Positions 1-64,000 of a stretch of DNA of 64,000 nt are shown one piece after another (position 1 is the first letter of the stretch; every line of letters begins with the position of its first letter). The DNA lies in the NCBI RefSeq assembly GCF_019091085.1, contig NZ_JAGXJY010000012.1:1-64000 (forward strand). The letters are read 5' to 3'. This DNA comes from Mesorhizobium sp. GbtcB19 (lineage in GTDB: Bacteria; Pseudomonadota; Alphaproteobacteria; Rhizobiales; Rhizobiaceae). The notes under the pieces are model-generated. The model was not told the DNA's origin. It did not search any database and saw only the letters and a list, made by a program, of their open reading frames with translations. The position numbers and the translations under genes were made by a program.

Positions 1-1
1 C

Positions 2-55
2 GCAAACTTCCTCGGCTTCGTCAAGCTCGCTGCCATCATGCTCTGGCTCAAATAA
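2..55 (+). mobile_element. 3' end of an IS5-family transposase gene (partial)
   Basis: An open frame entering from the window edge ends at TAA (53-55) and encodes a C-terminus ending in NFLGFVKLAAIMLWLK. This resembles the last residues of the DDE transposases of the IS5 group common in Mesorhizobium. Only 17 codons are visible, so it could be an intact element outside the window or a relic. I could not identify a terminal inverted repeat with certainty in the bases that follow. Confidence 0.55.
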
Positions 56-73
56 TTAAATTGTCACTACAGC

Positions 74-775
74 CTAGCGGCGGTCCTCGATCAGCGTGAT
101 CTTCTGCCAGATCTTGCGCGACAGGTTGGAGCTCAGATTCTCGATGTCGTTAACCCCGTCGATGACGACGTCGTCATTGACCGATTGTGCGAACAGCGCC
201 GCGATCTTGCCGGTGATCGACAGCATCTCCGAGCAATAGTCCAGATAGCGCGCAAGGTCGGCCGCGTTGGTGATGCGCTGCGGCGAATGCGCGGTCGGCT
301 TGAAGTCGGCCGACAACGCCGCCGGGTCCTTGGTCAGCTGGTGCATGTCGATGACGTGGATCAGCGAGCGCAGCCCGTGCAATTGCCGAAACACTTTCTT
401 GCGTTTGATCCGCTCCTCCGTGCGGACCAGCGCCAGCAGTCCGAGCACCGCCAGGATGACGGTGTTGATCGTCGCCTCGATGCCTTGCATCGACTGCACG
501 GCGTCGTCGGCGCCGGAGATGCGGTCGAGCGGCAGGATCGTGCCGACGAACAGGAACACCGCCACGCCGGCGGCGAAGGCGGCGATGATGACGCCGCGCA
601 GCCACCAGATCGGCGTCTCCAGCGCCTTGGCCGCCTTCGCCAGATCCCGCGACAGCGACACCAGCTCGGCGGCGACGCCGCGCAGGCCTGCTTCCGGAAA
701 ACGCTCGCCGATCCGCCCCTCCAGCCTTTCGGCCGTCTCGATGATCAGTTGCGGGTCGAGCGCGCGATAGCGCAT
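74..775 (-). CDS. conserved two-TM membrane protein of unknown function
   Basis: Predicted 233 residues. Two hydrophobic segments lie near residues 57-80 (beginning WWLRGVIIAAF) and 103-116 (NTVILAVLGLLALV), separated by a short loop. A charged stretch (RTEERIKRKK) follows, then a largely helical soluble C-terminal half. No enzymatic motif is visible. It starts 7 bp after the stop of the DUF805 gene at 783-1172, so the two are probably one transcription unit. The function is not recognised; a role as a small membrane-anchored scaffold would be a guess. Confidence 0.7.
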   Translation of the reverse strand: MRYRALDPQLIIETAERLEGRIGERFPEAGLRGVAAELVSLSRDLAKAAKALETPIWWLRGVIIAAFAAGVAVFLFVGTILPLDRISGADDAVQSMQGIEATINTVILAVLGLLALVRTEERIKRKKVFRQLHGLRSLIHVIDMHQLTKDPAALSADFKPTAHSPQRITNAADLARYLDYCSEMLSITGKIAALFAQSVNDDVVIDGVNDIENLSSNLSRKIWQKITLIEDRR

Positions 776-782
776 GGCGGCC

Positions 783-1172
783 TCACGAATCGCCCGGCGC
801 GTTGGTGCGCCTGCCGTAACGATTCGGTCCCGGATCGCTGCGGAAACAGGAGAGGATGATGAGCAGGATGGGCCCGATCACCAGCGAGATCAGCGCGAAA
901 TAGGTCGGCTTGCCGAAATCATGGAAGCGCTTTGCCGTCACCGCGAACGTCGCCCAGGCCGAGATCAGCAGCACCCCCCAGCATATCATGGCCCAGTTCT
1001 GGCTGGCGGTGGTGTTCAGCTCCACCCGCGCGAACTGGTAGAACGGAAAGAACTGGACAAGCACCAGCAAAACCCCGGCCAGCGCATAGGCGACGGGGCT
1101 CAGCCGCCCCGAAAGACTGAAGAACAGCCAGAGGAATTGCGATCTTTCAGACAACCGCGTCCGCTCCGTCAA
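783..1172 (-). CDS. DUF805 family membrane protein
   Basis: Predicted 129 residues with three to four hydrophobic segments. It carries the features I associate with DUF805: an N-terminal FSLSGRLSPVAY-like stretch, a central KRFHDFGK motif after a membrane segment, and a C-terminal PGPNRYG signature. The biochemical role of the family is unknown; members are small inner-membrane proteins. It is followed 7 bp later by another membrane protein gene. The region just upstream (1171-1277) holds a palindromic repeat, which may lie in or near its promoter. Confidence 0.8.
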   Translation of the reverse strand: MTERTRLSERSQFLWLFFSLSGRLSPVAYALAGVLLVLVQFFPFYQFARVELNTTASQNWAMICWGVLLISAWATFAVTAKRFHDFGKPTYFALISLVIGPILLIILSCFRSDPGPNRYGRRTNAPGDS

Positions 1173-1277
1173 AGCATGTCTCCCGAAAGTGGGAACCGGT
1201 TTCGGGACAAAGACATGCGCAGGATCAAAAACCTAAAGCGCAGGGAGCGAATCTGAAAGATCGCGACGCGCTTTAGG
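1171..1277. repeat. two-hairpin intergenic repeat, copy A
   Basis: The first hairpin pairs GCATGTCTCCCGAAA (1174-1188) with TTTCGGGA (1200-1207) and GACATGC (1212-1218). The second pairs CTAAAGCGC (1233-1241) with GCGCTTTAG (1268-1276). The core around the loop (gaaagtgggaaccggtttcg) is shared with copies at 3121, 13144, 17714, 28215 and 52021, whereas the outer stem sequence differs. It lies between dapD and the DUF805 gene. Confidence 0.7.
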
Positions 1278-1282
1278 CAGGA

Positions 1283-2137
1283 TCAATCGCGCAGCAATTC
1301 GTTGATCGAGGTCTTGGAGCGGGTCTTGGCGTCGACGCGCTTGACGATCACGGCGCAGTAGAGGCTCGGACCCGGCTCATTGTTCGGGAAATTCTTGCCC
1401 GGCATCGAGCCGGCGACGACGACGGAATTCGGCGGTACCTCGCCGTAGAAAACCTCGCCGGTGGCGCGGTCGACGATCTTGGTCGACTGGCCGATGAAGA
1501 CGCCCATGCCGAGCACCGAGCCTTCGCGCACGATGCAGCCTTCGACCACTTCGGAGCGCGCGCCAATGAAGCAATTATCCTCGATGATGGTCGGGCCGGC
1601 CTGCATCGGCTCCAGCACGCCGCCGATGCCGACGCCGCCGGAAAGATGCACGTTCTTGCCGATCTGGGCGCAGGAGCCGACCGAGGCCCAGGTGTCGACC
1701 ATGGTGCCCGAATCGACATAGGCGCCGACATTGACGAAGGACGGCATCAGCACGGCGCCCGGCGCGACATAGGCCGAGCGGCGCACGACGGAGGACGGCA
1801 CGGCGCGGAAGCCGGCCTTCTCGAAGTCGACCGCGCTCCAGCCGTCGAACTTCGACGGCACCTTGTCCCACCACACCGCCTGTCCGGGACCGCCCTTGAT
1901 GATCTCCATCGGGTTCAGCCGGAAGGAGAGCAGCACTGCCTTCTTCAGCCACTGGTTGACGTGCCACTTGCCGTCATCCTGCCGCTCGGCGACGCGGGCG
2001 ACGCCGCGATCGAGCAGGTCGAGCGCCGACTGGATGGCCTCGCGTGCCTCGCCGCGCGTCGCGGTCGAAATCGTGTCGCGCTCCTCGAAGGCCTTTTCGA
2101 TGGTCTTTTCGAGGCTCGCCAGATCGGGCTTCGACAT
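1283..2137 (-). CDS. dapD: 2,3,4,5-tetrahydropyridine-2,6-dicarboxylate N-succinyltransferase
   Basis: Predicted 284 residues, the normal length for DapD. The enzyme succinylates tetrahydrodipicolinate with succinyl-CoA in the lysine/diaminopimelate pathway, in the cytoplasm. The N-terminal helical domain (to about residue 100) is followed by a left-handed beta-helix of hexapeptide repeats with the typical [19 protein letters not shown] and [11 protein letters not shown] segments, then [16 protein letters not shown]. The ATG at 2137 is followed directly by the conserved [14 protein letters not shown]-type N-terminus. It belongs to the minus-strand core set with argB, engB and yidC; dapE, which I would expect next, is not here. 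Confidence 0.97.
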
Positions 2138-2159
2138 GATTTCGCTCCATTACCAAGCT

Positions 2160-2180
2160 GTTAAGGGGCTGCGCCTTAAC
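2160..2180. promoter_or_regulatory. inverted repeat in the dapD / LOG divergent region
   Basis: GTTAAGG (2160-2166) and CCTTAAC (2174-2180) form a perfect 7-bp inverted repeat with a 7-bp centre, about 23 bp upstream of the dapD start. A further TTAAGG occurs at about 2209. It could be an operator or part of a promoter; no known consensus was recognised. Confidence 0.3.
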
Positions 2181-2281
2181 CTGTTTAAAAGTCGCGCGGA
2201 CCCTATGTTAAGGCTTAATGAGGGTCAATCGCGCCAGCGTCACGGGACGGCGCAAGTAAGGGAATTGGACGGGTGGATTCG

Positions 2282-3121
2282 ATGACTCCCATGGAAAAGG
2301 CGGGATGGACCCCGCTGCCGCATTCGGATGAGGACCTGGAGCGCTCGAAAAGCGTGCCGGATACCCCGCAGACACGCGCCGAAACCTACCGGCTGGCCTG
2401 GAACGATCCCGATTTCATGACGCGGCGCGAATTGCGCGCCGTGCGGCTGCAGCTCGAGCTCCTGAAGCCGGAAATGATCCTGGCCGAACGCGGCATCCGC
2501 TCCACCGTGATCCTGTTCGGCGGCGCCCGTCTGCCCGAACCCGGCGGCGAGGCCTGGGCGGCGAAGAACGAGACGCAGAAGAAGAACCTCGAGGCGAACA
2601 GCAAATATTACGAGGAGGCGCGCAAATTCGCCCGTCTGTGCTCGCTGCAGTCGGCCACCTCCTATTACCGCGAATACGTCGTCGTCACCGGCGGCGGCCC
2701 TGGTGTCATGGAAGCGGGCAATCGCGGCGCCGACGATGTCGGCGCGCCGTCGATCGGCTTGAACATCGTTTTGCCGCACGAGCAGGCGCCCAACGCCTAT
2801 GTCACGCCTGAGCTCTGCTTCAACTTCCACTATTTCGCCATCCGCAAGATGCATTTCGTCATGCGCGCCAAGGCGGTCGCGGTGTTTCCGGGCGGCTTCG
2901 GCACCATGGACGAGTTCTTCGAGACGCTGACGCTGATCCAGACGGGGCGCATGGAGCGCGTGCCGGTGATCCTGTTCGGCAAGGCGTTCTGGCAAAGGGC
3001 GATCGATCTCGATTTCCTCGCCGAGCAAGGCACGATCTCGCCCGGCGATCAGGACATCATCGATTTCGTCGACACCGCCGAGGAAGCCTGGGACATCATC
3101 CGCCGCTTCTACAAGCTTTAG
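2282..3121 (+). CDS. LOG family protein (TIGR00730 Rossmann-fold nucleotide hydrolase-like)
   Basis: About 279 residues from ATG 2282 (a GTG at 2273 is a possible alternative). It contains the two hallmarks of the LOG/lysine-decarboxylase-like fold: GGGPGVMEAGNRGA near residue 140 and PGGFGTMDE near residue 205. LOG proteins cleave ribose from cytokinin riboside 5'-monophosphates or related nucleotides. The 279-residue length puts it in the longer bacterial subgroup, whose substrate is less clear. It is transcribed divergently from dapD, and its stop is followed at once by a palindromic repeat. Confidence 0.88.
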   Translation: MTPMEKAGWTPLPHSDEDLERSKSVPDTPQTRAETYRLAWNDPDFMTRRELRAVRLQLELLKPEMILAERGIRSTVILFGGARLPEPGGEAWAAKNETQKKNLEANSKYYEEARKFARLCSLQSATSYYREYVVVTGGGPGVMEAGNRGADDVGAPSIGLNIVLPHEQAPNAYVTPELCFNFHYFAIRKMHFVMRAKAVAVFPGGFGTMDEFFETLTLIQTGRMERVPVILFGKAFWQRAIDLDFLAEQGTISPGDQDIIDFVDTAEEAWDIIRRFYKL

Positions 3122-3222
3122 AGCAATTCCAGGAAAAGTGTGGGCGGTTTTCCGCGAGGAATTGCGTCAAAACAAAGAGATAGAGCGGTTCGCCGTTTCC
3201 GTGAAAACGGGGAACGCTCTAG
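3121..3222. repeat. two-hairpin intergenic repeat, copy B
   Basis: The first hairpin uses GCAATTCC / GGAATTGC arms around a core with ggaaaagtg and cggttttcc. The second uses TAGAGCG / CGCTCTA arms around cgccgtttccgtgaaaacgg. It begins at the stop codon of the LOG gene and lies between two convergent genes. It is nearly identical to copies at 17714 and 52021. Confidence 0.8.
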
Positions 3223-3249
3223 AGTCGGTCGGCTGCCTGCTGCCGCCTG

Positions 3250-3894
3250 CTATACCGGCAGCTCGACCAGCCAGCCATTCGAGTGCGCGAAGCGCACGAT
3301 GGCCGCCCGTGAACGCAACTCGAGCTTCTCGGTTGCCCTGGTGCGGTAGGTCTCGATCGTCTTTATGCTGAGGTTGAGCCGAGACGAGATTTCCTTGTTG
3401 CTGTAGCCGAGCGCCACCAGCTGGATGACCGACCGCTCCCGTTCGCTGAGATTGCCGGGATCGCCCTGCGGGGCGCTGCGCGGGCTGAGCAGGCGCGCCG
3501 CGAGCGCCGGATCGACATAGTTGTCGCCGGCCAGCACGCAGCGTATGGCCTGCAGCAGATCCGTTGCGGTGGACCGCTTGACCACGAAGCCGCGCCCGCC
3601 GGCCGCAAGCACCTGACGCAGGCAGCCCGGGTCCTCATGCGCCGTCAGCGCTATGCAGCTGACCTCGGGAAAGCGCTCGCCGAGCCGTTCGATCAGCGTG
3701 ACCCCGTTGACGCCCGGGAGCGATATGTCGACCACGGCGACATCGGGCAGCGCCTTGCCGATCCCTTCGAGGGCGTCGTCGGCATTCCCGGCCAGCCCGA
3801 CGATCGTCAGATCGTCCTGGCTGTTGATCATCGCGCCGACCCCCGACAGGATGATCGGGTGGTCATCGACCACAAATATTCGCCTGCAGCACAC
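3250..3894 (-). CDS. NarL/LuxR-type response regulator
   Basis: Predicted 214 residues. The receiver domain (1-120) carries the acidic pair in VVDDHP and the phospho-acceptor Asp in VVDISLPGVNG. The C-terminal LuxR-type HTH (150-205) has LSERERSVIQLVALGYSNKE and LNLSIKTIETYR. The start is a GTG at 3894, supported by GGAGG 7 bp upstream (3903-3907 on the plus strand). It is separated by 278 bp from a HisKA_3-type kinase gene on the same strand, which is the likely partner. The pair is divergent from three Asn-Gly repeat genes, which makes those the obvious candidate targets. Confidence 0.93.
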   Translation of the reverse strand: MCCRRIFVVDDHPIILSGVGAMINSQDDLTIVGLAGNADDALEGIGKALPDVAVVDISLPGVNGVTLIERLGERFPEVSCIALTAHEDPGCLRQVLAAGGRGFVVKRSTATDLLQAIRCVLAGDNYVDPALAARLLSPRSAPQGDPGNLSERERSVIQLVALGYSNKEISSRLNLSIKTIETYRTRATEKLELRSRAAIVRFAHSNGWLVELPV

Positions 3895-4058
3895 CTTAAA
3901 ACCTCCATCAGTCGATGAAAGAGCCCTTCACCAGGAAGCGGCCCTCTTGTTCTTGATGGTCTAGGCAACTGCCCCGCCTCATGCGGGACGCCCGTCTGTC
4001 TCGGCAAGCCGCGAGGCGGCTGCTGCGGGTAAAGCCATCCCCCGCCTAACCCATGATG

Positions 4059-4089
4059 CCCGGACTTTAAGCCGGGACTAAAGTCCGGG
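4059..4089. terminator. perfect 11-bp stem-loop after the kinase gene
   Basis: CCCGGACTTTA (4059-4069) and TAAAGTCCGGG (4079-4089) form a perfect inverted repeat with a 9-bp loop, between the kinase (ending 4173) and the response regulator start (3894). There is no clear U-run, so it could be a terminator, an attenuator or a regulator site. The remainder of 3895-4172 shows nothing else I can name. Confidence 0.45.
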
Positions 4090-4172
4090 ATGTGCGGCGC
4101 TTCACGTAACCCTTACGTTTACGGAAGAAGCCATTTCCGGCTTGATCACATTGATCGTACGAAACTGTCCCA

Positions 4173-4847
4173 TCAGCCGGCGAGCGGCGCATCGGCATAG
4201 AGGGTGGTCCCCTTTCCCTTGGCGGTTTCAACCGACAATTTGCCACCCACCAGCGCAAGGCGCTCTCTCATTCCGGCAAGCCCCAGATGGCCGGGACCGG
4301 GCTCGGCGCCGCTGTCAAAGCCGCGGCCATCATCCTCGATCGTCAGGCGCATGCGATCGTCTTGAATATGCGCCGTGACGCTTACGCGGCTCGGCGCGGC
4401 ATGCTTGCCGATATTGGTGAGAGCTTCCTGCGCAATCCGGTAAAGCGTCAGCGCGACTTCGGCGGGCAACGGGCTTGACAGGGCTTCGAGATCCATCTCG
4501 CATTGAATGCCGAGCTGGCCGCACAGCACGCTGGCCAGGTCCTCCACCGAGGCGCGCAGGCCGAGACGATCGAGATCCGCGGGTCTAAGGCTCCAGGCGG
4601 CGTCATGCACCCTGGCACTCAGCCGGTCGACAAGCATCGCGGCGCGCGCGAGACGCGCGTCCATCTCATGCGAGCCGTCGCGAACGATGTGCAATTCGAG
4701 CGCGACGCTGGCCAGCATCTGGCCCAGATCGTCATGCAGCTCGCGCGACAGGCGCAGGCGCTGCTCCTCCTGCACGGCAATCAAACGCCACGCCAGCCGA
4801 CGGCGCAGGGCCTTGTCGTCCTTGCCCGTAGTCATACCCACCCACAT
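4173..4847 (-). CDS. cytosolic sensor-less histidine kinase (HisKA_3 / NarX-type)
   Basis: About 224 residues from ATG 4847 (preceded by AGAAGGG); ATG 4835 is a close alternative. The HisKA_3 dimerisation helix has the phospho-acceptor His in SRELHDDLGQMLASV at about residue 38. The HATPase_c domain shows the N-box ALTNIGKHA and the G-box EDDGRGFD, and a C-terminal GLAGMRERLALVGG. There is no membrane segment and no recognisable sensor domain before the dimerisation helix, which is unusual. The signal may come from a partner protein or from this minimal kinase sensing a cytosolic state. Longer in-frame starts up to 5000 add only a poorly conserved-looking tail. Confidence 0.85.
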   Translation of the reverse strand: MWVGMTTGKDDKALRRRLAWRLIAVQEEQRLRLSRELHDDLGQMLASVALELHIVRDGSHEMDARLARAAMLVDRLSARVHDAAWSLRPADLDRLGLRASVEDLASVLCGQLGIQCEMDLEALSSPLPAEVALTLYRIAQEALTNIGKHAAPSRVSVTAHIQDDRMRLTIEDDGRGFDSGAEPGPGHLGLAGMRERLALVGGKLSVETAKGKGTTLYADAPLAG

Positions 4848-5129
4848 CAACCCTTCTCTTCCCATTGCCGCCGCGGGGGTCGCAAGCCACCTGCGAGTCG
4901 GCGAGAAAAGGCATGAATGTCCGCGCAATATACACCCGCCAGACGCGTTTGGGCGTGTCAGATTTTTCCCGATCTCTTCGAATTTTCCTGACAGGGGCAT
5001 CAGCAGAAAAACTGGCAGAGCCTGCCGATCAGCCCGAATGTATCGGCGCTATTTCTGCGTGCATCCTTTTTGCGTCCTCCCGGTCATCTCGAACTGGCCG
5101 GGAAGCTCAACGCAAACAAGGAGAACGTC
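4848..5129. promoter_or_regulatory. divergent control region between kinase and Asn-Gly repeat genes
   Basis: About 280 bp without a gene, between the minus-strand kinase and the plus-strand repeat-protein operon. It is less GC-rich than its surroundings around 4955-5000 and holds GTCAG and CTGAC arms flanking gatttttcccgatctcttcg-like sequence. It is the natural place for the promoters of both units and for response-regulator binding; no site can be assigned with certainty. Confidence 0.4.
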
Positions 5130-5546
5130 ATGAGAAAGATCATCCTGGCCGCGGCTGTCCTGGCGGCTCTGACTGGCACGGCATCCGCAGTGTCCATCGG
5201 TAGCGGTAACGGCAATGGCAACGGCAATGTCGGCGTCGGCAACGGCAACGGCAACGGCAATGCCAATACCGGCGCCTTCAACGGCAACTTCAACGGCAAC
5301 GGCAACTTCGGCATCGGCAACGGCAACGGCAACGGCAATGCCAACATGGGTGCCTTCAACGGCAACTACAACGGCAACTTCAATGCCGGCATCGCCAACG
5401 GCAATGGCAACGGCAACGGCAACTTCGGCCTCGGCAACGGCAACGTGAACGGCAACGGCAACTTCGGCCTCGGGAACGGCAATGCCAACGGCAACGGCAA
5501 CTGGGGCGCCGGCAACGGCAACGGAAACGGCAACGCCAACCACTAG
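5130..5546 (+). CDS. secreted Asn-Gly repeat protein 1
   Basis: Predicted 138 residues from ATG 5130, with AAGGAG at 5118-5123. A Sec signal peptide (MRKIILAAAVLAAL, cleavage after TASA, about residue 20) precedes an almost pure Asn/Gly mature domain made of GNGNGN runs broken by NVGVGNG, NTGAFNGN and NFGIGNG units. There is no Cys and no anchor. The coding DNA is a run of ggcaac/ggcaat hexamers, so slippage would change length without shifting frame. The repeat style recalls the MPTR repeats of mycobacterial PPE proteins and pentapeptide-type solenoids, but I do not recognise the family. It is first of three such genes. Confidence 0.82.
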   Translation: MRKIILAAAVLAALTGTASAVSIGSGNGNGNGNVGVGNGNGNGNANTGAFNGNFNGNGNFGIGNGNGNGNANMGAFNGNYNGNFNAGIANGNGNGNGNFGLGNGNVNGNGNFGLGNGNANGNGNWGAGNGNGNGNANH

Positions 5547-5742
5547 CGCCGTCCAAACCGCTAGCGTCGCCAGGCTTCGACCTGGAAGACGCTGACGTCT
5601 CTGGGACCGCCGAGCCACGCGCCCGTCCCCCGCGCAAGGCTATCGCGACATGTCGCCGGCGGTCCCAGTCCTTTCCGAGCACAGAGAGTCCCTTTCCGAG
5701 CAGAGTCCCTTTTCAAGCAAGAGCCATGGAAGGAGTTCGCAT

Positions 5743-6195
5743 ATGAAACGGCGTGTCTTAGCGGCATTGTGCCTGGCATTGTTGAGCGCAACCGCGGCCA
5801 GGGCCGACACCACGACCGGCACCCAGGCCTTCAGCATGTCCCGCGTCCAGCAAACCGCCGGCCAGTACGGCCAATATATCGGTTCGAACGTCAGGAGCAT
5901 GAACCCGCTGGGCTTCGCGGGCGACAATGTCGGCTACAAGAACAGCGGCAGCGGCAATATCGGCGCCTTCAACAGCGGCACCGGCAATGTCGGCGCGTTC
6001 AATGGCAACGCCAACACCTCCTCGACCAGCGGCAACGGCAATATCGGCGCCTTCAACGGGAACGGCAACACCGGCGAATATGACGGCAACGGCAACATCG
6101 GTTCCGGCAACGGCAACTTCAATGGCGGCTCGTTCAACGGCAACGGCAATGTCGGGTCCTTCAACGGCAACCGTAACGGTCAGGGAAACCATTGA
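5743..6195 (+). CDS. secreted Asn-Gly repeat protein 2
   Basis: Predicted 150 residues from ATG 5743, with AAGGAG about 10 bp upstream. The signal peptide (MKRRVLAALCLALLSATAARA, cut near residue 21) is followed by a non-repetitive segment of about 45 residues (TGTQAFSMSRVQQTAGQYGQ...). Then come repeats of the form GNIGAFNSGTGNVGAFNGN with further NGN units to the C-terminus. The NxGAFN unit is shared with proteins 1 and 3, so the three are paralogues. Its stop codon overlaps the start of the third gene (TGATG-type overlap), indicating translational coupling. Confidence 0.82.
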   Translation: MKRRVLAALCLALLSATAARADTTTGTQAFSMSRVQQTAGQYGQYIGSNVRSMNPLGFAGDNVGYKNSGSGNIGAFNSGTGNVGAFNGNANTSSTSGNGNIGAFNGNGNTGEYDGNGNIGSGNGNFNGGSFNGNGNVGSFNGNRNGQGNH

Positions 6196-6662
6196 TGAAC
6201 GGCCTGAAACCACCTGGGTTCGCTCCGTCTCGCAAGCGCCAGGTGGCGGCGCGGCTGCTTGACGGAAATGGCCTCGCGGTCGCCACTTTGCTTGCAGCGA
6301 TGCTGGTCGCCGACGCCTCGACCCTGGTCAGGATTGCCGACCTGCCGATCGGTACCGGAGTCGCCAATGGCCTTGGCAACACCGGAAATTTCAACGGCAA
6401 CGGGAATTCCGGCAATTTCAACGGCAATGGCAATAGTGGCAATTTCAACGGCAACGGCAATTCCGGGAGCTTCAGCGGCAATTTCAATGGCGGCAACTTC
6501 AACGGCAACGCCAATTGCGGCAACGGCTTCGGCAATGGCTATTCGTCGGACGGCAATGGCAACGGCAAGGGCGCCGCCGGCGCCCCGGACTGGTGCCGGT
6601 TTCTGAAGGACCTGAATGGCCGGCTGGGACTGCCGCCCGGCACGATTCCGGATTTCGATTAG
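6195..6662 (+). CDS. Asn-Gly repeat protein 3 with C-terminal tail
   Basis: Predicted 155 residues from ATG 6195, overlapping the previous stop. A hydrophobic stretch at about residues 27-41 (GLAVATLLAAMLVAD) can act as a signal sequence or anchor. Repeats of NGNGNSGNFNGNGN follow in the middle. The last 30 or so residues are non-repetitive (DWCRFLKDLNGRLGLPPGTI) and contain one of two Cys, the other being in NANCGNG. The tail could be a surface-anchoring or nucleating element, but that is a guess. It is the last gene of the three-gene unit; a mosaic repeat follows. Confidence 0.78.
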   Translation: MNGLKPPGFAPSRKRQVAARLLDGNGLAVATLLAAMLVADASTLVRIADLPIGTGVANGLGNTGNFNGNGNSGNFNGNGNSGNFNGNGNSGSFSGNFNGGNFNGNANCGNGFGNGYSSDGNGNGKGAAGAPDWCRFLKDLNGRLGLPPGTIPDFD

Positions 6663-6732
6663 GTGCCGACCGAGGGATTTGAAAAACCGCAGGCCCGTCG
6701 GCAGCCTAGATTTTTCGCCGGCCACGTCCGCA

Positions 6733-6986
6733 CAAACGCCGGGGATAGGCTAAGGCCGCCCGAACCTCGTCATTCCAGGGCGGAGCAGCCGCGAAGCGGC
6801 GTCGCGCAGACCCTGGAATCCATTCCGTGACCCTGCTCGAAGAGTGCAGCGGAGAAGAATTCTGCACCGCGGCAACGCTCGGAGGTCACGGAATGGATCC
6901 TCGGGTCTGCGCGCGTCGCTTCGCTCCTTGCTCCGCCCGTGGATGACGATCGCGATGCGCGTTTCGGCCATTCGCCAAGGCATGCC
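6733..6986. repeat. long mosaic intergenic repeat, copy 1
   Basis: About 254 bp closely matching 11312-11563 and partly 34249-34410. It contains the imperfect palindrome made of cattccagggcggagca near the left end and tgctccgcccgtggatga near the right end, with ggtcacggaatggatcctcg inside. It fills most of the 338-bp gap between the third Asn-Gly gene and the HAD gene. It carries no convincing gene. Confidence 0.85.
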
Positions 6987-7000
6987 AAGGCAAGCAGAGT

Positions 7001-7708
7001 TCAGGCCACGACTTCGACGATCGCCGTCAGGAAGCCGGCGAGATCGTCGGTGACGAAATCGACGTCGTCCTCGTTTGCCGGGTCGCGTTCCCAGATCTCC
7101 GAAAAGGTCGGTTCGAAATTGCGCGGCACCACCAGAACGGTCGTCATGCCGAGCGTTTTCGGCACGGCCAGATTGCGCGCCAGATCCTCGAACATCACCG
7201 CGTTGTGGCCGGTCACCGAGTGCAATTCGGCAAAGCGCTCATAGGTCTGGCGCTCCGGCTTGGGATTGAGCCCCGCCGCGACGATGTCGAAGATGGCGTC
7301 GAAATGCTCCAATATGCCGAGCTGGCGCGCAGTGCGCTCGGCATGCCTGCGGTCGCCGTTGGTGAAGATGAATTTGCGCCCGGGAAGCTGGCGGATCGCC
7401 GCGCCCAGCACCGGATCCGGCACCAGCCTCGAATAATCGATGTCGTGCACCTTCTCGAGAAAATCGTCCGGATCGATGCCGTGCCGTTTCATCAGCCCGT
7501 TCAGCGTCGTGCCGTATTCCAGGTAGAGCTCCTTCTGCAGCTTGCGCGCCTCGTCGCGCGAAAGCGTCAGCAGCTCGCCGACATAGGCGGTCATCTTGAC
7601 GTCGATCTGCGCGAACAGATTCGAGTGATGCGGATAGAGCGTGTTGTCGAGGTCGAACACCCAGTCCGTGACATGGGCAAAGCGGGCGGGATCGGGTGTC
7701 GTTGTCAT
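7001..7708 (-). CDS. HAD-superfamily pyrimidine 5'-nucleotidase
   Basis: About 235 residues from ATG 7708. HAD motif I is FDLDNTLY (Asp19 and Asp21), motif II is the IFTNGD segment, the motif III Lys lies in the GLNPKPER region, and motif IV acids lie in MFEDLARNL. The cap and the PHHSNLF stretch after motif I match the SDT1-like pyrimidine nucleotidase branch, which dephosphorylates UMP/CMP-type nucleotides. In related genomes it sits, as I recall, between argB and dapD; here about 5 kb of accessory genes separate it from dapD. Confidence 0.9.
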   Translation of the reverse strand: MTTTPDPARFAHVTDWVFDLDNTLYPHHSNLFAQIDVKMTAYVGELLTLSRDEARKLQKELYLEYGTTLNGLMKRHGIDPDDFLEKVHDIDYSRLVPDPVLGAAIRQLPGRKFIFTNGDRRHAERTARQLGILEHFDAIFDIVAAGLNPKPERQTYERFAELHSVTGHNAVMFEDLARNLAVPKTLGMTTVLVVPRNFEPTFSEIWERDPANEDDVDFVTDDLAGFLTAIVEVVA

Positions 7709-7858
7709 GGCTTTCTTATGGCATGCCGGCGCTGGACTTATCCACAACTTATACGGGTCACGAAGTGTGAAAATGGCGTCTCACTTCAAATTTTAAAAGT
7801 CTCGGAAAGGTCGCCTTTAACGCTTGCTGCCACAGAAGCTTTCCGTTGGGAGCAAGTG

Positions 7859-8620
7859 ATGAGTCGCATATTTCTGAGGGCCGCTGCCGTGGCGTTCGCT
7901 TCGGTCGCTGCCTCGCTTTTGTTGACACTGATTGTCGTTCCGGCAATGGGCTTTCCGATGAGCCGCAGCGTCTGGCTGGCGTCGACGGTTTGCCCGCTCG
8001 TGCTCGCCTGGGCCGCCAGCGCCAGCAGCTTCTGGCAGAGCGACAGGTTGCAGAATGCGCATCGCGAGCTGGCCCGCGCCCATGCGCAGCTGGCCGCCGC
8101 TCATAGGCGCCTGTCGGAAAAGGCAAGCCGCGACGACATGACCGGCATGCTCAACCGCGAAACCTTCTTTGCCGCGCTCGATGGTTCGCGGCGCAAGAGC
8201 GATCGCGGCGCGCTGCTGATCATCGATGCCGACCACTTCAAGCGGATCAATGACAGCTACGGTCATTTGACCGGGGACGAAGCGCTGCTGTTGATCGCCG
8301 GCGCCATCGAGCGCGGCATTCGCGGCGGCGACGTGCTCGGCCGCATCGGCGGCGAGGAGTTCGCGGCCTTCCTGGTCGGCGCCACCGAAGTTGAAGCCAA
8401 GCATGTCGCCGAACGCATCCGCCGCGAGGTCGAGCTGATCCGGTTTCGCCCCGTCGACGAGCGCACCGTGCTGCTCACCGTCTCGATCGGCGGCATAACC
8501 TGCGGCGAGAGCGCGACCGTTTCCGATTTGATGCGCGCCGCCGATCGCAGGCTGTACGAGGCGAAGAACCGCGGCCGCAACCTTTCGATCCTCGACCGCG
8601 AACTTCCGGAAGCGGCATGA
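7859..8620 (+). CDS. membrane-anchored diguanylate cyclase (GGDEF)
   Basis: About 253 residues from ATG 7859. Two N-terminal membrane helices (about 8-29 and 39-56) lead through a short coiled segment (AHRELARAHAQLAAAHRRLSE) into a GGDEF domain (about 88-245). The active-site signature is GGEEF (in RIGGEEFAAF), with the substrate motif DADHFKRINDSYGH. It should make cyclic di-GMP at the inner membrane, controlling attachment or motility. No RxxD product-inhibition site is obvious. The short periplasmic loop suggests it senses little directly. It is divergent from the HAD gene. Confidence 0.9.
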   Translation: MSRIFLRAAAVAFASVAASLLLTLIVVPAMGFPMSRSVWLASTVCPLVLAWAASASSFWQSDRLQNAHRELARAHAQLAAAHRRLSEKASRDDMTGMLNRETFFAALDGSRRKSDRGALLIIDADHFKRINDSYGHLTGDEALLLIAGAIERGIRGGDVLGRIGGEEFAAFLVGATEVEAKHVAERIRREVELIRFRPVDERTVLLTVSIGGITCGESATVSDLMRAADRRLYEAKNRGRNLSILDRELPEAA

Positions 8621-8708
8621 AGCCTCGCTGCAGGTGTTAGGAAAGCCTTATCCATGTCCATATTCAACCGCGCTAAACTTCCGGGTGTAACGTCGTTTTC
8701 ACCTAGGT

Positions 8709-8725
8709 TTGGCACGGAATTGGCC
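8709..8725 (+). promoter_or_regulatory. candidate sigma-54 promoter (-24/-12)
   Basis: TTGGCACG (8709-8716), GAAT, then TGGC (8721-8724). The GG and GC dinucleotides are at the 12-bp spacing required for RpoN promoters, with one mismatch to TTGC in the -12 element. It lies about 70 bp upstream of the start of the Tat-peptide / GMC operon and points towards it. Confidence 0.45.
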
Positions 8726-8793
8726 TCCCGGGTGGCATGTGTGCCGTTCAGGAACGGCATGCGTGGATCGAGGCCCCTATCGAAAGACGTATC

Positions 8794-8952
8794 ATGAGCA
8801 ATTTCATGAAAAGAATGTCCCGCCGCGCCATCGTGCAGGCGCTGATCGCGCTGCCCGCGCTGTCGCTGTTCCGCAACCGCCCGGTCGTGGCCGAGCCCGA
8901 CGAAATCGTCGAGATCAATGGCTGGATCCTGCGGCGGAGCGACCTGGCATGA
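8794..8952 (+). CDS. 52-residue Tat-signal micro-protein, partner of GMC oxidoreductase
   Basis: ATG 8794 to TGA 8952. Almost the whole product is a twin-arginine signal: MKRMSRRAIVQ followed by a hydrophobic stretch (ALIALPALSLF), then about 22 mature residues ending INGWILRRSDLA. Its stop overlaps the ATG of the oxidoreductase (ATGA), indicating coupled translation. Known membrane-bound GMC dehydrogenases (fructose, sorbitol or glucose types) have a Tat-signal small subunit that carries the folded FAD subunit out of the cell; this looks like a minimal version. The role is inferred from context. Confidence 0.72.
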   Translation: MSNFMKRMSRRAIVQALIALPALSLFRNRPVVAEPDEIVEINGWILRRSDLA

Positions 8953-10388
8953 TCTTCGACAGCTACGAAGCCTATAAGCAGGCCGGCTTCAAACCCAAGG
9001 CCTGCATCCTCGGCTCCGGCCCGGCCGGCACGACGATCGCCAGGAAGCTCGGCGCCGCCGGCATTCCGGTCGTCGTGCTGGAGGCGGGCTCGCGCGAATT
9101 CAGCGACGAGTCGCAGGATTTCTACCGCGGCAAGACGGTCGGCGATTTCTATTTCGACCTCGACATCACCAGGCTGCGCTTCATGGGCGGCTCGTCCAAC
9201 CACTGGGCCGGCTGGTGCCGCGTGCTCGACAAGCAGGACTTCGAGCCCAAGGCCTGGGCGCCGGACACCGGCTGGCCGATCAGCCGCGCCGACATCGAGC
9301 CCTATCTGGCGGAAGTCCACGACATCCTCGAGCTTCCCGATTTCCGCCCCGATGTCCCGGTTTCGGACGACATACGCTGGGTGCAGCTGATCAAGAGCCC
9401 GGCGGTGCGCTTCGGCGAGAAGTTCGCCGACGAGCTCGACCAGAGCAAGAACATCGCCGTCGTGCTCAACACCTACGCGACCGAGCTCATTGGCGACGGC
9501 AAGCGCGTCACCGGCGCGAAGCTGTGGTCGAACGGCCAGGAGGCCGGTACCCTCTCGGCCGACTATTTCGTCACCTGCACCGGCGGGCTGGAGAACTCGC
9601 GGCTGCTTCTGTGGTCGAACCAGCGTTCGAATGGCGGCGTGGTGCCGAATGCCACCGCGCTCGGCCGCTACTGGATGGAGCATCCGACCTTCGAGGGCGG
9701 CAACGCCATCCTAGCCAACTACTCGGAGTTCGAGGTCGACGGCTCGAACGAAGCCTTCTTCTCGCCGACGCTTGCGGCGATGGAGCGGCTGCAGATCATG
9801 AATTTCGGCATCCGCCTGATCGAGTCGCCCTATCCGAACGTCAAGAAGCTGATCGCCGATCTCGCCTGCACCGCGCCCAACATGGCGGAGTGGATGTCGT
9901 CCCAGCTTGACCAGAAGCTGCGCTGCGCCGCCCAGCTTTATGTCGCCTGGGAACAGGCGCCGCTGGCCTCGAACCAGATCGAGCTGTCGAAGGCCGATGT
10001 CGACCACGCAGGCGTGCCGCGCATCGAACTGCACTGGAAGAAGTCTCCGCTCGAGCGCCGCACCCTGCTCGAGGGCTTGAGGCTCTTCGGCACGACCATG
10101 GCGCAGAAGAATCTCGGCCGTGTCCGCATCGACGACTGGATCAGCAATGGCGCCGATTACCCGACCAATGAGGAAACGGCCGGCCACCACCATATGGGCG
10201 GCACCCGCATGGGCACCGATGTGTTGAAGAGCGTCGTCGACGCCAACTGCAAGGTGCATGGCATGGACAATCTCTATGTCGGCGGCTCCTCGGTGTTCTG
10301 CACGTCGGGCCAGTGCAACCCGACCACCACCATCACCGCGCTCGCCTGCCGGCTGGGCGAGCATCTCGGCAAGGTGATCGCCGTCTGA
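8949..10388 (+). CDS. GMC-type FAD-dependent oxidoreductase
   Basis: About 479 residues from ATG 8949. The N-terminal dinucleotide-binding motif is ILGSGPAGTTIARKLGAAG with the Glu of VVLEAG. A GGSSNHWAG segment follows in the FAD-covering region. The C-terminal GMC signature has HHHMGGTRMG and the terminal NPTTTITALA stretch, with His residues in the catalytic region. It should oxidise an alcohol or sugar substrate that cannot be named from sequence. There is no signal peptide of its own; the preceding Tat micro-protein is the likely export partner. There is no cytochrome c subunit next to it. Confidence 0.9.
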   Translation: MIFDSYEAYKQAGFKPKACILGSGPAGTTIARKLGAAGIPVVVLEAGSREFSDESQDFYRGKTVGDFYFDLDITRLRFMGGSSNHWAGWCRVLDKQDFEPKAWAPDTGWPISRADIEPYLAEVHDILELPDFRPDVPVSDDIRWVQLIKSPAVRFGEKFADELDQSKNIAVVLNTYATELIGDGKRVTGAKLWSNGQEAGTLSADYFVTCTGGLENSRLLLWSNQRSNGGVVPNATALGRYWMEHPTFEGGNAILANYSEFEVDGSNEAFFSPTLAAMERLQIMNFGIRLIESPYPNVKKLIADLACTAPNMAEWMSSQLDQKLRCAAQLYVAWEQAPLASNQIELSKADVDHAGVPRIELHWKKSPLERRTLLEGLRLFGTTMAQKNLGRVRIDDWISNGADYPTNEETAGHHHMGGTRMGTDVLKSVVDANCKVHGMDNLYVGGSSVFCTSGQCNPTTTITALACRLGEHLGKVIAV

Positions 10389-10471
10389 ACGCACGAAGAG
10401 CAGACGGCGCCGGCGCCTGGATTGGCAACCGGCGCCGCCTTGGCGCGCCTTTTGGTGAAATTGCGAGCGCG

Positions 10472-10639
10472 CTACAGCCCGTAGACGGCGATGCGCGCGA
10501 GAACCGCCGCGGCGGCGAGCGCCACCAGCAGGATGCCGAGGCCGATGGGCGAACCCCAGCCATACCATTCCATCGCCAGCTTGGCGTATTTGTATTCTTC
10601 GGCCGGGGTCATCGACGCGCGGGTAGAGGTCTCGAACAT
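10472..10639 (-). CDS. small single-TM protein of unknown function
   Basis: 55 residues from ATG 10639. An N-terminal acidic/polar region (SMTPAEEYKYAKLAMEWYGW) is followed by one membrane helix (about 30-51) ending ARIAVYGL. The EEYKYA...EW pattern is faintly reminiscent of short subunit IV proteins of aa3-type oxidases, but the match is too weak to name it. It is divergent from the MarR gene with 101 bp between, so it may be a target of that regulator. Confidence 0.55.
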   Translation of the reverse strand: MFETSTRASMTPAEEYKYAKLAMEWYGWGSPIGLGILLVALAAAAVLARIAVYGL

Positions 10640-10740
10640 TACATGTCTCCGTTTTGGCGACCGCTTAGGGCTCTTGCGTTGCGGGAGTCGCGGTCGCATA
10701 TTGCTATTCTCGTCTTAATGTTAGACAGATTGATAGTTAG

Positions 10741-11229
10741 ATGATCGAAATAAATTCGTCAAGCACGAAACGTGACGAGATGACCCGGGACGTCGGCCTC
10801 GCCGTCATGCGCTGGCAGGACGCCACGCAGGCCTATGACGAGGCGGTGGGGGCGCGGCTCGGGCTGATCGCGGCCGAACGGCATTGCCTCGGCCTGCTCT
10901 ATGCCGGGCCACAATCGGCGGGCGCCGTCGCGGCGGCGACCGGGCTGACGCCGGCGGCGGTGACGGCGCTGATCGACCGGCTTGAGGCGCGCGGCTACGT
11001 CACCCGGACCCGGAGCCTGGAGGACAGGCGCAAGGTGGTGATCGAGGCGACCGAGCTGACCAGGGAATTGTCGGAGCGCTATTACGGTGCAATCGCACGG
11101 GAGGGCGAGAAGGTGGTGGCGAGCTTCAGCGATGCGGAGCTCGCGACCGTGCTGCGCTTCATCAATGCGGCGCTGGAACTGCAGAGCGAGCAACTGGCCA
11201 GGATCAAGGCCGAGCCCGGCAAGGCTTAA
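10741..11229 (+). CDS. MarR-family transcriptional regulator
   Basis: 162 residues from ATG 10741; ATG 10780 is an alternative. The winged HTH at about 55-115 contains AVAAATGLTPAAVTALIDRLEARGYV and the wing RTRSLEDRRKVVI, the typical MarR DxRxxxx element. It is probably a ligand-responsive repressor. The region upstream has the AT-rich stretch ttaatgttagacagattgatagttag, which may be its operator and would also control the divergent 55-residue membrane protein. Confidence 0.88.
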   Translation: MIEINSSSTKRDEMTRDVGLAVMRWQDATQAYDEAVGARLGLIAAERHCLGLLYAGPQSAGAVAAATGLTPAAVTALIDRLEARGYVTRTRSLEDRRKVVIEATELTRELSERYYGAIAREGEKVVASFSDAELATVLRFINAALELQSEQLARIKAEPGKA

Positions 11230-11311
11230 CTAGAGGTTCTGCACAGGATGTTGAAAGGTTGCCGTTTGTCGACGGGCACAATTTTCACCGTTCCTTTCGG
11301 TGAAATCAGCG

Positions 11312-11563
11312 CAAACGCCGAGGATTGGCCGAAGCCTTCCAACCTCGTCATTCCAGGGCGGAGCAGCCGCGAAGCGGCGTCGCGGAGACCCTGGAATCCA
11401 TTCCGTGACTTTGACCGAAGAACACAGCGGAGCAGAATTCTGCACCGCAGCAGCGCTCATGCGTCACGGAATGGATCCTCGGGTCTGCGCGCGTCGCTTC
11501 GCTCCTTGCTCCGCCCGTGGATGACGACTGGGTGGGCGTTTCGGCCAATCTCCAAGGCATGCC
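11312..11563. repeat. long mosaic intergenic repeat, copy 2
   Basis: About 252 bp matching the copy at 6733-6986 from caaacgccg to ccaaggcatgcc. The outer ends are inverted: gattggccgaa (11323-11333) and ttcggccaatc (11540-11550). It accounts for most of the 466-bp space between the MarR gene and phhA; the remaining stretch to 11695 shows nothing I can name. Confidence 0.85.
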
Positions 11564-11695
11564 ACCTGCCAGCGCAAACACAGCCAATCGGTCAAAATCC
11601 CTGTGCTGGAGAACTAATCGCAAAAGCTGCAAAGCGGCCCAGCTGCCTACCGGCAACTGAACCGCCCTGACACGTCGGTTGGGCGAAAACCGACC

Positions 11696-12529
11696 TCAGA
11701 CCGTCGCCGGGTCGAGCGCCGGCTGACCCTTGAACCGCGAGACGATGCCGGCCAGATCGCCGCCGGCGAAAGCATCGCGCAGCGCATCGAAGGACGGCAG
11801 CACGAAATAGGCGCGCTGGAACTTGTCGATCTCATAGCCGGTGCGCATCACCGTCTCGAGCTTGAACGGCACATGGTGGGCCTCCTTGCTCTCGACCGCG
11901 AACTGCAACTCGGTGAAGGACGACATCAGCCCGGCGCCGAAGGCCTTCAGCGGCTGGCCAGGCTCCTGGATGAGGCCGTATTCGGCGCTGTACCAGTAGA
12001 GCCTGGTGATCATCTCGTCGCCGCCCAGCGCAATCACATCCTCCGCCTTTTCGCCATACATCTGCATGAAATCGGCGAACACCGGCTGGGTCAGGATCGG
12101 CACATGGCCGAAGAAATCATGGAACATGTCCGGCTCGACGATGTAGTCGAGCTCCTTTTCCGTCCGCAGCCAATTGGTGACCGGGAAGCGGCGGTTGGCG
12201 AGATGATCGAAGAACGGGCCGGCCGGGATCAGGCCCGGCACGGCGACGATCTCCCAGCCGGTCAGCTTGCTGAGCTTTTCGCTAACCGCGTCGAAATCCG
12301 GAATCCTGTCGAGCAGGCCGAGCGCCGCGACGCCGTCGAGATAAGAACGATGCGCGAGCTTCCTGGTCAGTTTCGTCTGGCGGTCGCACAGCGTGCGCCA
12401 CACCGCCTGTTCCTCGGCCGAATAGCCGTAACCTTGCGCCACGGTGAAATCGCTGCGGCACACCGAATAGTCGCCGCGAAGGCCCTGCGCCGCGCATTCG
12501 GCGGCGTAATCGGCAACGCTGATCGTCAT
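11696..12529 (-). CDS. phhA: phenylalanine 4-monooxygenase
   Basis: 277 residues, the usual length of bacterial PheOH. The catalytic domain is complete: PGLIPAGPFFDHLANRRFPVT-type pterin segment, iron ligands in DMFHDFFGHVP (two His) and the Glu in YWYSAEYGLI, then the FGAGLMSSFTE segment. It converts phenylalanine to tyrosine with tetrahydropterin and oxygen, opening aromatic amino-acid catabolism. It is divergent from an Lrp/AsnC gene, the classical arrangement in which the regulator responds to phenylalanine or tyrosine. Confidence 0.96.
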   Translation of the reverse strand: MTISVADYAAECAAQGLRGDYSVCRSDFTVAQGYGYSAEEQAVWRTLCDRQTKLTRKLAHRSYLDGVAALGLLDRIPDFDAVSEKLSKLTGWEIVAVPGLIPAGPFFDHLANRRFPVTNWLRTEKELDYIVEPDMFHDFFGHVPILTQPVFADFMQMYGEKAEDVIALGGDEMITRLYWYSAEYGLIQEPGQPLKAFGAGLMSSFTELQFAVESKEAHHVPFKLETVMRTGYEIDKFQRAYFVLPSFDALRDAFAGGDLAGIVSRFKGQPALDPATV

Positions 12530-12668
12530 TGCTTCCTCCTCGAAGATCGTGATCCGTGGATCGTGACGCGGAGTTTAGAGGCGGCTGATGAGGCAAATCA
12601 GCCTTGTTTGTAGCTCGCAGGCAGATTTTGAGGTAAAATCACTCCGATCAACGAGAGATCGGGAAAAC

Positions 12669-13145
12669 ATGCCTCAATTCGACGATTTCGAGATAAAGAT
12701 GCTCGACATCCTGCAGCGCGATGGCCGCAAGCCCGTTTCGGAGCTGGCGCAGGAGATCGGCCTGTCGACCACCCCTTGCGCGCGCCGCTTCGAGGCCTTG
12801 CAGGAAACCGGCATCATCAAGGGCTTTGCCGCCGTGCTCAGCCGCCGCGCCGTCGGCCTGACCGTCGAGGTGTTCATCCAGGTGCGGCTGGTCAGCCACA
12901 GCGACGGCTCGCCCGAAAGCTTCATCGCCGCCGTCCAGCGCATGGACGAGGTCTCGTCCTGTTGGACGATGACCGGCGACCACGATTTCCTGCTGCATGT
13001 CATGGTGCCGTCGGTCGACGATCTGAACGCCTTCGTCATGCACCGGCTGATGCGGCTGCCCGGCGTGCGCGACGTCCATACCCAGCTGGTGTTGCAGAAC
13101 ATCAAGGGGCCGGGCCACGTGCCGCTCAGCCATCTGCGGCGCTGA
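12669..13145 (+). CDS. Lrp/AsnC-family regulator, probable phhA activator
   Basis: 158 residues from ATG 12669 (the 27 upstream codons read into the promoter). The N-terminal HTH (about 5-55) has MLDILQRDGRKPVSELAQEI and STTPCARRFEALQETGII. The C-terminal RAM effector domain (about 70-150) has GDHDFLLHVMV and the LPGVRDVHTQLVLQNIK end. The family binds amino acids and DNA as octamers. Placed 139 bp from and divergent to phhA, it is the likely regulator of that gene. Confidence 0.92.
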   Translation: MPQFDDFEIKMLDILQRDGRKPVSELAQEIGLSTTPCARRFEALQETGIIKGFAAVLSRRAVGLTVEVFIQVRLVSHSDGSPESFIAAVQRMDEVSSCWTMTGDHDFLLHVMVPSVDDLNAFVMHRLMRLPGVRDVHTQLVLQNIKGPGHVPLSHLRR

Positions 13146-13193
13146 AGCAATTCCAGGAAAAGTGTGATGCGGTTTTCCGTCCGGAATTGCTTC
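13144..13193. repeat. intergenic repeat, copy C (first hairpin only)
   Basis: GAAGCAATTCC (13144-13154) pairs perfectly with GGAATTGCTTC (13183-13193), around the shared core ggaaaagtgtgatgcggttttcc. It overlaps the lrp stop codon. The second hairpin seen in other copies is missing. Confidence 0.7.
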
Positions 13194-13296
13194 AAAACAA
13201 AACTTCTCCCGAAAAGCTGCGGGGAAACTGCTGAACCGCGCCAAGGCGGCTTCGACATCGGCAACTAGCACAAGCGGACCAATATGGAGGTCCGCC

Positions 13297-14850
13297 TTGA
13301 ACATCGTGCTGATCAATCCGCCGCACACGGCCATCGGCAGCCGCGTGCCCGACGACCACTTGCCGCCGCTCGGCCTGTTGGCGATCGGCGGCCCGCTGAT
13401 CGATTCCGGCCATCAGGTGTGCCTTGTCGATGCCGAGTTCGGGCCGATGCCGCTTGGCGAGCTGGTCGGCGATGCTCTGCGCGACGATCCGGACTTCGTC
13501 CTGATCGGCCATTCCGGCTCGACCTCGGCGCATCCGACGGCCTTGCGCATCGCCGAGATGATCAAGGCGCGCGCGCCGGGCGTCATCGTCATTTATGGCG
13601 GCGTCTTCCCGACCTATCACTGGCGCGACATCCTGGCCGCGACCGACGTCTTCGACTTCATCGTGCGCGGCGAGGGCGAGGCGACCGCGACGGCGTTGGT
13701 CGAGGCGATCGAAATGCGCCAGCCGGTGGCAAGCGTCGCCGGCATCGCCTATCGCGACGACCTTGGCCGTCCCGTCGCCACGCAAGCTGCCATGACCATT
13801 GCCGATCTCGACGCCTGGCGCGTCGGCTGGGAACTGATCGATCATCGCCGCTACTCCTATTGGGGCGGCAAGCGGGCGGTGGTCATGCAGTTCTCGCGCG
13901 GCTGTCCGCATCTGTGCAACTATTGCGGCCAGCGTGGGTTCTGGACCCGCTGGCGGCATCGCGACCCGGTGAAATTCGCCAAGGAAATCGCCTGGCTGCA
14001 TCGCGAGCATGGCGTCGAGCTGATCAACCTGGCGGACGAGAACCCGACCTCCTCGAAGAAGGCCTGGCGCGCCTTTCTCGACGCCATGATTGCCGAGAAC
14101 GTGCCGGTGCTGATCGTCGGCTCGACCCGCGCCGACGACATCGTGCGCGACGCCGACAGCCTGCATCTCTACCGCAAGGCAGGCGTCATTCGCTGGCTGC
14201 TCGGCATGGAGAATACCGACGAGGAAACGCTGTCGCTGATCCGCAAGGGCGGCAGCACCAAGTCCGACCGTGAGGCGATCCGGCTGCTGCGCCGGCACGG
14301 CATCCTGTCGATGGCGACCTGGGTTGCCGGCTTCGAGGACGAAACCTTGCGCGATCTCTGGCGCGGCTTCCGCCAGCTCATTGCCTATGATCCCGACCAG
14401 ATCCAGGCGCTCTATGTCACGCCGCATCGCTGGACGCCGTTCTTCCGCATCGCCAGCGACCGCAAGGTGATCCAGAAGGACGTGCGCCTCTGGGACTACA
14501 AACACCAGGTGCTGCAAATGACCCGGCTGAAGCCATGGAAGCTGTTCTTCGCCGTCAAGCTGATCGAGGTCGCGGTGCAGTCGCGCCCGAAGGCGCTGGC
14601 GCGGATTCTCTTCCACCCCGATCCCGAGCAGCGCCATTCGATGCGCTGGTACACCAGGATGGGCCGCCGCGTCTGGTTCCGCGAAGTCTGGGGGTTTCTG
14701 GCCCGCGACCGCCGCGTCACGGACGGCCCGACGCTCGCCGATTTCTGGGGCGCGCCGCAGGACGCCGAGGAGGAATCGATGATCGTCAGGCGGCCGGCCG
14801 GAAAACCGGTCGTGCCTGTCATCGAAGATCAGAGAAGATTAGCCGGCTGA
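13297..14850 (+). CDS. B12-binding radical SAM protein, BchE-like
   Basis: 517 residues from TTG 13297; GGAGG at 13286-13290, 6 bp upstream, supports this start over any ATG. The N-terminal cobalamin-binding-type Rossmann domain (about 1-140) contains GLLAIGGPLIDSGH and VIVIYGGVFPTYHW. The radical SAM core has CPHLCNYC, the CxxxCxxC cluster site, then GQRGFWTRWRHRDP. The C-terminal region ends with HSMRWYTRMGRRVWF and a DGPTLADFWG segment. This resembles anaerobic Mg-protoporphyrin ester cyclase (BchE) and its relatives. No other bacteriochlorophyll gene is present, so the substrate is unknown. Confidence 0.85.
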   Translation: MNIVLINPPHTAIGSRVPDDHLPPLGLLAIGGPLIDSGHQVCLVDAEFGPMPLGELVGDALRDDPDFVLIGHSGSTSAHPTALRIAEMIKARAPGVIVIYGGVFPTYHWRDILAATDVFDFIVRGEGEATATALVEAIEMRQPVASVAGIAYRDDLGRPVATQAAMTIADLDAWRVGWELIDHRRYSYWGGKRAVVMQFSRGCPHLCNYCGQRGFWTRWRHRDPVKFAKEIAWLHREHGVELINLADENPTSSKKAWRAFLDAMIAENVPVLIVGSTRADDIVRDADSLHLYRKAGVIRWLLGMENTDEETLSLIRKGGSTKSDREAIRLLRRHGILSMATWVAGFEDETLRDLWRGFRQLIAYDPDQIQALYVTPHRWTPFFRIASDRKVIQKDVRLWDYKHQVLQMTRLKPWKLFFAVKLIEVAVQSRPKALARILFHPDPEQRHSMRWYTRMGRRVWFREVWGFLARDRRVTDGPTLADFWGAPQDAEEESMIVRRPAGKPVVPVIEDQRRLAG

Positions 14851-14893
14851 TTACGGCAGCTCACGGTCAAGCGGCGAACTTGCCCGCTCTTCC

Positions 14894-15787
14894 TTACGGA
14901 ACGATCAGCGTGCCGGCGCCATGCTCGGTGAAGAGCTCGAGCAGCACCGAATGCGGCGTCTTGCCGTTGAGGATGACGACGCCTTCGACGCCGCGCTCGA
15001 TCGCCTCGATGCAGGTCTCGACCTTCGGGATCATGCCGCCCGACACCGTGCCGTCCTTGATCAGCGCCTTGGCCTCGGCGACCGTCAGCTCGTCGATCAG
15101 CTTCTTGTTCTTGTCGAGCACGCCCGGCACGTCGGTGAGGAACAAGAGGCGCGAGGCGCGGCAGGCACCGGCGATGGCGCCGGCAAACGTGTCGGCGTTG
15201 ATGTTGTAGGTGTGGCCGTCGCGGCCGGGCGCCACAGGCGCCAACACCGGGATCATCTCCGAGCGCGCCAGAAGGTCGAGCAGCGTGCGGTCGACCTCGA
15301 CCGGCTCGCCGACGAAGCCGAGATCCAGCACCCGTTCGATGTTGGAGTCCGGGTCGAGCATGGTCTTGCGCGCCTTTTCGGCGAACACCATGTTGCCGTC
15401 CTTGCCGCAGAGCCCGATCGCCCATTCGCCCTCGGCGTTGATCAGCGCCACGATCTCCTTGTTGATCGAGCCGGCCAGCACCATCTCGACGATCTCGACC
15501 GTCTTCTGGTCGGTGACGCGCAAGCCGCCCTCGAATTTGGATTCGATGCCCATCTTGGAAAGCATCGCGCCGATCTGCGGCCCGCCGCCATGCACGACGA
15601 TCGGGTTGACCCCCGACTGTTTCAAAAGCGCGATGTCGCGGGCGAACGCCTTGCCGAGCTCATGGTCGCCCATGGCGTGGCCGCCATATTTCACCACCAC
15701 CGTCTTGTTCTCGTAGCGCTGCATGTAAGGCAGCGCGCGCGAGAGCAGCGCGGCCTGCATTTCGGCGTTGGCGGCGACGTCCGTCAT
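14894..15787 (-). CDS. argB: acetylglutamate kinase
   Basis: 297 residues from ATG 15787. ArgB phosphorylates N-acetylglutamate in arginine biosynthesis. Diagnostic parts are [12 protein letters not shown] at the N-terminus, [34 protein letters not shown] and the C-terminal [19 protein letters not shown]. The length is normal and the start is the first conserved Met. In related rhizobia it directly follows engB; here about 13 kb separates them. Confidence 0.97.
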
Positions 15788-15950
15788 CGGTGTGATCCTG
15801 GCTAGCTTGAATGGCGGCCTCATAGCGGGAATTGCCGCAGGCCGCAAACAGCTTTGCGGTCACAAAGATGAAATTGTGCGTGGTCTTTGGCGATAGCGTG
15901 CATGGCAGCTTGGCGCATGCATTGTCTAATGTAGCGCTGGTCGACCCCCA

Positions 15951-16172
15951 CTCCGTCTCGGCTTCGCCGAGCCACCTCTCCCCCGATCGACGGGGGAGAG
16001 GAAAGGCGCCAAGCTTTTTGCCGTCAGCGCTCGTCCAGCAAGGCTCCCTTCCTTTCCCTCCGGAGGGGGGAAAGGTGGCGCTGCGAAGCAGCGACGGATT
16101 GGGGGAACCACCTGGCAATCAAGCCTTCCGCCGATCAGTCGCGCCAGATAGCTCGGCGAAGCCGAGACGGAG
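15951..16172. repeat. 222-bp element with perfect 22-bp terminal inverted repeats
   Basis: Bases 15951-15972 and 16151-16172 are exact reverse complements over 22 bp, and each arm can itself fold (CTCGGC-TTC-GCCGAG). Inside are a second perfect hairpin, CCTCTCCCCC (15975-15984) with GGGGGAGAGG (15992-16001), and a ccctccggaggggggaaagg stretch. No coding capacity is seen. It fills most of the 405-bp argB-amidase gap and looks like a MITE-like or structured intergenic element. Confidence 0.75.
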
Positions 16173-16192
16173 AGAGGGAACGCCCTATGTGA

Positions 16193-17695
16193 TTAAGCCG
16201 GCACCTTGAGCGGCGCGCGCCGCTTCAGCCAACCCGAGAGTTTCTCCATCTGCGCGGCCAAGGACAACAGCGTCTCCTCGTCGCCCGGCCGGCCCGCGGC
16301 CTGAATGCCGAGCGGTAGGCCGTCGGCGGTAACATGCACCGGCAGCGCGATCGACGGCTGGCCGCTGACATTCTGGATCGCTGGCCAGTGGGTGAACCAC
16401 AGGCTCTTGTCCATCAGCTGGCCGAAGAACGACTTGATCTTGAGCAGTCCGGTGAGACGCAATTTGTCGAGCAGGTTCTCGATGAATTCGTCGGCGCCCT
16501 TGGGGTCCATCGAACCGCAGGCCAGAGGCGGATGCGCGATGATCGGCATCAGCACGGCATCGTAACGCGCGGTCTCCTCGATCAACCGCCTTGCCGTGGC
16601 GTTGAGACGCTGCACGCCGTCATAGACTTCGCCGGCGGACAGCATTTCGCCGAGGCGGCCGAGCACGCGGGTGGCGCGCTCAACCTCGCCGATTACCGGG
16701 CGGCCGACGCGCCGTGCCTCCGACCGCATCGTGCCGGCGACCGCCGCGGCCACCGTCTTGCAGAAATCGGCGATGAAGTCGCGGCCGATGAAAGGCAGGT
16801 CGATTTCCTCCACCGTATGTCCGCCCTCGCGCGCCAGCGCCACCGCGGTGTCGAGCGCCGCAATCGTCTCCGCGGATATCGGCAGGCCGAGCGGCGACTT
16901 GCGGTAGACGGCGAGGCTGAGCTTGCCCGGGTCGCGCGCCGCCGCCACCGCGAAGAAGCCTTTCGGCGCGCGCGCCGCATACGGTGAGAGCGGGTCGGCG
17001 CCGTGCGTCAGGTCGAGCAGAAGCGCGGTGTCGCGCACCGAACGGCTGACGGCGTGGTCGACCACCATGCCGTACCAGCTTTCGCTGGTCAGCGGCGTCA
17101 GCGGCACGCGGCCGCGCGAGGTCTTCAAGCCCACCAGCCCGCTGCAGGCCGAGGGCACCCTGATCGAGCCGCCGCCGTCGGAGGCGTGCGCCGCCGGCAC
17201 CACGCCGGCCGCCACCAGCGCCGCGGCGCCGCCCGACGAGCCGCCAGTGGTGTGGCCTGTGTTCCAGGGGTTGCGGGTGATGCCGAAGCGGGCCGACTCC
17301 GTCATCAGCCTGAGCCCGTGCTCGGGCGAGGTGCTGGTGGCGATCGGGATCAGGCCGGCGGCGAGATGGCGCTCGACCATCACCGAGTTGAAATCGGCGG
17401 TGAAAGGCGGGATGCGACTGCCGCCATGGATCGGTACGCCCTTGAGGCCGATGCCGAGATCCTTGAGTGCGAACGGTACGCCGGCCAGCGGCAGCGTGCG
17501 GTCGACGGTCTTGGCCCGCGTTCGCGCGGCGTCGTAAAGCGGCGTGGCGATGGCGTTGATGTCGGGCCGCGTCGCCTCGGCGCGCGCGATCGCCGCGTCG
17601 ACCAGCTCCTGCGGCGCGATTTCGCCCCGATGCACGAGCTCGCCAAGCCCCGTCGCATCCTGTTCCCAAAGCACGCGCTCGATCGACATCCGCAT
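16193..17695 (-). CDS. amidase-signature family amidohydrolase
   Basis: 500 residues; ATG 17695 or 17689. The Ser-cis-Ser-Lys catalytic triad is visible: Lys in FALKDLGIG (about residue 78), the glycine/serine-rich HTTGGSSGGAAAL and the SDGGGSIRVPSACSGLVGLK segment with the nucleophilic Ser. The family includes GatA and aryl/aliphatic amidases; the C-terminal part differs from GatA and no gatB or gatC is near, so a catabolic amidase is more likely. The substrate cannot be told. Confidence 0.93.
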   Translation of the reverse strand: MRMSIERVLWEQDATGLGELVHRGEIAPQELVDAAIARAEATRPDINAIATPLYDAARTRAKTVDRTLPLAGVPFALKDLGIGLKGVPIHGGSRIPPFTADFNSVMVERHLAAGLIPIATSTSPEHGLRLMTESARFGITRNPWNTGHTTGGSSGGAAALVAAGVVPAAHASDGGGSIRVPSACSGLVGLKTSRGRVPLTPLTSESWYGMVVDHAVSRSVRDTALLLDLTHGADPLSPYAARAPKGFFAVAAARDPGKLSLAVYRKSPLGLPISAETIAALDTAVALAREGGHTVEEIDLPFIGRDFIADFCKTVAAAVAGTMRSEARRVGRPVIGEVERATRVLGRLGEMLSAGEVYDGVQRLNATARRLIEETARYDAVLMPIIAHPPLACGSMDPKGADEFIENLLDKLRLTGLLKIKSFFGQLMDKSLWFTHWPAIQNVSGQPSIALPVHVTADGLPLGIQAAGRPGDEETLLSLAAQMEKLSGWLKRRAPLKVPA

Positions 17696-17713
17696 CCCCG
17701 ATTTTCGGAAAGG

Positions 17714-17822
17714 CTAGAGCAATTCCAGGAAAAGTGTGAGCGGTTTTCCGTCCGCAATTGCGTCAAGACAAGGAGTAGGGAGATAGAGCGGCTCGCCGTT
17801 TGCGTGAAACGGTGAAACGCTC
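17714..17822. repeat. two-hairpin intergenic repeat, copy D
   Basis: Same architecture as copy B: an AGAGCAATTCC arm, ggaaaagtgtgagcggttttcc core and GCAATTG arm, followed by a second hairpin from atagagcg to the cgctc end around cgccgtttgcgtgaaacgg. It lies upstream of the amidase and of the divergent ECF sigma gene. Confidence 0.8.
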
Positions 17823-17911
17823 GGGCGGCGCCCGATTTGCTTGGCAACGACCCAATGCGGAGCGAGCCGGGGACCCGTTGCAAATAAATTGCAATCTTCT
17901 AATTTGCCGCT

Positions 17912-18451
17912 ATGGCGCCGCAGGACATCAGCAAGCTGATCGTCCGGACTTCGATGAAGGACCGGGCTGCGTTCGATCTGCTCTACAGGCAGACCAGCGC
18001 GAAACTTTTCGGCGTTTGCCTTCGTGTCTTGAACGACAGGGGTGATGCGGAAGAGGCGCTGCAGGAGGTCTTCGTCAAGATTTGGACGAAGGCGGATCGT
18101 TTCGCGGTTTCCGATCTGAGCCCGATCTCCTGGCTGGTGGCCATTGCGCGCAACCATGCGATCGATCGCATCCGGGCGCGGCGCAGTCCTTCTGCCAACA
18201 TCGATACGGCCCTCGACGTCGCTGACCCGACGCCTGGACCCGAGGCCATGGCTGTTGCGGGCGGCGAGACCGAACGCATCTACCATTGTCTCGACGAACT
18301 GGAGAAAGACCGGGCGGCGGCCGTCCGGGGCGCCTATTTGAGCGGCGAAAGCTATGCCGAACTGGCGGAGCGCTTCAAGGTTCCGTTGAACACGATGCGG
18401 ACTTGGCTGCGGCGAAGCCTGCTGAAACTGAGAGAATGCCTGGAAAGATGA
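17912..18451 (+). CDS. ECF-family RNA polymerase sigma factor (SigK/RskA type)
   Basis: 179 residues. Region sigma2 (about 20-90) has AFDLLYRQTSAKLFGVCLRV, DAEEALQEVFVKIW and WLVAIARNHAIDRIRARR. Region sigma4 (about 120-175) has YLSGESYAELAERFKVPLNTM and WLRRSLLKLRECL. Its stop overlaps the start of an RskA-like anti-sigma gene (ATGA), so the pair is co-translated. A fasciclin gene follows. This sigma K / RskA / fasciclin arrangement is known from mycobacteria (SigK controlling mpt70 and mpt83), which suggests fasciclin expression as an output here. Confidence 0.94.
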   Translation: MAPQDISKLIVRTSMKDRAAFDLLYRQTSAKLFGVCLRVLNDRGDAEEALQEVFVKIWTKADRFAVSDLSPISWLVAIARNHAIDRIRARRSPSANIDTALDVADPTPGPEAMAVAGGETERIYHCLDELEKDRAAAVRGAYLSGESYAELAERFKVPLNTMRTWLRRSLLKLRECLER

Positions 18452-19170
18452 CGCTGGCGGAAGACAACGGACCGGAACGTGGAGGCGACGACCTGCTCGC
18501 CGCCGAATACGTTCTCGGCGTTCTGCCAGCCGACGAACGCCAGATCGCGTCCCGTCGCATCGATACCGAGACGGCGTTCGCCCGCCTGGTCGATGCCTGG
18601 GAGGTCCACTTCGCGCCGATAGCCGCCGCCTATGCCGCGGTCGAGCCGCAGGCTTCGGTCAAGGTGGCGATCGACCGCCGCCTGTTCGCGTCGACCGCTT
18701 CCACATCCCCGGCGCCCGGTGCCAGCCTGTGGACGAACCTTGCCTTCTGGCGCGGCCTCGCCGCCGCGGCCATTGCCGCTTTGGCGGTCTATGTCGCCCT
18801 GCCTTTCGTCAATCCACCGGTCACGCAGCCTCAGACCAGGCTGGTCGCCTCGCTGGCCGCCGACAACAGCCCCGTCAAATACCTCGCCGTCTATGACGCC
18901 GCCCGCCATGAGGTCGGCCTGTCGCTGGTCTCCGGCGAGCGTGGCGCCGGCAAGGACTTCGAGCTGTGGATGATCGAGGGCAAGAACGCGCCGGTCTCGA
19001 TGGGCGTTATCCCGGCCGGCCAGACCGCGCGCATGGCCGTTACGCCGGCTGTCCAGCAGAAGCTCGCGCAGGGCGCCGTGCTCGCCGTCAGCCTCGAGCC
19101 TTCGGGCGGTTCTCCGACCGGCCAGCCCACCGGCCCCGTCGTCGCCGCGGGTGACCTGAAGGGCATCTGA
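18448..19170 (+). CDS. RskA-like transmembrane anti-sigma factor
   Basis: About 240 residues from ATG 18448, overlapping the sigma stop; ATG 18436 is possible. The N-terminal part (LLAAEYVLGVLPADER...) matches the anti-sigma K zinc-less N-terminal helices. One membrane helix is at about residues 103-120 (AAAAIAALAVYVALPF). The periplasmic C-terminal RskA domain includes KDFELWMIEGKNAPVSMGV. It should hold the ECF factor at the membrane until a periplasmic signal releases it. Confidence 0.92.
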   Translation: MTLAEDNGPERGGDDLLAAEYVLGVLPADERQIASRRIDTETAFARLVDAWEVHFAPIAAAYAAVEPQASVKVAIDRRLFASTASTSPAPGASLWTNLAFWRGLAAAAIAALAVYVALPFVNPPVTQPQTRLVASLAADNSPVKYLAVYDAARHEVGLSLVSGERGAGKDFELWMIEGKNAPVSMGVIPAGQTARMAVTPAVQQKLAQGAVLAVSLEPSGGSPTGQPTGPVVAAGDLKGI

Positions 19171-19217
19171 TCGACGCTTCGGCAGAGTCAAAATCATAAA
19201 GACTAACTGAAGTGGAT

Positions 19218-19237
19218 CTTTCGGTTGTCACCGAAAG
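19218..19237. promoter_or_regulatory. inverted repeat between anti-sigma and fasciclin genes
   Basis: CTTTCGGT (19218-19225) and ACCGAAAG (19230-19237) flank TGTC, a perfect 8-bp inverted repeat. Without a U-run it is either a weak terminator or a binding site. The fasciclin gene starts about 148 bp further on and probably has its own promoter in 19240-19370; no ECF consensus could be fixed. Confidence 0.35.
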
Positions 19238-19384
19238 GAGCAGTCTGCTGTTGCCATCAGTGGCGCGAACGAAATAAATCGAACGAAGAAAAAATTCGCA
19301 ACGGCGGTGAAACTAACGTTCCGGCACCTCCGTATCTTCTCGCGTTCCCAAGGACGGGAAAAACAACCCGAGGAGACTGACACA

Positions 19385-19939
19385 ATGCGTAAACTCGCCA
19401 CCCTTTTGCTTGCCTCTACGCTCGGCCTTTCCGTGATCGGTGCCGTTGCCTATGCCAATCCGATGGTCGGCGGCGCGCCGATGTATGCCAAGAAGAACAT
19501 CATCGAGAACGCCGTCAATTCTAAGGACCACACCACGCTGGTCGCCGCCGTCAAGGCCGCCGGCTTGGTCGACACGCTGCAGGGCGCCGGTCCGTTTACT
19601 GTCTTCGCGCCGACCAATGAAGCGTTTGCCGCACTGCCCCCCGGCACGGTCGACACGCTGCTCAAGCCCGAGAACAAGGACAAGCTGACCAAGGTGCTGA
19701 CCTGCCATGTCATCGCCGCCAAGGCGCTGGCCGCCGATGTCGCCAAGATGGCCAAGGCCGATGGCGGCGCGCACCAGGTCAAGACGGTCGGCGGCTGCGC
19801 GCTGACGCTGAAGTCGGAGAAAGGCAAGGTCACCGTCACCGACGAGAACGGCAATGTCGCCCACGTCACCATCGCCGATGTCCGCCAGTCGAACGGCGTC
19901 ATCCACGTCATCGACAAGGTTCTCTTGCCGAAGATGTAA
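19385..19939 (+). CDS. secreted fasciclin-domain protein
   Basis: 184 residues from ATG 19385, with GAGGAG upstream. A signal peptide (MRKLATLLLASTLGLSVIG, cut near AYA) is followed by a single FAS1 domain: DHTTLVAAVKAAGLVDTL, the H1 box GPFTVFAPTNEAFAALP, a TCHVIAAKAL segment, and the H2 box GVIHVIDKVLLP at the C-terminus. FAS1 proteins mediate adhesion or matrix interaction. Its position behind an ECF/RskA pair suggests it belongs to that regulon. Confidence 0.93.
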   Translation: MRKLATLLLASTLGLSVIGAVAYANPMVGGAPMYAKKNIIENAVNSKDHTTLVAAVKAAGLVDTLQGAGPFTVFAPTNEAFAALPPGTVDTLLKPENKDKLTKVLTCHVIAAKALAADVAKMAKADGGAHQVKTVGGCALTLKSEKGKVTVTDENGNVAHVTIADVRQSNGVIHVIDKVLLPKM

Positions 19940-20139
19940 CAAAGCGGGCCTGGCCGGCGAAGACATGGCTGAGCGCCGGCCGCAACATCCAAGATCCGCG
20001 CCGCCGGCAAGGGTGTGCTCCGCGTCGTCCCGTAAGGGCGGCGCGGAGTTGCATCATCAATATAAGCGTATAGGGCGTCACCGGCTTTTGATTTCCGGGT
20101 GGTGCTTTATCTTGGCAAAATATCTCAGGAGGAACGGCC

Positions 20140-20643
20140 ATGAACCGTCGCGATTTTCTCTGGAGCGGCGCCGCCGCCACCGCTCTCATCGTCGGAACCG
20201 GAGCGATGCTGCGCGCCGGCGGGCCGAAGCCGGCTCTTGCCGCCGAGACCTTCGAGGTCACCAAGACCGAAGCCGAATGGCACGCCATCCTGTCCGACGA
20301 GGCCTTCGACGTGCTGCGCAAGCAAGGCACCGAATATCCGGGCACCAGCCCGCTGCTCAACGAGCATCGAAAGGGCATCTTCGCCTGCGCCGGCTGCGAC
20401 CTGCCGGTCTATTCGTCTGAGACGAAATTTGATTCCGGCACCGGTTGGCCGAGCTTCTGGCAGGAGATCCCCAAGGCTATCGGCGAGACCGTCGACCGCT
20501 CGCTCGGCATGACTCGCACCGAGGTTCACTGCCGCCGCTGCGGCGGTCATCTCGGCCACGTCTTCGACGACGGCCCGCCGCCCACCGGCCTGCGCCACTG
20601 CATCAACGGCGTGGCGCTGAGCTTCAAGCCGGCCGCCGCCTGA
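20140..20643 (+). CDS. msrB: Tat-exported methionine-R-sulfoxide reductase B
   Basis: 167 residues from ATG 20140, with AGGAGG at 20127-20132. The N-terminus is a twin-arginine signal (NRRDFLWSGAAATAL), unusual because most MsrB are cytosolic. The catalytic domain has zinc Cys pairs in CAGCDLPVY and CRRCGGHLGH, the GTGWPSFW substrate motif and the catalytic Cys in RHCINGVAL. It would repair oxidised methionines in periplasmic proteins. It lies 200 bp after the fasciclin gene on the same strand and may share the envelope-stress theme of the ECF module. Confidence 0.92.
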   Translation: MNRRDFLWSGAAATALIVGTGAMLRAGGPKPALAAETFEVTKTEAEWHAILSDEAFDVLRKQGTEYPGTSPLLNEHRKGIFACAGCDLPVYSSETKFDSGTGWPSFWQEIPKAIGETVDRSLGMTRTEVHCRRCGGHLGHVFDDGPPPTGLRHCINGVALSFKPAAA

Positions 20644-20684
20644 GCGAGGCTGCGGCGGCCCCCGTAAGATTTCGGCCATCCGCT

Positions 20685-20723
20685 AAAAAACATAACCCCG
20701 GAAATCGGTGTCGATTTCCGGGG
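20685..20723 (-). terminator. Rho-independent terminator of the emrB-like gene
   Basis: CCCCGGAAATCG (20696-20707) and CGATTTCCGGGG (20712-20723) form a perfect 12-bp stem with a GTGT loop. Read on the minus strand, the stem is followed by ttatgttttttag. It ends the transporter transcript and may also stop msrB transcription from the other side. Confidence 0.85.
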
Positions 20724-20762
20724 TCATGCATGAGGGGCGCCAGGCGGGGGATCCAGCGCGCC

Positions 20763-22376
20763 TCAATGGCCTCCGCCGCCACCGCCGCCCTGCGGGGCCG
20801 GCTTGTTGATGAACAGCACGAAGAACCCAAGCGAAGCGAACAGCACGGTCAGCATCATGAACACGTCCATGAAGGACAACAGCGCCGCCTGCTGCTGGAC
20901 CATGCCCGACAGTTTCGAGATCGCGGCCGTCGTGGCATCGAGCCCGGCGGTCTGCTCGAAATTCAGCGTCATGTTCTGCAGCTTGTTCTGAGCGGCGGCA
21001 CTGCCCCACTGCACATGCTCGGCGAGCCGTGCATAGTGGAAGGCGTTGCGGTCGATCAGCACCGTGTTGATCACCGCAAGGCCGACGGCGCCGCCGAGAT
21101 TGCGGGTCAGGTTGAACAGGCCGGACGCATTCTTCAGCCGTTCCGGCGGCAGCGTGCCCAGCGCAATGTTGTTGATCGGCACCATGCACAGCATCATCGA
21201 GCAGCCGCGCAGGATCTGCGGGATGAGTAGCTCGTAGAAATCCCAGTCGGCGGTGAGATGCGTCATCCACCATGTGCCGGTGGCGAAGCCGAGGAAGCCG
21301 ATCATCATCATCAGCCGCAGGTCGATCTTGTTCGACAGGATGCCGGCAATAGGCGCGGTGAAAAACATCGCCATGCCGCTGACGAACAGCGCCTCGCCGA
21401 TCATCATCGAATCGTAACCGCGGATACGGCCGAGGAACACCGGATAGAGGTAGGTCAGCCCGTAAAGGCCGATGCCGACGACGAACGAGAACAGCGAGCC
21501 GAAGGCGAAGTTGACGTTGCTGAAGGCCCTGAGGTCGACGATCGGCTCCTCGGCGGTGAAGACGCGCCAGAAGAAGATGATGCCGCCGATGGTCATGACG
21601 ATGGCGCAGGCGAAGACCGCCGGCTCCTGCAGCCAGTCGTGGTTGGGGCCTTCCTCCAGCACATACTCCATGCAGCCGAGGAAGGCGGCCATGCCGGCCA
21701 GGCCCCACCAGTCGAACTTGGAGAACAGTTTCAGGTTCGGCTTGTCGAAGTCGATCAGCGACCAGGCCGCCGTCGCCACCAGGATGCCGGGGACCACATT
21801 GATCAGGAACAGCCAGTGCCAGGACATGGCGTGGCTGATATAGCCGCCCACCGTCGGGCCGATCGTCGGCGCCAGCGTCGCCACCAGGCCGATCATCGGC
21901 GAGACGACGGCGCGCTTGGAGGGCGGGAAGATGGTGAAGGCGGCCGCGAAGACGCTGGGGATCATGCCGCCGCCGATGAAGCCCTGGATGGCGCGGTAGA
22001 CGATCATCTGGTCGATGTTGGTGGCGGTCGCGGCAAGTGCGCTGGCCGCGGTAAAGCCGGCCGCGGCGGTGGTGAACAAAACGCGCGTCGACAGCATGCG
22101 GCTGAGGAAGCCCGACAGCGGGATCATCACCACTTCGGCGATCAGATAGGCGGTCTGCACCCACGGGATCTCGTCGGAGCTGGCGCTCAAGCCCGCCTGG
22201 ATTTCGGCGAGCGAGGCCGAGACGATCTGGATGTCGAGGATCGCCATGAACATGCCGAACACCATCGCCAGGAAGGCGATGACGCGGCGCACCGGCATAT
22301 GGTCCGCCGGCAGGGCCGGCGCGGCAGCGACCGGACGACCCGGTACTGATCCTGCGGTGATGGTTGCGGTTGCCAT
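20763..22376 (-). CDS. DHA2-family drug efflux MFS permease (EmrB/QacA-like)
   Basis: 537 residues with about 14 membrane helices, the DHA2 pattern. Motifs include DIQIVSASLAEIQAGL in helix 1, VQTAYLIAEVVMIPLSGFL, the antiporter motif C in GLVATLAPTIGPTVGGYI, and a Gly-rich C-terminus. It is transcribed after an EmrA/HlyD-type gene (gap 119 bp). Together they would form an inner-membrane/periplasm efflux unit for hydrophobic drugs. The divergent TetR gene with two operators indicates substrate-induced control. Confidence 0.93.
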   Translation of the reverse strand: MATATITAGSVPGRPVAAAPALPADHMPVRRVIAFLAMVFGMFMAILDIQIVSASLAEIQAGLSASSDEIPWVQTAYLIAEVVMIPLSGFLSRMLSTRVLFTTAAAGFTAASALAATATNIDQMIVYRAIQGFIGGGMIPSVFAAAFTIFPPSKRAVVSPMIGLVATLAPTIGPTVGGYISHAMSWHWLFLINVVPGILVATAAWSLIDFDKPNLKLFSKFDWWGLAGMAAFLGCMEYVLEEGPNHDWLQEPAVFACAIVMTIGGIIFFWRVFTAEEPIVDLRAFSNVNFAFGSLFSFVVGIGLYGLTYLYPVFLGRIRGYDSMMIGEALFVSGMAMFFTAPIAGILSNKIDLRLMMMIGFLGFATGTWWMTHLTADWDFYELLIPQILRGCSMMLCMVPINNIALGTLPPERLKNASGLFNLTRNLGGAVGLAVINTVLIDRNAFHYARLAEHVQWGSAAAQNKLQNMTLNFEQTAGLDATTAAISKLSGMVQQQAALLSFMDVFMMLTVLFASLGFFVLFINKPAPQGGGGGGGH

Positions 22377-22390
22377 GTCATGGCCTCCCT

Positions 22391-22470
22391 AGGCAATTCC
22401 AGGGACAGGCGCGTGGCGGTCCCGGATTGCGTCGAAACGAATAAAGCAGGCTGGGCGGCTCGGCGCTCAA
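22391..22470. repeat. degenerate copy of the two-hairpin intergenic repeat
   Basis: GGCAATTCCAGGGACAGGC followed by a gcggtcccggattgcgtcg stretch keeps the outline of the first hairpin of copies B, C, D and G with many changes. It lies between the emrA-like and emrB-like genes, so it is within the transcript. Confidence 0.4.
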
Positions 22471-22495
22471 ATGGCCACCGAACCGCCCCCCTTGA

Positions 22496-23689
22496 TTAGT
22501 TGGTCGTCGAGGCCGGCGCCGTGCGGCTGTCGACCGCGACGACGACGCTCAGGCCCGCGCGCAGCTTGCCGGTCTTCAAGACGTCGGCGGGCACGTCGAT
22601 GCGCACCGGCACGCGCTGCACCACCTTGGTGAAGTTGCCGGTGGCGTTTTCCGGCGGCAGCAGCGAGAACACCGCGCCCGAAGCCGGCGCCAGCGAAGAG
22701 ACAGTGCCTTCGAAGCTCTGGCCGTCGATCGCGTCGACCGCGATGCGAACCTTCTCGCCGGGCACCATGCGGCCGAGCTGCGTCTCCTTGAAGTTGCCGA
22801 CGATGTAGAGCTTGTCCATCGGCACGACGACGGCGAGCTTCTGTCCAGGGCTGACGAGGTCGCCCTGCTCGACCGAGCGGTTGCCGACGACGCCGTCATA
22901 GGGCGCCTTCAGCACGGTGAAGGAGAGGTCGCGCTGGGCCTTGTCGCGGCTGAGCTGCAGCGAGGCCAAAGTGCTGGCCGATTCCGCGCGCTGGGCTTCC
23001 AGCACGCCGATACTGGCCTGCGCCGCGGCGATCTGCGCGTCGGCGCCGACAAGCGCCGCCTTGGCCTGGTCGAGCGCGGTCTGCGCGTCGTCGAGTTGCG
23101 CCTGCGTCCCGACATGCGTCTTGAGCAGTTGCGCCGCGCGATCCTGGGCGCGGCCGGCATTGTCGGCGGCGGCCTGATCGGCGACCTTCGAGGCCTGGGC
23201 CTGTTGCAGCGAGGCCTGCGCTGCCTTGGTCTGCGCGTCGATGCGGTCGAGCGTCTTTGCCAGCGTCGCGATCTGCGCTTCAGCCTGGGCGACGGCGATC
23301 TTGTAGTCGCCATTGTCGATGACGAACAGCGGATCGCCGGCCTTGACCTGCTGGTTCTCGCTCACCAGCACCTTGTCGATATAGCCGGAGATTTTCGGCG
23401 ACACGAACGACATATCGGCCTGGACATAGGCGTCATCAGTGGAGATCATGAACCGGCCGTCGGCCCAATAGTTGTAACCATACCAGGAACCGGCGCCGAG
23501 GAGGGCCAGACCGATGATCGGCAAAAGGAACGAGCGCACCGAACGCTTCTTCTTTGCGGGAGCCTCGGCCGCGGGCGGCGCAACCGGAGTGACCGGCTGT
23601 GCGGGAACTTCCGGGGCTTCGGTCGACGGCTGGACCTTGGCATTTGGAAACGTGCGGACTTCGGCGGTGGCGGGCGCGTTCGAGGACAT
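22496..23689 (-). CDS. EmrA/HlyD-family efflux periplasmic adaptor
   Basis: 397 residues. A Pro/Ala/Val-rich cytosolic N-terminus (to about 45) is followed by one membrane helix (about 52-70). Then come the biotinyl-lipoyl half DDAYVQADMSFVSPKISGYI, a long alpha-hairpin coiled coil (about 125-240, rich in Ala/Gln/Asp), the second lipoyl half LKAPYDGVVGNRSV, and a beta-barrel region. It forms the periplasmic tunnel for the EmrB-like pump encoded next. Its promoter lies in the operator-bearing region at 23690-23823. Confidence 0.93.
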   Translation of the reverse strand: MSSNAPATAEVRTFPNAKVQPSTEAPEVPAQPVTPVAPPAAEAPAKKKRSVRSFLLPIIGLALLGAGSWYGYNYWADGRFMISTDDAYVQADMSFVSPKISGYIDKVLVSENQQVKAGDPLFVIDNGDYKIAVAQAEAQIATLAKTLDRIDAQTKAAQASLQQAQASKVADQAAADNAGRAQDRAAQLLKTHVGTQAQLDDAQTALDQAKAALVGADAQIAAAQASIGVLEAQRAESASTLASLQLSRDKAQRDLSFTVLKAPYDGVVGNRSVEQGDLVSPGQKLAVVVPMDKLYIVGNFKETQLGRMVPGEKVRIAVDAIDGQSFEGTVSSLAPASGAVFSLLPPENATGNFTKVVQRVPVRIDVPADVLKTGKLRAGLSVVVAVDSRTAPASTTN

Positions 23690-23719
23690 GGTAATCTCTC
23701 TAGGATTGTCAGTCAGACT

Positions 23720-23733
23720 GAACCGTTCGGTTC
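23720..23733. promoter_or_regulatory. TetR operator, site 1 (GAACC-N4-GGTTC)
   Basis: GAACCGTTCGGTTC, a 14-bp inverted repeat with 5-bp core arms, about 30 bp upstream of the emrA-like start. The same GAACC-N4-GGTTC pattern recurs at 23784. It is presumably bound by the TetR protein encoded at 23824. Confidence 0.7.
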
Positions 23734-23783
23734 GAATTGGTGATTGACATAGCGCGGAAACGGGACCATATCAAGAGGAAATC

Positions 23784-23797
23784 GAACCGGGTGGTTC
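23784..23797. promoter_or_regulatory. TetR operator, site 2 (GAACC-N4-GGTTC)
   Basis: GAACCGGGTGGTTC, with arms extending one or two bases to TCGAACC / GGTTCGA, about 27 bp upstream of the tetR start. It is identical in pattern to site 1, 64 bp away. One site is suited to each divergent promoter. Confidence 0.7.
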
Positions 23798-23823
23798 GAA
23801 ATATTTTCTAAGGAATGACTTCC

Positions 23824-24522
23824 ATGGTCGACACGACAGCGGACAGCGATCTGCTCGACTTGCGCAAGGGCCGTCCGGCGGCCGGGCAGGACCCGGTCAA
23901 GCGGGCTCAGATCATCGAAGGCGCGCGCCGCGTCTTCATCGACAAGGGTTTTGAAGCCGCCTCGATGAACGACATCACGCGCGAGGCGGGCGTCTCCAAG
24001 GGCACGATCTACGTCTATTTCGAGAACAAGGAAGAGCTGTTCGAGGCTCTCATCGAGGAAGAGCGCGGCACCATCTTCAAGAACATGTATGAGGTGCTCG
24101 ACCACTTCGACGACCTGCGCAACACGCTGGTGAAGTTCGGCACGGGGCTGTCGGCGAAGATCACCTCGGCCAAGGTCATCCAGGCTCAGCGCACGGTGGT
24201 CGGCGCCGCCGACCGGATTCCCGAGCTTGGCGCGCGCTTTTACGAGCGCGGCCCGAAGCGCGGCCACGACAGGATGATGACCTTCCTCAACGAGGCCGTC
24301 GAACGCGGCCTGCTGCAGATCGACGACGTCGACCTTGCCGCCTACCAATTCACCGAGCTCTGCCTCGCCGGCCTGTTTCGCCAGTGCATCTTTTCCTACC
24401 GCACCAAGGCGCCGAGCACCGCGGAGATCGAACACATCGTGACGTCCGGCGTCGATGTGTTCCTCAAGGCCTACGCCACGGAAAAATTTCTCGCCGAGGA
24501 ACGGGCTTCGGCATTGGCCTGA
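23824..24522 (+). CDS. TetR/AcrR-family repressor of the adjacent efflux genes
   Basis: About 232 residues from ATG 23824, where AAGGA has a 9-bp spacing; ATG 23815 touches that Shine-Dalgarno and is less likely. The N-terminal HTH (about 30-75) has IIEGARRVFIDKGFEAASMN and GVSKGTIYVYFENKEELFEA. The C-terminal domain is a typical ligand-binding TetR helical bundle. It is divergent from the EmrAB-like operon, with two matching palindromes between. Confidence 0.93.
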   Translation: MVDTTADSDLLDLRKGRPAAGQDPVKRAQIIEGARRVFIDKGFEAASMNDITREAGVSKGTIYVYFENKEELFEALIEEERGTIFKNMYEVLDHFDDLRNTLVKFGTGLSAKITSAKVIQAQRTVVGAADRIPELGARFYERGPKRGHDRMMTFLNEAVERGLLQIDDVDLAAYQFTELCLAGLFRQCIFSYRTKAPSTAEIEHIVTSGVDVFLKAYATEKFLAEERASALA

Positions 24523-24708
24523 CCATTCCGGTACGCGAAGTCCGTAGCGCATAGCGAAAGCCTGAGAAATTCGCGCCAGCGAGGTGAGAACTTTGCCGGC
24601 ATCGTGGCTGGCCTCCGTGCCGTGAAAACCTGTCCGCCGACCTTTTTCGAACGTCGATCGGCATCGTCAGCAGGCGCTTTCGGAAGGACCTGTTAACCAT
24701 CGCTTTCT

Positions 24709-27237
24709 ATGTCTCGGGAGACGTTCAATCGGCGAGTCTCGAGTATGACATCCATGCGCTTTCCCCGTGCCAATCATTCCGGCGATTCCGCCCACGGCAA
24801 CGACGACGATCACCGTCGTGCGGAGGAAGGCGGGCGCCGGGTCGCGGCCCCGCAGACACAGCCGCGGGCAGGGCAGGTCGTGACCTTGCGGGCCTCGGTC
24901 GAGGGCGAATCGGATGCCGCTCGCGGCGCCTCGTTCGATTCGGCCGATGGCGGCGAGTTCGGCCGCCCGGCCTGGCAGGATTATTTCTTCCTTGCGCCAA
25001 ATGTGCGCTTCACCCGCACGCCGGACACCGATCTTGCCAAGCGAACCGCTCCGCACACGGAAGACTCCGCGCAGAACAAGACACCCCTCCGCGAACCCGT
25101 CCGGCCAGTGCCGCCGGCCCCGGCGTCGATCAATCCAGTCCGGCCGATCCCGGCAGGCGCGGCCGCTCGCACTGTCGCGCCGTTGCAAGTCAAACCGGTC
25201 CGCGCAGCTCCCGCGGTCGCCCCTGTTGCCCCCGCCGCTCCGGTTGTGCCGCCCCAGGTTGCCGTCGCTCCGGCGCCAAAACCACGCCCGTCCGGATTGC
25301 GGTGGTCCTATCTGTCCGACCATGCCTTCTTCGAGTTCGGCATGCCCTTCCTCGCCGAGCGTCTGGCGCGGGCGCGGGCGAACGAAGCGGGACAGGCGCC
25401 CGTCGCCCCGGCGCAGCCCGTCCAGACGATGCCGGCGCATCGTCCGGCGGCGCAGCCGGTCCAGCCCCGCGCCGCTTTCCTGGGCGAAGCGACGTCGTTT
25501 TACCGCGTCATCGAGTGGCGCTCCAATGTAGGAGACTCAATCGCCGCACCGACGCCGGTACCGGCTTCGGTCGCCACCCAACCGGCACCTGCCGAGGCTA
25601 TGCCGATTTCAACCCCGGCAAGCGCAAGGAAAGCCAGGCAGGCGCCCTCACTGCCCATCGCCGGCGAGGTCGTGCCGCTGCCGGCGTCCGCCGGCTACGA
25701 GCTTCCTTCAGAAGATCTTTTGCAGATGCCGCCCGAGGGCCAGGGCTTCTACATGTCGCAGGAGCGGATGGAGCAGAACGCCGACTTGCTCGAAAGCGTG
25801 CTGGAGGATTTCGGTGTCAAGGGCGAGATCATCCATGTCCGCCCCGGCCCCGTCGTCACGCTCTACGAGTTCGAGCCGGCGCCGGGGGTGAAATCCAGCC
25901 GCGTCATCGGCCTGGCCGACGACATCGCCCGTTCCATGTCGGCCATCTCGGCCCGCGTCGCCGTGGTGCCGGGCCGCAATGTCATCGGCATCGAGCTCCC
26001 CAACGAAACGCGCGAGACGGTCTATTTCCGCGAGCTGATCGGATCGGCCGGCTTCCGCAACACCTCCTGCAAGCTGGCGCTCGGCCTTGGCAAGACGATC
26101 GGCGGCGAGCCGGTCATCGCCGAACTCGCCAAGATGCCGCATCTGCTGGTGGCCGGCACCACCGGTTCCGGCAAGTCGGTCGCCATCAACACCATGATCC
26201 TGTCGCTGCTCTACCGGATGAAGCCGGAGGAATGCCGCCTCATCATGGTCGACCCCAAGATGCTGGAGCTGTCCGTCTATGACGGCATCCCGCATCTTTT
26301 GACGCCGGTCGTCACCGACCCGAAGAAGGCGGTCACCGCGCTGAAATGGGCGGTGCGCGAGATGGAGGACCGCTACCGCAAGATGGCGCGCCTCGGCGTG
26401 CGCAACATCGACGGCTACAACCAGCGCGCCGCCGGCGCCCGTGACAAGGGCGAAGTCGTGACCATGCAGGTGCAGGTGGGCTTCGAGAAGGGCACCGGCG
26501 AGCCGCTGTTCGAGGAACGCACGATCGACCTCGCGCCTATGCCCTATATCGTCATCATCGTCGACGAGATGGCCGACCTGATGATGGTGGCCGGCAAGGA
26601 GATCGAAGGCGCCATCCAGCGGCTGGCGCAGATGGCGCGCGCTGCCGGCATTCATCTGATCATGGCCACGCAGCGCCCGTCGGTCGACGTCATCACCGGC
26701 ACCATCAAGGCGAATTTCCCGACCCGCATCTCTTTCCAGGTTACGTCGAAGATCGACAGTCGCACGATCCTCGGCGAGCAGGGCGCCGAGCAACTGCTCG
26801 GCCAGGGCGACATGCTGCACATGGCCGGCGGCGGGCGCATTTCGCGCGTGCACGGTCCCTTCGTTTCCGACCTCGAGGTCGAGCACGTCGTGGCGCACCT
26901 GAAAGCGCAAGGGCGCCCCGAATATCTCGACACCGTCACCGCCGACGAGGAGGAGGCTGAGGAGGCGGCCGACAGCGGTCCGGTCTTCGACAAGGGTTCG
27001 GTCGCCGAGGAGGACGGCGACGCCCTCTTTGAGGAAGCGGTCAAAGTGGTCAAGCGCGACAAGAAATGCTCGACCTCCTACATCCAGCGTCGGCTCGGCG
27101 TCGGCTACAATCGCGCCGCCTCGCTGGTCGAGCGCATGGAAAAGGAAGGCCTGGTCGGCGCGCCCAACCATGTCGGCAAGCGCGAGATCCTCACCGGCCG
27201 GCGCGACCGCGAGCCCGAGCGCGAAGAGACGGACTGA
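24709..27237 (+). CDS. FtsK/SpoIIIE-type DNA translocase without membrane domain
   Basis: 842 residues. About 330 N-terminal residues are Pro/Ala-rich, low-complexity linker with no hydrophobic helices, unlike standard FtsK with four. The motor follows: alpha-beta RecA-like core with Walker [14 protein letters not shown] (about 484-496), Walker [13 protein letters not shown] (about 618) and the [13 protein letters not shown] segment. The C-terminal gamma winged helix (about 780-835) includes [22 protein letters not shown], which reads KOPS sites. Some alphaproteobacteria carry a second FtsK paralogue; this may be that one. Start choices include ATG 24745. Confidence 0.92.
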
Positions 27238-27400
27238 TCTCTGACGGGTCGGCCGGCGTCAGCTGCCGTTCAACATCACCCACGAGGCATACCGAACGCC
27301 AGCTTGACCTGACGGCCCCGAGGCTCAAACATTTAAGGCGGGCCTCGACGGATCATTGGGCCGCAAGGAAGATGGGCTCGGCGTGACAGGCAGGTCGGGG

Positions 27401-28216
27401 ATGGTCGATACAAAGCTGCAGAACCAGATGCGGCGCATCGTGGCGGACTTCAATGCCGGCCGCCACGATCAGGCGCGCCTGCTTTGCGAAGAGGGCCTTC
27501 GCCAGACGCCTGATGAACCGGCTCTCAACCATCTTCTTGCGGCCGTCCTGTTTGCAAAGGGAGAGGTGGCGGAGGCCCAGGCCCACATTCGTGCAAGTCT
27601 GGCGATCAGAGCCGACAACGCATCCGCTCATCTGCTCGCTGGACGGATAGCGCGGGCGGCGAAAGATTTTGAGCCGGCGCTCCACCATTTCGAGCGCGCG
27701 GCGGAATTGGCGCCCGGCGTTGCCGTGCTCATCGAGCGGGCGCGCACGCTCGATGCGGCGGGCGACCGGGGCCAGGCGTATCAGGCGTGGCGGGCGGTGA
27801 CGCACGCCGATCCTTCATCCGCCGAAGCTGCGGCGCGTCTGGGCCGCATTCTGTTTGAGGACGGCATGCCAGCCGAAGCAGCGCCTTTGCTGGAGCGCGC
27901 CGTCAAGGGCGACGCGCCCGCCTCGGCATGGTTCGACCTCGCCCTTGTCAGGCAGGATCTGCATGACCACGCGGCCGCCGCCACCGCTTATCGCAAGGCG
28001 CTGGAAAAGCGCCCGGACGATGCCGAGGCCGCGGTCAATCTAGGGGTCGCGCTTCAGGAAACAGGCGACATGGACGCCGCGATCCAAGCCTATCGAACGG
28101 CCTACCAGCAGCGCCCCGCAACACTCGGCACCATTGCGATGGCCCTGACGTCGGCACCGCATGGGCGGCTTTGGCTCGATCGCGAAGCGCTGAAGGGACT
28201 GCTCGGCGAGTTCTAA
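27401..28216 (+). CDS. tetratricopeptide-repeat protein
   Basis: About 271 residues from ATG 27401. It is made of about six to seven TPR units, for example LNHLLAAVLFAKGEVAEAQA, PALHHFERAAELAPG and AAATAYRKALEKRPDDAEAA. The last unit ends IQAYRTAYQQRP, with a short non-repeat tail. No signal peptide or membrane helix is seen. TPR proteins act as scaffolds; nothing in the neighbourhood reveals the partner. It is followed directly by a palindromic repeat. Confidence 0.85.
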   Translation: MVDTKLQNQMRRIVADFNAGRHDQARLLCEEGLRQTPDEPALNHLLAAVLFAKGEVAEAQAHIRASLAIRADNASAHLLAGRIARAAKDFEPALHHFERAAELAPGVAVLIERARTLDAAGDRGQAYQAWRAVTHADPSSAEAAARLGRILFEDGMPAEAAPLLERAVKGDAPASAWFDLALVRQDLHDHAAAATAYRKALEKRPDDAEAAVNLGVALQETGDMDAAIQAYRTAYQQRPATLGTIAMALTSAPHGRLWLDREALKGLLGEF

Positions 28217-28318
28217 AGCACGATCCCGAAAAGTGGGAACCGGTTTTCGGAGAAGATCGTGCTCCGACAAAGAGTTAGATCAGGATGGCGGTTCAACGAA
28301 ACGTCATCCTGATCTAGC
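28215..28318. repeat. two-hairpin intergenic repeat, copy F (variant stems)
   Basis: First hairpin: AGCACGATC pairs with GATCGTGCT around cgaaaagtgggaaccggttttcgg. Second: TAGATCAGGATG pairs with CATCCTGATCTA around gcggttcaacgaaac. The loop core matches copies A, B, D and G, but both stem sequences are different and still fully self-complementary. It starts at the TPR stop and ends in the 3' end of the convergent gene. Confidence 0.75.
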
Positions 28319-29015
28319 GGGAACGCTTGTCGCGAAACTGCTTCCGGTAGACGCCGGGTCTGGCAAGGACATCGGCGACGGTTTCCGCATAGGCGATCTC
28401 GCGAGCGGCATCGAAGCTTTCGAAGATGAGTTCGGGTGCTGCGCGCGGCACGGGAAAACACTGCGCGACCGGCGTGCCCTTCGGCAGAACTCCCCGGAAA
28501 TCCTGGTCGGTCCAGATCGCCGGAAAATTGATCCCGGCGTCCTGGAAATGATCCGAATCGACGACACCCGTCACCAGCCGGAAAGGAAGGTCGTCGCGGT
28601 TGACCGGGTGGGTGGCGAACAGGGACCAGCCCTCCTCCAACTCGATTGTCCAAAAACTGTTGAATTTTATCGCCGCAAGCCCGTTGGCAAATGGCGCGCC
28701 GGCGAGTTGTTCAGCGACGTGGAAGCTAAGCGGAGACCGTGGGTGACCCTTAGTTGAAGGCTCCGGGATGTCCCAGTGCCATTCGAAGGCGCCGTTCTCC
28801 ACCGTCACGTCGCATGGCAGTAGGATCATGAAGCCATGTGTCATGGCATCGACGAAGGGCGGACACTGTTTTACCGTTCGGATATCGCGGCCGTGGATCT
28901 CCGAATAGGCTTTCGACGGCATCTTGCGCAGCCAGTCAGGCAGGACCGCGCGTGCCGGCACGGGTTGCGGCAGCGTCTCGGCAAGTGCAGGGTCGCAACG
29001 GAAAACAATGCGCAT
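28314..29015 (-). CDS. conserved protein of unknown function (possibly DUF6065)
   Basis: 233 residues, soluble. Conserved-looking blocks are ARAVLPDWLRKMP near the N-terminus, TVKQCPPFVDAMTHGFMI, then FWTIELEEGWSLFATHPVNR, LPFRLVTGVVDSDHF and PKGTPVAQCFPV. I recall this pattern from DUF6065-type hypothetical proteins of rhizobia, but I am not certain. There is no signal peptide. No operon partner: engB starts its own unit 67 bp away on the same strand. Confidence 0.7.
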   Translation of the reverse strand: MRIVFRCDPALAETLPQPVPARAVLPDWLRKMPSKAYSEIHGRDIRTVKQCPPFVDAMTHGFMILLPCDVTVENGAFEWHWDIPEPSTKGHPRSPLSFHVAEQLAGAPFANGLAAIKFNSFWTIELEEGWSLFATHPVNRDDLPFRLVTGVVDSDHFQDAGINFPAIWTDQDFRGVLPKGTPVAQCFPVPRAAPELIFESFDAAREIAYAETVADVLARPGVYRKQFRDKRSR

Positions 29016-29082
29016 GGCGTCACCTAGCAGGCCGGGGAAAGTTGACGGTTTGCCCAGGCGTGGTCAATGCCCACGCCCGTTC

Positions 29083-29742
29083 TCAGCCGCCGTTCGCCAC
29101 CAGGGCGATGGCCGCGCGCAGCTCGTCCAGCCCCGCGGCTTTCTCCGACGAGGTGGCCAGCACCATTGGAAAAGCCGCCGGGCGCTTCTTGATCTTGGCC
29201 AGCGTCTGCTCGATCAACTTCGGCACGCCCGCGGCCTTGATCTTGTCGGTCTTGGTCAGCACGACCTGGTAGGACACCGCCGCCTTGTCGAGCAGCGTCA
29301 GCACTTCCTCGTCCTTGGCCTTGATGCCGTGGCGGGCGTCGATCAGCACGTAGACGCGCTTCAGCGTCACGCGGCCCTGCAGATATTCGTAGATGAGTTT
29401 CGTCCACTCATCGACCTTGTCCTTCGGCGCGCTGGCATAGCCGTAGCCCGGCATGTCGACCAGCGCCATCGGCGGCAGGTCGGCGCCCTCGCCGGAAAAC
29501 CCGTCCGGCACGAAATAGTTGAGCTCCTGCGTGCGCCCCGGCGTGTTCGAGGTGCGCGCCAGGCCTTTGTGGCCGACCAGCGCGTTGATCAGTGACGACT
29601 TGCCGACATTGGAGCGGCCGGCAAAGGCGATCTCCGGCGGGCCCTCCGGCGGCAGGAATTTCATCGACGGCACGCCGCGGATGAAGATCCACGCGCGGGT
29701 GAAGAGCTCGGTTTCGATTACGGACTTGTCGGGTGCGCTCAA
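29083..29742 (-). CDS. engB: ribosome-assembly GTPase EngB/YihA
   Basis: 219 residues from TTG 29742, with GGAGG 7 bp upstream; the TTGA overlap with the preceding acyltransferase stop also fixes this start. G1 is [13 protein letters not shown]2 TSNTPGRT, G3 DMPGYGYA, G4 TKTDK and G5 TSSEKAAG. EngB is essential for 50S subunit maturation in many bacteria. In related genomes it normally follows yidC; here the upstream gene is a CatB-like acyltransferase. Confidence 0.95.
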
Positions 29743-30377
29743 GCCGCAGCCTCCAGCTTTGCGATGTCCGCGCCGCGAATGGCGTTGAGGTTGCGGCTGA
29801 TCTTGTCGACCGGCCAGTCCCACCAGGCCGCTTTCAACAGCCGCCGCACCGTGAATTCGTCGAAGCGCATTTTCACTATCCTTGCCGCATTGCCGGCGAC
29901 GATCGCATAAGGCGGCACGTCATGCGTGACAACCGATTTCGCAGCGACGATGGCGCCGTGGCCGATCTTGACGCCCGGCATGATCACCGCGTCCATGCCG
30001 ATCCACACGTCATTGCCGAGAATGGTGTCGCCACGGATCTCCTTCGACCAGGTCTTCGGGTCAAAACCTTCCTCCCAGCCATGGCCGAAAATGTTGAACG
30101 GATAGGTCGAGAAGCCGGACATGGCGTGGTTGGCGCCGTTCATGATGAAGCGCGCGCCCTCGGCGATGGCGCAGAATTTGCCGATGATCAACCTGTCGCC
30201 GATGAAGTCATAGTGATGCAGCACGCATTTCTCGGCGAATTTATCGGGACCGTCGGGATCGTCGTAATAGGTGAAGTCGCCGATCTCGATGTTCGGCGCA
30301 TTCACCAGCCCCTTCAGGAAGCCGACACGCGGTTGCATCGCGATCGGATGCTTGACGTTGGGGTTGGGTCCGGTCAT
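29739..30377 (-). CDS. CatB/Vat-type xenobiotic acyltransferase (left-handed beta-helix)
   Basis: 212 residues from ATG 30377. It carries the XAT-family layout: [16 protein letters not shown], the catalytic His region [18 protein letters not shown], then hexapeptide repeats [20 protein letters not shown] and the C-terminal AARIVKMRF with a terminal WWDWP motif. Homologues acetylate chloramphenicol or streptogramins, but many genomic members have unknown substrates. Its stop overlaps the TTG start of engB. Confidence 0.88.
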
Positions 30378-30471
30378 CGCGGTCCCTCCATGGTTTGCAG
30401 CCAGCTTTAGACGCGGCCGGCGACGTCCGCGCGCGATCAAACTAACGTGATCCTTGCGGGGCACCAACCGT

Positions 30472-30786
30472 TCAGTGGCTGCCGCGGCAGATCACGATCG
30501 GGTTCGAGAGCGCGCTGTCGAACCCGCTGCCCTGATAGACCTGGACGTTCGATGCGCCCGGCGGCAGCGAGAAGCTTCCCTCGACGATTTTCTGGTCGCC
30601 GGCCGTCGTGTGCAGAGCCCAGCTGAAGGTGCAGAATTGCGCGGGCGCCTTGGGTTGCACGTGGCTGCAGTTGAGCTGCGCGCCGCCGAGCATCGCCGCC
30701 CCGCCGCAGCTCACCGCGTCCTTCGCCGCGGCCGGAAAAGCGTATCCCGTCAGCAGCGCCAGCATGGTGATCTTGAGCCGGTTCAT
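30472..30786 (-). CDS. small secreted protein of unknown function
   Basis: 104 residues from ATG 30786. The signal peptide (MNRLKITMLALLTGYAFPAAA) is followed by an 80-residue mature domain with four Cys (in VSCGGAA, LNCSHV, QFCTFS and VICRGS), which may form two disulfides. The mature part looks beta-rich. I do not recognise it. It lies upstream of the acyltransferase gene on the same strand. Confidence 0.65.
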   Translation of the reverse strand: MNRLKITMLALLTGYAFPAAAKDAVSCGGAAMLGGAQLNCSHVQPKAPAQFCTFSWALHTTAGDQKIVEGSFSLPPGASNVQVYQGSGFDSALSNPIVICRGSH

Positions 30787-30951
30787 CGTCTTTGTCCTTG
30801 CCGCGAACCAGGCCGGTCCGGCCGGAATCTGGCCCATGCGATTTTTTTACCAAGCGCCTTAGTCGGTCTTGCGCGGCGCGTCCAGCAGGATTATGTGCAT
30901 GATGATAATAAGCATGCTCACGAAAAGTTGTCGCCGACTCGCTGACCTCCC

Positions 30952-31083
30952 ATGTCTACCTCATCCAGCATCAGCTTCGTGCTGCACGACGTCGCGCGCC
31001 TGTCCGGAACACGCTTGACCAATTCCAATCTGCTCGAGGCCCGCGCCCAGCCGGCCGTCGACCGGGAGAAAGTCCATGTCTGA
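30952..31083 (+). pseudogene. possible MarR regulator relic upstream of efflux operon
   Basis: A 43-codon frame from ATG 30952 to TGA 31083 begins STSSSISFVLHDVARL, which matches the N-terminus of rhizobial MarR regulators (LHDVARLLRKRF-type). It then loses similarity, while another frame reads VRNTLDQFQSARG, like the expected continuation. The rest of the regulator, about 100 codons with the HTH, is absent because the HlyD-like gene starts at 31076. The call is an inference from resemblance. Confidence 0.4.
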
Positions 31084-32368
31084 AGGAACCTCACCCAGAA
31101 AGCCCGCCGACGAAGACATTGTCGGCGAAAGAGTAAGCGACCAGGTCATCCGCCTGGACAGCCAGCGCGAGCAAAGGCGCGGCAATCCGCCTGTCGTCGA
31201 AGATGACGAGCTGGAAGCGCCGGTCGCTCCCGAGCCGGCAACGCTGGAGGCGCCCTCGACGCAGCCGAAGCCGGCTGCCGTCACCATCGCGCCGCCGGCC
31301 CCCGCCAAGCCGCGCCGCAGCCTGACGCGGCCGATCCTGTTTGCGCTGCTCCCGGTCGCGCTGGTGGCCGGCGGCTATTACTACGTCGTCGGCGGCCAGG
31401 TCATGACCACCGACAACGCCTATATCCAGGCGCAGTCGCTCGGGGTCTCCACCGACGTATCCGGCACCGTCGACGAGATCGACGTGCACGACAACCAGGC
31501 GGTGAAGAAGGGCGACGTGCTCTTCCGGCTGCGGCCGGCGTCTTTCGAGACCGCGCTTGAAGGCGCGAGGGCGCAGCTCGGCACCGTGCGCAACCAGGTG
31601 CTGACCTTGCAGGCAAGCTACCAGCAGTCGCTGGCTTCGATCGATCAGGCTGAGGCCGACATCCCCTATTACGAGTCCGCCTTCCAGCGTCAGCAGGACC
31701 TGCTCAAGACCTCGACCGCCTCCAAGGCCACCTTCGACAGCGCCCAGCATGATCTCGTCGCCGCCCGCCAGAAGGTGACCGTCGCCAAGGCGCAGGCGCA
31801 GGCGATGCTTGCCCAGCTCGGCGGCGACGCCAGCCAGCCGGTCGAGAAGAACCCGTTCTACCTGCAGGCCCAGTCGGCGGTGGATGATGCACAGCGCAAC
31901 CTCAACGACTCCGTCGTCAAGGCGCCGTTCGACGGCGTCGTCACCAATGTCGATGCGCTGCAGGTCGGCAAGTATTTGCCGGCCTCGCAGCCAGCCTTCA
32001 GCCTGGTGTCGTCGACCGACATCTGGATCGCCGCCGAGCCGAAGGAAACCGAGCTCACCTATGTGCGGCCCGGCCAGACGGCGACGATCAGCATCGACGG
32101 CTATCCGGGCGCGGTCTGGCACGGCACCGTCGGCTCGATCAGCCCGGCCTCGTCGTCCAGCTTCTCACTGCTGCCGGCGCAAAACACCAGCGGCAACTGG
32201 GTCAAGGTCGTGCAGCGCATCCCGATGCGGGTGACGATCGATGATCCGCAGGGCAAGCCGCCGCTGCGCGGCGGCATGAGCGCCGTCGTCAGCATCGATA
32301 CCGGCCATGCCCGCGGCCTGCCCGATTTCGTCACCGACCTCCTCAAGCGCTTCGGACAAAAGTCATGA
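31076..32368 (+). CDS. EmrA/HlyD-family efflux adaptor (second system)
   Basis: 430 residues. A polar/Pro-rich N-terminus (to about 80), one membrane helix (about 86-104), a lipoyl half with MTTDNAYIQAQSLGVSTDVSG, an alpha-hairpin coiled coil (about 155-260), a second lipoyl half VVKAPFDGVVTNVDAL and a beta domain. It is longer than the paralogue at 22496 and overlaps the following MFS gene by 4 bp (ATGA). It forms an inner-membrane efflux unit with that MFS protein. Confidence 0.93.
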   Translation: MSEGTSPRKPADEDIVGERVSDQVIRLDSQREQRRGNPPVVEDDELEAPVAPEPATLEAPSTQPKPAAVTIAPPAPAKPRRSLTRPILFALLPVALVAGGYYYVVGGQVMTTDNAYIQAQSLGVSTDVSGTVDEIDVHDNQAVKKGDVLFRLRPASFETALEGARAQLGTVRNQVLTLQASYQQSLASIDQAEADIPYYESAFQRQQDLLKTSTASKATFDSAQHDLVAARQKVTVAKAQAQAMLAQLGGDASQPVEKNPFYLQAQSAVDDAQRNLNDSVVKAPFDGVVTNVDALQVGKYLPASQPAFSLVSSTDIWIAAEPKETELTYVRPGQTATISIDGYPGAVWHGTVGSISPASSSSFSLLPAQNTSGNWVKVVQRIPMRVTIDDPQGKPPLRGGMSAVVSIDTGHARGLPDFVTDLLKRFGQKS

Positions 32369-33909
32369 CCACCGCTTCCGCGACAGGCGCGCCCGTTGTC
32401 GCCAATCGCGGCGCCATCACCGCTTGCGTGATCCTGGCGGTCATCATGCAGGCGCTGGACACAACCATCGCCAATGTGGCGCTGCCCTACATTCAGGGCA
32501 GCGTCTCGGCGAGCGCCGACCAGATCAACTGGGTGCTCACCTCCTATATCGTCGCCGCCGCGGTGATGACGCCGCCATCCGGCTACCTCGCCAACCGCTT
32601 CGGCCGCAAGCGCATCCTTCTGGTGGCGATCACCGGATTCGTGGTGGCCTCGGTGCTGTGCGGCTTCGCGCAGTCGCTGCCGCAGATCGTCGGCTTCCGC
32701 CTGTTGCAGGGGCTGTTCGGCGCGGCACTCGTGCCGCTGTCGCAGTCGATCCTGCTCGACATCTACAGCGTCGAGGAGCGCGGCTCGGCCATGGCGCTGT
32801 TCGGCGTCTCGGTCATGGTCGGCCCGGTGCTCGGCCCGGTCATCGGCGGCTGGCTGACCGAGAACGTCTCCTGGCGCTGGGTGTTCTACATCAACGTGCC
32901 GATCGGCCTGCTGGCCTTCGCCGGCGTCTCGATGTTCGTCCAGGAAACCAAGCTCGACCTCAAGGCGCGGCTCGACTGGCTGGGCTTCGGCATGCTCAGC
33001 CTCGCCATCGCGTCGCTGCAGATGTTCCTCGACCGCGGCGAGCAGCTCAACTGGTTCTCCTCGGCGGAAATCATCGTCGAGGCGCTGGTCTGCGCGTCGG
33101 CCTTCTACATCTTCATCGTCCACACCTTCACCGCGCGCGACACCTTCGTGAACCCAAAACTGTTCCTCGACCGCAACTTCGCCGTCGGCATGATCTTCAT
33201 CTTCATCATCGGCATCACCTATCTCGCCTCGCTGGCACTGATGACACCCTATCTGCAGACGCTGATGGGTTATCCGGTGGTGACGGCGGGCATTGTCATG
33301 GGGCCGCGCGGCCTCGGCACCATGGCCTGCATGTTCCTCGTCGGCCGTCTTGTCGGCAAGGTCGACACGCGCTGGCTGCTGTTCATCGGCCTCGCGATCA
33401 CCGCCTGGGCGATGTACGACATGACCGGCTGGACGCCGGACGTGTCGCAATGGACGATCATCAGCACCGGCTTCGTCCAGGGCGCTGGCTTGGGCTTCCT
33501 GTTCGTGCCGCTCACCACCATCACATTCGCCACGCTGGCGCCGGAGCGGCGCGCCGAGGGCACCGGCCTTTACAACCTGTCGCGCAACATCGGCTCCAGC
33601 GTCGGCATCTCGGTGGTCTCGGCGCTGCTGACGCAGAACCAGCAGATCAACCATGCCAACATCGCCGACTATGTGACGCCGTACAATCCGGCGTTCGCCG
33701 ACCCGGCGATCTCGCAGGCGCTGAGCCCTTACACCGCCGCCGGCCGCGCCGCGCTCGACGGCCTGGTCACGCTGCAGGCGACGATCATCTCCTATGTCGA
33801 CGACTTCAAGCTGATGATGATTCTGTCGCTGGCCGCCATCCCGCTGGTGCTTCTGCTGCGCAAGCCCGGCACGCCGGCCAAGGTCGACCACAGCGCTGTC
33901 ATGGAGTGA
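32365..33909 (+). CDS. DHA2-family efflux MFS permease (second EmrB-like)
   Basis: 514 residues, about 14 membrane helices. Helix-1 motif MQALDTTIANVALPYIQG, helix-2 WVLTSYIVAAAVMTPPSGYL, motif A NRFGRKRILL and motif C VMVGPVLGPVIGGWL are clear. It is translationally coupled to the adaptor gene in front. There is no dedicated regulator next to it other than the apparent MarR relic. The substrate is unknown. Confidence 0.94.
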   Translation: MTTASATGAPVVANRGAITACVILAVIMQALDTTIANVALPYIQGSVSASADQINWVLTSYIVAAAVMTPPSGYLANRFGRKRILLVAITGFVVASVLCGFAQSLPQIVGFRLLQGLFGAALVPLSQSILLDIYSVEERGSAMALFGVSVMVGPVLGPVIGGWLTENVSWRWVFYINVPIGLLAFAGVSMFVQETKLDLKARLDWLGFGMLSLAIASLQMFLDRGEQLNWFSSAEIIVEALVCASAFYIFIVHTFTARDTFVNPKLFLDRNFAVGMIFIFIIGITYLASLALMTPYLQTLMGYPVVTAGIVMGPRGLGTMACMFLVGRLVGKVDTRWLLFIGLAITAWAMYDMTGWTPDVSQWTIISTGFVQGAGLGFLFVPLTTITFATLAPERRAEGTGLYNLSRNIGSSVGISVVSALLTQNQQINHANIADYVTPYNPAFADPAISQALSPYTAAGRAALDGLVTLQATIISYVDDFKLMMILSLAAIPLVLLLRKPGTPAKVDHSAVME

Positions 33910-33925
33910 GGTTTCTCGGGAAAGG

Positions 33926-33952
33926 ACCGGGGTCCCGCCGTGGGACCCCGGT
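33926..33952 (+). terminator. strong stem-loop after the efflux operon
   Basis: ACCGGGGTCCC (33926-33936) and GGGACCCCGGT (33942-33952) form a perfect 11-bp stem with a GCCGT loop, 17 bp after the MFS stop. No T-run follows, so termination would be Rho-assisted, or the hairpin protects the 3' end. Confidence 0.6.
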
Positions 33953-34248
33953 CTGCCGGACGACCTCCCAAACACCGGCGTCGCTGCGCCGGAAGCCGTC
34001 CGGCCTTTTAGGGAGGACTGGATTCCATACGGAGCGACCCGGCTTGGAGTTTCAGGAACTCCTGATAAATTTGCCGAAAATTATTCCCGCCGCCGACGGA
34101 TCGGGGGCTATCACGCATGGGTTTATCGGCGAACGCCAACGCAAAGCCGCCGATCAAGGCATGCCGGCTACCTCAACGCGGAAAGCCGTACGCGATCACC
34201 TTGCCCGAATGGCGCCGACGTTGGAGATTGTCCGAAATCCCCCGTGAC
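33953..34248. other. gene-free stretch between efflux operon and mosaic repeat
   Basis: About 300 bp with no supported gene. Short open frames here have no Shine-Dalgarno and no recognisable product, and codon texture differs from real genes. It may be decayed sequence. Confidence 0.4.
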
Positions 34249-34410
34249 GTCGTCATCCTCGGGCTTGACCCGAGGATCCATTCCGTGACCTTTGCCGCGG
34301 AGTGTGATGGTGCAGAATTCTGTAACCGTTGCAACGCCTTGGCGTAACGGCGTGGGTTCCAGGGTCTGCGCGCGTCGCTTCGCTCCTTGCTCCGCCCTGG
34401 AATGACGACC
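34249..34410. repeat. long mosaic intergenic repeat, copy 3 (partial/variant)
   Basis: It shares ggatccattccgtgacc, gcagaattct and gtctgcgcgcgtcgcttcgc with copies at 6733 and 11312. The left end instead carries cgtcatcctcgggcttgacc with its own palindrome ccgagga. It therefore looks like a recombinant of two repeat types. It lies between the second efflux operon and yidC. Confidence 0.75.
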
Positions 34411-34451
34411 GAGCTATCGTCTCGGCAAATCGCAAAGGTCGTGAGACAACA

Positions 34452-34477
34452 AAAACCCCGGACAAGGCCGGGGTTTT
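34452..34477 (-). terminator. Rho-independent terminator after yidC
   Basis: AAAACCCCGG (34452-34461) and CCGGGGTTTT (34468-34477) pair around ACAAGG. On the minus strand the stem runs into tttttgttgtc. It lies 23 bp after the yidC stop and closes the rpmH-rnpA-yidC unit. Confidence 0.88.
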
Positions 34478-34499
34478 GGTTTGTAGCTCGGGGAGCCGG

Positions 34500-36320
34500 C
34501 TATTCCGCCGGCGATGGTTTCTTGCGGAACAGCGCCGCCAGATTGTCCCACAATTCGATCTTGGCGCCCTGGCGCTTCATGATCACGCCCTGCTGCAGGA
34601 TCGACAGCGTGTTGTTCCAGGCCCAGTAGATGACGAGGCCGGCCGGGAAGCTGCCCATCATGAAGGTGAAGATCACCGGCATCCAGGTGAAGATCGCCGC
34701 CTGCGTCGGATCCGGCGGCGCCGGGTTCATGCGCATCTGCAGGAACATGGTGATACCCATCACCACCGCCCAGGCGCCCATATGCGGCAGGAAGGCGGGT
34801 GCTGCGAACGGCAGCAGGCCGAACAGGTTGAAGATCGACGTCGGATCGGGCGCCGCGAGGTCGTGGATCCAGCCGAAGAACGGCGCATGCCGCATCTCGA
34901 TGGTGATGTAGAGCACCTTGTAGAGCGAGAAGAAAACCGGGATCTGCAGCGCCACCGGCCAGCAGCCGGCCAGCGGATTGATCTTCTCCGTCTTGTAGAG
35001 CTCCATCATCGCCTGCTGCTGCTTCATCTTGTCGTCCGCGTATTTCTCGCGGATCTCGACCATCTTCGGCTGCACCTTCTTCATGTTCGCCATCGAGGCG
35101 TATGACTTGTTGGCGAGCGGGAAGAAGATGGCCTTGACGATGACGGTGGTGGCGAGGATCGCCAGCCCGAAATTACCGAAGAATTTGTAGAGCGTGTCGA
35201 TCAGCCAGAACATCGGCTTGGTGATGAAATAGAACCAGCCCCAATCGATCAACAGGTTGAACTGGCGAATGTGACGGTCAGCTTCATAAGCGTTGATCTT
35301 GGCGACTTCTTTCGCGCCGGCAAAAATCTCTGTCTCGACGGTCGCCGACTGGCCGGCCTCAATGTTGATCGGGTCGGTGAGGAAGTCGGACTGATAGCGG
35401 TGGCGCCCGTCCTCAAAATAGGCGTAGCGCGGCTGGAAGGACTGCTTCTCGGTCGGCACCAGCGTCACGGCCCAATATTTGTCGGTGATGCCGAGCCAGC
35501 CGTCGGTCGACTTGCCGGGCTTGACTTCCTTGTCCTTCTCGATGGCCGCGTATTTGTATTCGGCCAGCCCTTCAGTGCCTGTGACGCCGATCAGGCCTTC
35601 ATGCAGCACATAGGTGCTGGCGACCGCCGGCTTGTCGTAGCGCGTGACGCGCCCATAGTTGAACAGGCTGACGGCGGCGCTTCCCGAATTCTGCACCGTG
35701 TCGGAAACGGTGAACATGTAATCATTGTCGACAGAGATGGTGCGCTTGAAGGTCAGGCCCTTGTCGTTGGTGTAGGTCAGCGTCACCGGCGTCGACGCGG
35801 TCAGCGTCGGGTTGCCTTCGACACTCCACACCGTGTCCGAGCTGGGCACCGCCCCCGTCTTGTCGGTGCCGACGAAACCGATCTCGGCGAAATAGCCGGT
35901 TGGCAATGCCTGCGGGTTGAGAAGCTGGATTTCGGGCGAGTTCTTGTCGACGGTCTCGGTGTAGTGCTTGAGCTTCAGGTCATCGAGGCGCGCGCCGGTC
36001 AGATTGATCGAACCTTCGAGGCTGGGCGTATCGATCTTGACGCGCTTGGTCGCGGCAACGGCCTGGTCTCGGCTGGCCGCCGTCACCGTATCGCCGCCGG
36101 GCGCGTTGGGGATCGCGCCGGCAGTGGGAGCAGGCGTTCCGGCCGCGCCGGAGTTGGCGCCGCCGCCCGCTTCCTTCTTCTGCGCCTCGACACGCTGCTG
36201 CTCGACGCGGGCCTGCTCGCGCTGCTGCTCCATCTTCGGGTTCATGTAGAACACCTGCCAGAGCGTCAGGATCAGCACCGACAGCGCGATGGTGATGAAG
36301 AAATTGCGGTTGTTTTCCAT
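34500..36320 (-). CDS. yidC: membrane protein insertase YidC
   Basis: 606 residues, normal for alphaproteobacteria. The first membrane helix (NRNFFITIALSVLILTLW) is followed by a large periplasmic beta-domain (about 60-365) and five C-terminal helices with the YidC/Oxa1 core (FPLANKSYASMANMKKVQPK; NPLAGCWPVALQIPVFFSLY). It inserts and folds inner-membrane proteins. It follows rnpA by 14 bp and ends at a clear terminator, so it no longer appears co-transcribed with engB, which lies about 4.8 kb away. Confidence 0.97.
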   Translation of the reverse strand: MENNRNFFITIALSVLILTLWQVFYMNPKMEQQREQARVEQQRVEAQKKEAGGGANSGAAGTPAPTAGAIPNAPGGDTVTAASRDQAVAATKRVKIDTPSLEGSINLTGARLDDLKLKHYTETVDKNSPEIQLLNPQALPTGYFAEIGFVGTDKTGAVPSSDTVWSVEGNPTLTASTPVTLTYTNDKGLTFKRTISVDNDYMFTVSDTVQNSGSAAVSLFNYGRVTRYDKPAVASTYVLHEGLIGVTGTEGLAEYKYAAIEKDKEVKPGKSTDGWLGITDKYWAVTLVPTEKQSFQPRYAYFEDGRHRYQSDFLTDPINIEAGQSATVETEIFAGAKEVAKINAYEADRHIRQFNLLIDWGWFYFITKPMFWLIDTLYKFFGNFGLAILATTVIVKAIFFPLANKSYASMANMKKVQPKMVEIREKYADDKMKQQQAMMELYKTEKINPLAGCWPVALQIPVFFSLYKVLYITIEMRHAPFFGWIHDLAAPDPTSIFNLFGLLPFAAPAFLPHMGAWAVVMGITMFLQMRMNPAPPDPTQAAIFTWMPVIFTFMMGSFPAGLVIYWAWNNTLSILQQGVIMKRQGAKIELWDNLAALFRKKPSPAE

Positions 36321-36334
36321 CGAAAGCCCTTGGC

Positions 36335-36688
36335 CTATCGTGTTCCGCGCAGCCGGCGGGAAAGCTCAGCCTTCAACTGGCCGAACGGTATGGCAAGCAC
36401 GTCTTCACGCCCCACGATGACATAGTCATTGCCGGGCGCCATGTCATCGGCGGCATGAACGCGCACGGCTTCCCTCAGCCGCCGCCGGACGCGGTTGCGC
36501 ACCACGGCGTTGCCGACTTTTTTGGTGACGGTGTAGCCGACGCGCGGCGCGAAAGCGTCGCCGCGATCGAGAACTTCAACGAGAAAAAGCCGTCCGCGGC
36601 GTTTTTCGCCGCCGCGCACAGCCAGGAAATCCGCGCGTTTCAGAAGCCGCCCGGGGGTGTTCCCCTTTGGCTTGCCGGTTGCGGGCAA
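36335..36688 (-). CDS. rnpA: ribonuclease P protein component
   Basis: About 117 residues if translation starts at TTG 36688 (product [20 protein letters not shown]), 16 bp after the rpmH stop; a longer frame up to 36793 would overlap rpmH and is less likely. The RNase P signature is [20 protein letters not shown] with the LREAVR continuation. It is the protein cofactor of tRNA 5' processing. Position between rpmH and yidC is the classical one. Confidence 0.92.
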
Positions 36689-36704
36689 CGATCTCGTCTT
36701 TCGT

Positions 36705-36839
36705 TCAGGCGCTGAGCCGCTTGCGGCCGCGATTGCGGCGGGCAGCAACGACGCCGCGGCCACCCTTGGTGGCCATGCGGGCACGGAAACCATGCCGGCG
36801 CTTGCGGACGAGTTTGGACGGTTGGTAGGTACGCTTCAT
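36705..36839 (-). CDS. rpmH: 50S ribosomal protein L34
   Basis: 44 residues from ATG 36839 to the TGA at 36705-36707. The product is the highly conserved basic L34: [18 protein letters not shown] at the start and [12 protein letters not shown] at the end. It is the first gene of the rpmH-rnpA-yidC unit. Confidence 0.98.
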
Positions 36840-36960
36840 TTGTTTTAATACCGCGGGGTGCGGCCCTTCTTGATTCTGTCACGGTGTAACAGGAGCTTTG
36901 CCGGGCCGGCTTAGGCGCGATCGAAACCGCGCCGGGACGAATGGCCCGAGCGTGAGCGGG

Positions 36961-36989
36961 CTTATAGAAAGAAGGTTTTTGGAAGTCAA
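36961..36989 (-). promoter_or_regulatory. sigma-70 promoter of rpmH-rnpA-yidC
   Basis: On the minus strand: TTGACT (36984-36989), a 17-bp spacer, then TATAAG (36961-36966). This is near consensus and leaves a leader of about 115 bases before rpmH. Confidence 0.8.
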
Positions 36990-37095
36990 TCCGCCGTGGT
37001 CTCCGGGCATTTTTTCGCTGGACCAAGGTTGAAATTGGCAAAAAAGCCGCAAATCGCATAATCTTGGCCGATCAAGGCTTCGTGAAGACCGCGTC

Positions 37096-38589
37096 ATGAC
37101 GAGTGAAGTCCTGTCCACGGATGAAAAGGCAAAGCCGGCGGCGGCGAACCCGACGCGCCGGGTGCCGCTGTCGCGCGGCCTGTCGACCAAGCTCCTGCTG
37201 CTCACCATCGCCTTCGTGCTCCTGGCCGAAGTTCTGATCTTCCTGCCCTGGATCGCCAGCTACCGGGTCAACTGGCTGAAGGAGCGGCTGAACACCGCCG
37301 CCGCCGTCTCGATCGTGCTTTTGCAGGGCGAGCCCAACTCGTTGTCGCACGCCGCCCAGAACGACGTGCTGATGGCGATCGGCGCCAAGGCGATCGCCGT
37401 GCGCGACGGCGGCGTCTCGCGGCTCTTGGTTGTTGCTGACATGCCGCCGCAGGTCGACGTGCATATCGACATCGCCAATGTCGGCCTGGTCAGCGGCATG
37501 ACCGGCGCGCTTGACACCTTGTTCTTCGGCGGCAAGCGCATGTTGCGCGTCTTCGGCCCGGTCGGCGACAGCGACAAGGAATTCGAGCTGATCATGCCGG
37601 ACTACCGGCTGCGCGACGCCATGCTCAGATATTCGCGCAACGTCGCGGTCGTGTCCCTGTTGATCTCGCTGTTCACCGCCATGCTGGTCTATGCGGCGAT
37701 CGACCTGATCATGATCGGGCCGATCCGCACCATGACGCGCTCGATCCTGTCCTTCTCGGAGCAGCCCGACGATCCGGGCCGCGTGATCTGTCCGACGGAG
37801 CGTTCCGACGAGATCGGCGTTGCCGAGCGCGAGCTGGCGCAGATGCAGGACCGGCTGCAGAAGATGCTGGCCGAGCAGAAGCATCTCGCCGACCTCGGCC
37901 TCGCCGTGTCGAAGATCAACCACGACATGCGCAACATCCTGGCTTCCGCGCAGCTCATGTCGGATCGGCTGCGCCAGGTGAAGGACCCGACCGTGCAGTC
38001 CTTCGCGCCGAAGCTTGTACGCGCGCTCGACCGCGCCGTCTCCTATTCCGAGGGCGTGCTTCACTATGGCCGCACGCAGGAGCCGGCGCCGTCGCGCCGG
38101 CGTCTCAGGTTGCGCCAGCTGGTCGACGACGTGCACGGCCTGCTCGATATCGAGGAAGGCATCGAGTTCATCAACGCCGTCGAGCTCGCCTTCGAGGTCG
38201 ACGCCGATTCCGATCATCTCTTCCGCGTGCTTACCAATCTCTGCCGCAACGCCGTCCAGGCGATGGCCGCCGACACCGAGAGCGCGGTGGTGCGCCGGCT
38301 GGCGGTCGCTGCCGAGCGCCAGGGCAGCGTCAGCCGCATCACCGTCACCGACACCGGTCCCGGCCTGCCGCCCAAGGCGCGCGAGAACCTGTTCGCCGCC
38401 TTCCGCGGCTCGGCCCGCAGCGGCGGCACCGGGCTCGGCCTGGCGATCGCGCACGAGCTGATCCGCGCCCATGGCGGCACGGTCGAGCTGGTCGAATCGA
38501 TCGGCGGCCGCACCGTCTTCGCCGTCACCATCCCCGATCAGCCGGTCCGGCTCGATCAAGCGCGCAACGGCCTGCGCCGCCCCGCCTGA
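37096..38589 (+). CDS. membrane-bound sensor histidine kinase
   Basis: 497 residues. Two membrane helices (about 33-52 and 184-208) bracket a periplasmic sensor of about 130 residues. A HAMP-like linker follows, with IGPIRTMTRSILSF. The dimerisation helix has the His in VSKINHDMRNILASAQLM, and the ATPase domain has N-box LTNLCRNAVQAM, DTGPGLP and GGTGLGLAIAHELI. The sequence around the His (HDMRNIL) is the atypical form seen in some rhizobial kinases. No response regulator is adjacent, so the partner is elsewhere. Confidence 0.92.
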   Translation: MTSEVLSTDEKAKPAAANPTRRVPLSRGLSTKLLLLTIAFVLLAEVLIFLPWIASYRVNWLKERLNTAAAVSIVLLQGEPNSLSHAAQNDVLMAIGAKAIAVRDGGVSRLLVVADMPPQVDVHIDIANVGLVSGMTGALDTLFFGGKRMLRVFGPVGDSDKEFELIMPDYRLRDAMLRYSRNVAVVSLLISLFTAMLVYAAIDLIMIGPIRTMTRSILSFSEQPDDPGRVICPTERSDEIGVAERELAQMQDRLQKMLAEQKHLADLGLAVSKINHDMRNILASAQLMSDRLRQVKDPTVQSFAPKLVRALDRAVSYSEGVLHYGRTQEPAPSRRRLRLRQLVDDVHGLLDIEEGIEFINAVELAFEVDADSDHLFRVLTNLCRNAVQAMAADTESAVVRRLAVAAERQGSVSRITVTDTGPGLPPKARENLFAAFRGSARSGGTGLGLAIAHELIRAHGGTVELVESIGGRTVFAVTIPDQPVRLDQARNGLRRPA

Positions 38590-38730
38590 GGCGCACCGAT
38601 ATTCAGGTGAGGCCGGCCTGCAAATAGCGGCTTCCTGCGCTTCCGGTGCTCACGTACATTAAGTACGCTCCGCTCCGGTTCTCGGAACCCACCATTTTCG
38701 TCTCGGCCTGACCTGAATCTCGGCGCACCT
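38589..38730. repeat. 142-bp intergenic inverted-repeat element
   Basis: Bases 38589-38614 and 38705-38730 are inverted copies matching at 22 of 26 positions. The centre holds a small palindrome, GTACATTAAGTAC, and a ccgctccggttctcggaacc stretch. It begins at the last base of the kinase stop codon, suggesting a structured 3' element or MITE-like insertion. Confidence 0.6.
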
Positions 38731-38869
38731 CGACGCCGGCGAACCGCCTGCGACAAAACTTTTGCCGGATCGGCTTGCAATTCGCGAATTCAGTCGTTAG
38801 GGAACACTCCACATCGCGGCCGGCCGTCTCGACCGGATCGCGGGGCTTGTGTCACACACGGCCTGTTGC

Positions 38870-38946
38870 GCGCCCGTAGCTCAGCTGGATAGAGCACCAG
38901 ACTACGAATCTGGGGGTCAGGAGTTCGAATCTCTTCGGGCGCGCCA
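38870..38946 (+). tRNA. tRNA-Arg (anticodon ACG)
   Basis: A 77-base cloverleaf: acceptor GCGCCCG pairs with CGGGCGC. The D-arm is GCTCAGCTGGATAGAGC, the anticodon stem-loop CCAGA-CTACGAA-TCTGG with ACG at positions 34-36, and the T-loop GTTCGAAT. The 3' CCA is encoded (38944-38946). It reads CGU/CGC/CGA after wobble deamination. Confidence 0.97.
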
Positions 38947-38962
38947 TTTCGGTAAATGCCTC

Positions 38963-39985
38963 ATGGCTCTCTTCAAGCAATCCACCTTCACAGCTACCGG
39001 CATAAAGTCGCTCTGCTGGCGCGGCGATGAGCTCGTCGATTGGGTCGGTGGCGGCCGCTCTTTCGCGGTCGACGGCACTGAGCGCGACCCAAAAGTAAGT
39101 TACCGCTATCGGTTCGACGCTGCGACAGCATCGCCGGATGGCCGCTTCGCCGTTATCTACCAAAGGGTGGGCACGAAAGGACTTCTGCTCCACGACGGAC
39201 GGATCCTTCGGGAACTCGAGCGCAGTTCCTACTTTGCAGACGCATACGAGTATCCCGTTTCGCTGTTCAACGGCCCAGACGGTCGCGTCCTGCTTGCGCA
39301 TTGCCCGCGGGACTACCGCCGCATTGACCTGGAGGATGCAGAAACCGGTCTACCGCTCACCGAATCGGCAGATCGCGAGCTGTCCGATTTTTTCCATTCA
39401 CGTTTAGCCGTAAGCCCAGATGGTCAGCGACTGCTCAGCGCCGGATGGGTATGGCACCCCTTAGGTCTCGTGGTATCCTTCGACGTTGCACAGGCTCTTA
39501 CAGATCCGAGTCACCTCGACGATGGGCAGGATCTTCCCCCATCGTTCGGCCCGGGTTTGGTCGAGGAAAATTCGTCCTGTTGGCTCGACGATCATCACCT
39601 TGCCGTGGCTGTCTCGGTCATGCCAGACAGGGCTGCCGCCGAGCGTGACGAAGAACCACGCTCCGGAATGGCTGTCTACGACGCGATCCAACGAACCTGC
39701 CTTCAGGCATTCCAGTTGGACGAGCCGGCGGGCACCATCATGGCGCTCGGGGAGCGGTTTGTCCTTTCGCTTTATCGGCATCCGAAGCTGATCGATCTTT
39801 CGACAGGCAAGGTCGTCCATATGTGGACCGAGCTACGGTCAGGCCTTCAGGACGGCAGTATCATTTGGGGTCTTGATGGTGACGCCGTCCCGCCGCCCAT
39901 GGCATTCGATGCCGCCACCAAGCGTTTCGCGATCGTGAATGGGGACACTATCACTCGGATCGAATTCGATCTCGCCGAACGCTGA
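38963..39985 (+). CDS. unknown protein, beta-propeller-like, next to tRNA-Arg
   Basis: About 340 residues from ATG 38963, only 16 bp after the tRNA 3' end. Blocks such as ATASPDGRFAVIYQRV, LAVSPDGQRLLSAGWVW and FDAATKRFAIVNGD look like WD40/beta-propeller blades. No signal peptide or membrane helix is visible. The codon texture is less GC-biased than neighbouring genes, which with the tRNA 3' position suggests acquisition, though no integrase or duplicated tRNA end is seen. The function is unknown. Confidence 0.72.
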   Translation: MALFKQSTFTATGIKSLCWRGDELVDWVGGGRSFAVDGTERDPKVSYRYRFDAATASPDGRFAVIYQRVGTKGLLLHDGRILRELERSSYFADAYEYPVSLFNGPDGRVLLAHCPRDYRRIDLEDAETGLPLTESADRELSDFFHSRLAVSPDGQRLLSAGWVWHPLGLVVSFDVAQALTDPSHLDDGQDLPPSFGPGLVEENSSCWLDDHHLAVAVSVMPDRAAAERDEEPRSGMAVYDAIQRTCLQAFQLDEPAGTIMALGERFVLSLYRHPKLIDLSTGKVVHMWTELRSGLQDGSIIWGLDGDAVPPPMAFDAATKRFAIVNGDTITRIEFDLAER

Positions 39986-40039
39986 TAGCAACCTGCCCGC
40001 TTCTCGTGGCCGGAAGCGGCAAGCTGCCACCCCAAACCG

Positions 40040-40918
40040 CTATTTAAGCGGCAGGAACAGCTCCACGACGATCTCGGGCACAGGCCTGTCCGGGGCGAAG
40101 GACAGCCGTCGCTGGCAATAGAGCGGGAAGTCGCGCGCTTCCTCGCCGCTGGCCGGAAGCCAGTCGCGATAAAGATAGAGACCGGCTGGCTCGAGATTGT
40201 TGGTGTTGCCGGGATAGCGCAGCACGGCGCAGCGTCCGCCGGGGATCACGCCGGCCTTCATCTGCCTGTCGTCTGGCGCGATCGGCCGGTCGGTGCCGAC
40301 GCAGATATCCATGCTGTAGTCGGCCGCGATTGCGGGACATCGCTCGGAACGGAAGATGTTGAAGGTCGGGCTCGTTTCGGGCGACAGGCCGGCGGCCTTG
40401 CGCCAGGCGATGAAGCGCTGGATCGTGTCGCCGAGCGTCGCCCGGTCGCCCCGATGCTCCATGATCGCCACCGGCGTCGGCGGCACGTCGCGGATCGTCA
40501 CGTCGTCCTCGGTGAAGATGATCTGCATGAGCGTTCTCCTCGCATTGTCGAGCGGCCCGAAGGCCATTAGCCACGCTCCCCAGTTGGGGGATTTGCGGAA
40601 CGACGAAGGCGATTGTCCGAACCTTTGCCGAAAGGCGCGGGCGAAGGCGTCCGGCGCCTCGTAGCCGGCATCCATCGCTATCTCCGTGACGCTCTCCTTG
40701 TCGGCGAGCCTGTAGGAAGCGCGCCGCATGCGGGTAAGCTGGACATAGCGATGCACGGACAGCCCGAAGGTCGCCGTGAACTGCCGGTGGAAATGGAACT
40801 TGGAAAAGGCGGCAACACGGCTCACCGTTTCCAGGTCGAGATCACCGTCAGGATGCCGGTCGATATAGTCCAGCGCCCGCTGCATCCGGCTATGGTAGTT
40901 CTGAAGCGCCGCTTTCAT
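40040..40918 (-). CDS. AraC-family regulator with GyrI-like effector domain
   Basis: 292 residues. The N-terminal AraC/XylS DNA-binding domain (about 8-110) has LETVSRVAAFSKFHFHRQF and the second HTH SVTEIAMDAGYEAPDAFARAFRQRFGQSPSSF. A GyrI-like/Rob-type ligand domain (about 135-290) includes VTIRDVPPTPVAIMEHRGD and ends PEIVVELFLPL. Such proteins (Rob, BmrR-like) respond to drugs or small molecules. It is divergent from the RibD/DHFR-like gene, a likely target. Confidence 0.93.
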   Translation of the reverse strand: MKAALQNYHSRMQRALDYIDRHPDGDLDLETVSRVAAFSKFHFHRQFTATFGLSVHRYVQLTRMRRASYRLADKESVTEIAMDAGYEAPDAFARAFRQRFGQSPSSFRKSPNWGAWLMAFGPLDNARRTLMQIIFTEDDVTIRDVPPTPVAIMEHRGDRATLGDTIQRFIAWRKAAGLSPETSPTFNIFRSERCPAIAADYSMDICVGTDRPIAPDDRQMKAGVIPGGRCAVLRYPGNTNNLEPAGLYLYRDWLPASGEEARDFPLYCQRRLSFAPDRPVPEIVVELFLPLK

Positions 40919-41099
40919 CGTTCCTTGCTCTGTGGCCGCATCACTTAGCCGACCAGGGCCACGATGTTCTCGACCGATCTTGCGGTTTGAAAACGCTCAT
41001 GCGCACGCCAAAACCAATTGCAAAATAAAAGCAGTAGATCTAGCCTGAAACCGATTGCATTGCGCAATCAGACCCGCATGGATGCACGAAGGAACGGCT

Positions 41100-41630
41100 A
41101 TGGCCAAGCTTATCTTCGGAATGAACCAGTCGCTGGACGGCTATGTCGATCACACGGAGTTTGGGCCAAGCCCCACGCTCTTCCGGCATTTCATCGAGGA
41201 TGTGGGGCGCAAGGCCGGCAGCGTCTACGGTCGCCGCATGTATGAGACCATGCGCTACTGGGACGATGAGCATTCCGAATGGGATGCCGACCGACAGGCC
41301 TTCGCGGCGGCGTGGCGGAACCAGCCCAAATGGGTCGTCTCGCGCACATTGCAATCGGTAGGCCCCAACGCCAGGCTTGTTGGTGAAGATCTCGAGGGCG
41401 CGATGCGCAAGCTGAAGGCCGAGCGCGACGGCGAGATCGCGGTCGCAGGCCCGGACCTGGCGCGAAGCCTCACCGAACTCGGCTTGATCGACGAATATCG
41501 GATCTACCTGCACCCCGTAGTGCTTGGCCGCGGCAAGCCCTATTTCGCCGGACCCCGGCCGCCGCTGCGCCTCATGGCCGCCGACCGGATCGACGAGAAT
41601 GTGATCAGGCTGATCTATCGCCCTGCCTGA
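41100..41630 (+). CDS. dihydrofolate reductase-like (RibD C-terminal) family protein
   Basis: 176 residues from ATG 41100. RibD_C/DHFR-like fold: MAKLIFGMNQSLDGYVDH at the N-terminus, GRRMYETMRYWDDEH, KWVVSRTL, then DGEIAVAGPDLARSLTELGL and a HPVVLGRGKPYF C-terminal signature. Members are probably NADPH-dependent reductases of unknown substrate and not true folate enzymes. It is divergent from the AraC-GyrI gene across 181 bp. Confidence 0.9.
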   Translation: MAKLIFGMNQSLDGYVDHTEFGPSPTLFRHFIEDVGRKAGSVYGRRMYETMRYWDDEHSEWDADRQAFAAAWRNQPKWVVSRTLQSVGPNARLVGEDLEGAMRKLKAERDGEIAVAGPDLARSLTELGLIDEYRIYLHPVVLGRGKPYFAGPRPPLRLMAADRIDENVIRLIYRPA

Positions 41631-41720
41631 TCTCGCCGGATGGAAAATCGCCTGACGTCCGGTCTTGGACCGGGCTTAGAGCGAGGGGAATGCTTTGCGT
41701 TGGTCGCGGCAAGCGATGCA

Positions 41721-42779
41721 CTACGCCGCCACTGCATCCATGCCGTGCAGCCAGCGCTGTATGGTTCTGAAGGCTCTGTCCCCCGTGAGTTCGATGTTCT
41801 CCCTCCCGGCGCTTATCGAGGCGAAACGCAATTCCGATGGCGACATGCCATGGGCCCGGCGAAAGGCCCGGTTGAAGGCCGGAACATTGCTGAAGCCGCA
41901 TCGAAGGGCGATGGCGCTGATCCGCTCCCGGACCTGTGCTGGATCGACGATGATCTGATAGGCGCGCATCAGCCGCCGCTGTTGGATATACAGGCGCACC
42001 CCGCCCAGGGGCTCAAAAATGCGGTAAAGCTTCGCGCGCGAAATGCCGAGCTTTCCGCATAGGAGGTCCGGTCCCAGGCTCCGGTCGTGCAGGTTCGCGT
42101 CGATCATCCGCCGGCAGGCCTGCAGGGAAGCGCTGGCGGCCGCTTGAGCGATCATGTCCCGCCCGTCGGCCGATGCTCCCGCGAACGCCGCGACCAGGGC
42201 CGCCGCGCCGCGCGCGGCAGCATGGGCATCCGGCAAATCGAGCGAGGGCGCCTGCGCATAGAGCAGCCGCATATGGCCGGTCAGCATCGCGTTCAGCGGG
42301 CTCGCCTTCGGCAGGATCCTGCCATGCAGGCCGTCGAGATCGGCGATCTGCGATGCAAGCAGGTTTCTCGGCAGAACGAGCGTCAGGCTCCTATAGTCGG
42401 ATGCGCGCAATGCGCTGGGGCGGGTCATGTCGAGAAAACACACATCGCCGGTGTGGACCTCGGCCGCGCGGCCCTCGATATCGAGGCCGAACCCGCCCTC
42501 CAGGCGGACAACGACGCCGATATGGTCGATGCTGCTCTGCGCGATTGTTCGCCCCGTTCGCTTCAAGGTCTCCGCCGAGGAATAGCCTTCGATGATGACG
42601 ACATTGGCCAGGTTGAAGCTTGTCAATCCAGCCCGAAAGGAAGCGCGGCTCGCCGCGCTTTCGGCGTTCATCTCATAGAGGGAGGAATAGGTCGACTGCC
42701 AGAGGTCGAATTCGCGCGCATTGCCGGGGTCGATCGACAGGCTGACGCGGCTCGGCGCGCGGCGGATCGTTTGCGTCAC
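41721..42779 (-). CDS. AraC-family transcriptional regulator
   Basis: About 352 residues from GTG 42779, chosen because GGAG lies 6 bp upstream; a TTG at 42851 would leave no leader. The N-terminal AraC-binding-like domain (about 20-210) includes IDHIGVVVRLEGGFGLDIEG and DVCFLDMTRPSALRA. The C-terminal HTH pair (about 225-330) has SLGPDLLCGKLGISRAKLYR and FSNVPAFNRAFRRAHGMSPSEL. It is divergent from the autotransporter, with 21-bp-spaced direct repeats between them, so it is the likely regulator of that gene. Confidence 0.9.
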   Translation of the reverse strand: MTQTIRRAPSRVSLSIDPGNAREFDLWQSTYSSLYEMNAESAASRASFRAGLTSFNLANVVIIEGYSSAETLKRTGRTIAQSSIDHIGVVVRLEGGFGLDIEGRAAEVHTGDVCFLDMTRPSALRASDYRSLTLVLPRNLLASQIADLDGLHGRILPKASPLNAMLTGHMRLLYAQAPSLDLPDAHAAARGAAALVAAFAGASADGRDMIAQAAASASLQACRRMIDANLHDRSLGPDLLCGKLGISRAKLYRIFEPLGGVRLYIQQRRLMRAYQIIVDPAQVRERISAIALRCGFSNVPAFNRAFRRAHGMSPSELRFASISAGRENIELTGDRAFRTIQRWLHGMDAVAA

Positions 42780-42851
42780 TGGCGGCTCCACGGGGCGGCT
42801 GCACCCAAACCTGAGGCGAGCCAGCCTGCCCAACGCCCCCTGATTTTGCAA

Positions 42852-42884
42852 GGCGTCTCTTTTAATTGACCTGGCGTCTCATTT
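42852..42884. promoter_or_regulatory. direct repeats typical of an AraC-type operator
   Basis: GGCGTCTCTTTT (from 42852) and GGCGTCTCATTT (from 42873) are direct repeats spaced 21 bp, two helical turns, as in AraC half-site pairs. They lie between the AraC gene and the autotransporter. Confidence 0.5.
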
Positions 42885-43013
42885 CACAGTCTCCGCTTTT
42901 CTGCCGAAGCCGACCGCGAATAAATCCACCCGGGGGCTGCGACGCGCCGAATTCGACCGCGAGGGCGGGTCGGTGCGGCGCGTCGCGATACGACTGAGGA
43001 GCCGGCGGCACGC

Positions 43014-46000
43014 GTGATGGGGACAGGATTTGAGACGATGGCGGCGGCCTGCGGCCGCGCCTGGCTGACCACCGTTTCGCGTATTGCGCTGAACGCTTCT
43101 AACAGCCCGGCGCGGCCGCAGCACGGGAGCGCCGGCCCAGGCGGCCGCCTGCGGGCGGCATGGCCCTTGCGTCTCCTGTGCATCTTGGCGGCGGCCATCT
43201 GCCTTGGAGCGGAAGCATCCGCGCAGACTTTCACCGGCACGCAAACGACGAACGGGCCTTTTTCGAGCGGAGACCAATATTTCTACGACACCAGCACGTT
43301 CGACGCGAACGCCGCCTACGCCGCCGTTGGCGGGCGCCAATTCTTCAACAACAGCAGCTCACTGAACGCCTCCGCGGGCAATGCGATCCGCGGAGGGCTG
43401 CAGGTTTTCTACGCCAGCAGCTCGTTGAACGCCTCCGCCGCCAACGCGGTCAACGGCGGAAACCAGCAGTTCACGGGCTTCACCATACTGAACGCCACGG
43501 TGGCGGATGCCGTCAGCGGAGGCGCCCAGACCTTTGTCAACAGCAGTTGGCTGAATGCAACAGCCGGCAACGCTGTCAGCGGCGGACACCAGATATTCTG
43601 GGCCACCAGTCAATTGAATGCTTCGGCCACCAATGCCGTCAGTGGGGGAATCCAGGATTTCTACAACAACAGCGTGCTGAATTCCTATGTCAGCAATGCC
43701 GTCAGCGGAGGTGTGCAGACTTTCAACGACGCCAGCGTGCTGAATGCTGTCACTGTCAATGCCGTCAGCGGCGGAACGCAGAACTTCGACAACGCCAGTG
43801 CGTTGAACGCCTCCGGCTCCAGCGCCATCACCGGCGGCACGCAAACATTCTCAGGCGCCAGCGCCTTGAATGCTTCCAATTTCAATGCCGTCAACGGAGG
43901 ATCGCAGACTTTCCATGATACCAGCGCGCTGAACGCGTCCCAGGCCACTGCCGTCAGCGGCGGGACGCAGAGCTTCTACGACACAAGCACGCTGAACGCC
44001 TCTACGGCCAACGCCGTCAGTGATGGATCGCAGCTCTTCTACGGCACCAGTTCGCTGAACGCTTCCGCCGCCAACGCCGTCGCCGGCGGAACCCAAACCT
44101 TTTTCAACAGCAGCGCCTTGAAAGCTTCCGTCGCCAATGCCCTCAGCGGTGGAACGCAGCTCTTCTACGGCACCAGCGTCCTGACTGCCTCCGCGGCGAA
44201 TGCCGTCAGCGGCGGAACGCAAACCTTCTCCGACACCAGCGCCTTGAACGCCTCCGTCGGCAATGCCCTGAGCGGCGGGACGCAGAGTTTTTACGGCAGC
44301 AGCATGTTGAACGCCTCCGCCGCCAATGCCGTCAGCGGGGGAGTCCAGGGCTTCAACGACAGCAGCGCGCTGAACGCCTCCGTTGCAAACGCCGTCAGCG
44401 GAGGCGGGCAGGGCTTCCTTGGTTCCAGTGCTCTGAACGCCTCCGCCGCGAATGCCGTCAGCGGAGGGTTCCAGATCTTCTACAATTCCAGCACGCTGAA
44501 TGCCACTGTCGGCAACGCCGTCAGCGGCGGCGACCAGAGGTTCCAGGGCGACAGCCGATTGAATGCTTCCGCCGCAAATGCCGTCAGCGGCGGAGCGCAG
44601 GATTTCTTCAACAGCAGCAGGCTGGATGCCTCGGCCGCCAACGCCGTCAGCGGCGGGGCGCAGTTTTTCAGGGGCACCACGACACTCAACGCCTCCGCCG
44701 CCAATGCCGTCAGCGGCGGGACGCAGAGTTTCTACCAGGCAAGCAAGCTGAACGTGCTCGCCGACAATGCCCTCACCCGCGACGTCGGGATCGATTTCTA
44801 CAGCACGATCGGCGGCCCGGGCGGCACCTTGCGGCTGAACGGCCACAGCTCGGTGGTCGGCGCCATCGACAGCCAGAACGGGGGAGCGGGTATCGTCGAG
44901 AATGGCGCAGCCACGAACAGCATCCTCACCGTCGATAGCTCGACCGCCGGCGCCTCGTCGTTTTCCGGGGTCATACGCGACGGGGGCACGGGCAGCCTGG
45001 CGCTGGTCAAGGAAGGAGCCGGAATCCTTACCCTGAGCGGCGCGAACACCTATACCGGGCCCACCACGGTGAACGGCGGCGAATTGCGGATCAATAGCTC
45101 GATCGCGGGCGCGGCGACGGTCAACGCCGGCGGCACGCTCAGCGGCGCCGGCTCGATCGCCAGCCTGCTCGTCACTTCCGGCGGCACGATTTCGGGCGCG
45201 GCCGGCTCGACGCTGACGATGAGCAGCCTGGCGTTGGACGCCGGCTCGAACGTCGACGTCGCGCTGGGCGCGCCCTCGACGACGGCGCTCTTCAACGTCA
45301 CCGGCAACCTGACGCTTGCCGGCACGCTCAACGTGACCGATGCGGGCGGCTTCGGCGCCGGCATCTATCGCCTGTTCGACTATGGCGGATCGCTCACCGA
45401 CAACGGTCTCGCGATCGGTTCCACGCCGGCCGGCGTGACCGCGTCCAATCTCTTCGTGCAGACTTCCGTCGCCAACCAGATCAATCTCGTTTCCACGCAG
45501 GGCGTCGAGCTCAGCTTCTGGGATGGCGGCAACTCCGCGCTGCACGACAATGGCGCGGTCGATGGCGGGTCAGGTATCTGGCGCGCCGACGGGCGCAACT
45601 GGACGCAGGCCGATGGCGCGGTGAACGGGCCCTACCAGCCCAATCCGACCTTTGCCGTGTTCCAGAATGCCGGCGGCGTGGTGACGGTGGACGCCTCGGC
45701 CGGCGCGATCGGCGTGACCAAGATGCAGTTCGCCGTCGACGGCTACCGGATCGAAGGCGATTCGGTAGCCCTGCAGGGCTCCGGCGGATCGACCACGATC
45801 CGTGTCGGCGACGGCACGGCGGCTGGCGCCGGCATGACCGCCACGATCGCTTCGGCGCTGACCGGCAACAGCCGGTTGGTGAAGAGCGATCTCGGCACGC
45901 TGGTCCTGACCGGGACCAACAGCTATTCCGGGGGCACGACGATCAGCGCCGGCACGCTGCGCGGATCGGCTGCCGGTTTCGGCAGCGGCGCGATCCTCGA

Positions 46001-47807
46001 CAACGCGGCCCTCGTCGTCGATCAGCAAACCGATGCCGTCTTCGCCAACGTCATCGACGGCAGCGGCTCCTTCACCAAGACCGGCGCCGGAGCGCTTACC
46101 CTCACGGGGATCAGCGGGTTGATCGGCCCGACGACGATCGGGGCCGGCGCACTGGCGGTCGATGGATCGCTCGCCAATTCCACCGTCACGATTGCCGCTG
46201 GCGCGGCACTTCGCGGCGGCGGCACGGTCGGCGGCATCGTCGCGCAAAGCGGCGGCACGATCGCGCCCGGCAGCGGTGGCATCGGCACCCTCTCGGTGGA
46301 GGGCAATCTGTCCATGTCGGCCGGCTCGCATCTGGCCGCCGACATCGACGGAACCGGCGCTTCCGATCGCATCGCCGTGTCGGGCACGGCCGACATCACC
46401 GGCGCGGCGCTCGACGTGTCGGCGCAGGGCCTGAAGATCGGACGCTACACCATCATGACGACCGGTAGCGGCCTCACCGGCTCCTTCGGCTCCGTCACCG
46501 GGATCGGTGCGATTTCGACCTTCCTTGGGGTCACCGACAGCTACGACACCTACAACGCCTATCTCGATGTGCTGCAGCTGCGCGATCTCGCCGATGCGGG
46601 TGCGACGCGCAACCAGAAGGCTGCCGCGGCAGGCATCCAGAGCCTCGCGGGCAGCGATCCGTTCTTCACCGGCAACCCGCTTTACAACGCCATCCTGGCG
46701 CTGCCGACGGATGCGGCCGCGCGCAATGCCTTCGGCCTGGTCTCGGGCGAGGCGCATGCTTCGGCGAAGACCGCCCTGATCGAGGACGGCCGGTTCATTC
46801 AGGACGCCGCCACCGACCGCATCCGCGCCGCCTTCGGCGCCGTTGGGGCGCCGCAAGCACCGGTCCTGGCTTTTGCCGAACCGGCCGATGGCAGGCCGGG
46901 CACTGCAGATGCCGCGCTTGCCTCGCTCGATCAGGAGACGACGGCGGGCATCGCCGCGCCCGCGACCACGGATCGTTTCGCACTGTGGGGGCAGGGCTTC
47001 GGCGGCTGGGGCAATACCGGCGGCGACGGCAATGCCGCGCGCCTGTCGCATTCGACCGGCGGCGTGCTCGTCGGCATCGACGCGCCGGCCTTCGACACCT
47101 GGCGCTTCGGCATGATGGCGGGCTACAGCCGCACCAGCTTCGAGGTGAAGGATCACGCCTCCTCGGGCGCTAGCGACAACTACCATCTCGGTGTCTATGG
47201 CGGCACCGACTGGAATGTCTTGGGAGGCGATCTCGGCTTCCGGACCGGCGCGTCCTATAGCTGGCACGAGATTTCGACCGGCCGTTCCGTCGTCCTTCCC
47301 GGCTTCAGCGACAGTCTGAAGGCGGAGTATCACGCCGGAACGGCGCAGGTCTTCGGCGAGCTCGGCTATGGCATTCGCGCCGGCGGCTTAGGGTTCGAGC
47401 CCTTCGCCAATCTCGCCTATGTGAACCTGAGGTCCGGCGCGTTTGCGGAGCAGGGTGGAGCCGCGGCGCTGCAAGGCGCCGGGAGCAACAGCGCCGTCTC
47501 CTTCACCACGCTCGGCCTGCATGCCTCGACCGACGTTGCCCTTGGCGATACTGCCGCGACGGTTCGCGGCACGCTCGGCTGGCGCCACGCTTTCGGCGAC
47601 ACGACGCCGCTGTCGACTCTCGCCCTGGCCGGCGGCTCGCCCTTCACGGTGGCAGGCGTGCCGATCGCCCGGAACGCTTTGGTGCTCGATGTCGGCGTGG
47701 ACGTCGCCATCGCCAGGAATGCGACGCTCGGCATCTCCTATGGCGGGCAATTCGCCGGCAGTGCCATCGACCAGAGCGTCAAGGGCAATCTCGCGGTGAG
47801 ATTTTAA
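43014..47807 (+). CDS. autotransporter with 23 x 21-residue passenger repeats
   Basis: 1597 residues from GTG 43014 (ATG 43017 and 43038 are alternatives). An extended signal region ends near residue 70 (hydrophobic PLRLLCILAAAICLG, cut after EASA). Then 23 repeats of 21 residues (AVSGGTQxFYxxSxLNASAAN type) form a beta-solenoid passenger similar to AIDA-I repeats. PATR-like motifs follow (GAGILTLSGANTYTGPTTV; GTLVLTGTNSYSGGTTI). The C-terminal about 285 residues form the beta-barrel, ending in Phe (NLAVRF). A surface adhesin role is likely. Confidence 0.94.
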   Translation: MMGTGFETMAAACGRAWLTTVSRIALNASNSPARPQHGSAGPGGRLRAAWPLRLLCILAAAICLGAEASAQTFTGTQTTNGPFSSGDQYFYDTSTFDANAAYAAVGGRQFFNNSSSLNASAGNAIRGGLQVFYASSSLNASAANAVNGGNQQFTGFTILNATVADAVSGGAQTFVNSSWLNATAGNAVSGGHQIFWATSQLNASATNAVSGGIQDFYNNSVLNSYVSNAVSGGVQTFNDASVLNAVTVNAVSGGTQNFDNASALNASGSSAITGGTQTFSGASALNASNFNAVNGGSQTFHDTSALNASQATAVSGGTQSFYDTSTLNASTANAVSDGSQLFYGTSSLNASAANAVAGGTQTFFNSSALKASVANALSGGTQLFYGTSVLTASAANAVSGGTQTFSDTSALNASVGNALSGGTQSFYGSSMLNASAANAVSGGVQGFNDSSALNASVANAVSGGGQGFLGSSALNASAANAVSGGFQIFYNSSTLNATVGNAVSGGDQRFQGDSRLNASAANAVSGGAQDFFNSSRLDASAANAVSGGAQFFRGTTTLNASAANAVSGGTQSFYQASKLNVLADNALTRDVGIDFYSTIGGPGGTLRLNGHSSVVGAIDSQNGGAGIVENGAATNSILTVDSSTAGASSFSGVIRDGGTGSLALVKEGAGILTLSGANTYTGPTTVNGGELRINSSIAGAATVNAGGTLSGAGSIASLLVTSGGTISGAAGSTLTMSSLALDAGSNVDVALGAPSTTALFNVTGNLTLAGTLNVTDAGGFGAGIYRLFDYGGSLTDNGLAIGSTPAGVTASNLFVQTSVANQINLVSTQGVELSFWDGGNSALHDNGAVDGGSGIWRADGRNWTQADGAVNGPYQPNPTFAVFQNAGGVVTVDASAGAIGVTKMQFAVDGYRIEGDSVALQGSGGSTTIRVGDGTAAGAGMTATIASALTGNSRLVKSDLGTLVLTGTNSYSGGTTISAGTLRGSAAGFGSGAILDNAALVVDQQTDAVFANVIDGSGSFTKTGAGALTLTGISGLIGPTTIGAGALAVDGSLANSTVTIAAGAALRGGGTVGGIVAQSGGTIAPGSGGIGTLSVEGNLSMSAGSHLAADIDGTGASDRIAVSGTADITGAALDVSAQGLKIGRYTIMTTGSGLTGSFGSVTGIGAISTFLGVTDSYDTYNAYLDVLQLRDLADAGATRNQKAAAAGIQSLAGSDPFFTGNPLYNAILALPTDAAARNAFGLVSGEAHASAKTALIEDGRFIQDAATDRIRAAFGAVGAPQAPVLAFAEPADGRPGTADAALASLDQETTAGIAAPATTDRFALWGQGFGGWGNTGGDGNAARLSHSTGGVLVGIDAPAFDTWRFGMMAGYSRTSFEVKDHASSGASDNYHLGVYGGTDWNVLGGDLGFRTGASYSWHEISTGRSVVLPGFSDSLKAEYHAGTAQVFGELGYGIRAGGLGFEPFANLAYVNLRSGAFAEQGGAAALQGAGSNSAVSFTTLGLHASTDVALGDTAATVRGTLGWRHAFGDTTPLSTLALAGGSPFTVAGVPIARNALVLDVGVDVAIARNATLGISYGGQFAGSAIDQSVKGNLAVRF
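43320..44768 (+). repeat. 23 tandem 63-bp units inside the autotransporter gene
   Basis: Units run from 43320 without insertion or deletion: 23 x 63 = 1449 bp ends at 44768, and the next codon breaks the pattern. The units are diverged at DNA level but keep the GG-x-Q-x-F and LNAS positions. This is in-frame coding repetition. Confidence 0.9.
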
Positions 47808-47849
47808 GGAGGACTTCAGCACAGGCTGTCTGTGACGGATTGACGGACC

Positions 47850-49028
47850 TCAGCCCGCCTGCGGCGCCGTCCGGGTCTGCACGAGCAGCCGGCGTTCGAA
47901 CCCCCACAAAAGAACCGGGCAGGCCACGAGAGCCGCCGCGCCGAGGCCGAGGGCCGCGCCGGCGCTGCCTGTCCAAAGCGCAAGCTTGCCGCCGAGCCAG
48001 GGCGCGATCAGCATCGTGGCGTAATAGACCGTGTAGAAGAGGCCCATTCCGAGCGCTCGCGTCGCCGGCGCCAGCGCCCGCGCCGGCAGGCTCATGATCG
48101 CTCCGGCCGGCAGCCCGCAGACCAGGCCGAGCACAACCACCGTGGGCAGCACAGCCGAACCGCGCCATAGCAAGACGACCAAGGCCGCGAAAGCGAGGCA
48201 GCTTGTCGCCAGCATGGCGTTTCGGCTCCGGGTCTGGTCCGCGAGATAGCCTCCGAAGGGAACGGAAAGGGCCGCGAGCCACAGCACGATGCTGACGGCC
48301 GAGCCGGCGGCGGCGGTCGACCAGCCGCGCTCGACCAGCATCGACGGACCAAAGCTGAAAATCATGGCGAAGGCGACATTGTAGAAGGCCCAGGTCAAGC
48401 CCGCCAGCAGCACGGCCCAGACGGCCGGCTTGGCAAGCCGCGAGCCTTGCGTTGAAGCCGCGGCGGCGGCGGGCCCGGGCGGCCTGTACAGGAGCCCCAC
48501 CAACGCAAGCGCCGCGACGATGAGCGCCATCACCGCGATCTGCGTCCCCGCTATGCCGAAGCGCGCCTGTATCAGCGGCAGCCCGGCGAGCGTGAGGGCG
48601 ATGCCCAGGGGCCATGAGTTGATGAAGATCGCCATCGCCGTGGCGATCCGCCGTCCCGCGAACCAGTCGACGACCATCTTGGTCATCAGCACGTTCAGCA
48701 ACACGCCTCCGATGCCGGAGATCAGCCGTCCCGCGATCTGCACGCTCCACGCAGTCGAGGCGAAAAGCAGGATCTCGCCCGCCAGCATCATCATCAGGCC
48801 GGCGAGCACGCTCGCCCTGTCGCCGAAGCGCCTGCCGATCGCGCCGCCGGGAAGCGCCAGCGCGACGCCTGGGGCGAAGTACAGACCGATGAGCACGCCG
48901 ATGTCGGCGAGGTTTGCATCGAGCGCCTTGCCAAGTTCCGGCGCAACGGCCGCGATGCTCTCGAATTGCACCGCCATCGCGGCGCGGGCGACGAAGAGAA
49001 CGGCAAGGATGGTCCAGCGGCTGCGCAT
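47850..49028 (-). CDS. MFS transporter (CynX/NarK-like)
   Basis: 392 residues, 12 membrane helices. The start ATG 49028 has AGGAG 7 bp upstream. Motifs include VAPELGKALDANLADIGVL in the first loop, the GGAIGRRFGDR motif A, and LISGIGGVLLNVLMTKMVVDWF in helix 4-5, typical of the cyanate/anion-type MFS group. The substrate is unknown. It is convergent with the autotransporter. Confidence 0.9.
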   Translation of the reverse strand: MRSRWTILAVLFVARAAMAVQFESIAAVAPELGKALDANLADIGVLIGLYFAPGVALALPGGAIGRRFGDRASVLAGLMMMLAGEILLFASTAWSVQIAGRLISGIGGVLLNVLMTKMVVDWFAGRRIATAMAIFINSWPLGIALTLAGLPLIQARFGIAGTQIAVMALIVAALALVGLLYRPPGPAAAAASTQGSRLAKPAVWAVLLAGLTWAFYNVAFAMIFSFGPSMLVERGWSTAAAGSAVSIVLWLAALSVPFGGYLADQTRSRNAMLATSCLAFAALVVLLWRGSAVLPTVVVLGLVCGLPAGAIMSLPARALAPATRALGMGLFYTVYYATMLIAPWLGGKLALWTGSAGAALGLGAAALVACPVLLWGFERRLLVQTRTAPQAG

Positions 49029-49213
49029 GGCACTGCTCCTGCTAAGGGACCTGGCGGCTCAAGTGCGGTAAAGGCAATGAAGGTCTGGCGCGATCGATAT
49101 CTCGGATAATGCACTATTCGGCCCGCGCGTGAAGCCGTCCTGCCGCCCGGAATGAAAGCCCCACCACCAGCGCCAAGCCGGCGCCCCTTCATCGCGCCCG
49201 AAACTCATCGTTG

Positions 49214-49238
49214 ACATATATTCACAATAGATATATGT
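49214..49238. promoter_or_regulatory. AT-rich inverted repeat upstream of the NUDIX regulator
   Basis: ACATATAT (49214-49221) and ATATATGT (49231-49238), perfect arms with a 9-bp centre, 29 bp before the ATG. It stands out in a GC-rich genome and has the size of an NrtR-type operator. It probably controls the three-gene unit at 49267-51915. Confidence 0.55.
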
Positions 49239-49266
49239 ATCTCGCATATTAGCAAGGACGCGTTCG

Positions 49267-50007
49267 ATGAACGAGACAGATTTCCTCAAGGAATACGACC
49301 CGGGCGCCTTCCAGCGTCCATCGGTGGCGGTCGACCTTGTCCTGCTCGGCATCCGCGCCGGCCGGCCGGCAGTGCTGCTGGTCAGGCGCGCCCAGCTTCC
49401 GCATGCCGGCCGCTGGGCGCTGCCGGGCGGCTTTGTCGGCATCGACGAGTCCCTCGATGCGGCCGCCGCGCGCGTGCTGCGCGAAAAGGCCGGCATGGCC
49501 GAGGCGCATCTCGAACAGCTCTACACGTTCGGTGCGGTGGATCGCGATCCGCGCATGCGCATCATCAGCGTCGCCTATCTGGCGCTGCTTACCGAACAGG
49601 CCTTCGATGCGGCACTCGGCGCGATGCCGGCTCTGCTGCCGGCCGCGATCCATGTGCCCTGGGCCGGCGAGACCGGGGGGCCTGTCGATGTGCTCGCGCC
49701 GGAAGGCGAAAAACTGGCGCTCGCCTTCGACCATGCCGCCATCCTGGCGATGGCGATGCTCAGGCTGCGCGGCAAGCTCGACTATTCCGATGTCGCCTTC
49801 GCGCTGCTGCCCGAGCTCTTCACGCTGCGCCAGCTGCAGGATGTGCACGAGGCCGTCCTCGGCACCGCGCTCAACAAGCCGGCCTTTCGCCGGCGGCAGC
49901 TCGACAAGGGTTGGCTGGCGGCGACCGGCGCCTATGAGGCTGGCGCCGCCTTCCGTCCGGCCGAACTTTATCGCTTTCAACGTCCCCAAGGCCTTCCAGC
50001 ATACTGA
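49267..50007 (+). CDS. NrtR-like NUDIX-domain transcriptional regulator
   Basis: 246 residues. The N-terminal NUDIX domain (about 18-150) has GGFVGIDESLDAAAARVLREKAGM, where the catalytic REUXEE core is degenerate (R-V-L-R-E-K), arguing for binding and not hydrolysis. The C-terminal winged helix (about 160-235) has DHAAILAMAMLRLRGKLDY, LPELFTLRQLQDVHEAVLG and KPAFRRRQL, as in NrtR, the NAD-metabolism repressor that senses ADP-ribose or NAD-related ligands. It is first of a tight operon with SPFH and NAD-kinase-like genes. Confidence 0.88.
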   Translation: MNETDFLKEYDPGAFQRPSVAVDLVLLGIRAGRPAVLLVRRAQLPHAGRWALPGGFVGIDESLDAAAARVLREKAGMAEAHLEQLYTFGAVDRDPRMRIISVAYLALLTEQAFDAALGAMPALLPAAIHVPWAGETGGPVDVLAPEGEKLALAFDHAAILAMAMLRLRGKLDYSDVAFALLPELFTLRQLQDVHEAVLGTALNKPAFRRRQLDKGWLAATGAYEAGAAFRPAELYRFQRPQGLPAY

Positions 50008-50024
50008 TTGAGGGAGAACCCATC

Positions 50025-51008
50025 ATGGCCACCATCCGCAGTCTAGGCTTCGTCGCCCAGCTTCGCAGCGAGGCGAGCAGCCACGTCATCCGCTATCGCA
50101 ACGGTCGCACCAAGCAGAGCGGCCGCGGGCTGGTCTTCTGGTTCGTGCCCGAGACCGCCAGCATCGCCGAACTGCCGATGGACGACCGCGAGATGACCTT
50201 GTTCGTCAAGGGCCGCAGCCAGGATTTCCAGACCGTCGCCGTGCAGGGCACGATCGGCTGGCACGTCGTCGACCCGGCGCGGCTGGCCGAGCGCGTTGAT
50301 TTCAGCATCGACCTTGCCACCGGGAAGCTGCGCGGTGAGCCGATCGAAAAGATCCAGGCGCGCATCGCCGGCATCGCCAACCAGGCGGTGCAGCAATATC
50401 TTGGACAGGCGCCCGTGCGCGCTTTGCTCGACGCCGGACCCGCGCCCTTGCGCGAACGGCTGCAGGCGCTGGTCGCCGCCGATCCGGCGCTGACCGACAT
50501 CGGCGTCGCCGCCGTGGCGGTCAGGCTCACCAACCTGACGCCGACCAGCGAGCTCGAGCGTGCCCTGCAGACGCCGACCTTCGAGGCGCTGCAGCAGAAG
50601 GCCGACGAAGCGACCTTCCAGCGCCGGGCCTTGGCCGTCGAGAAGGAGCGCGCCATCGCCGAGAACGAGCTGGCGAACAAGACCGAGCTGGCGCGGCGCG
50701 AGAAGCTGCTCATCGCCGAGGAGGCCGAGAACGCCCGCAATCGCGCCACCGGCGCCGCCGAAGCGCAGCAGATCGAAGCCGGGGCCGAGGCCGAGCGCAT
50801 CCGCGCCATCGAAGGCGCCAGGGCGGAGGCCGAAAGGCAGCACATCGCCATCTACCGCGACCTGCCGCCCGCGATCCTGCTCGGCCTTGCCGCGCAGCAG
50901 TTTGCCGGCAAGCTGGACAAGATCGAGCACGTCAACGTCACGCCCGACCTGCTTGCGACCTTGCTTGGCGAGTTCCGCAAGGGCCTGGCGGTGATCGAGG
51001 CGCGGTGA
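50025..51008 (+). CDS. SPFH/band-7 domain protein without membrane anchor
   Basis: 327 residues, 17 bp after the NUDIX gene. The SPFH fold covers about 20-175 (YRNGRTKQSGRGLVFWFVP; LFVKGRSQDFQTVAVQGTIG). A long charged coiled coil follows (about 185-275, rich in Ala/Glu/Arg: EKERAIAENELANKTELARR), then a C-terminal domain RDLPPAILLGLAAQQFAGKL. Band-7 proteins usually oligomerise at membranes; this one has no N-terminal hydrophobic helix, so it may assemble in the cytosol or attach indirectly. Confidence 0.9.
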   Translation: MATIRSLGFVAQLRSEASSHVIRYRNGRTKQSGRGLVFWFVPETASIAELPMDDREMTLFVKGRSQDFQTVAVQGTIGWHVVDPARLAERVDFSIDLATGKLRGEPIEKIQARIAGIANQAVQQYLGQAPVRALLDAGPAPLRERLQALVAADPALTDIGVAAVAVRLTNLTPTSELERALQTPTFEALQQKADEATFQRRALAVEKERAIAENELANKTELARREKLLIAEEAENARNRATGAAEAQQIEAGAEAERIRAIEGARAEAERQHIAIYRDLPPAILLGLAAQQFAGKLDKIEHVNVTPDLLATLLGEFRKGLAVIEAR

Positions 51009-51018
51009 GGCAACGCAT

Positions 51019-51915
51019 ATGGCCGCGAACCGACCCCGCGCGGTCTTCGTGACGCGCGAGACCGACTATGAACTGCTGATCGCGCATCATGCGACGCGCG
51101 GTCAGGCCCGCTTCTTCCTCGAGACGCGCGGCCAGCGGCTGGAAGACGTAGAAGCCCGGCACGACCATTTCCAGGCCGTGCTCGGCACGGCGCGTGCCGC
51201 GGTGCCGGCCGACTGGCGGCAAACCCTGGTGACGCGCGCCGACCTCAACCGCTTCCTGTTTGCGCCCGACGACGTCGTTGTCGCCGTCGGGCAGGACGGC
51301 CTGGTCGCCAACGTCGCCAAATATCTGAACGGCCAGCCGGTGCTGGGCGTCAATCCGGCGCCGGATCTCTATGACGGCGTCCTGGTGCGGATCGGCGTCG
51401 GCAGGCTGGCGAAACTGCTTGCCGCCAGCGCCGCCAGCGATGTCCAGATGGAATTGCGCACCATGGTCCAGGCCGAGCTCGGCGAAGGCGAGACGCTTCT
51501 TGCGCTCAACGAAATCTTCGTCGGCCATCGCAGCCACCAGTCGGCCCGCTATCGCATCGAGGCGGAAGGCGGGACGGAGGACCATTCCTCCAGCGGCCTC
51601 ATCGTCGCCTCCGGCACCGGCGCGACCGGCTGGGCGCGCTCGATCATGGATGCGACGCATCTGGAGCTGTCGCTCGGGCGCGAGGAGCATGCGGTCGGCT
51701 TCTGGGTGCGCGAGCCTTTTCCGAGCATCGCCACCGCCACGAAACTGCGGGCGGGAAAGATCACGCAAAAACCGCTCTTCATCACCTCGCGCATGAATGA
51801 GGGCGGCGTCATCTTCGCCGACGGCATCGAACAGGATTTTATCGCCTTCGATTGGGGCCGGCAGGTGCGGCTGTCGCCGGCGTCGAGGGTGCTGCGCCTG
51901 GTCGTCGATCGGTAA
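51019..51915 (+). CDS. NAD-kinase-like protein with altered active-site motif
   Basis: 298 residues, 10 bp after the SPFH gene. It resembles ATP-NAD kinase: the GGDGT position reads VGQDGLVAN, the NE motif is LNEIFVGHRS, and the second conserved site is SSGLIVASGTGATGW in place of DGLxxxTPTGSTAY. An N-terminal extension of about 90 residues (AVFVTRETDYELLIAHHATR) is not normal NadK. The departure from GGDGT questions canonical activity. With the NrtR-like regulator in front, a role in NAD-type nucleotide sensing or modification is inferred. Confidence 0.8.
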   Translation: MAANRPRAVFVTRETDYELLIAHHATRGQARFFLETRGQRLEDVEARHDHFQAVLGTARAAVPADWRQTLVTRADLNRFLFAPDDVVVAVGQDGLVANVAKYLNGQPVLGVNPAPDLYDGVLVRIGVGRLAKLLAASAASDVQMELRTMVQAELGEGETLLALNEIFVGHRSHQSARYRIEAEGGTEDHSSSGLIVASGTGATGWARSIMDATHLELSLGREEHAVGFWVREPFPSIATATKLRAGKITQKPLFITSRMNEGGVIFADGIEQDFIAFDWGRQVRLSPASRVLRLVVDR

Positions 51916-52020
51916 GCGACCGCGCGTCGGCGCGAGGTGGACGCCGCCACGCTGGAGCAAACCAATTCGACGGGACGGCCAACAGGACCGCCCGCCTTGT
52001 GACGTCTTCTCGGTGCGGCT

Positions 52021-52122
52021 TAGAGCAATTCCAGGAAAAGTGTGAGCGGTTTTCCGTCCGGAATTGCGTAAAAACAAAGGGATAGAGCATTTCGCCGTTT
52101 CCGTGAAACGATGAACGCTCTA
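52021..52122. repeat. two-hairpin intergenic repeat, copy G
   Basis: GCAATTCC/GGAATTGC first hairpin with ggaaaagtgtgagcggttttcc core; second hairpin TAGAGC...GCTCTA around cgccgtttccgtgaaacg. Almost identical to copies B and D. It lies between the NAD-kinase-like gene and the convergent isochorismatase gene. Confidence 0.8.
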
Positions 52123-52767
52123 GCGACCCGATCCGGCATGCCCGCCGAGAAGCTGCATTTCCCAGGCGAAGGCGACGCCGCTGGCGCCGCCATGTTCGGC
52201 GAGCACACCCGCGAGCGCGGCCGCGGTCTTTTCCCTTGCCCAGTCACGCTGCCATTCGGCCATGACGGCCAGCCAGGTGATCGGCACCGCACCTGCGGCG
52301 GCCATGCGTCGCACGGCCATGTCATGGGCTTCCGCCGAAACGCCGCCGGAGGCGTCGGTAACCACAAAGACGTCGTAGCCCTCGCCGAGCGCTTGGATCG
52401 TCGGCATGGCAAGGCATATCTCGGTCCACAGCGCAGCCAGCACGAGTTGTTTGCGGCCACTCTTCCTGACGATGCTGGTGACGTTCGGGTCTTCCCAAGT
52501 GTTGATGAAAGTGCGGTTGATCGGCTTCTGCTCTGGAAAGACGTCCTGGAGCCCCTTGATCAGATAACCGCCGCGCTCCTCGATCACTGTGGTCAGCACG
52601 GTCGGCACATTGAAGACCTTCGCGGTCTTGGCCAAGCCGATGACGTTGTTGACGATCATCGTCGGCTCGTGGCTGTTGAGATTGGTGAACTGGTATGGCT
52701 GATGGTCGATCAGCACGAGGATGCTGTCTTCGGGGCGAAGCAAGGCGTCAAGACCTGTCTTGGGCAT
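52120..52767 (-). CDS. isochorismatase-family hydrolase (YcaC-like)
   Basis: 215 residues from ATG 52767, AAGGAG 5 bp upstream. Catalytic elements of the cysteine hydrolase fold: Asp in VLIDHQPYQFTNLNSHE, Lys in the RKSGRKQLVLAALWTEICL segment and the Cys in TEICLAMP. It ends GVAFAWEMQLLGGHAGSGR, close to YcaC-type proteins of uncertain substrate. It is likely co-transcribed after the SnoaL-like gene and controlled by the divergent LysR. Confidence 0.9.
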   Translation of the reverse strand: MPKTGLDALLRPEDSILVLIDHQPYQFTNLNSHEPTMIVNNVIGLAKTAKVFNVPTVLTTVIEERGGYLIKGLQDVFPEQKPINRTFINTWEDPNVTSIVRKSGRKQLVLAALWTEICLAMPTIQALGEGYDVFVVTDASGGVSAEAHDMAVRRMAAAGAVPITWLAVMAEWQRDWAREKTAAALAGVLAEHGGASGVAFAWEMQLLGGHAGSGR

Positions 52768-52797
52768 GGAAACTCCTTGGAGAACGCTGAGTGGTGC

Positions 52798-53220
52798 TCA
52801 GGCGGCGGGTGGATCGAGAAAGACGTGCAGGGTCTGGATGAGGTCGCCTTGGAACTGCGCGACATCGGTTCCGCTGACCGCGACGGGACCGTTCGGTGGC
52901 CCGGACTGCCAGCGAAGCCGGCCGACGCCGTGATGGCCGACGGCCGGGCCGATTGCGGAGAAGGCGAACGTCGGGGGCAGGTTCGACAGGAGTGCCGTCA
53001 CCGCTCCATTTATGGCGGCGTGGCCCGTAGCCGCGGCTTGCGGCTCATTGAGAACGGCGTCTGTGGCATAAAGCTCGCGGATCGCCGCGAGGCGCCGTCC
53101 GGCGTCGCGTTCGCCAAACACCCGCTTCAGGTTTGCCTGCATGAGGCGATCGTAGTCGATGGAAGCTTCCGCTGGGATGGACATTGCCACGGCCTCGTGT
53201 TGGGGCACCTTGAGGCCCAT
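52798..53220 (-). CDS. SnoaL/NTF2-like protein
   Basis: 140 residues from ATG 53220 (ATG 53184 possible). The NTF2-like cone shows ELYATDAVLNEPQAAATGHAAINGAV near the middle and a beta-rich C-terminal half ending QTLHVFLDPP. Members are small ligand-binding or isomerase proteins; the substrate is unknown. It lies 30 bp upstream of the isochorismatase gene. Confidence 0.82.
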   Translation of the reverse strand: MGLKVPQHEAVAMSIPAEASIDYDRLMQANLKRVFGERDAGRRLAAIRELYATDAVLNEPQAAATGHAAINGAVTALLSNLPPTFAFSAIGPAVGHHGVGRLRWQSGPPNGPVAVSGTDVAQFQGDLIQTLHVFLDPPAA

Positions 53221-53295
53221 AAATAATTCCGGATTCTGCTTCGATTAGTCATTGATGACTGGAACCAGCTTCAACTGTTCGTTTAAGATCGCCGG

Positions 53296-54222
53296 ATGGA
53301 AACGCTGGCCAACCTGGAATCCTTCATCCGAAGCGCCGAGTGTGGGAGCTTTTCCGCGGCGGCCCGGCGGCTGGGCGTGACGCCAGCCGCGATCAGCCGC
53401 AACGTGGCGATGCTCGAACGCAACCTGGGCATTCGCTTGTTTCAGCGCAGCAGCCGCAGCCTGACCCTGACCGAGGACGGCGAGCGTTTCCTGGTGTCGG
53501 TCACCGATGGGGTCGAATCCATCCAGTCGGCCATTGCCGGCGTGACGACGCAGGCCGGCAAGCCCGCCGGCGTGCTCAAGGTGAGCATGGCTTTGACCTT
53601 CGGGCTGGACCATGTGCTGCCTTTGCTGCCGGCCTTCATGAAGCGCTATCCCGATGTCCAGTTGGACTGGAGCTTCGAGAACCGTCAGGTCGATTTGATA
53701 AGCGAGGGCTACGATGCCGCTATCGGCGGCGGCATGGAACTGGCGTCCGGTGTGATAGCCCGGCGGCTGGCGCCACTGCATGTCATCGCGGTCGCCTCGC
53801 CGGACTATTTGCGGGGCCGCCAGCCGCCGCGGCAACCTCACGAGCTGGCCATGCTGGACGGAATCTCGATGCGCTCGGCGCACACGGGTCGTGTACGCGT
53901 CTGGCGGATGCGCAACCGCGAAGGCGCCGAAACGACGCTGGAACACAAGGCGCGCATGGTGGCCAACGATCCCGAGGCGATATGCCGTGCGGCCCTGATG
54001 GGTCTGGGAGTGGCGATGATCGCCGTGCCATATGTGGAGCGGCACCTCGAAAGCGGTGCGCTGCTACGCCTCCTGCCGGATTGGCATGCCGACCTCGGCG
54101 CGATATCGCTTTACTTCGCCAGCCAGAAATTGCTGCCCGCCAAGACCCGCGCTTTTGTCGATCATGTGTCCGCCGCGTTCCGCGAACAGAACCTAGCGCA
54201 CCGGTTTTCAGCGGATGGATGA
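53296..54222 (+). CDS. LysR-family transcriptional regulator
   Basis: 308 residues. The N-terminal winged HTH (1-60) has ESFIRSAECGSFSAAARRLGVTPAAISRNVAML. The effector domain (about 92-295) begins GVLKVSMALTFGLDHVLPLLPAF and includes DAAIGGGMELASGVIARRL. It is divergent from the SnoaL/isochorismatase pair with 75 bp between, the usual geometry for LysR control. Confidence 0.95.
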   Translation: METLANLESFIRSAECGSFSAAARRLGVTPAAISRNVAMLERNLGIRLFQRSSRSLTLTEDGERFLVSVTDGVESIQSAIAGVTTQAGKPAGVLKVSMALTFGLDHVLPLLPAFMKRYPDVQLDWSFENRQVDLISEGYDAAIGGGMELASGVIARRLAPLHVIAVASPDYLRGRQPPRQPHELAMLDGISMRSAHTGRVRVWRMRNREGAETTLEHKARMVANDPEAICRAALMGLGVAMIAVPYVERHLESGALLRLLPDWHADLGAISLYFASQKLLPAKTRAFVDHVSAAFREQNLAHRFSADG

Positions 54223-54276
54223 TTGCGCGGCAACCGCCCTGGGGGCCGCCCGCTTTGCGCCCTCAGCCCTGCCCGT

Positions 54277-54831
54277 TCAAGCCCGGGCGGTTCCGGCCTG
54301 AGATTTACGCGCATTCCCATTCGCGCCGTCGAGCAGCGCGATCAATCCCTTGAGGATCTCGATCGGCGGCGGCGGGCATCCCGGAATGTGCAGGTCGACC
54401 GGCACCACGTCCGACACGCCGCCGACGACCGCATAGCTGCCGGCAAAGCAGCCGCCGTCCTTGGCGCAGTCGCCAAGCGCGACCACCCATTTCGGATTGG
54501 GCGTCGCGTCAAAGGTCCGCTTCAGCGCCTCGCGCATGTTCTTGGTGACCGGCCCGGTGACCAAAAGCACGTCGGCATGGCGCGGCGAGGCGACGAAGTG
54601 GAAGCCGAAGCGCTCGATGTCGTAGAAGGCGTTGTTGAGCGCATGCATCTCGAGCTCGCATCCATTGCAGGAACCGGCATCGACCGCGCGGATCGACAGG
54701 CTCCGGCCGAGCTTCCTGCGCGCCATGCCGTCGAGCGCGCGCGCCAGCTCGTCGACCGCCGCATCGCTGACCTGCGGCGCGCGTTCGGTCAAGGGCGGGC
54801 GGATCAGGCTTTCGAAGAGGAGTTTTCGCAT
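54277..54831 (-). CDS. hyfI: HyfI/NuoB-like iron-sulfur subunit
   Basis: 184 residues from ATG 54831. Complex I NuoB/hydrogenase small subunit family: the cluster cysteines are C55 and C58 in AGSCNGCELEMHAL, C122 in GDCAKDGG (C128 nearby) and C152 in IPGCPPPP. So the proximal [4Fe-4S] cluster site seems intact. It is the last gene of the Hyf-like operon, 21 bp after the large subunit. The symbol indicates homology; the complex is probably of the Ehr type. Confidence 0.9.
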   Translation of the reverse strand: MRKLLFESLIRPPLTERAPQVSDAAVDELARALDGMARRKLGRSLSIRAVDAGSCNGCELEMHALNNAFYDIERFGFHFVASPRHADVLLVTGPVTKNMREALKRTFDATPNPKWVVALGDCAKDGGCFAGSYAVVGGVSDVVPVDLHIPGCPPPPIEILKGLIALLDGANGNARKSQAGTARA

Positions 54832-54852
54832 GACGGTGTGCCTTCGACCAGC

Positions 54853-56385
54853 TTAGAGATCGTGGCCGGAATAGGAGCAGTTGAACGATTTGTTGCAGAG
54901 CGGGAAGTCGGCGACGATGTTGCCCTCGATCGCCGCTTCCAGCAGCGGCCACTGGAACCATGACGGGTCGCGCAGGTGGCAGCGCTCGATCGTGCCGTCC
55001 TCGCCGATGCGCAGCCAGGCGAGTATGTCGCCGCGAAAACCCTCGACCAGTGCCATGCCTTCGCGCGGCGCGGCACTACCCGCCACGGCGAGGTCGATGT
55101 GGATCGGGCCGGCGGGCAGCCGCCCCAGAATCTGTTCGACCAGCGACAGGCTCTGCTCGACCTCCCGCACGCGGATCCAGACGCGCGCGTTGACATCGCC
55201 CTCCTGCAGCACCGGCACATCGAAGGTCAACTGATCGTAGGGCGCATAGCCCGGCGTGCGCCGCGCATCGAAATCGCGGCCCGAGGCGCGTCCGACATAG
55301 CCGCCGGCGGCATATTGCCGGGCAAGCTCGACCTTGAGCCGCCCCGTCGCCACCGTGCGGTCCTGCAGCGAGGCTGTGTTGTCGTAGAGCTCGACCAGAT
55401 GCGGGAAGCGCCGCCTGATCTCCGCGACCAGCGACCGGATGGCATCTGCGCCAGCTTCGTTCAGATCGCTTGCCGTGCCGCCGGGCAGGATGCGGTCACG
55501 CATCAGGCGATGGCCAAAGGCCGCGTCGGCGGCGCGCAGCGCGCGTTCGCGCAGCACGCCGCAATGCGCGTGCATGATCGCGAAAGCGGCGTCGTTGCAG
55601 ATGGCGCCGATGTCGCCGAGGTGATTGGCAAGGCGCTCCAGCTCCGCCATCAGCGCGCGCAGCCATGTCGCGCGCGGCGGTGGTGTGACGCCGAGCGCCG
55701 CCTCCACCGCGCGGGCGAAGGCCAGCGAATAGGCGACCGTGCTGTCGCCGGAGGTCCTGCCCGCCAGCTTCGCGGCACGATCGATCGCCGCTCCCGCCAT
55801 CAGGCCCTCGATGCCCTTGTGCACATAGCCCAGCCGCTCTTCCAGCCGCACCACCGTTTCGCCGCCGGCCGTGAAGCGGAAATGTCCCGGCTCGATGATG
55901 CCGGCATGCACCGGCCCGACCGCGATCTGGTGGAGGCTTTCGCCTTCGGCCACCAGGAACCGGTAGGAGGCGGCGGCTGGCGGCCCGCCGGGCCGCGCCG
56001 CCAGCGGGTGGCTGACGTCCCATTGGCCATGGTCGAGCCAGCGCCGTGTATCGGGAAGGCCTTGCGGCGCCAGCCCGAAAAGATCCGCCGCGGCGCGTTC
56101 CAATCGCAGAGCCGGCGGATGATGCTGGCCGACCGACGGGTAGCGGCCGCCGCGGCAATCCAGGCTGATGACGCCGATGTCCAGCGCCTCGTCCAGAAGC
56201 GCCATGTGAACCTTGTCCGGCTCCCCCCACAGGCCGAGCAGGTTCCAGCGGCCGTTGGCGAGCTGCTCGACGGCGAGGTTCCAGAGCTTCGGGGCCACCA
56301 CGGCGCGCGGCCAGGGTGCGTGATGCTCGACCTGACGGTCGGCTTCGATGAGATCGGCGAGCGCTGGCATGTTCTTCCGGATCAT
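54853..56385 (-). CDS. hyfG: HyfG/NuoCD-like large subunit lacking NiFe ligands
   Basis: About 510 residues from ATG 56385 (GTG 56394 would overlap the previous stop). An N-terminal NuoC-like part (about 1-150) is fused to a NuoD/hydrogenase large-subunit-like part. Where NiFe hydrogenases have RxCGxC, this reads GRTSGDST (about 209-216), and the C-terminal DPCxxC is replaced by FNCSYSGHDL. The metal centre is therefore almost certainly absent, as in Ehr complexes and complex I. It keeps the VGPVHAGIIEPGHFRF quinone-site-like segment. Confidence 0.92.
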   Translation of the reverse strand: MIRKNMPALADLIEADRQVEHHAPWPRAVVAPKLWNLAVEQLANGRWNLLGLWGEPDKVHMALLDEALDIGVISLDCRGGRYPSVGQHHPPALRLERAAADLFGLAPQGLPDTRRWLDHGQWDVSHPLAARPGGPPAAASYRFLVAEGESLHQIAVGPVHAGIIEPGHFRFTAGGETVVRLEERLGYVHKGIEGLMAGAAIDRAAKLAGRTSGDSTVAYSLAFARAVEAALGVTPPPRATWLRALMAELERLANHLGDIGAICNDAAFAIMHAHCGVLRERALRAADAAFGHRLMRDRILPGGTASDLNEAGADAIRSLVAEIRRRFPHLVELYDNTASLQDRTVATGRLKVELARQYAAGGYVGRASGRDFDARRTPGYAPYDQLTFDVPVLQEGDVNARVWIRVREVEQSLSLVEQILGRLPAGPIHIDLAVAGSAAPREGMALVEGFRGDILAWLRIGEDGTIERCHLRDPSWFQWPLLEAAIEGNIVADFPLCNKSFNCSYSGHDL

Positions 56386-56390
56386 GCGCG

Positions 56391-57842
56391 TCACCCCAGG
56401 ATGCCGGCGACGTGCTGGAACCACGCCACCAGCGGCGCCGGCAGGTAGATGCCGGCCGCAAACACCAGAGCGAGGTGCGAATACATCGGCACGTATGACG
56501 CCTCGACCGGGGCCATGCCGCCGCGCGGATCGCCGAAGGCGAGCCCGGTCAGCCGCAAGAGCAGCGCGCCGAAGGCGATCAGCAGCCCGAACACCAGCGG
56601 GATCGCCAGCCACGGATATCTGGCGAAGGTCGAGCTGACGACCAGGAACTCGCTCATGAAGATGCCGAGCGGCGGCAGGCCGGCGATGGCGACGACGCCG
56701 ATCACCAGCGCCCAGCCAAGCCCGGGATGGCTTTCGGTCAGGCCCCTGATCTCGGAGATCTTCTGCGTGCCCTTGACCTGCGCGATGTGGCCGACGGCGA
56801 AGAAGATCGCTGACTTGGTCAGGCTGTGCATGACCATGTGCAGCAGGCCGGCGAAGTTGGCGAGCGGCCCGCCCATGCCGAAGGCAAAGACGATGATGCC
56901 CATATGCTCGATCGAGGAATAGGCGAACAGGCGTTTGATGTCGCGGCGCCGGTAGAGCATGAAGGCGGCGAAGATCAGTGAAGTCAGCCCCATCGTGACC
57001 ATCAGCGGCCCGGGCCCGATCGCCTGCGGGCTCGCCGCGAGCAGCAGTTTGAAGCGCAGCACGGCGTAAAGCGCGACGTTGAGCAGCAGGCCCGACAGCA
57101 CCGCCGAGATCGGCGTCGGACCTTCGGCGTGCGCGTCGGGCAGCCAGGCATGCAAGGGGGCAAGGCCGACCTTGGTGCCGTAGCCAAGTAGCAGGAAGAT
57201 GAAGGCGACGCTGAGGAGCGCGGGGTCGAAATGCGCCGCCTTCTCGATCAGCACCGACCAGACCATGGCGTTGGTGCCCTCGCCGACGACCGGCTGCGCG
57301 GCCATGTAGACCAGGATGGTGCCGAACAAGGCGAGCGCGATGCCGACGCTGCCGAGGATGAAGTATTTCCAGGCCGCCTCCAGCGCCTCATGCGTGCGGT
57401 AGATGCCGACCATCAGCACGGTGGTGAGCGTGGCGAGTTCCACCGCGACCCACATCAGCCCGATATTGTTCGACACGAAGGCGAGGTTCATGCCGAACAT
57501 CATGATCTGGTACATGGCGTGGTAGAACCGCAGGTTCGGCGCGGTCAGCCGCCCGGTCTCCAGCTCATGCGCGATGTAGGAGGCGCTGAACACGCTGGTG
57601 GTGAAGCCGACGAATGTGTTGAGCACGATGAAGACGATATTGAGGTCGTCGACGATGAGATATTGCCCCGGCGCCGGCCGCTCGGTGACGAACAGCGACA
57701 GCGCCGCGAGCAAGGTGAGCAGGCTGGCGATGACGTTCACCATGGCCGTCATCTTGTAGTTCGGCAACGCCGCCAGGATGGCTGCGGCGGCGGCCGGGAT
57801 GAAAAGGATCGCGGCCACGGCGTCGAAGGAAAACCCGCTCAC
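56391..57842 (-). CDS. hyfF: HyfF-like NuoN/Mrp-type proton antiporter subunit
   Basis: 483 residues from GTG 57842 (GTGA overlap with hyfE). About 14 membrane helices. The antiporter signature includes WVAVELATLTTVLMVGIYR (conserved Glu), GTKVGLAPLHAWLPDAHAEG (helix-7/8 Lys-His) and IKRLFAYSSIEHMG. It would carry protons or sodium ions in an energy-converting complex. Confidence 0.92.
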   Translation of the reverse strand: MSGFSFDAVAAILFIPAAAAAILAALPNYKMTAMVNVIASLLTLLAALSLFVTERPAPGQYLIVDDLNIVFIVLNTFVGFTTSVFSASYIAHELETGRLTAPNLRFYHAMYQIMMFGMNLAFVSNNIGLMWVAVELATLTTVLMVGIYRTHEALEAAWKYFILGSVGIALALFGTILVYMAAQPVVGEGTNAMVWSVLIEKAAHFDPALLSVAFIFLLLGYGTKVGLAPLHAWLPDAHAEGPTPISAVLSGLLLNVALYAVLRFKLLLAASPQAIGPGPLMVTMGLTSLIFAAFMLYRRRDIKRLFAYSSIEHMGIIVFAFGMGGPLANFAGLLHMVMHSLTKSAIFFAVGHIAQVKGTQKISEIRGLTESHPGLGWALVIGVVAIAGLPPLGIFMSEFLVVSSTFARYPWLAIPLVFGLLIAFGALLLRLTGLAFGDPRGGMAPVEASYVPMYSHLALVFAAGIYLPAPLVAWFQHVAGILG

Positions 57843-58504
57843 CGGCGTTCTCCCCGGTAGTCGTCGAGCGCGCCGACATCGACCGAATCGAACCGCTCCC
57901 GGATGCGGAACAGGAAGACGCCGATAACGATGAAGGCGATCAGGATCGAGAAGGCGACGCTGATCTCGACGACCAGCGGCATGCCCTTGGCGCCGGTGGC
58001 GGCCAGCACCAGGCCGTTTTCCAGCGACATGAAGCCGACGACCTGGCTGACGGCGTTGCGCCTCGTGACCATCACCAGCAGCCCCAGCAAAATGATCGAC
58101 AGCGCGAAGGCGAGATCCTCGCGGGCGAGCGGGTCGGCCTCGGGCGTCACCCGCAGCATCAGCACCATGGAGAGCGTCACCAGCCCGATGCCGGCAAGCA
58201 TGGTCGGGCCGATGCCGACGGCGGTTTCGATGTCGCGGTGGATGCCGAGCCGCTGGATGATGCGATGCAGCCCGACGGGGATGACGATGGCCTTGAACAC
58301 CAGCGCTATTGCCGCGGTGATGTAGAGATGATGCGCGTCCTGGATATAGGCCTGCCAGGCGACCGACAGCGCCAGCACCACCGCGTGCAGCGCAAAGACG
58401 TTGATCAGCGCGAACAGCCTGTCCTGGTAGAGCATCATGAAGGAGATCAGCACCAGGCTGCCGGCGAGCAGATGGGCGATGTCGAAGGTGAGACCGTTCA
58501 TCAC
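57839..58504 (-). CDS. hyfE: HyfE-like membrane subunit
   Basis: 221 residues from GTG 58504, or 220 from ATG 58501, overlapping the hyfC stop. About six to seven helices in the HyfE/NuoK-like arrangement, with GFMSLENGLVLAATGAKGM, where the conserved Glu lies, and ILIAFIVIGVFLFRI near the end. It is a membrane arm subunit with no clear catalytic role. Confidence 0.88.
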   Translation of the reverse strand: MMNGLTFDIAHLLAGSLVLISFMMLYQDRLFALINVFALHAVVLALSVAWQAYIQDAHHLYITAAIALVFKAIVIPVGLHRIIQRLGIHRDIETAVGIGPTMLAGIGLVTLSMVLMLRVTPEADPLAREDLAFALSIILLGLLVMVTRRNAVSQVVGFMSLENGLVLAATGAKGMPLVVEISVAFSILIAFIVIGVFLFRIRERFDSVDVGALDDYRGERR

Positions 58505-59457
58505 AGGCTCCGCGACACGAACAGCAAAAGCGTGCCGAGCAGCGCCAGCATCAGCGCAGCACCCAGGAAATCCGGCACGCGGAAGACACGCATCTTGGCG
58601 ACCGCGGTCTCGAACACGGCAAGCAGGATGGCGAGCACCGCGAGCTTGCCGAGATAGGCGGCGGCGCCGATGGCCAGCGATTTCGCACCCGTTCCCGCGC
58701 TCCCCAGCCCCCAGGGCAGGAAGACGCAGGAGATCAGCGACATGTAGAGCAGTAGCTTGAGGAAGCTGGCGAGCTCGATCATCGCCAGATGCCGGCCGGA
58801 ATATTCCAGGATCATCGCCTCATGCACCATGGTGAGTTCCAGATGCGTGGCCGGATTGTCGACCGGAATGCGCGCATTCTCGGCGATCGCCACCATCACC
58901 AGGGCGATCAGCGACATGCCGAGCGACACCCGCAACCCCACCTCGGGCGAGCCCATGAAGGCGGCGACCGTCGAAAGCTGCGTGGCGCCTGCGACCAGCG
59001 CCAGGCTGAAGACGATGAGCAGCATCGCCGGTTCGGCGAGCGACGCGATCATCACCTCGCGGCTGGCGCCGATGCCGCCGAAGCTGGTGCCGACATCCAT
59101 TCCGGCCAGCGCCTGGAAGAAGCGCGCGCTGCCGAGCAGCGCCACGATGACGATGAGGTCGGCGGCCCAGCTGAACTCGAGGCCGGTGGCGAAGGTCGGC
59201 ACGAGCGCTGCCGCAACCCAGGTGGCGGCAAAGATCAGATAGGGCGTCACCCGGAACAGCCAGGACGCATTGTCCGCCAGCACGACCTCCTTGCGCATCA
59301 GCCTGACGAGATCGCGATAGGGCTGGATCACGGAAGGCCCCTGCCGCCTCACCAGCCTCGCCTTCACCTTGCGCACGAAGCCGATCAGAAGCGGCGCCAG
59401 CAACAGCACCGAAAACATCTGCGCGCCCTGCACCGCGAGCTCCAGGATCACGGCCAT
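58501..59457 (-). CDS. hyfC: HyfC/NuoH-like membrane subunit
   Basis: 318 residues from ATG 59457, overlapping the hyfB stop by 10 bp. Eight helices of the NuoH/HycD family: the loop motif RRQGPSVIQPYRDLVRLMRK, GSARFFQALAGMDVGTSFGG and MVHEAMILEYSGRHLAMIE, with the conserved Glu and Arg residues of the quinone/ion channel. It links the soluble arm to the antiporter subunits. Confidence 0.92.
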   Translation of the reverse strand: MAVILELAVQGAQMFSVLLLAPLLIGFVRKVKARLVRRQGPSVIQPYRDLVRLMRKEVVLADNASWLFRVTPYLIFAATWVAAALVPTFATGLEFSWAADLIVIVALLGSARFFQALAGMDVGTSFGGIGASREVMIASLAEPAMLLIVFSLALVAGATQLSTVAAFMGSPEVGLRVSLGMSLIALVMVAIAENARIPVDNPATHLELTMVHEAMILEYSGRHLAMIELASFLKLLLYMSLISCVFLPWGLGSAGTGAKSLAIGAAAYLGKLAVLAILLAVFETAVAKMRVFRVPDFLGAALMLALLGTLLLFVSRSL

Positions 59458-61466
59458 AGCGCAAGCACCAGGAGCAGGATGACGAGGTAAAGAAAAACCA
59501 GCGTCAGGTAGCGGCGGATGGTCAGGAACTGCAGGTGGTTCAACCGCTCGGTGGCGAAATCGATCGCGCCGGTGATCGGCTGGTAGAAGATCTCCCAGGC
59601 CACGTCATGCATATCCACCTTGATGCGGGCCGGGTCGAGGGAGCCTGGCGCCGGCATGTCCACCGTTTCGCGAGCGCGGAAGGCGAAGCTGCCGAAGACG
59701 CGGCGGATGGGCTGCGCGAAGCTCGCGGCCGTGTATTGCGCGGCCGGCACCGCATCCGCGAAGCCGCAGCCCCATGCGATGCCCCGGCGCACGGCATGCG
59801 AGGCGAAGCGGTGGATGAAGAAGGCCGCGAGCGACGCCGAAATGGCGATGAAGGCGAAGACCAAGAGGCCGTTATAGGAGCTGCGGCTCTCGGCGATCGG
59901 CACGATCGACAGCCAGGGCTCGGCCATCTGCACCGGCATGCGGTCGCCGACGAGCGAAAGCGTCACCGGCGACAGGCCGTCGAGGACGAAGCCGGGCACA
60001 ATGCCGGCAAGCAGGCAGAAGACGGCAAGCACCGCCATCGCCGCCAGCGACCAGCGGTCGACCTCATGCGCGCGCTCCACCGCCGCCGACCGCGCCCGGC
60101 CGAGGAAGGTGATGCCGAATGCCTTGACGAAGCAGGCCGCGGCCAAGGCTGCCGCCAGCGCCAGCATGCCGCCGACCGCGGGCACGATGACCTTCAGTCC
60201 CCATTGCGGCAGCTCGGGACTGCGCAAGATGGCCTGGAAGACCAGCCATTCGGAGGCAAAGCCGTTGAAGGGCGGCAGCGCCGAGATCGAGACGCAGCCG
60301 ACGAGGAAGACGAAGCTGGTCACCGGCAGGCGGTGGATGAGGCCGCCGAGCTTCTCCATGTCGCGTTCGCCGGTCGCCGTCAGCACCGCGCCGGCGCCGA
60401 AGAACAGCAGGCTCTTGAAGAAGGAGTGGTTCAGCACGTGGAACAGCGCCGCGGTGAAGGCCAGCGCCGCGGCCGACGGCATGGCATTCGCCTTGAAGGC
60501 GAGCGCGAGGCCGAGACTGGCAAATATGACGCCTATATTCTCGATGGTCGAATAGGCGAGCAGCCGCTTGAGATCCTTTTCCATCAGCGCGTGGAGGATG
60601 CCGAGCACCGCCGTCACGCCGCCGATCAGGAGCACTGCGACGCCCGACCACCATGCCGGCTCGCCAAGCAGGTCGAACACCACGCGGATGAAGCCGTAGA
60701 TGGCGACCTTCGTCATGATGCCGCTCATCAGCGCCGAGACGTGGCTGGGTGCCGCCGGATGGGCAAGCGGCAGCCAGGCATGCAGCGGCACGAGGCCGGC
60801 CTTGGAGCCGGCGCCGAGCAGCATGAGAACGAGCACCGCGCCGGCGGCGTACGGTCCGGGATGTGCCGTCCGCATCGCGTCGAACACGTAGGTTCCGGCC
60901 GGCCCCGCCAGCGTGCCGAAGGCAAGCAGCAGGGCCAGCGTGCCGAAGCTCGCCATCACCAGGTAGATATAGCCTGCCCGCCTGTTGGCCTCGTCGCCGT
61001 GATGCGCCATGACCAGCGCCCAGGAGGCGAGCGACATGAACTCCCAGGACAACAGGAAGCTGAAAGCGTCGTTCGCGAGCACGACGAGGTTCATGCCGGC
61101 GAGGAATGCCGGGTAGAACGGCAGCACGCGATGTGGTGTGGCCTCGTGCCGGCCGTAACCGAGACCGTAGAGGCTGGCAATGGCGCCGCCCAGATTGACG
61201 ACGACGAGGAAGAACGCCGACAGGCCGTCGAGACGGAACCGGGCGCCCGTCCAGGGCAGGCCGAGCGGCAATGTGATGGCCGACGCCGCTTCGGGATTGC
61301 GGGCGAGATGGCCGGCGGCGATCACGAACAGGGCGGCGGAAATGATAAGCGCCGCGCCATAGATCAGATGCGTTGCTGAAGCGCGCCGGCCGACCACCGC
61401 GGCCAGCAGGGCTGTCGCCAGAAGCGCGGCAGGGCCGCACATGAGAAGGGCGACCGTCGAATTCAA
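59448..61466 (-). CDS. hyfB: HyfB/NuoL-like proton antiporter subunit
   Basis: 672 residues from TTG 61466, which overlaps the XRE stop (TTGA), so start and coupling agree. About 16 helices. SWEFMSLASWALVMAHHGDE carries the conserved Glu, GSKAGLVPLHAWLPLAHPAA the Lys-His helix and LKRLLAYSTIENIGVIFASL the second half. It is the large antiporter-like subunit of the complex. Confidence 0.93.
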   Translation of the reverse strand: MNSTVALLMCGPAALLATALLAAVVGRRASATHLIYGAALIISAALFVIAAGHLARNPEAASAITLPLGLPWTGARFRLDGLSAFFLVVVNLGGAIASLYGLGYGRHEATPHRVLPFYPAFLAGMNLVVLANDAFSFLLSWEFMSLASWALVMAHHGDEANRRAGYIYLVMASFGTLALLLAFGTLAGPAGTYVFDAMRTAHPGPYAAGAVLVLMLLGAGSKAGLVPLHAWLPLAHPAAPSHVSALMSGIMTKVAIYGFIRVVFDLLGEPAWWSGVAVLLIGGVTAVLGILHALMEKDLKRLLAYSTIENIGVIFASLGLALAFKANAMPSAAALAFTAALFHVLNHSFFKSLLFFGAGAVLTATGERDMEKLGGLIHRLPVTSFVFLVGCVSISALPPFNGFASEWLVFQAILRSPELPQWGLKVIVPAVGGMLALAAALAAACFVKAFGITFLGRARSAAVERAHEVDRWSLAAMAVLAVFCLLAGIVPGFVLDGLSPVTLSLVGDRMPVQMAEPWLSIVPIAESRSSYNGLLVFAFIAISASLAAFFIHRFASHAVRRGIAWGCGFADAVPAAQYTAASFAQPIRRVFGSFAFRARETVDMPAPGSLDPARIKVDMHDVAWEIFYQPITGAIDFATERLNHLQFLTIRRYLTLVFLYLVILLLVLALWP

Positions 61467-61774
61467 GGCAGGCTCCCGCCGGGTTCGGCCTCATTGCCGT
61501 CGGCTTCGGAGGTCTTGGCCGGATCGAAGCCGGCCTTCAGCCGCACGCCGCGCCCGCCGCCCTGGCTGACCGCGCCTTCGCCGATCAGTTCGATGCCGGC
61601 CACCTCGAGCGCGGCGATCAGCTTCATCAGCGAATCGACATTGCCCCGGATGATCGAGCCGCTGGCTTCCATGCGCTGGATCGTCGGCACCGACAGGCCG
61701 GACAATTCGGCAAGCCGGCGCTGATCGATGCCGAGCAGCGATCTGGCGGCGCGCAATTGCGGTGCGGTTATCAC
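61463..61774 (-). CDS. XRE-family regulator heading the Hyf/Ehr operon
   Basis: 103 residues from ATG 61774. An N-terminal HTH (about 5-60): TAPQLRAARSLLGIDQRRLA and LSGLSVPTIQRMEASGS. The C-terminal tail (about 60-103) is hydrophilic with no clear domain. It is co-translated with hyfB, so it is probably an autoregulator of the operon through the upstream palindrome at 61854. Confidence 0.88.
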   Translation of the reverse strand: MITAPQLRAARSLLGIDQRRLAELSGLSVPTIQRMEASGSIIRGNVDSLMKLIAALEVAGIELIGEGAVSQGGGRGVRLKAGFDPAKTSEADGNEAEPGGSLP

Positions 61775-61820
61775 CGACGACTCTCTTGTTCAGTGCTGAG
61801 ATATGAGGTCTCGGTGCTTT

Positions 61821-61868
61821 ACCCTACATAAAAACGTTCTATCGTCAAGTATTGATGTTTGAAACATC
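61821..61868 (-). promoter_or_regulatory. promoter and operator of the XRE-hyf operon
   Basis: On the minus strand: a perfect palindrome with GATGTTT / AAACATC arms (61854-61868, one-base centre), then TTGACG (61843-61848), a 16-bp spacer and TAGGGT (61821-61826). The palindrome borders the -35 element, a typical place for XRE binding. Confidence 0.5.
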
Positions 61869-61965
61869 TATGTTGATGGCAGCAGCCAAGGCGGAGCCCC
61901 TCGGGCGCTTGCTCGGCGCCTGATTGTTCGACCGGCGCCGAAGCGCCGTCGTCCGGAAGGACGCT

Positions 61966-62622
61966 TCAGCGCTCAGCCGAGTAGGCCAGCGCCAGGATGC
62001 GTGGAGAGGTGGCAAAGCGCACGGTCAGGCGCCGGCCGAATGAGGTGACGGCCTCGCCGCGGCCGACATCCACCGCGATGTCCTCAAAGCCCAGCACGCG
62101 GCCGTCGAGCGGAAACGACGCCTTGTAGGCCGCCTCCTTGACCGCGAACAGGATGCGGCCGCCCAGCTTCGGGTCGAGATCGCCCAGGCGGTCTTGCGGC
62201 GCGGCGACGACGGCAAGAAGGTCGTGGGGCAATGGCAAGGCGGGCTCGATGTCGACGCCGACGCTTTTGATCGAGTCGGATCGCGCGGCGACGGCCACGG
62301 CCATCGCGTCGTCATGCGCGATCGAGCCGACAATGCCGGCCGGCCAGATCGGGTTTCCCGATTGGCCGCGCAATATTGAGAGATCAACGCACTCCAGGCG
62401 CCGCAGCAATTCGTGCGCGATGTTGCGGCCCGCCCCCGTGGCGGCGCGCGCGCCGGGTTCGCGCGTGGCCATCGAGGCGTTTTCCTCCGGCAGCAAATAC
62501 TGCTCGTCGCCGGCTTGGATATGACGGCAGCCGATGCTGAGGCCGGGTGGCGCGAGGCCGGCCAATGCCTGCTCGACGGCGCGTTCGATGCTTGCTGACG
62601 TGCCTTGCGGCCGGGTGCTCAA
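61966..62622 (-). CDS. 4'-phosphopantetheinyl transferase (Sfp/EntD type)
   Basis: 218 residues from TTG 62622, with a GGCGGA-type Shine-Dalgarno. Core motifs: VGSIAHDDAMAVAVA, the VGVDIEPALPL Mg-site and FAVKEAAYKASFP with the conserved K-E-A-xYK. It activates carrier domains of NRPS, PKS or FAS by adding phosphopantetheine. Placed behind the Pls/PosA-like NRPS and a GNAT, it probably serves that synthetase. Confidence 0.93.
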   Translation of the reverse strand: MSTRPQGTSASIERAVEQALAGLAPPGLSIGCRHIQAGDEQYLLPEENASMATREPGARAATGAGRNIAHELLRRLECVDLSILRGQSGNPIWPAGIVGSIAHDDAMAVAVAARSDSIKSVGVDIEPALPLPHDLLAVVAAPQDRLGDLDPKLGGRILFAVKEAAYKASFPLDGRVLGFEDIAVDVGRGEAVTSFGRRLTVRFATSPRILALAYSAER

Positions 62623-62626
62623 CGCT

Positions 62627-63097
62627 CTATCCGCCCAGTTCGAGCACGGCGATCATCTCGTCGTCTTGGTCCAGTCCCTGCTCGACGAAACCGAAGCCGG
62701 CGTAAAGCCGGCGCGCCGCCTCGTTCTCCGGCTCATAGCAGATCAGAACACGGCGGACGTGGCTGAGCCGGGCAATCTCTTCCAGCGCCTTGGCGACGGC
62801 GGCACGGCCAAGGCCTTTGCCCTGCTCGCGACGGTCGATCATGAAGCGATAGATGATCGCCTCGTCATCGTCCTCGGGCGCGCTGTACATCAGAAATCCG
62901 ACGACGCGCCCGGCGGCGACCACCGCCCGGGCGATCGCCTCGTCGTCCTGCCGGGCCTCGGCCAGCGATTCGGCGTTGGATGCGACGAACCCCTGCTGCT
63001 CCGGCAACAGTTCGAGCGCCCGTATCGCCGCCCGGTTGCCCTTGCCGACAGGCTCCAGGGCAACCGGCTGGCCGCTCGTGCCGGCGGGACGCGTCAC
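62627..63097 (-). CDS. GNAT-family N-acetyltransferase (SpeG/Blt-like)
   Basis: 156 residues from ATG 63097, overlapping the upstream synthetase stop. The acetyl-CoA motif is IDRREQGKGLGRAAVAKALE, with CYEPENEAARRLYAGFGFVEQG at the C-terminus, as in polyamine (SpeG/BltD) acetyltransferases. In this cluster it may act on an amine substrate or product of the synthetase, or give self-protection. Confidence 0.9.
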   Translation of the reverse strand: MTRPAGTSGQPVALEPVGKGNRAAIRALELLPEQQGFVASNAESLAEARQDDEAIARAVVAAGRVVGFLMYSAPEDDDEAIIYRFMIDRREQGKGLGRAAVAKALEEIARLSHVRRVLICYEPENEAARRLYAGFGFVEQGLDQDDEMIAVLELGG

Positions 63098-64000
63098 GGG
63101 GCGTGCCCGATTTCCATCGCGCGCGCATCGATCGGCGTCACCACGCCATAGAGCTTCGCCGGGTTGCCGCGCCAGACCGTGTTCGGCTCGAGCACCTCGC
63201 CCTTCATGACGAAGCAGTCGACGTCGGCCACCGATCCCTCACCCATCACCACCGCGTAGTGGACGAAGGAGGATGGCGCCAGCGTGCAGCCATTGCCGAT
63301 GCGGATGTAGTCGGACTTGAACGCGCCTTCCTCCAGCGAGTGCGGCTGGATCACGCAGCCTTCGTTGAGCGTCACGTCGTCGCCGATCTCCACCAGCGAC
63401 CGCTCGGTGATGATGCTGCCGCCGTCATAGAGCCGCAGCCCGACCTTCACCCCCAGCATGCGCAGGATGATCGGCCGGAACGGGGTGCCGGTGAACAGAC
63501 CCATGATCGGCGAGTCGGACAGCTTCCAGTGACGTTCGTGCCGCCAGAAGACCGGGTCGTAGATCGTCGCCATCCTGGGCTTCAGCCGGCGGAAGCCGAG
63601 GCTGGCGCGCTCCAGGAAGATGTAGAACGGGATGCCGATCGCCGTGGTCAGCATCACCGCCACGAACATCGCCGTCGCCCCCCATTCGGTATAGTAGTTG
63701 AGCGCGCGGTCCCAGATGGCGAGCGTCAGGAACAGGACCAGCCACTGCGCGGCCACGAACATCAGCGCGGTGACGAGGTTGTGCAGGTTCTTGAGCGGCA
63801 GGCGACGGCTGCGCTCCTTGTCGGAGATCAGTCCGAGAAGCTCCTTGTCGCGATTGACCATGCGCGGAATCTCGAAGGGCGGCGAGCCCAGAAGCCCGAC
63901 ATTCTCGCGCATCGGGCCGTCCACCGGCACGTGCACCTTGGTGCCCAGCAGGCAATTGTCGCCGACGCGGGAATCCGGTGAATAGATGATGTTGTTGCCG
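63094..64000 (-). CDS. 3' end of a Pls/PosA-family non-ribosomal peptide synthetase (partial)
   Basis: The frame runs off the right edge: upstream of residue VHVPVDGP it continues as NNIIYSPDSRVGDNCLLGT. It shows hydrophobic segments (VTALMFVAAQWLVLFLTLAIW; AMFVAVMLTTAIGIPFYIF) and then left-handed beta-helix-like repeats (GDDVTLNEGCVIQPHSLEEG; IGNGCTLAPSSFVHYAVVMG). This membrane plus LbH-like tandem C-terminus is what I recall from Pls/PosA synthetases (poly-lysine type). The adenylation domain must lie beyond the window. The adjacent phosphopantetheinyl transferase supports the call. Confidence 0.72.
   Translation of the reverse strand, partial: GNNIIYSPDSRVGDNCLLGTKVHVPVDGPMRENVGLLGSPPFEIPRMVNRDKELLGLISDKERSRRLPLKNLHNLVTALMFVAAQWLVLFLTLAIWDRALNYYTEWGATAMFVAVMLTTAIGIPFYIFLERASLGFRRLKPRMATIYDPVFWRHERHWKLSDSPIMGLFTGTPFRPIILRMLGVKVGLRLYDGGSIITERSLVEIGDDVTLNEGCVIQPHSLEEGAFKSDYIRIGNGCTLAPSSFVHYAVVMGEGSVADVDCFVMKGEVLEPNTVWRGNPAKLYGVVTPIDARAMEIGHAP

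What the first reader, a model, noticed from the sequence alone, without database searches (positions are those of the whole stretch)
49267..51915. NrtR-like NUDIX / SPFH / NAD-kinase-like operon: candidate undescribed NAD-linked system
Three genes with gaps of 17 and 10 bp: a NUDIX-winged-helix regulator of the NrtR type with a degenerate NUDIX box, an anchor-less SPFH coiled-coil protein and an NAD-kinase-like protein with an altered GGDGT motif. NrtR proteins sense NAD-related nucleotides. SPFH assemblies act as scaffolds. I know of no described system combining these three. Possible roles are sensing or consuming NAD(P) species in stress or defence; the function is inferred.
Basis: partly seen in the sequence, partly recalled or inferred. 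Interest (0 to 1): 0.75.

Follow-up and report, generated by a model that had tools for sequence, protein, structure and literature searches.

The report
Conserved SPFH–NAD-kinase-like operon with NrtR-type regulator
A small set of genes, a nucleotide-sensing repressor, a scaffold-type protein and a relative of human mitochondrial NAD kinase, is kept together across distant bacteria and in some of them sits among genes for NAD recycling and ADP-ribose removal, so it looks like an undescribed NAD-handling system.

Summary
In detail: the triad lies at the stated coordinates, gaps 17 and 10 bp. It is not local. Of 97 loci chosen by the kinase-like gene, 94 have SPFH directly upstream on the same strand, and 79 also have the NUDIX-winged-helix gene. 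Named hosts span Alpha-, Beta- and Gammaproteobacteria, Streptomycetaceae and Treponema. Samples were positive in about 1–7% of genomes, so it is accessory. The kinase-like protein is a bacterial relative of human mitochondrial NADK2 (E 5e-21, Z 25.7) with GQDG (95 of 96; one GPDG) where canonical enzymes have GGDG. The regulator keeps NrtR's ADP-ribose-contacting Arg (54 of 54 readable). In one family, probably Burkholderiaceae, 13 of 20 loci carry ADP-ribose-removal or NAD-salvage genes, against 0 of 18 control windows; elsewhere 3 of 77 do. A NAD/ADP-ribose link is well supported there and likely in general; a defence role is not shown. Best reading: an ADP-ribose-responsive operon making an SPFH assembly with an NADK2-like enzyme when NAD is broken down. 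Ligand, substrate and catalysis are inferred. No description was found in the open-licence papers searched.

The parts
49211..49252 (+). promoter/operator region: TTGACA (49211-49216), 17-bp spacer, TATGTA (49234-49239), overlapped by an element conserved in the nearest relatives
   Evidence: similar sequence upstream of the regulator in relatives; single copy in own genome, 1 match at up to 3 mismatches and 0 for the reversed control; TTGAC[A/T] in 39 of 45 co-directional upstream regions, no control run for that; strong palindromes in relatives, but the window's own copy is no better a palindrome than resampled sequence (9 of 14 pairs, controls mean 9.2). The generic promoter scan lists a different, overlapping pair of hexamers instead
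49267..50007 (+). NrtR-type transcription factor: degenerate NUDIX domain plus winged helix, 246 aa
   Evidence: Pfam, PDB AraR 5bs6 1e-34 and 3gz5 (NrtR, entry named MutT/nudix family protein) 1.7e-30, conserved Arg98 equivalent
50025..51008 (+). anchor-less SPFH/Band-7 protein with long coiled coil, 327 aa
   Evidence: Pfam Band_7; AF2 model pLDDT 73, pTM 0.42 whose Foldseek matches include an SPFH microdomain entry (7vhq), HflK/C, prohibitin, stomatin and vault chains; hydropathy
51019..51915 (+). NADK2-like protein with GQDGL, 298 aa
   Evidence: AF2 model pLDDT 84, pTM 0.81; human NADK2 7r4l Z 25.7, rmsd 2.7, 280 aligned, 24% identity; profile match to NADK2 5.2e-21

Best explanation
An accessory NAD/ADP-ribose homeostasis operon. 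Shown: the conserved gene unit, the families, the kept and altered motifs, palindromes upstream in a quarter of the relatives, and NAD/ADP-ribose gene neighbours in one family and three further loci. Inferred: the NrtR-type protein represses the operon from a site overlapping the promoter and lets go when ADP-ribose or a related nucleotide, a product of NAD breakdown, binds its NUDIX pocket. The operon then makes a cytosolic SPFH oligomer and an NADK2-like enzyme that works on or with it. The enzyme most likely acts on NAD(H), or on a related adenosine dinucleotide or ADP-ribose, at the adenosine 2'-hydroxyl, so restoring or rerouting the NADP pool while NAD is being consumed. The altered phosphate loop (GQDGL) suggests an unusual phosphoryl donor or substrate. 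In the family of G464 the same locus can also carry NAD salvage (PncB, PncA-like, NadE, NadM-NUDIX) and ADP-ribose genes (NADAR, ADP-ribosylglycohydrolase, Macro, KptA).
For: Conserved unit: 94 of 97 loci SPFH-kinase adjacent and co-directional, 86 of the 94 with a gap of -5 to 44 bp, NUDIX gene in 79. Pairwise-identity correlations 0.98 (kinase-SPFH, 65 loci), 0.94 and 0.94 with the regulator (54 loci). NADK2 relationship. Kept residues in the 67 sequences aligned: Asp of GQDG 67, Asn 67 with Glu 51 or Asp 16 next to it. Regulator: Arg98 equivalent in 54 of 54 readable, Tyr10 equivalent in 36 of 39 readable of 55; both contact ADP-ribose in SoNrtR (passage of PMC4666351). Palindromes of 12 or more of 14 pairs in 19 of 75 upstream regions against 0.8% of resampled controls. 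Neighbours: phmmer hits in 13 of 20 loci of the family of G464, 11 of 20 without the PncA-only loci, against 0 of 18 control windows of the same genomes; Pfam checks. NADAR exists in 6 of those 20 genomes and 5 of the 6 genes lie at this locus; the five ADP-ribosylglycohydrolases above 250 bits lie there too. PncB is next in line in L018 and L030. The window's genome has a separate ordinary NAD kinase by motif (Pfam 23.5 bits, just under the cut-off) and a separate NadQ-like gene beside nadABC-like genes, so this operon is an addition to housekeeping.
Against: Outside those 20 loci only 3 of 77 show such neighbours (L018, L030, L106), and the Cupriavidus plasmid locus L039 shows none; the window's own flanks show none beyond an isochorismatase-family gene on the other strand. 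Of 17 ADP-ribosylglycohydrolase rows in the 22 genomes searched, 12 lie elsewhere. The GGDG loop is altered in every one of 96 members, so kinase activity may be lost. The window's own operator is not a better palindrome than chance, nor are most of the 75. Fifteen of the 94 SPFH-kinase loci lack the regulator in the stretch read, including Streptomyces and Kitasatospora; L136 lacks SPFH. The SPFH model is of low global confidence. No ligand, activity or expression data.
Confidence: 0.5

Rival explanations
1. The NADK2-like protein is a pseudo-kinase: it binds NAD(P) or ADP-ribose without phosphorylating and acts as the sensing or gating subunit of an SPFH cage or filament that sequesters or signals.
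For: Second position of the phosphate loop never Gly: Q in 95, P in 1 of 96, while the Asp, Asn and Glu/Asp are kept in the 67 aligned; among 95 loci not cut by a contig edge only L136 lacks an adjacent SPFH gene; the SPFH model resembles cage-forming families.
Against: Several stretches shared with NADK2, including SSG..GTG..W and REP, are kept, which is more conservation than a mere binder would seem to need.
Confidence: 0.27
2. A repair or immunity module against ADP-ribosylating or NAD-depleting toxins and phages, induced by released ADP-ribose, in the manner proposed for ARG-centred systems.
For: Patchy distribution; NADAR, ADP-ribosylglycohydrolase, Macro and KptA beside it in the family of G464; PMC9503650 section 31 proposes such a role for ARG systems with NUDIX regulators; some flanking proteins match PADLOC models (PD-T4-2_B in 3, PDC-M42C in 2, AbiU, AriA, mad3, mad8 and others in 1 of 95).
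Against: No PADLOC match for the SPFH or kinase-like protein of the window or for the kinase-like proteins of A1, and only a 0.015 match for the NUDIX domain; 16 of the 25 flanking families shown are GajB helicase models with one member each, probably one protein; no match in 50,697 phage records and one, at a contig edge, in the viral contigs; ADP-ribosylglycohydrolase in only 5 and NADAR in only 6 of 97 loci.
Confidence: 0.2
3. A plain accessory NAD kinase with an incidental SPFH neighbour, raising NADP(H) in oxidative stress.
For: NADK fold and substrate-side residues kept.
Against: 94 of 97 loci keep SPFH directly upstream although the kinase-like proteins fall to about 40% identity; the phosphate loop differs from the ordinary NAD kinases seen.
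Confidence: 0.1

Closest known systems
Human mitochondrial NAD kinase NADK2 (7r4j-7r4m, 7n29)
   Same: fold over nearly the whole length; N-terminal region, NE motif, SSG..GTG..W and REP stretches align
   Different: GQDG instead of GGDG; 24% identity in the structural alignment; bacterial, beside an SPFH gene in 94 of 97 loci
NrtR/NdnR/AraR family of NUDIX-winged-helix regulators
   Same: both domains; degenerate NUDIX box in most; Arg98 and Tyr10 equivalents as in the ADP-ribose-responsive SoNrtR
   Different: stands with SPFH and an NADK2-like gene; below the cut-off of NCBI's ADPR-responsive model (161.8 against 400 bits)
ARG-centred ADP-ribose systems with NUDIX or WYL regulators (PMC9503650, section 31 read)
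   Same: NUDIX-type regulator; ADP-ribosylglycohydrolase, NADAR and Macro in some loci here
   Different: 81 of 97 loci here show none of the NAD/ADP-ribose families sought; NADK, NAD kinase, band-7, SPFH and prohibitin do not occur in that paper's main text
SPFH families (HflK/C, prohibitin, stomatin, flotillin, major vault protein)
   Same: SPFH domain and long C-terminal helix
   Different: no membrane anchor seen in 94 members

Membership tests
NrtR family of transcription factors | NUDIX-like domain followed by NrtR winged helix | tested here: met
   PF21906 72.9 bits (cut-off 27) and PF00293 47.4 bits (cut-off 21.1)
NrtR family of transcription factors | ADP-ribose contact residues Arg98 and Tyr10 of SoNrtR | tested here: met
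   of 55: Arg in 54, gap in 1 (truncated L015); Tyr in 36, His 2, Ser 1, gap 16
NrtR family of transcription factors | membership of NCBI's ADPR-responsive repressor model NF050029 | tested here: not met
   161.8 bits, cut-off 400
NrtR family of transcription factors | DNA binding released by ADP-ribose or NAD | not testable with these tools
   palindromes upstream in some relatives only
NAD kinase (NADK/NADK2) | NAD-kinase fold | tested here: met
   7r4l Z 25.7, 280 aligned, rmsd 2.7
NAD kinase (NADK/NADK2) | GGDG phosphate loop | tested here: not met
   GQDG in 95, GPDG in 1 of 96
NAD kinase (NADK/NADK2) | Asp of that loop and NE/D motif | tested here: met
   of 67: D 67, N 67, E 51 or D 16
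NAD kinase (NADK/NADK2) | curated model cut-offs (Pfam PF01513, NCBIfam NAD kinase models) | tested here: not met
   17.1 against 25.5 bits; at most 31.2 bits against cut-offs of 211 and more
NAD kinase (NADK/NADK2) | phosphorylation of NAD or NADH | not testable with these tools
   none
SPFH/Band-7 | SPFH domain | tested here: met
   PF01145 43.7 bits (cut-off 23.6)
SPFH/Band-7 | membrane anchor (usual, not universal; recalled) | tested here: not met
   maximum 19-residue mean hydropathy 1.67 in the window protein, 1.97 over 94
SPFH/Band-7 | oligomeric ring or cage | not testable with these tools
   monomer model only
Known anti-phage defence systems (PADLOC-DB 2.0.0) | match to a system's protein models | tested here: inconclusive
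   no match for the kinase-like or SPFH proteins scanned, a 0.015 match for the NUDIX domain; the library is of 2023
ARG-centred ADP-ribose systems | ADP-ribosylglycohydrolase in the operon | tested here: not met
   phmmer finds it in 5 of 97 loci (L086, L168, L169, L175, L176); none at the window's locus by the ORFs and Pfam scans made there, and the genome's one copy lies on another contig

The most novel reading that the evidence does not exclude
A new kind of NAD-nucleotide machine: a soluble SPFH cage or filament that houses a bacterial NADK2-like enzyme with an altered phosphate loop, makes or captures a 2'-phosphorylated NAD or ADP-ribose species, and is switched on by an ADP-ribose-sensing repressor when NAD is being destroyed. 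The kinase family would be a bacterial counterpart of animal mitochondrial NADK2.
Probability: 0.2. Interest if true: 0.88.

Novelty: new variant of a known kind. Interest (0 to 1): 0.72.

Why it matters
It joins three known protein families in a gene unit whose core holds over three phyla and that the searches did not find described. In public records the kinase-like protein is called 'sugar kinase', ATP-NAD kinase PpnK-type or hypothetical. If the reading holds, it gives bacteria a dedicated response to NAD breakdown, offers a tractable bacterial relative of human NADK2 with a natural change in its phosphate loop, and gives a soluble SPFH protein with a likely client, which makes the open question of what SPFH assemblies do testable in a simple system.

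Tried and rejected
'Sugar kinase' (public annotation): rejected, the fold matches listed are NAD kinases throughout the 50 rows shown, with 2an1 named only 'putative kinase'. 'Gene order unique to the strain': rejected. 'Loss of the T of GGDGT is special': rejected. Phage origin: no match in 50,697 phage records, no PHROGs match for SPFH or kinase; one relative in the viral contigs, at a contig edge, with NADAR and ADP-ribosylglycohydrolase downstream. E. coli: no DNA-level match with the Providencia copy, which cannot see distant homologues. A recurrent extra partner over all lineages: none found (67 loci). Pfam scan of flanking ORFs: 95 given, of them 93 from the 217 listed and two added by hand, one of these the NADAR gene of L086 already known, so NADAR's count of 2 there is not independent. 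RNA element: none at gathering score. Regulon: only one operator-like site in the own genome, so no evidence for a wider regulon. SPFH-kinase fusion: L141 reads as one ORF that joins the start of SPFH to the start of the kinase-like protein, with the end of the kinase in a second short ORF; it looks like a decayed copy and is not used as fusion evidence, though it is counted among the 94.

Rows and limits: all 97 loci were chosen by the kinase-like gene, so they cannot show SPFH or regulator copies living apart. Eight of 68 plasmid records were opened. Four of 25 matches and three of 15 were ordinary NAD kinases under 45 bits and were dropped. Eighteen of the 20 genomes gave a control window; the contigs of two were too short. 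The 20 genomes are related, so the tail probabilities (1.4e-5 for 13 of 20, 1.4e-4 for 11 of 20) overstate independence. PncA assignments rest on marginal isochorismatase matches (23 to 35 bits, none for L164), hence the stricter count of 11. The 67-sequence counts were taken before 30 more loci came in; one search recounted GQDG and the NUDIX box on these, and the canonical NUDIX box rose from 6 of 55 to 11 of 79. One search crashed part-way and was replaced. Rodionov 2008 on NrtR was not held (56 used a wrong DOI); de Souza and Aravind 2012 on NAD-utilising pathways is recalled, was not looked up, and might describe part of this.
Full report
Observation. The three genes are as described: 49267-50007, 50025-51008 and 51019-51915, all +, gaps 17 and 10 bp. 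Pfam gives NUDIX plus NrtR winged helix for the first, Band_7 for the second and a sub-threshold NAD-kinase match for the third. The first gene's best solved relatives are AraR and NrtR (3gz5, named MutT/nudix in the entry); the third's are human NADK2.

Conservation. A scan of genome contigs with the third protein returned 32 loci in Mesorhizobium, Methylobacterium and relatives, Aurantimonadaceae, sphingomonads and Rhodospirillales. Plasmid records added Rhizobium, Roseomonas, Streptomyces, Kitasatospora, Cupriavidus, Methylomonas, Providencia, Treponema and others (68 records). Whole-genome samples: 2 of 289 of the class with the single sequence; with a profile, full-length members in 12 of 398 of the phylum (15 matches, 3 of them ordinary NAD kinases), 21 of 297 of the order (25 matches, 4 ordinary), 13 of 369 of the class of G464 (threshold 1e-30) and 20 of 349 of its family. 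The eight other genomes of the window's genus listed lack it, while 12 Mesorhizobium loci came. So it is widespread but accessory.

Architecture. The NUDIX regulator is found in 79: 44 upstream and co-directional (the window's layout), 34 divergent, 1 farther off. In the 67 loci then held, no other flanking family spans more than 4 of 24 kinase-identity groups, and those in three or four read as generic (SDR, LysR, transporter parts; my labels). Pairwise identities of the three proteins move together (0.98, 0.94, 0.94).

Third protein. The AF2 model (pLDDT 84, pTM 0.81) matches human NADK2 at Z 25.7, rmsd 2.7, 280 residues aligned. A family profile finds NADK2 at 5.2e-21 and the next NAD kinases at 8e-7 or weaker. 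GQDG stands in 95 of 96 complete homologues, GPDG in L138. In the 67 aligned earlier, Asn 67, Glu 51 or Asp 16, SSG 67 and Trp 67. The ordinary NAD kinases read on the way keep GGDG: L057, L058 (GGDGT) and L076-L079 (GGDGL), the window genome's own (GGDGF). That the loop holds ATP phosphates and that its Asp is catalytic is recalled from the NAD-kinase literature.

First protein. The NUDIX box lacks catalytic acids in the window; 11 of 79 homologues match the canonical pattern. The Arg98 equivalent is present in 54 of 54 readable sequences and the Tyr10 equivalent in 36 of 39. In SoNrtR these contact ADP-ribose, while AraR has Gly in place of the Arg (passages of PMC4666351). Upstream, TTGAC[A/T] occurs in 39 of 45 co-directional regions, and 19 of 75 upstream or intergenic regions hold a palindrome of at least 12 of 14 pairs against 0.8% of resampled sequences. 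Several loci of the family of G464 share TTGTAC..TACAAC-type arms; L016 and L027 have long arms overlapping the promoter-like hexamers. The window's own element scores 9, like its controls. The site is single-copy in its genome.

Second protein. SPFH domain plus a helix of about 90 residues. Foldseek matches include SPFH-family, HflK/C, prohibitin, stomatin and vault chains. No membrane anchor seen in the window protein or 94 homologues.

The NAD/ADP-ribose link. In L086 the operon runs on into DUF4291, NADAR and ADP-ribosylglycohydrolase (Pfam 4.8e-62, 2.2e-50, 2.3e-79), and L106, from the window's own order, has NADAR between regulator and SPFH. Among the 20 loci of the family of G464 (f181, probably Burkholderiaceae), phmmer finds NADAR, ADP-ribosylglycohydrolase, DUF4291, KptA, Macro, PncB, PncA-like, NadE or NadM-NUDIX in 13, or 11 without PncA-only loci; 18 control windows of the same genomes have none. 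Over all 97 loci: KptA 7, NADAR 6, PncB 6, ADP-ribosylglycohydrolase 5, DUF4291 4, NadE 4, NadM-NUDIX 4, Macro 2. Pfam confirmed KptA, Macro, NAD synthase, NUDIX plus cytidylyltransferase-like, and nicotinate phosphoribosyltransferase in the members tested. NADAR occurs in 6 of these 20 genomes, 5 at this locus. The five strongest ADP-ribosylglycohydrolases lie there too, the other 12 rows of that search elsewhere. Gene order around the core differs between the genomes, which argues for repeated association. In the sphingomonads L018 and L030, PncB follows the kinase-like gene directly. Outside the 20 loci only L018, L030 and L106 of 77 show such genes; the window's locus does not.

Interpretation. 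The families, the motifs and, where present, the neighbours converge on NAD and ADP-ribose. The most likely mechanism is an ADP-ribose-type signal releasing the repressor, and an SPFH-associated NADK2-like enzyme acting on the NAD pool. Whether it phosphorylates, and what, is open; the loss of Gly in the loop makes both an unusual donor and a loss of activity possible. Defence is possible, but no test here supports it.

Prior description. Searches: NUDIX+SPFH+NAD kinase 0 papers; NrtR+band 7, 1 irrelevant; SPFH+NAD kinase 0; NrtR+Nudix+regulon+NAD kinase 0; Nudix+SPFH 5, one checked by passages (PMC7159879), the others seen in the listing only; NrtR+ADP-ribose+Nudix 18, of which PMC4666351 (passages) and PMC9503650 were opened, the others seen in the listing; SPFH+sugar kinase 2, listing only; Nudix+band 7+operon+NAD 2, listing only; NADAR+DUF4291 0; any two of six terms 14, of which PMC9503650 (section 31 and passages) and PMC11833690 (outline, abstract and passages) were read in part. 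None describes the SPFH-kinase pair in what was read. The library holds open-licence papers only.

Noticed in passing
window 52120-52767 (-): isochorismatase-family hydrolase next to the operon on the other strand (84.2 bits); nicotinamidases belong to this large family, but there is no evidence that this one is one
   Followed up: partly
window 43014-47807 (+): very long ORF of degenerate NASAANAVSGG-type repeats with what looks like an autotransporter C-terminus (my reading)
   Followed up: no
window 54277-57842 (-): ORFs that read like hydrogenase-4/formate-hydrogenlyase-type subunits (my reading)
   Followed up: no
L115:1-2831 (IMG/VR contig edge): a viral-collection contig begins inside a kinase-like gene followed by NADAR and ADP-ribosylglycohydrolase, closely similar to L086; probably host DNA flanking a prophage
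   Followed up: partly
L141:1853-3385: apparently decayed copy: start of SPFH joined in frame to the start of the kinase-like protein, the end in a second short ORF
   Followed up: partly
L138:521-1501 (-): the one kinase-like protein with GPDGL instead of GQDGL
   Followed up: partly
L042:6964-9136: DUF4304 and a RES-domain gene downstream of the Rhizobium lentis operon; RES toxins degrade NAD (recalled)
   Followed up: no
L099 and L100, between SPFH and kinase-like gene: 398 and 778 bp between the two core genes, content not identified
   Followed up: no
L040, L090, L097, L104, L105, L106, L130, L131, L134, L139, L140: regulators with a canonical NUDIX box, possibly both enzyme and repressor
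   Followed up: no
G000:C68:97520-97702 (L114): second NrtR_WHD protein of the genome, followed by genes that read as nadA, nadB and nadC (NadQ-like)
   Followed up: partly
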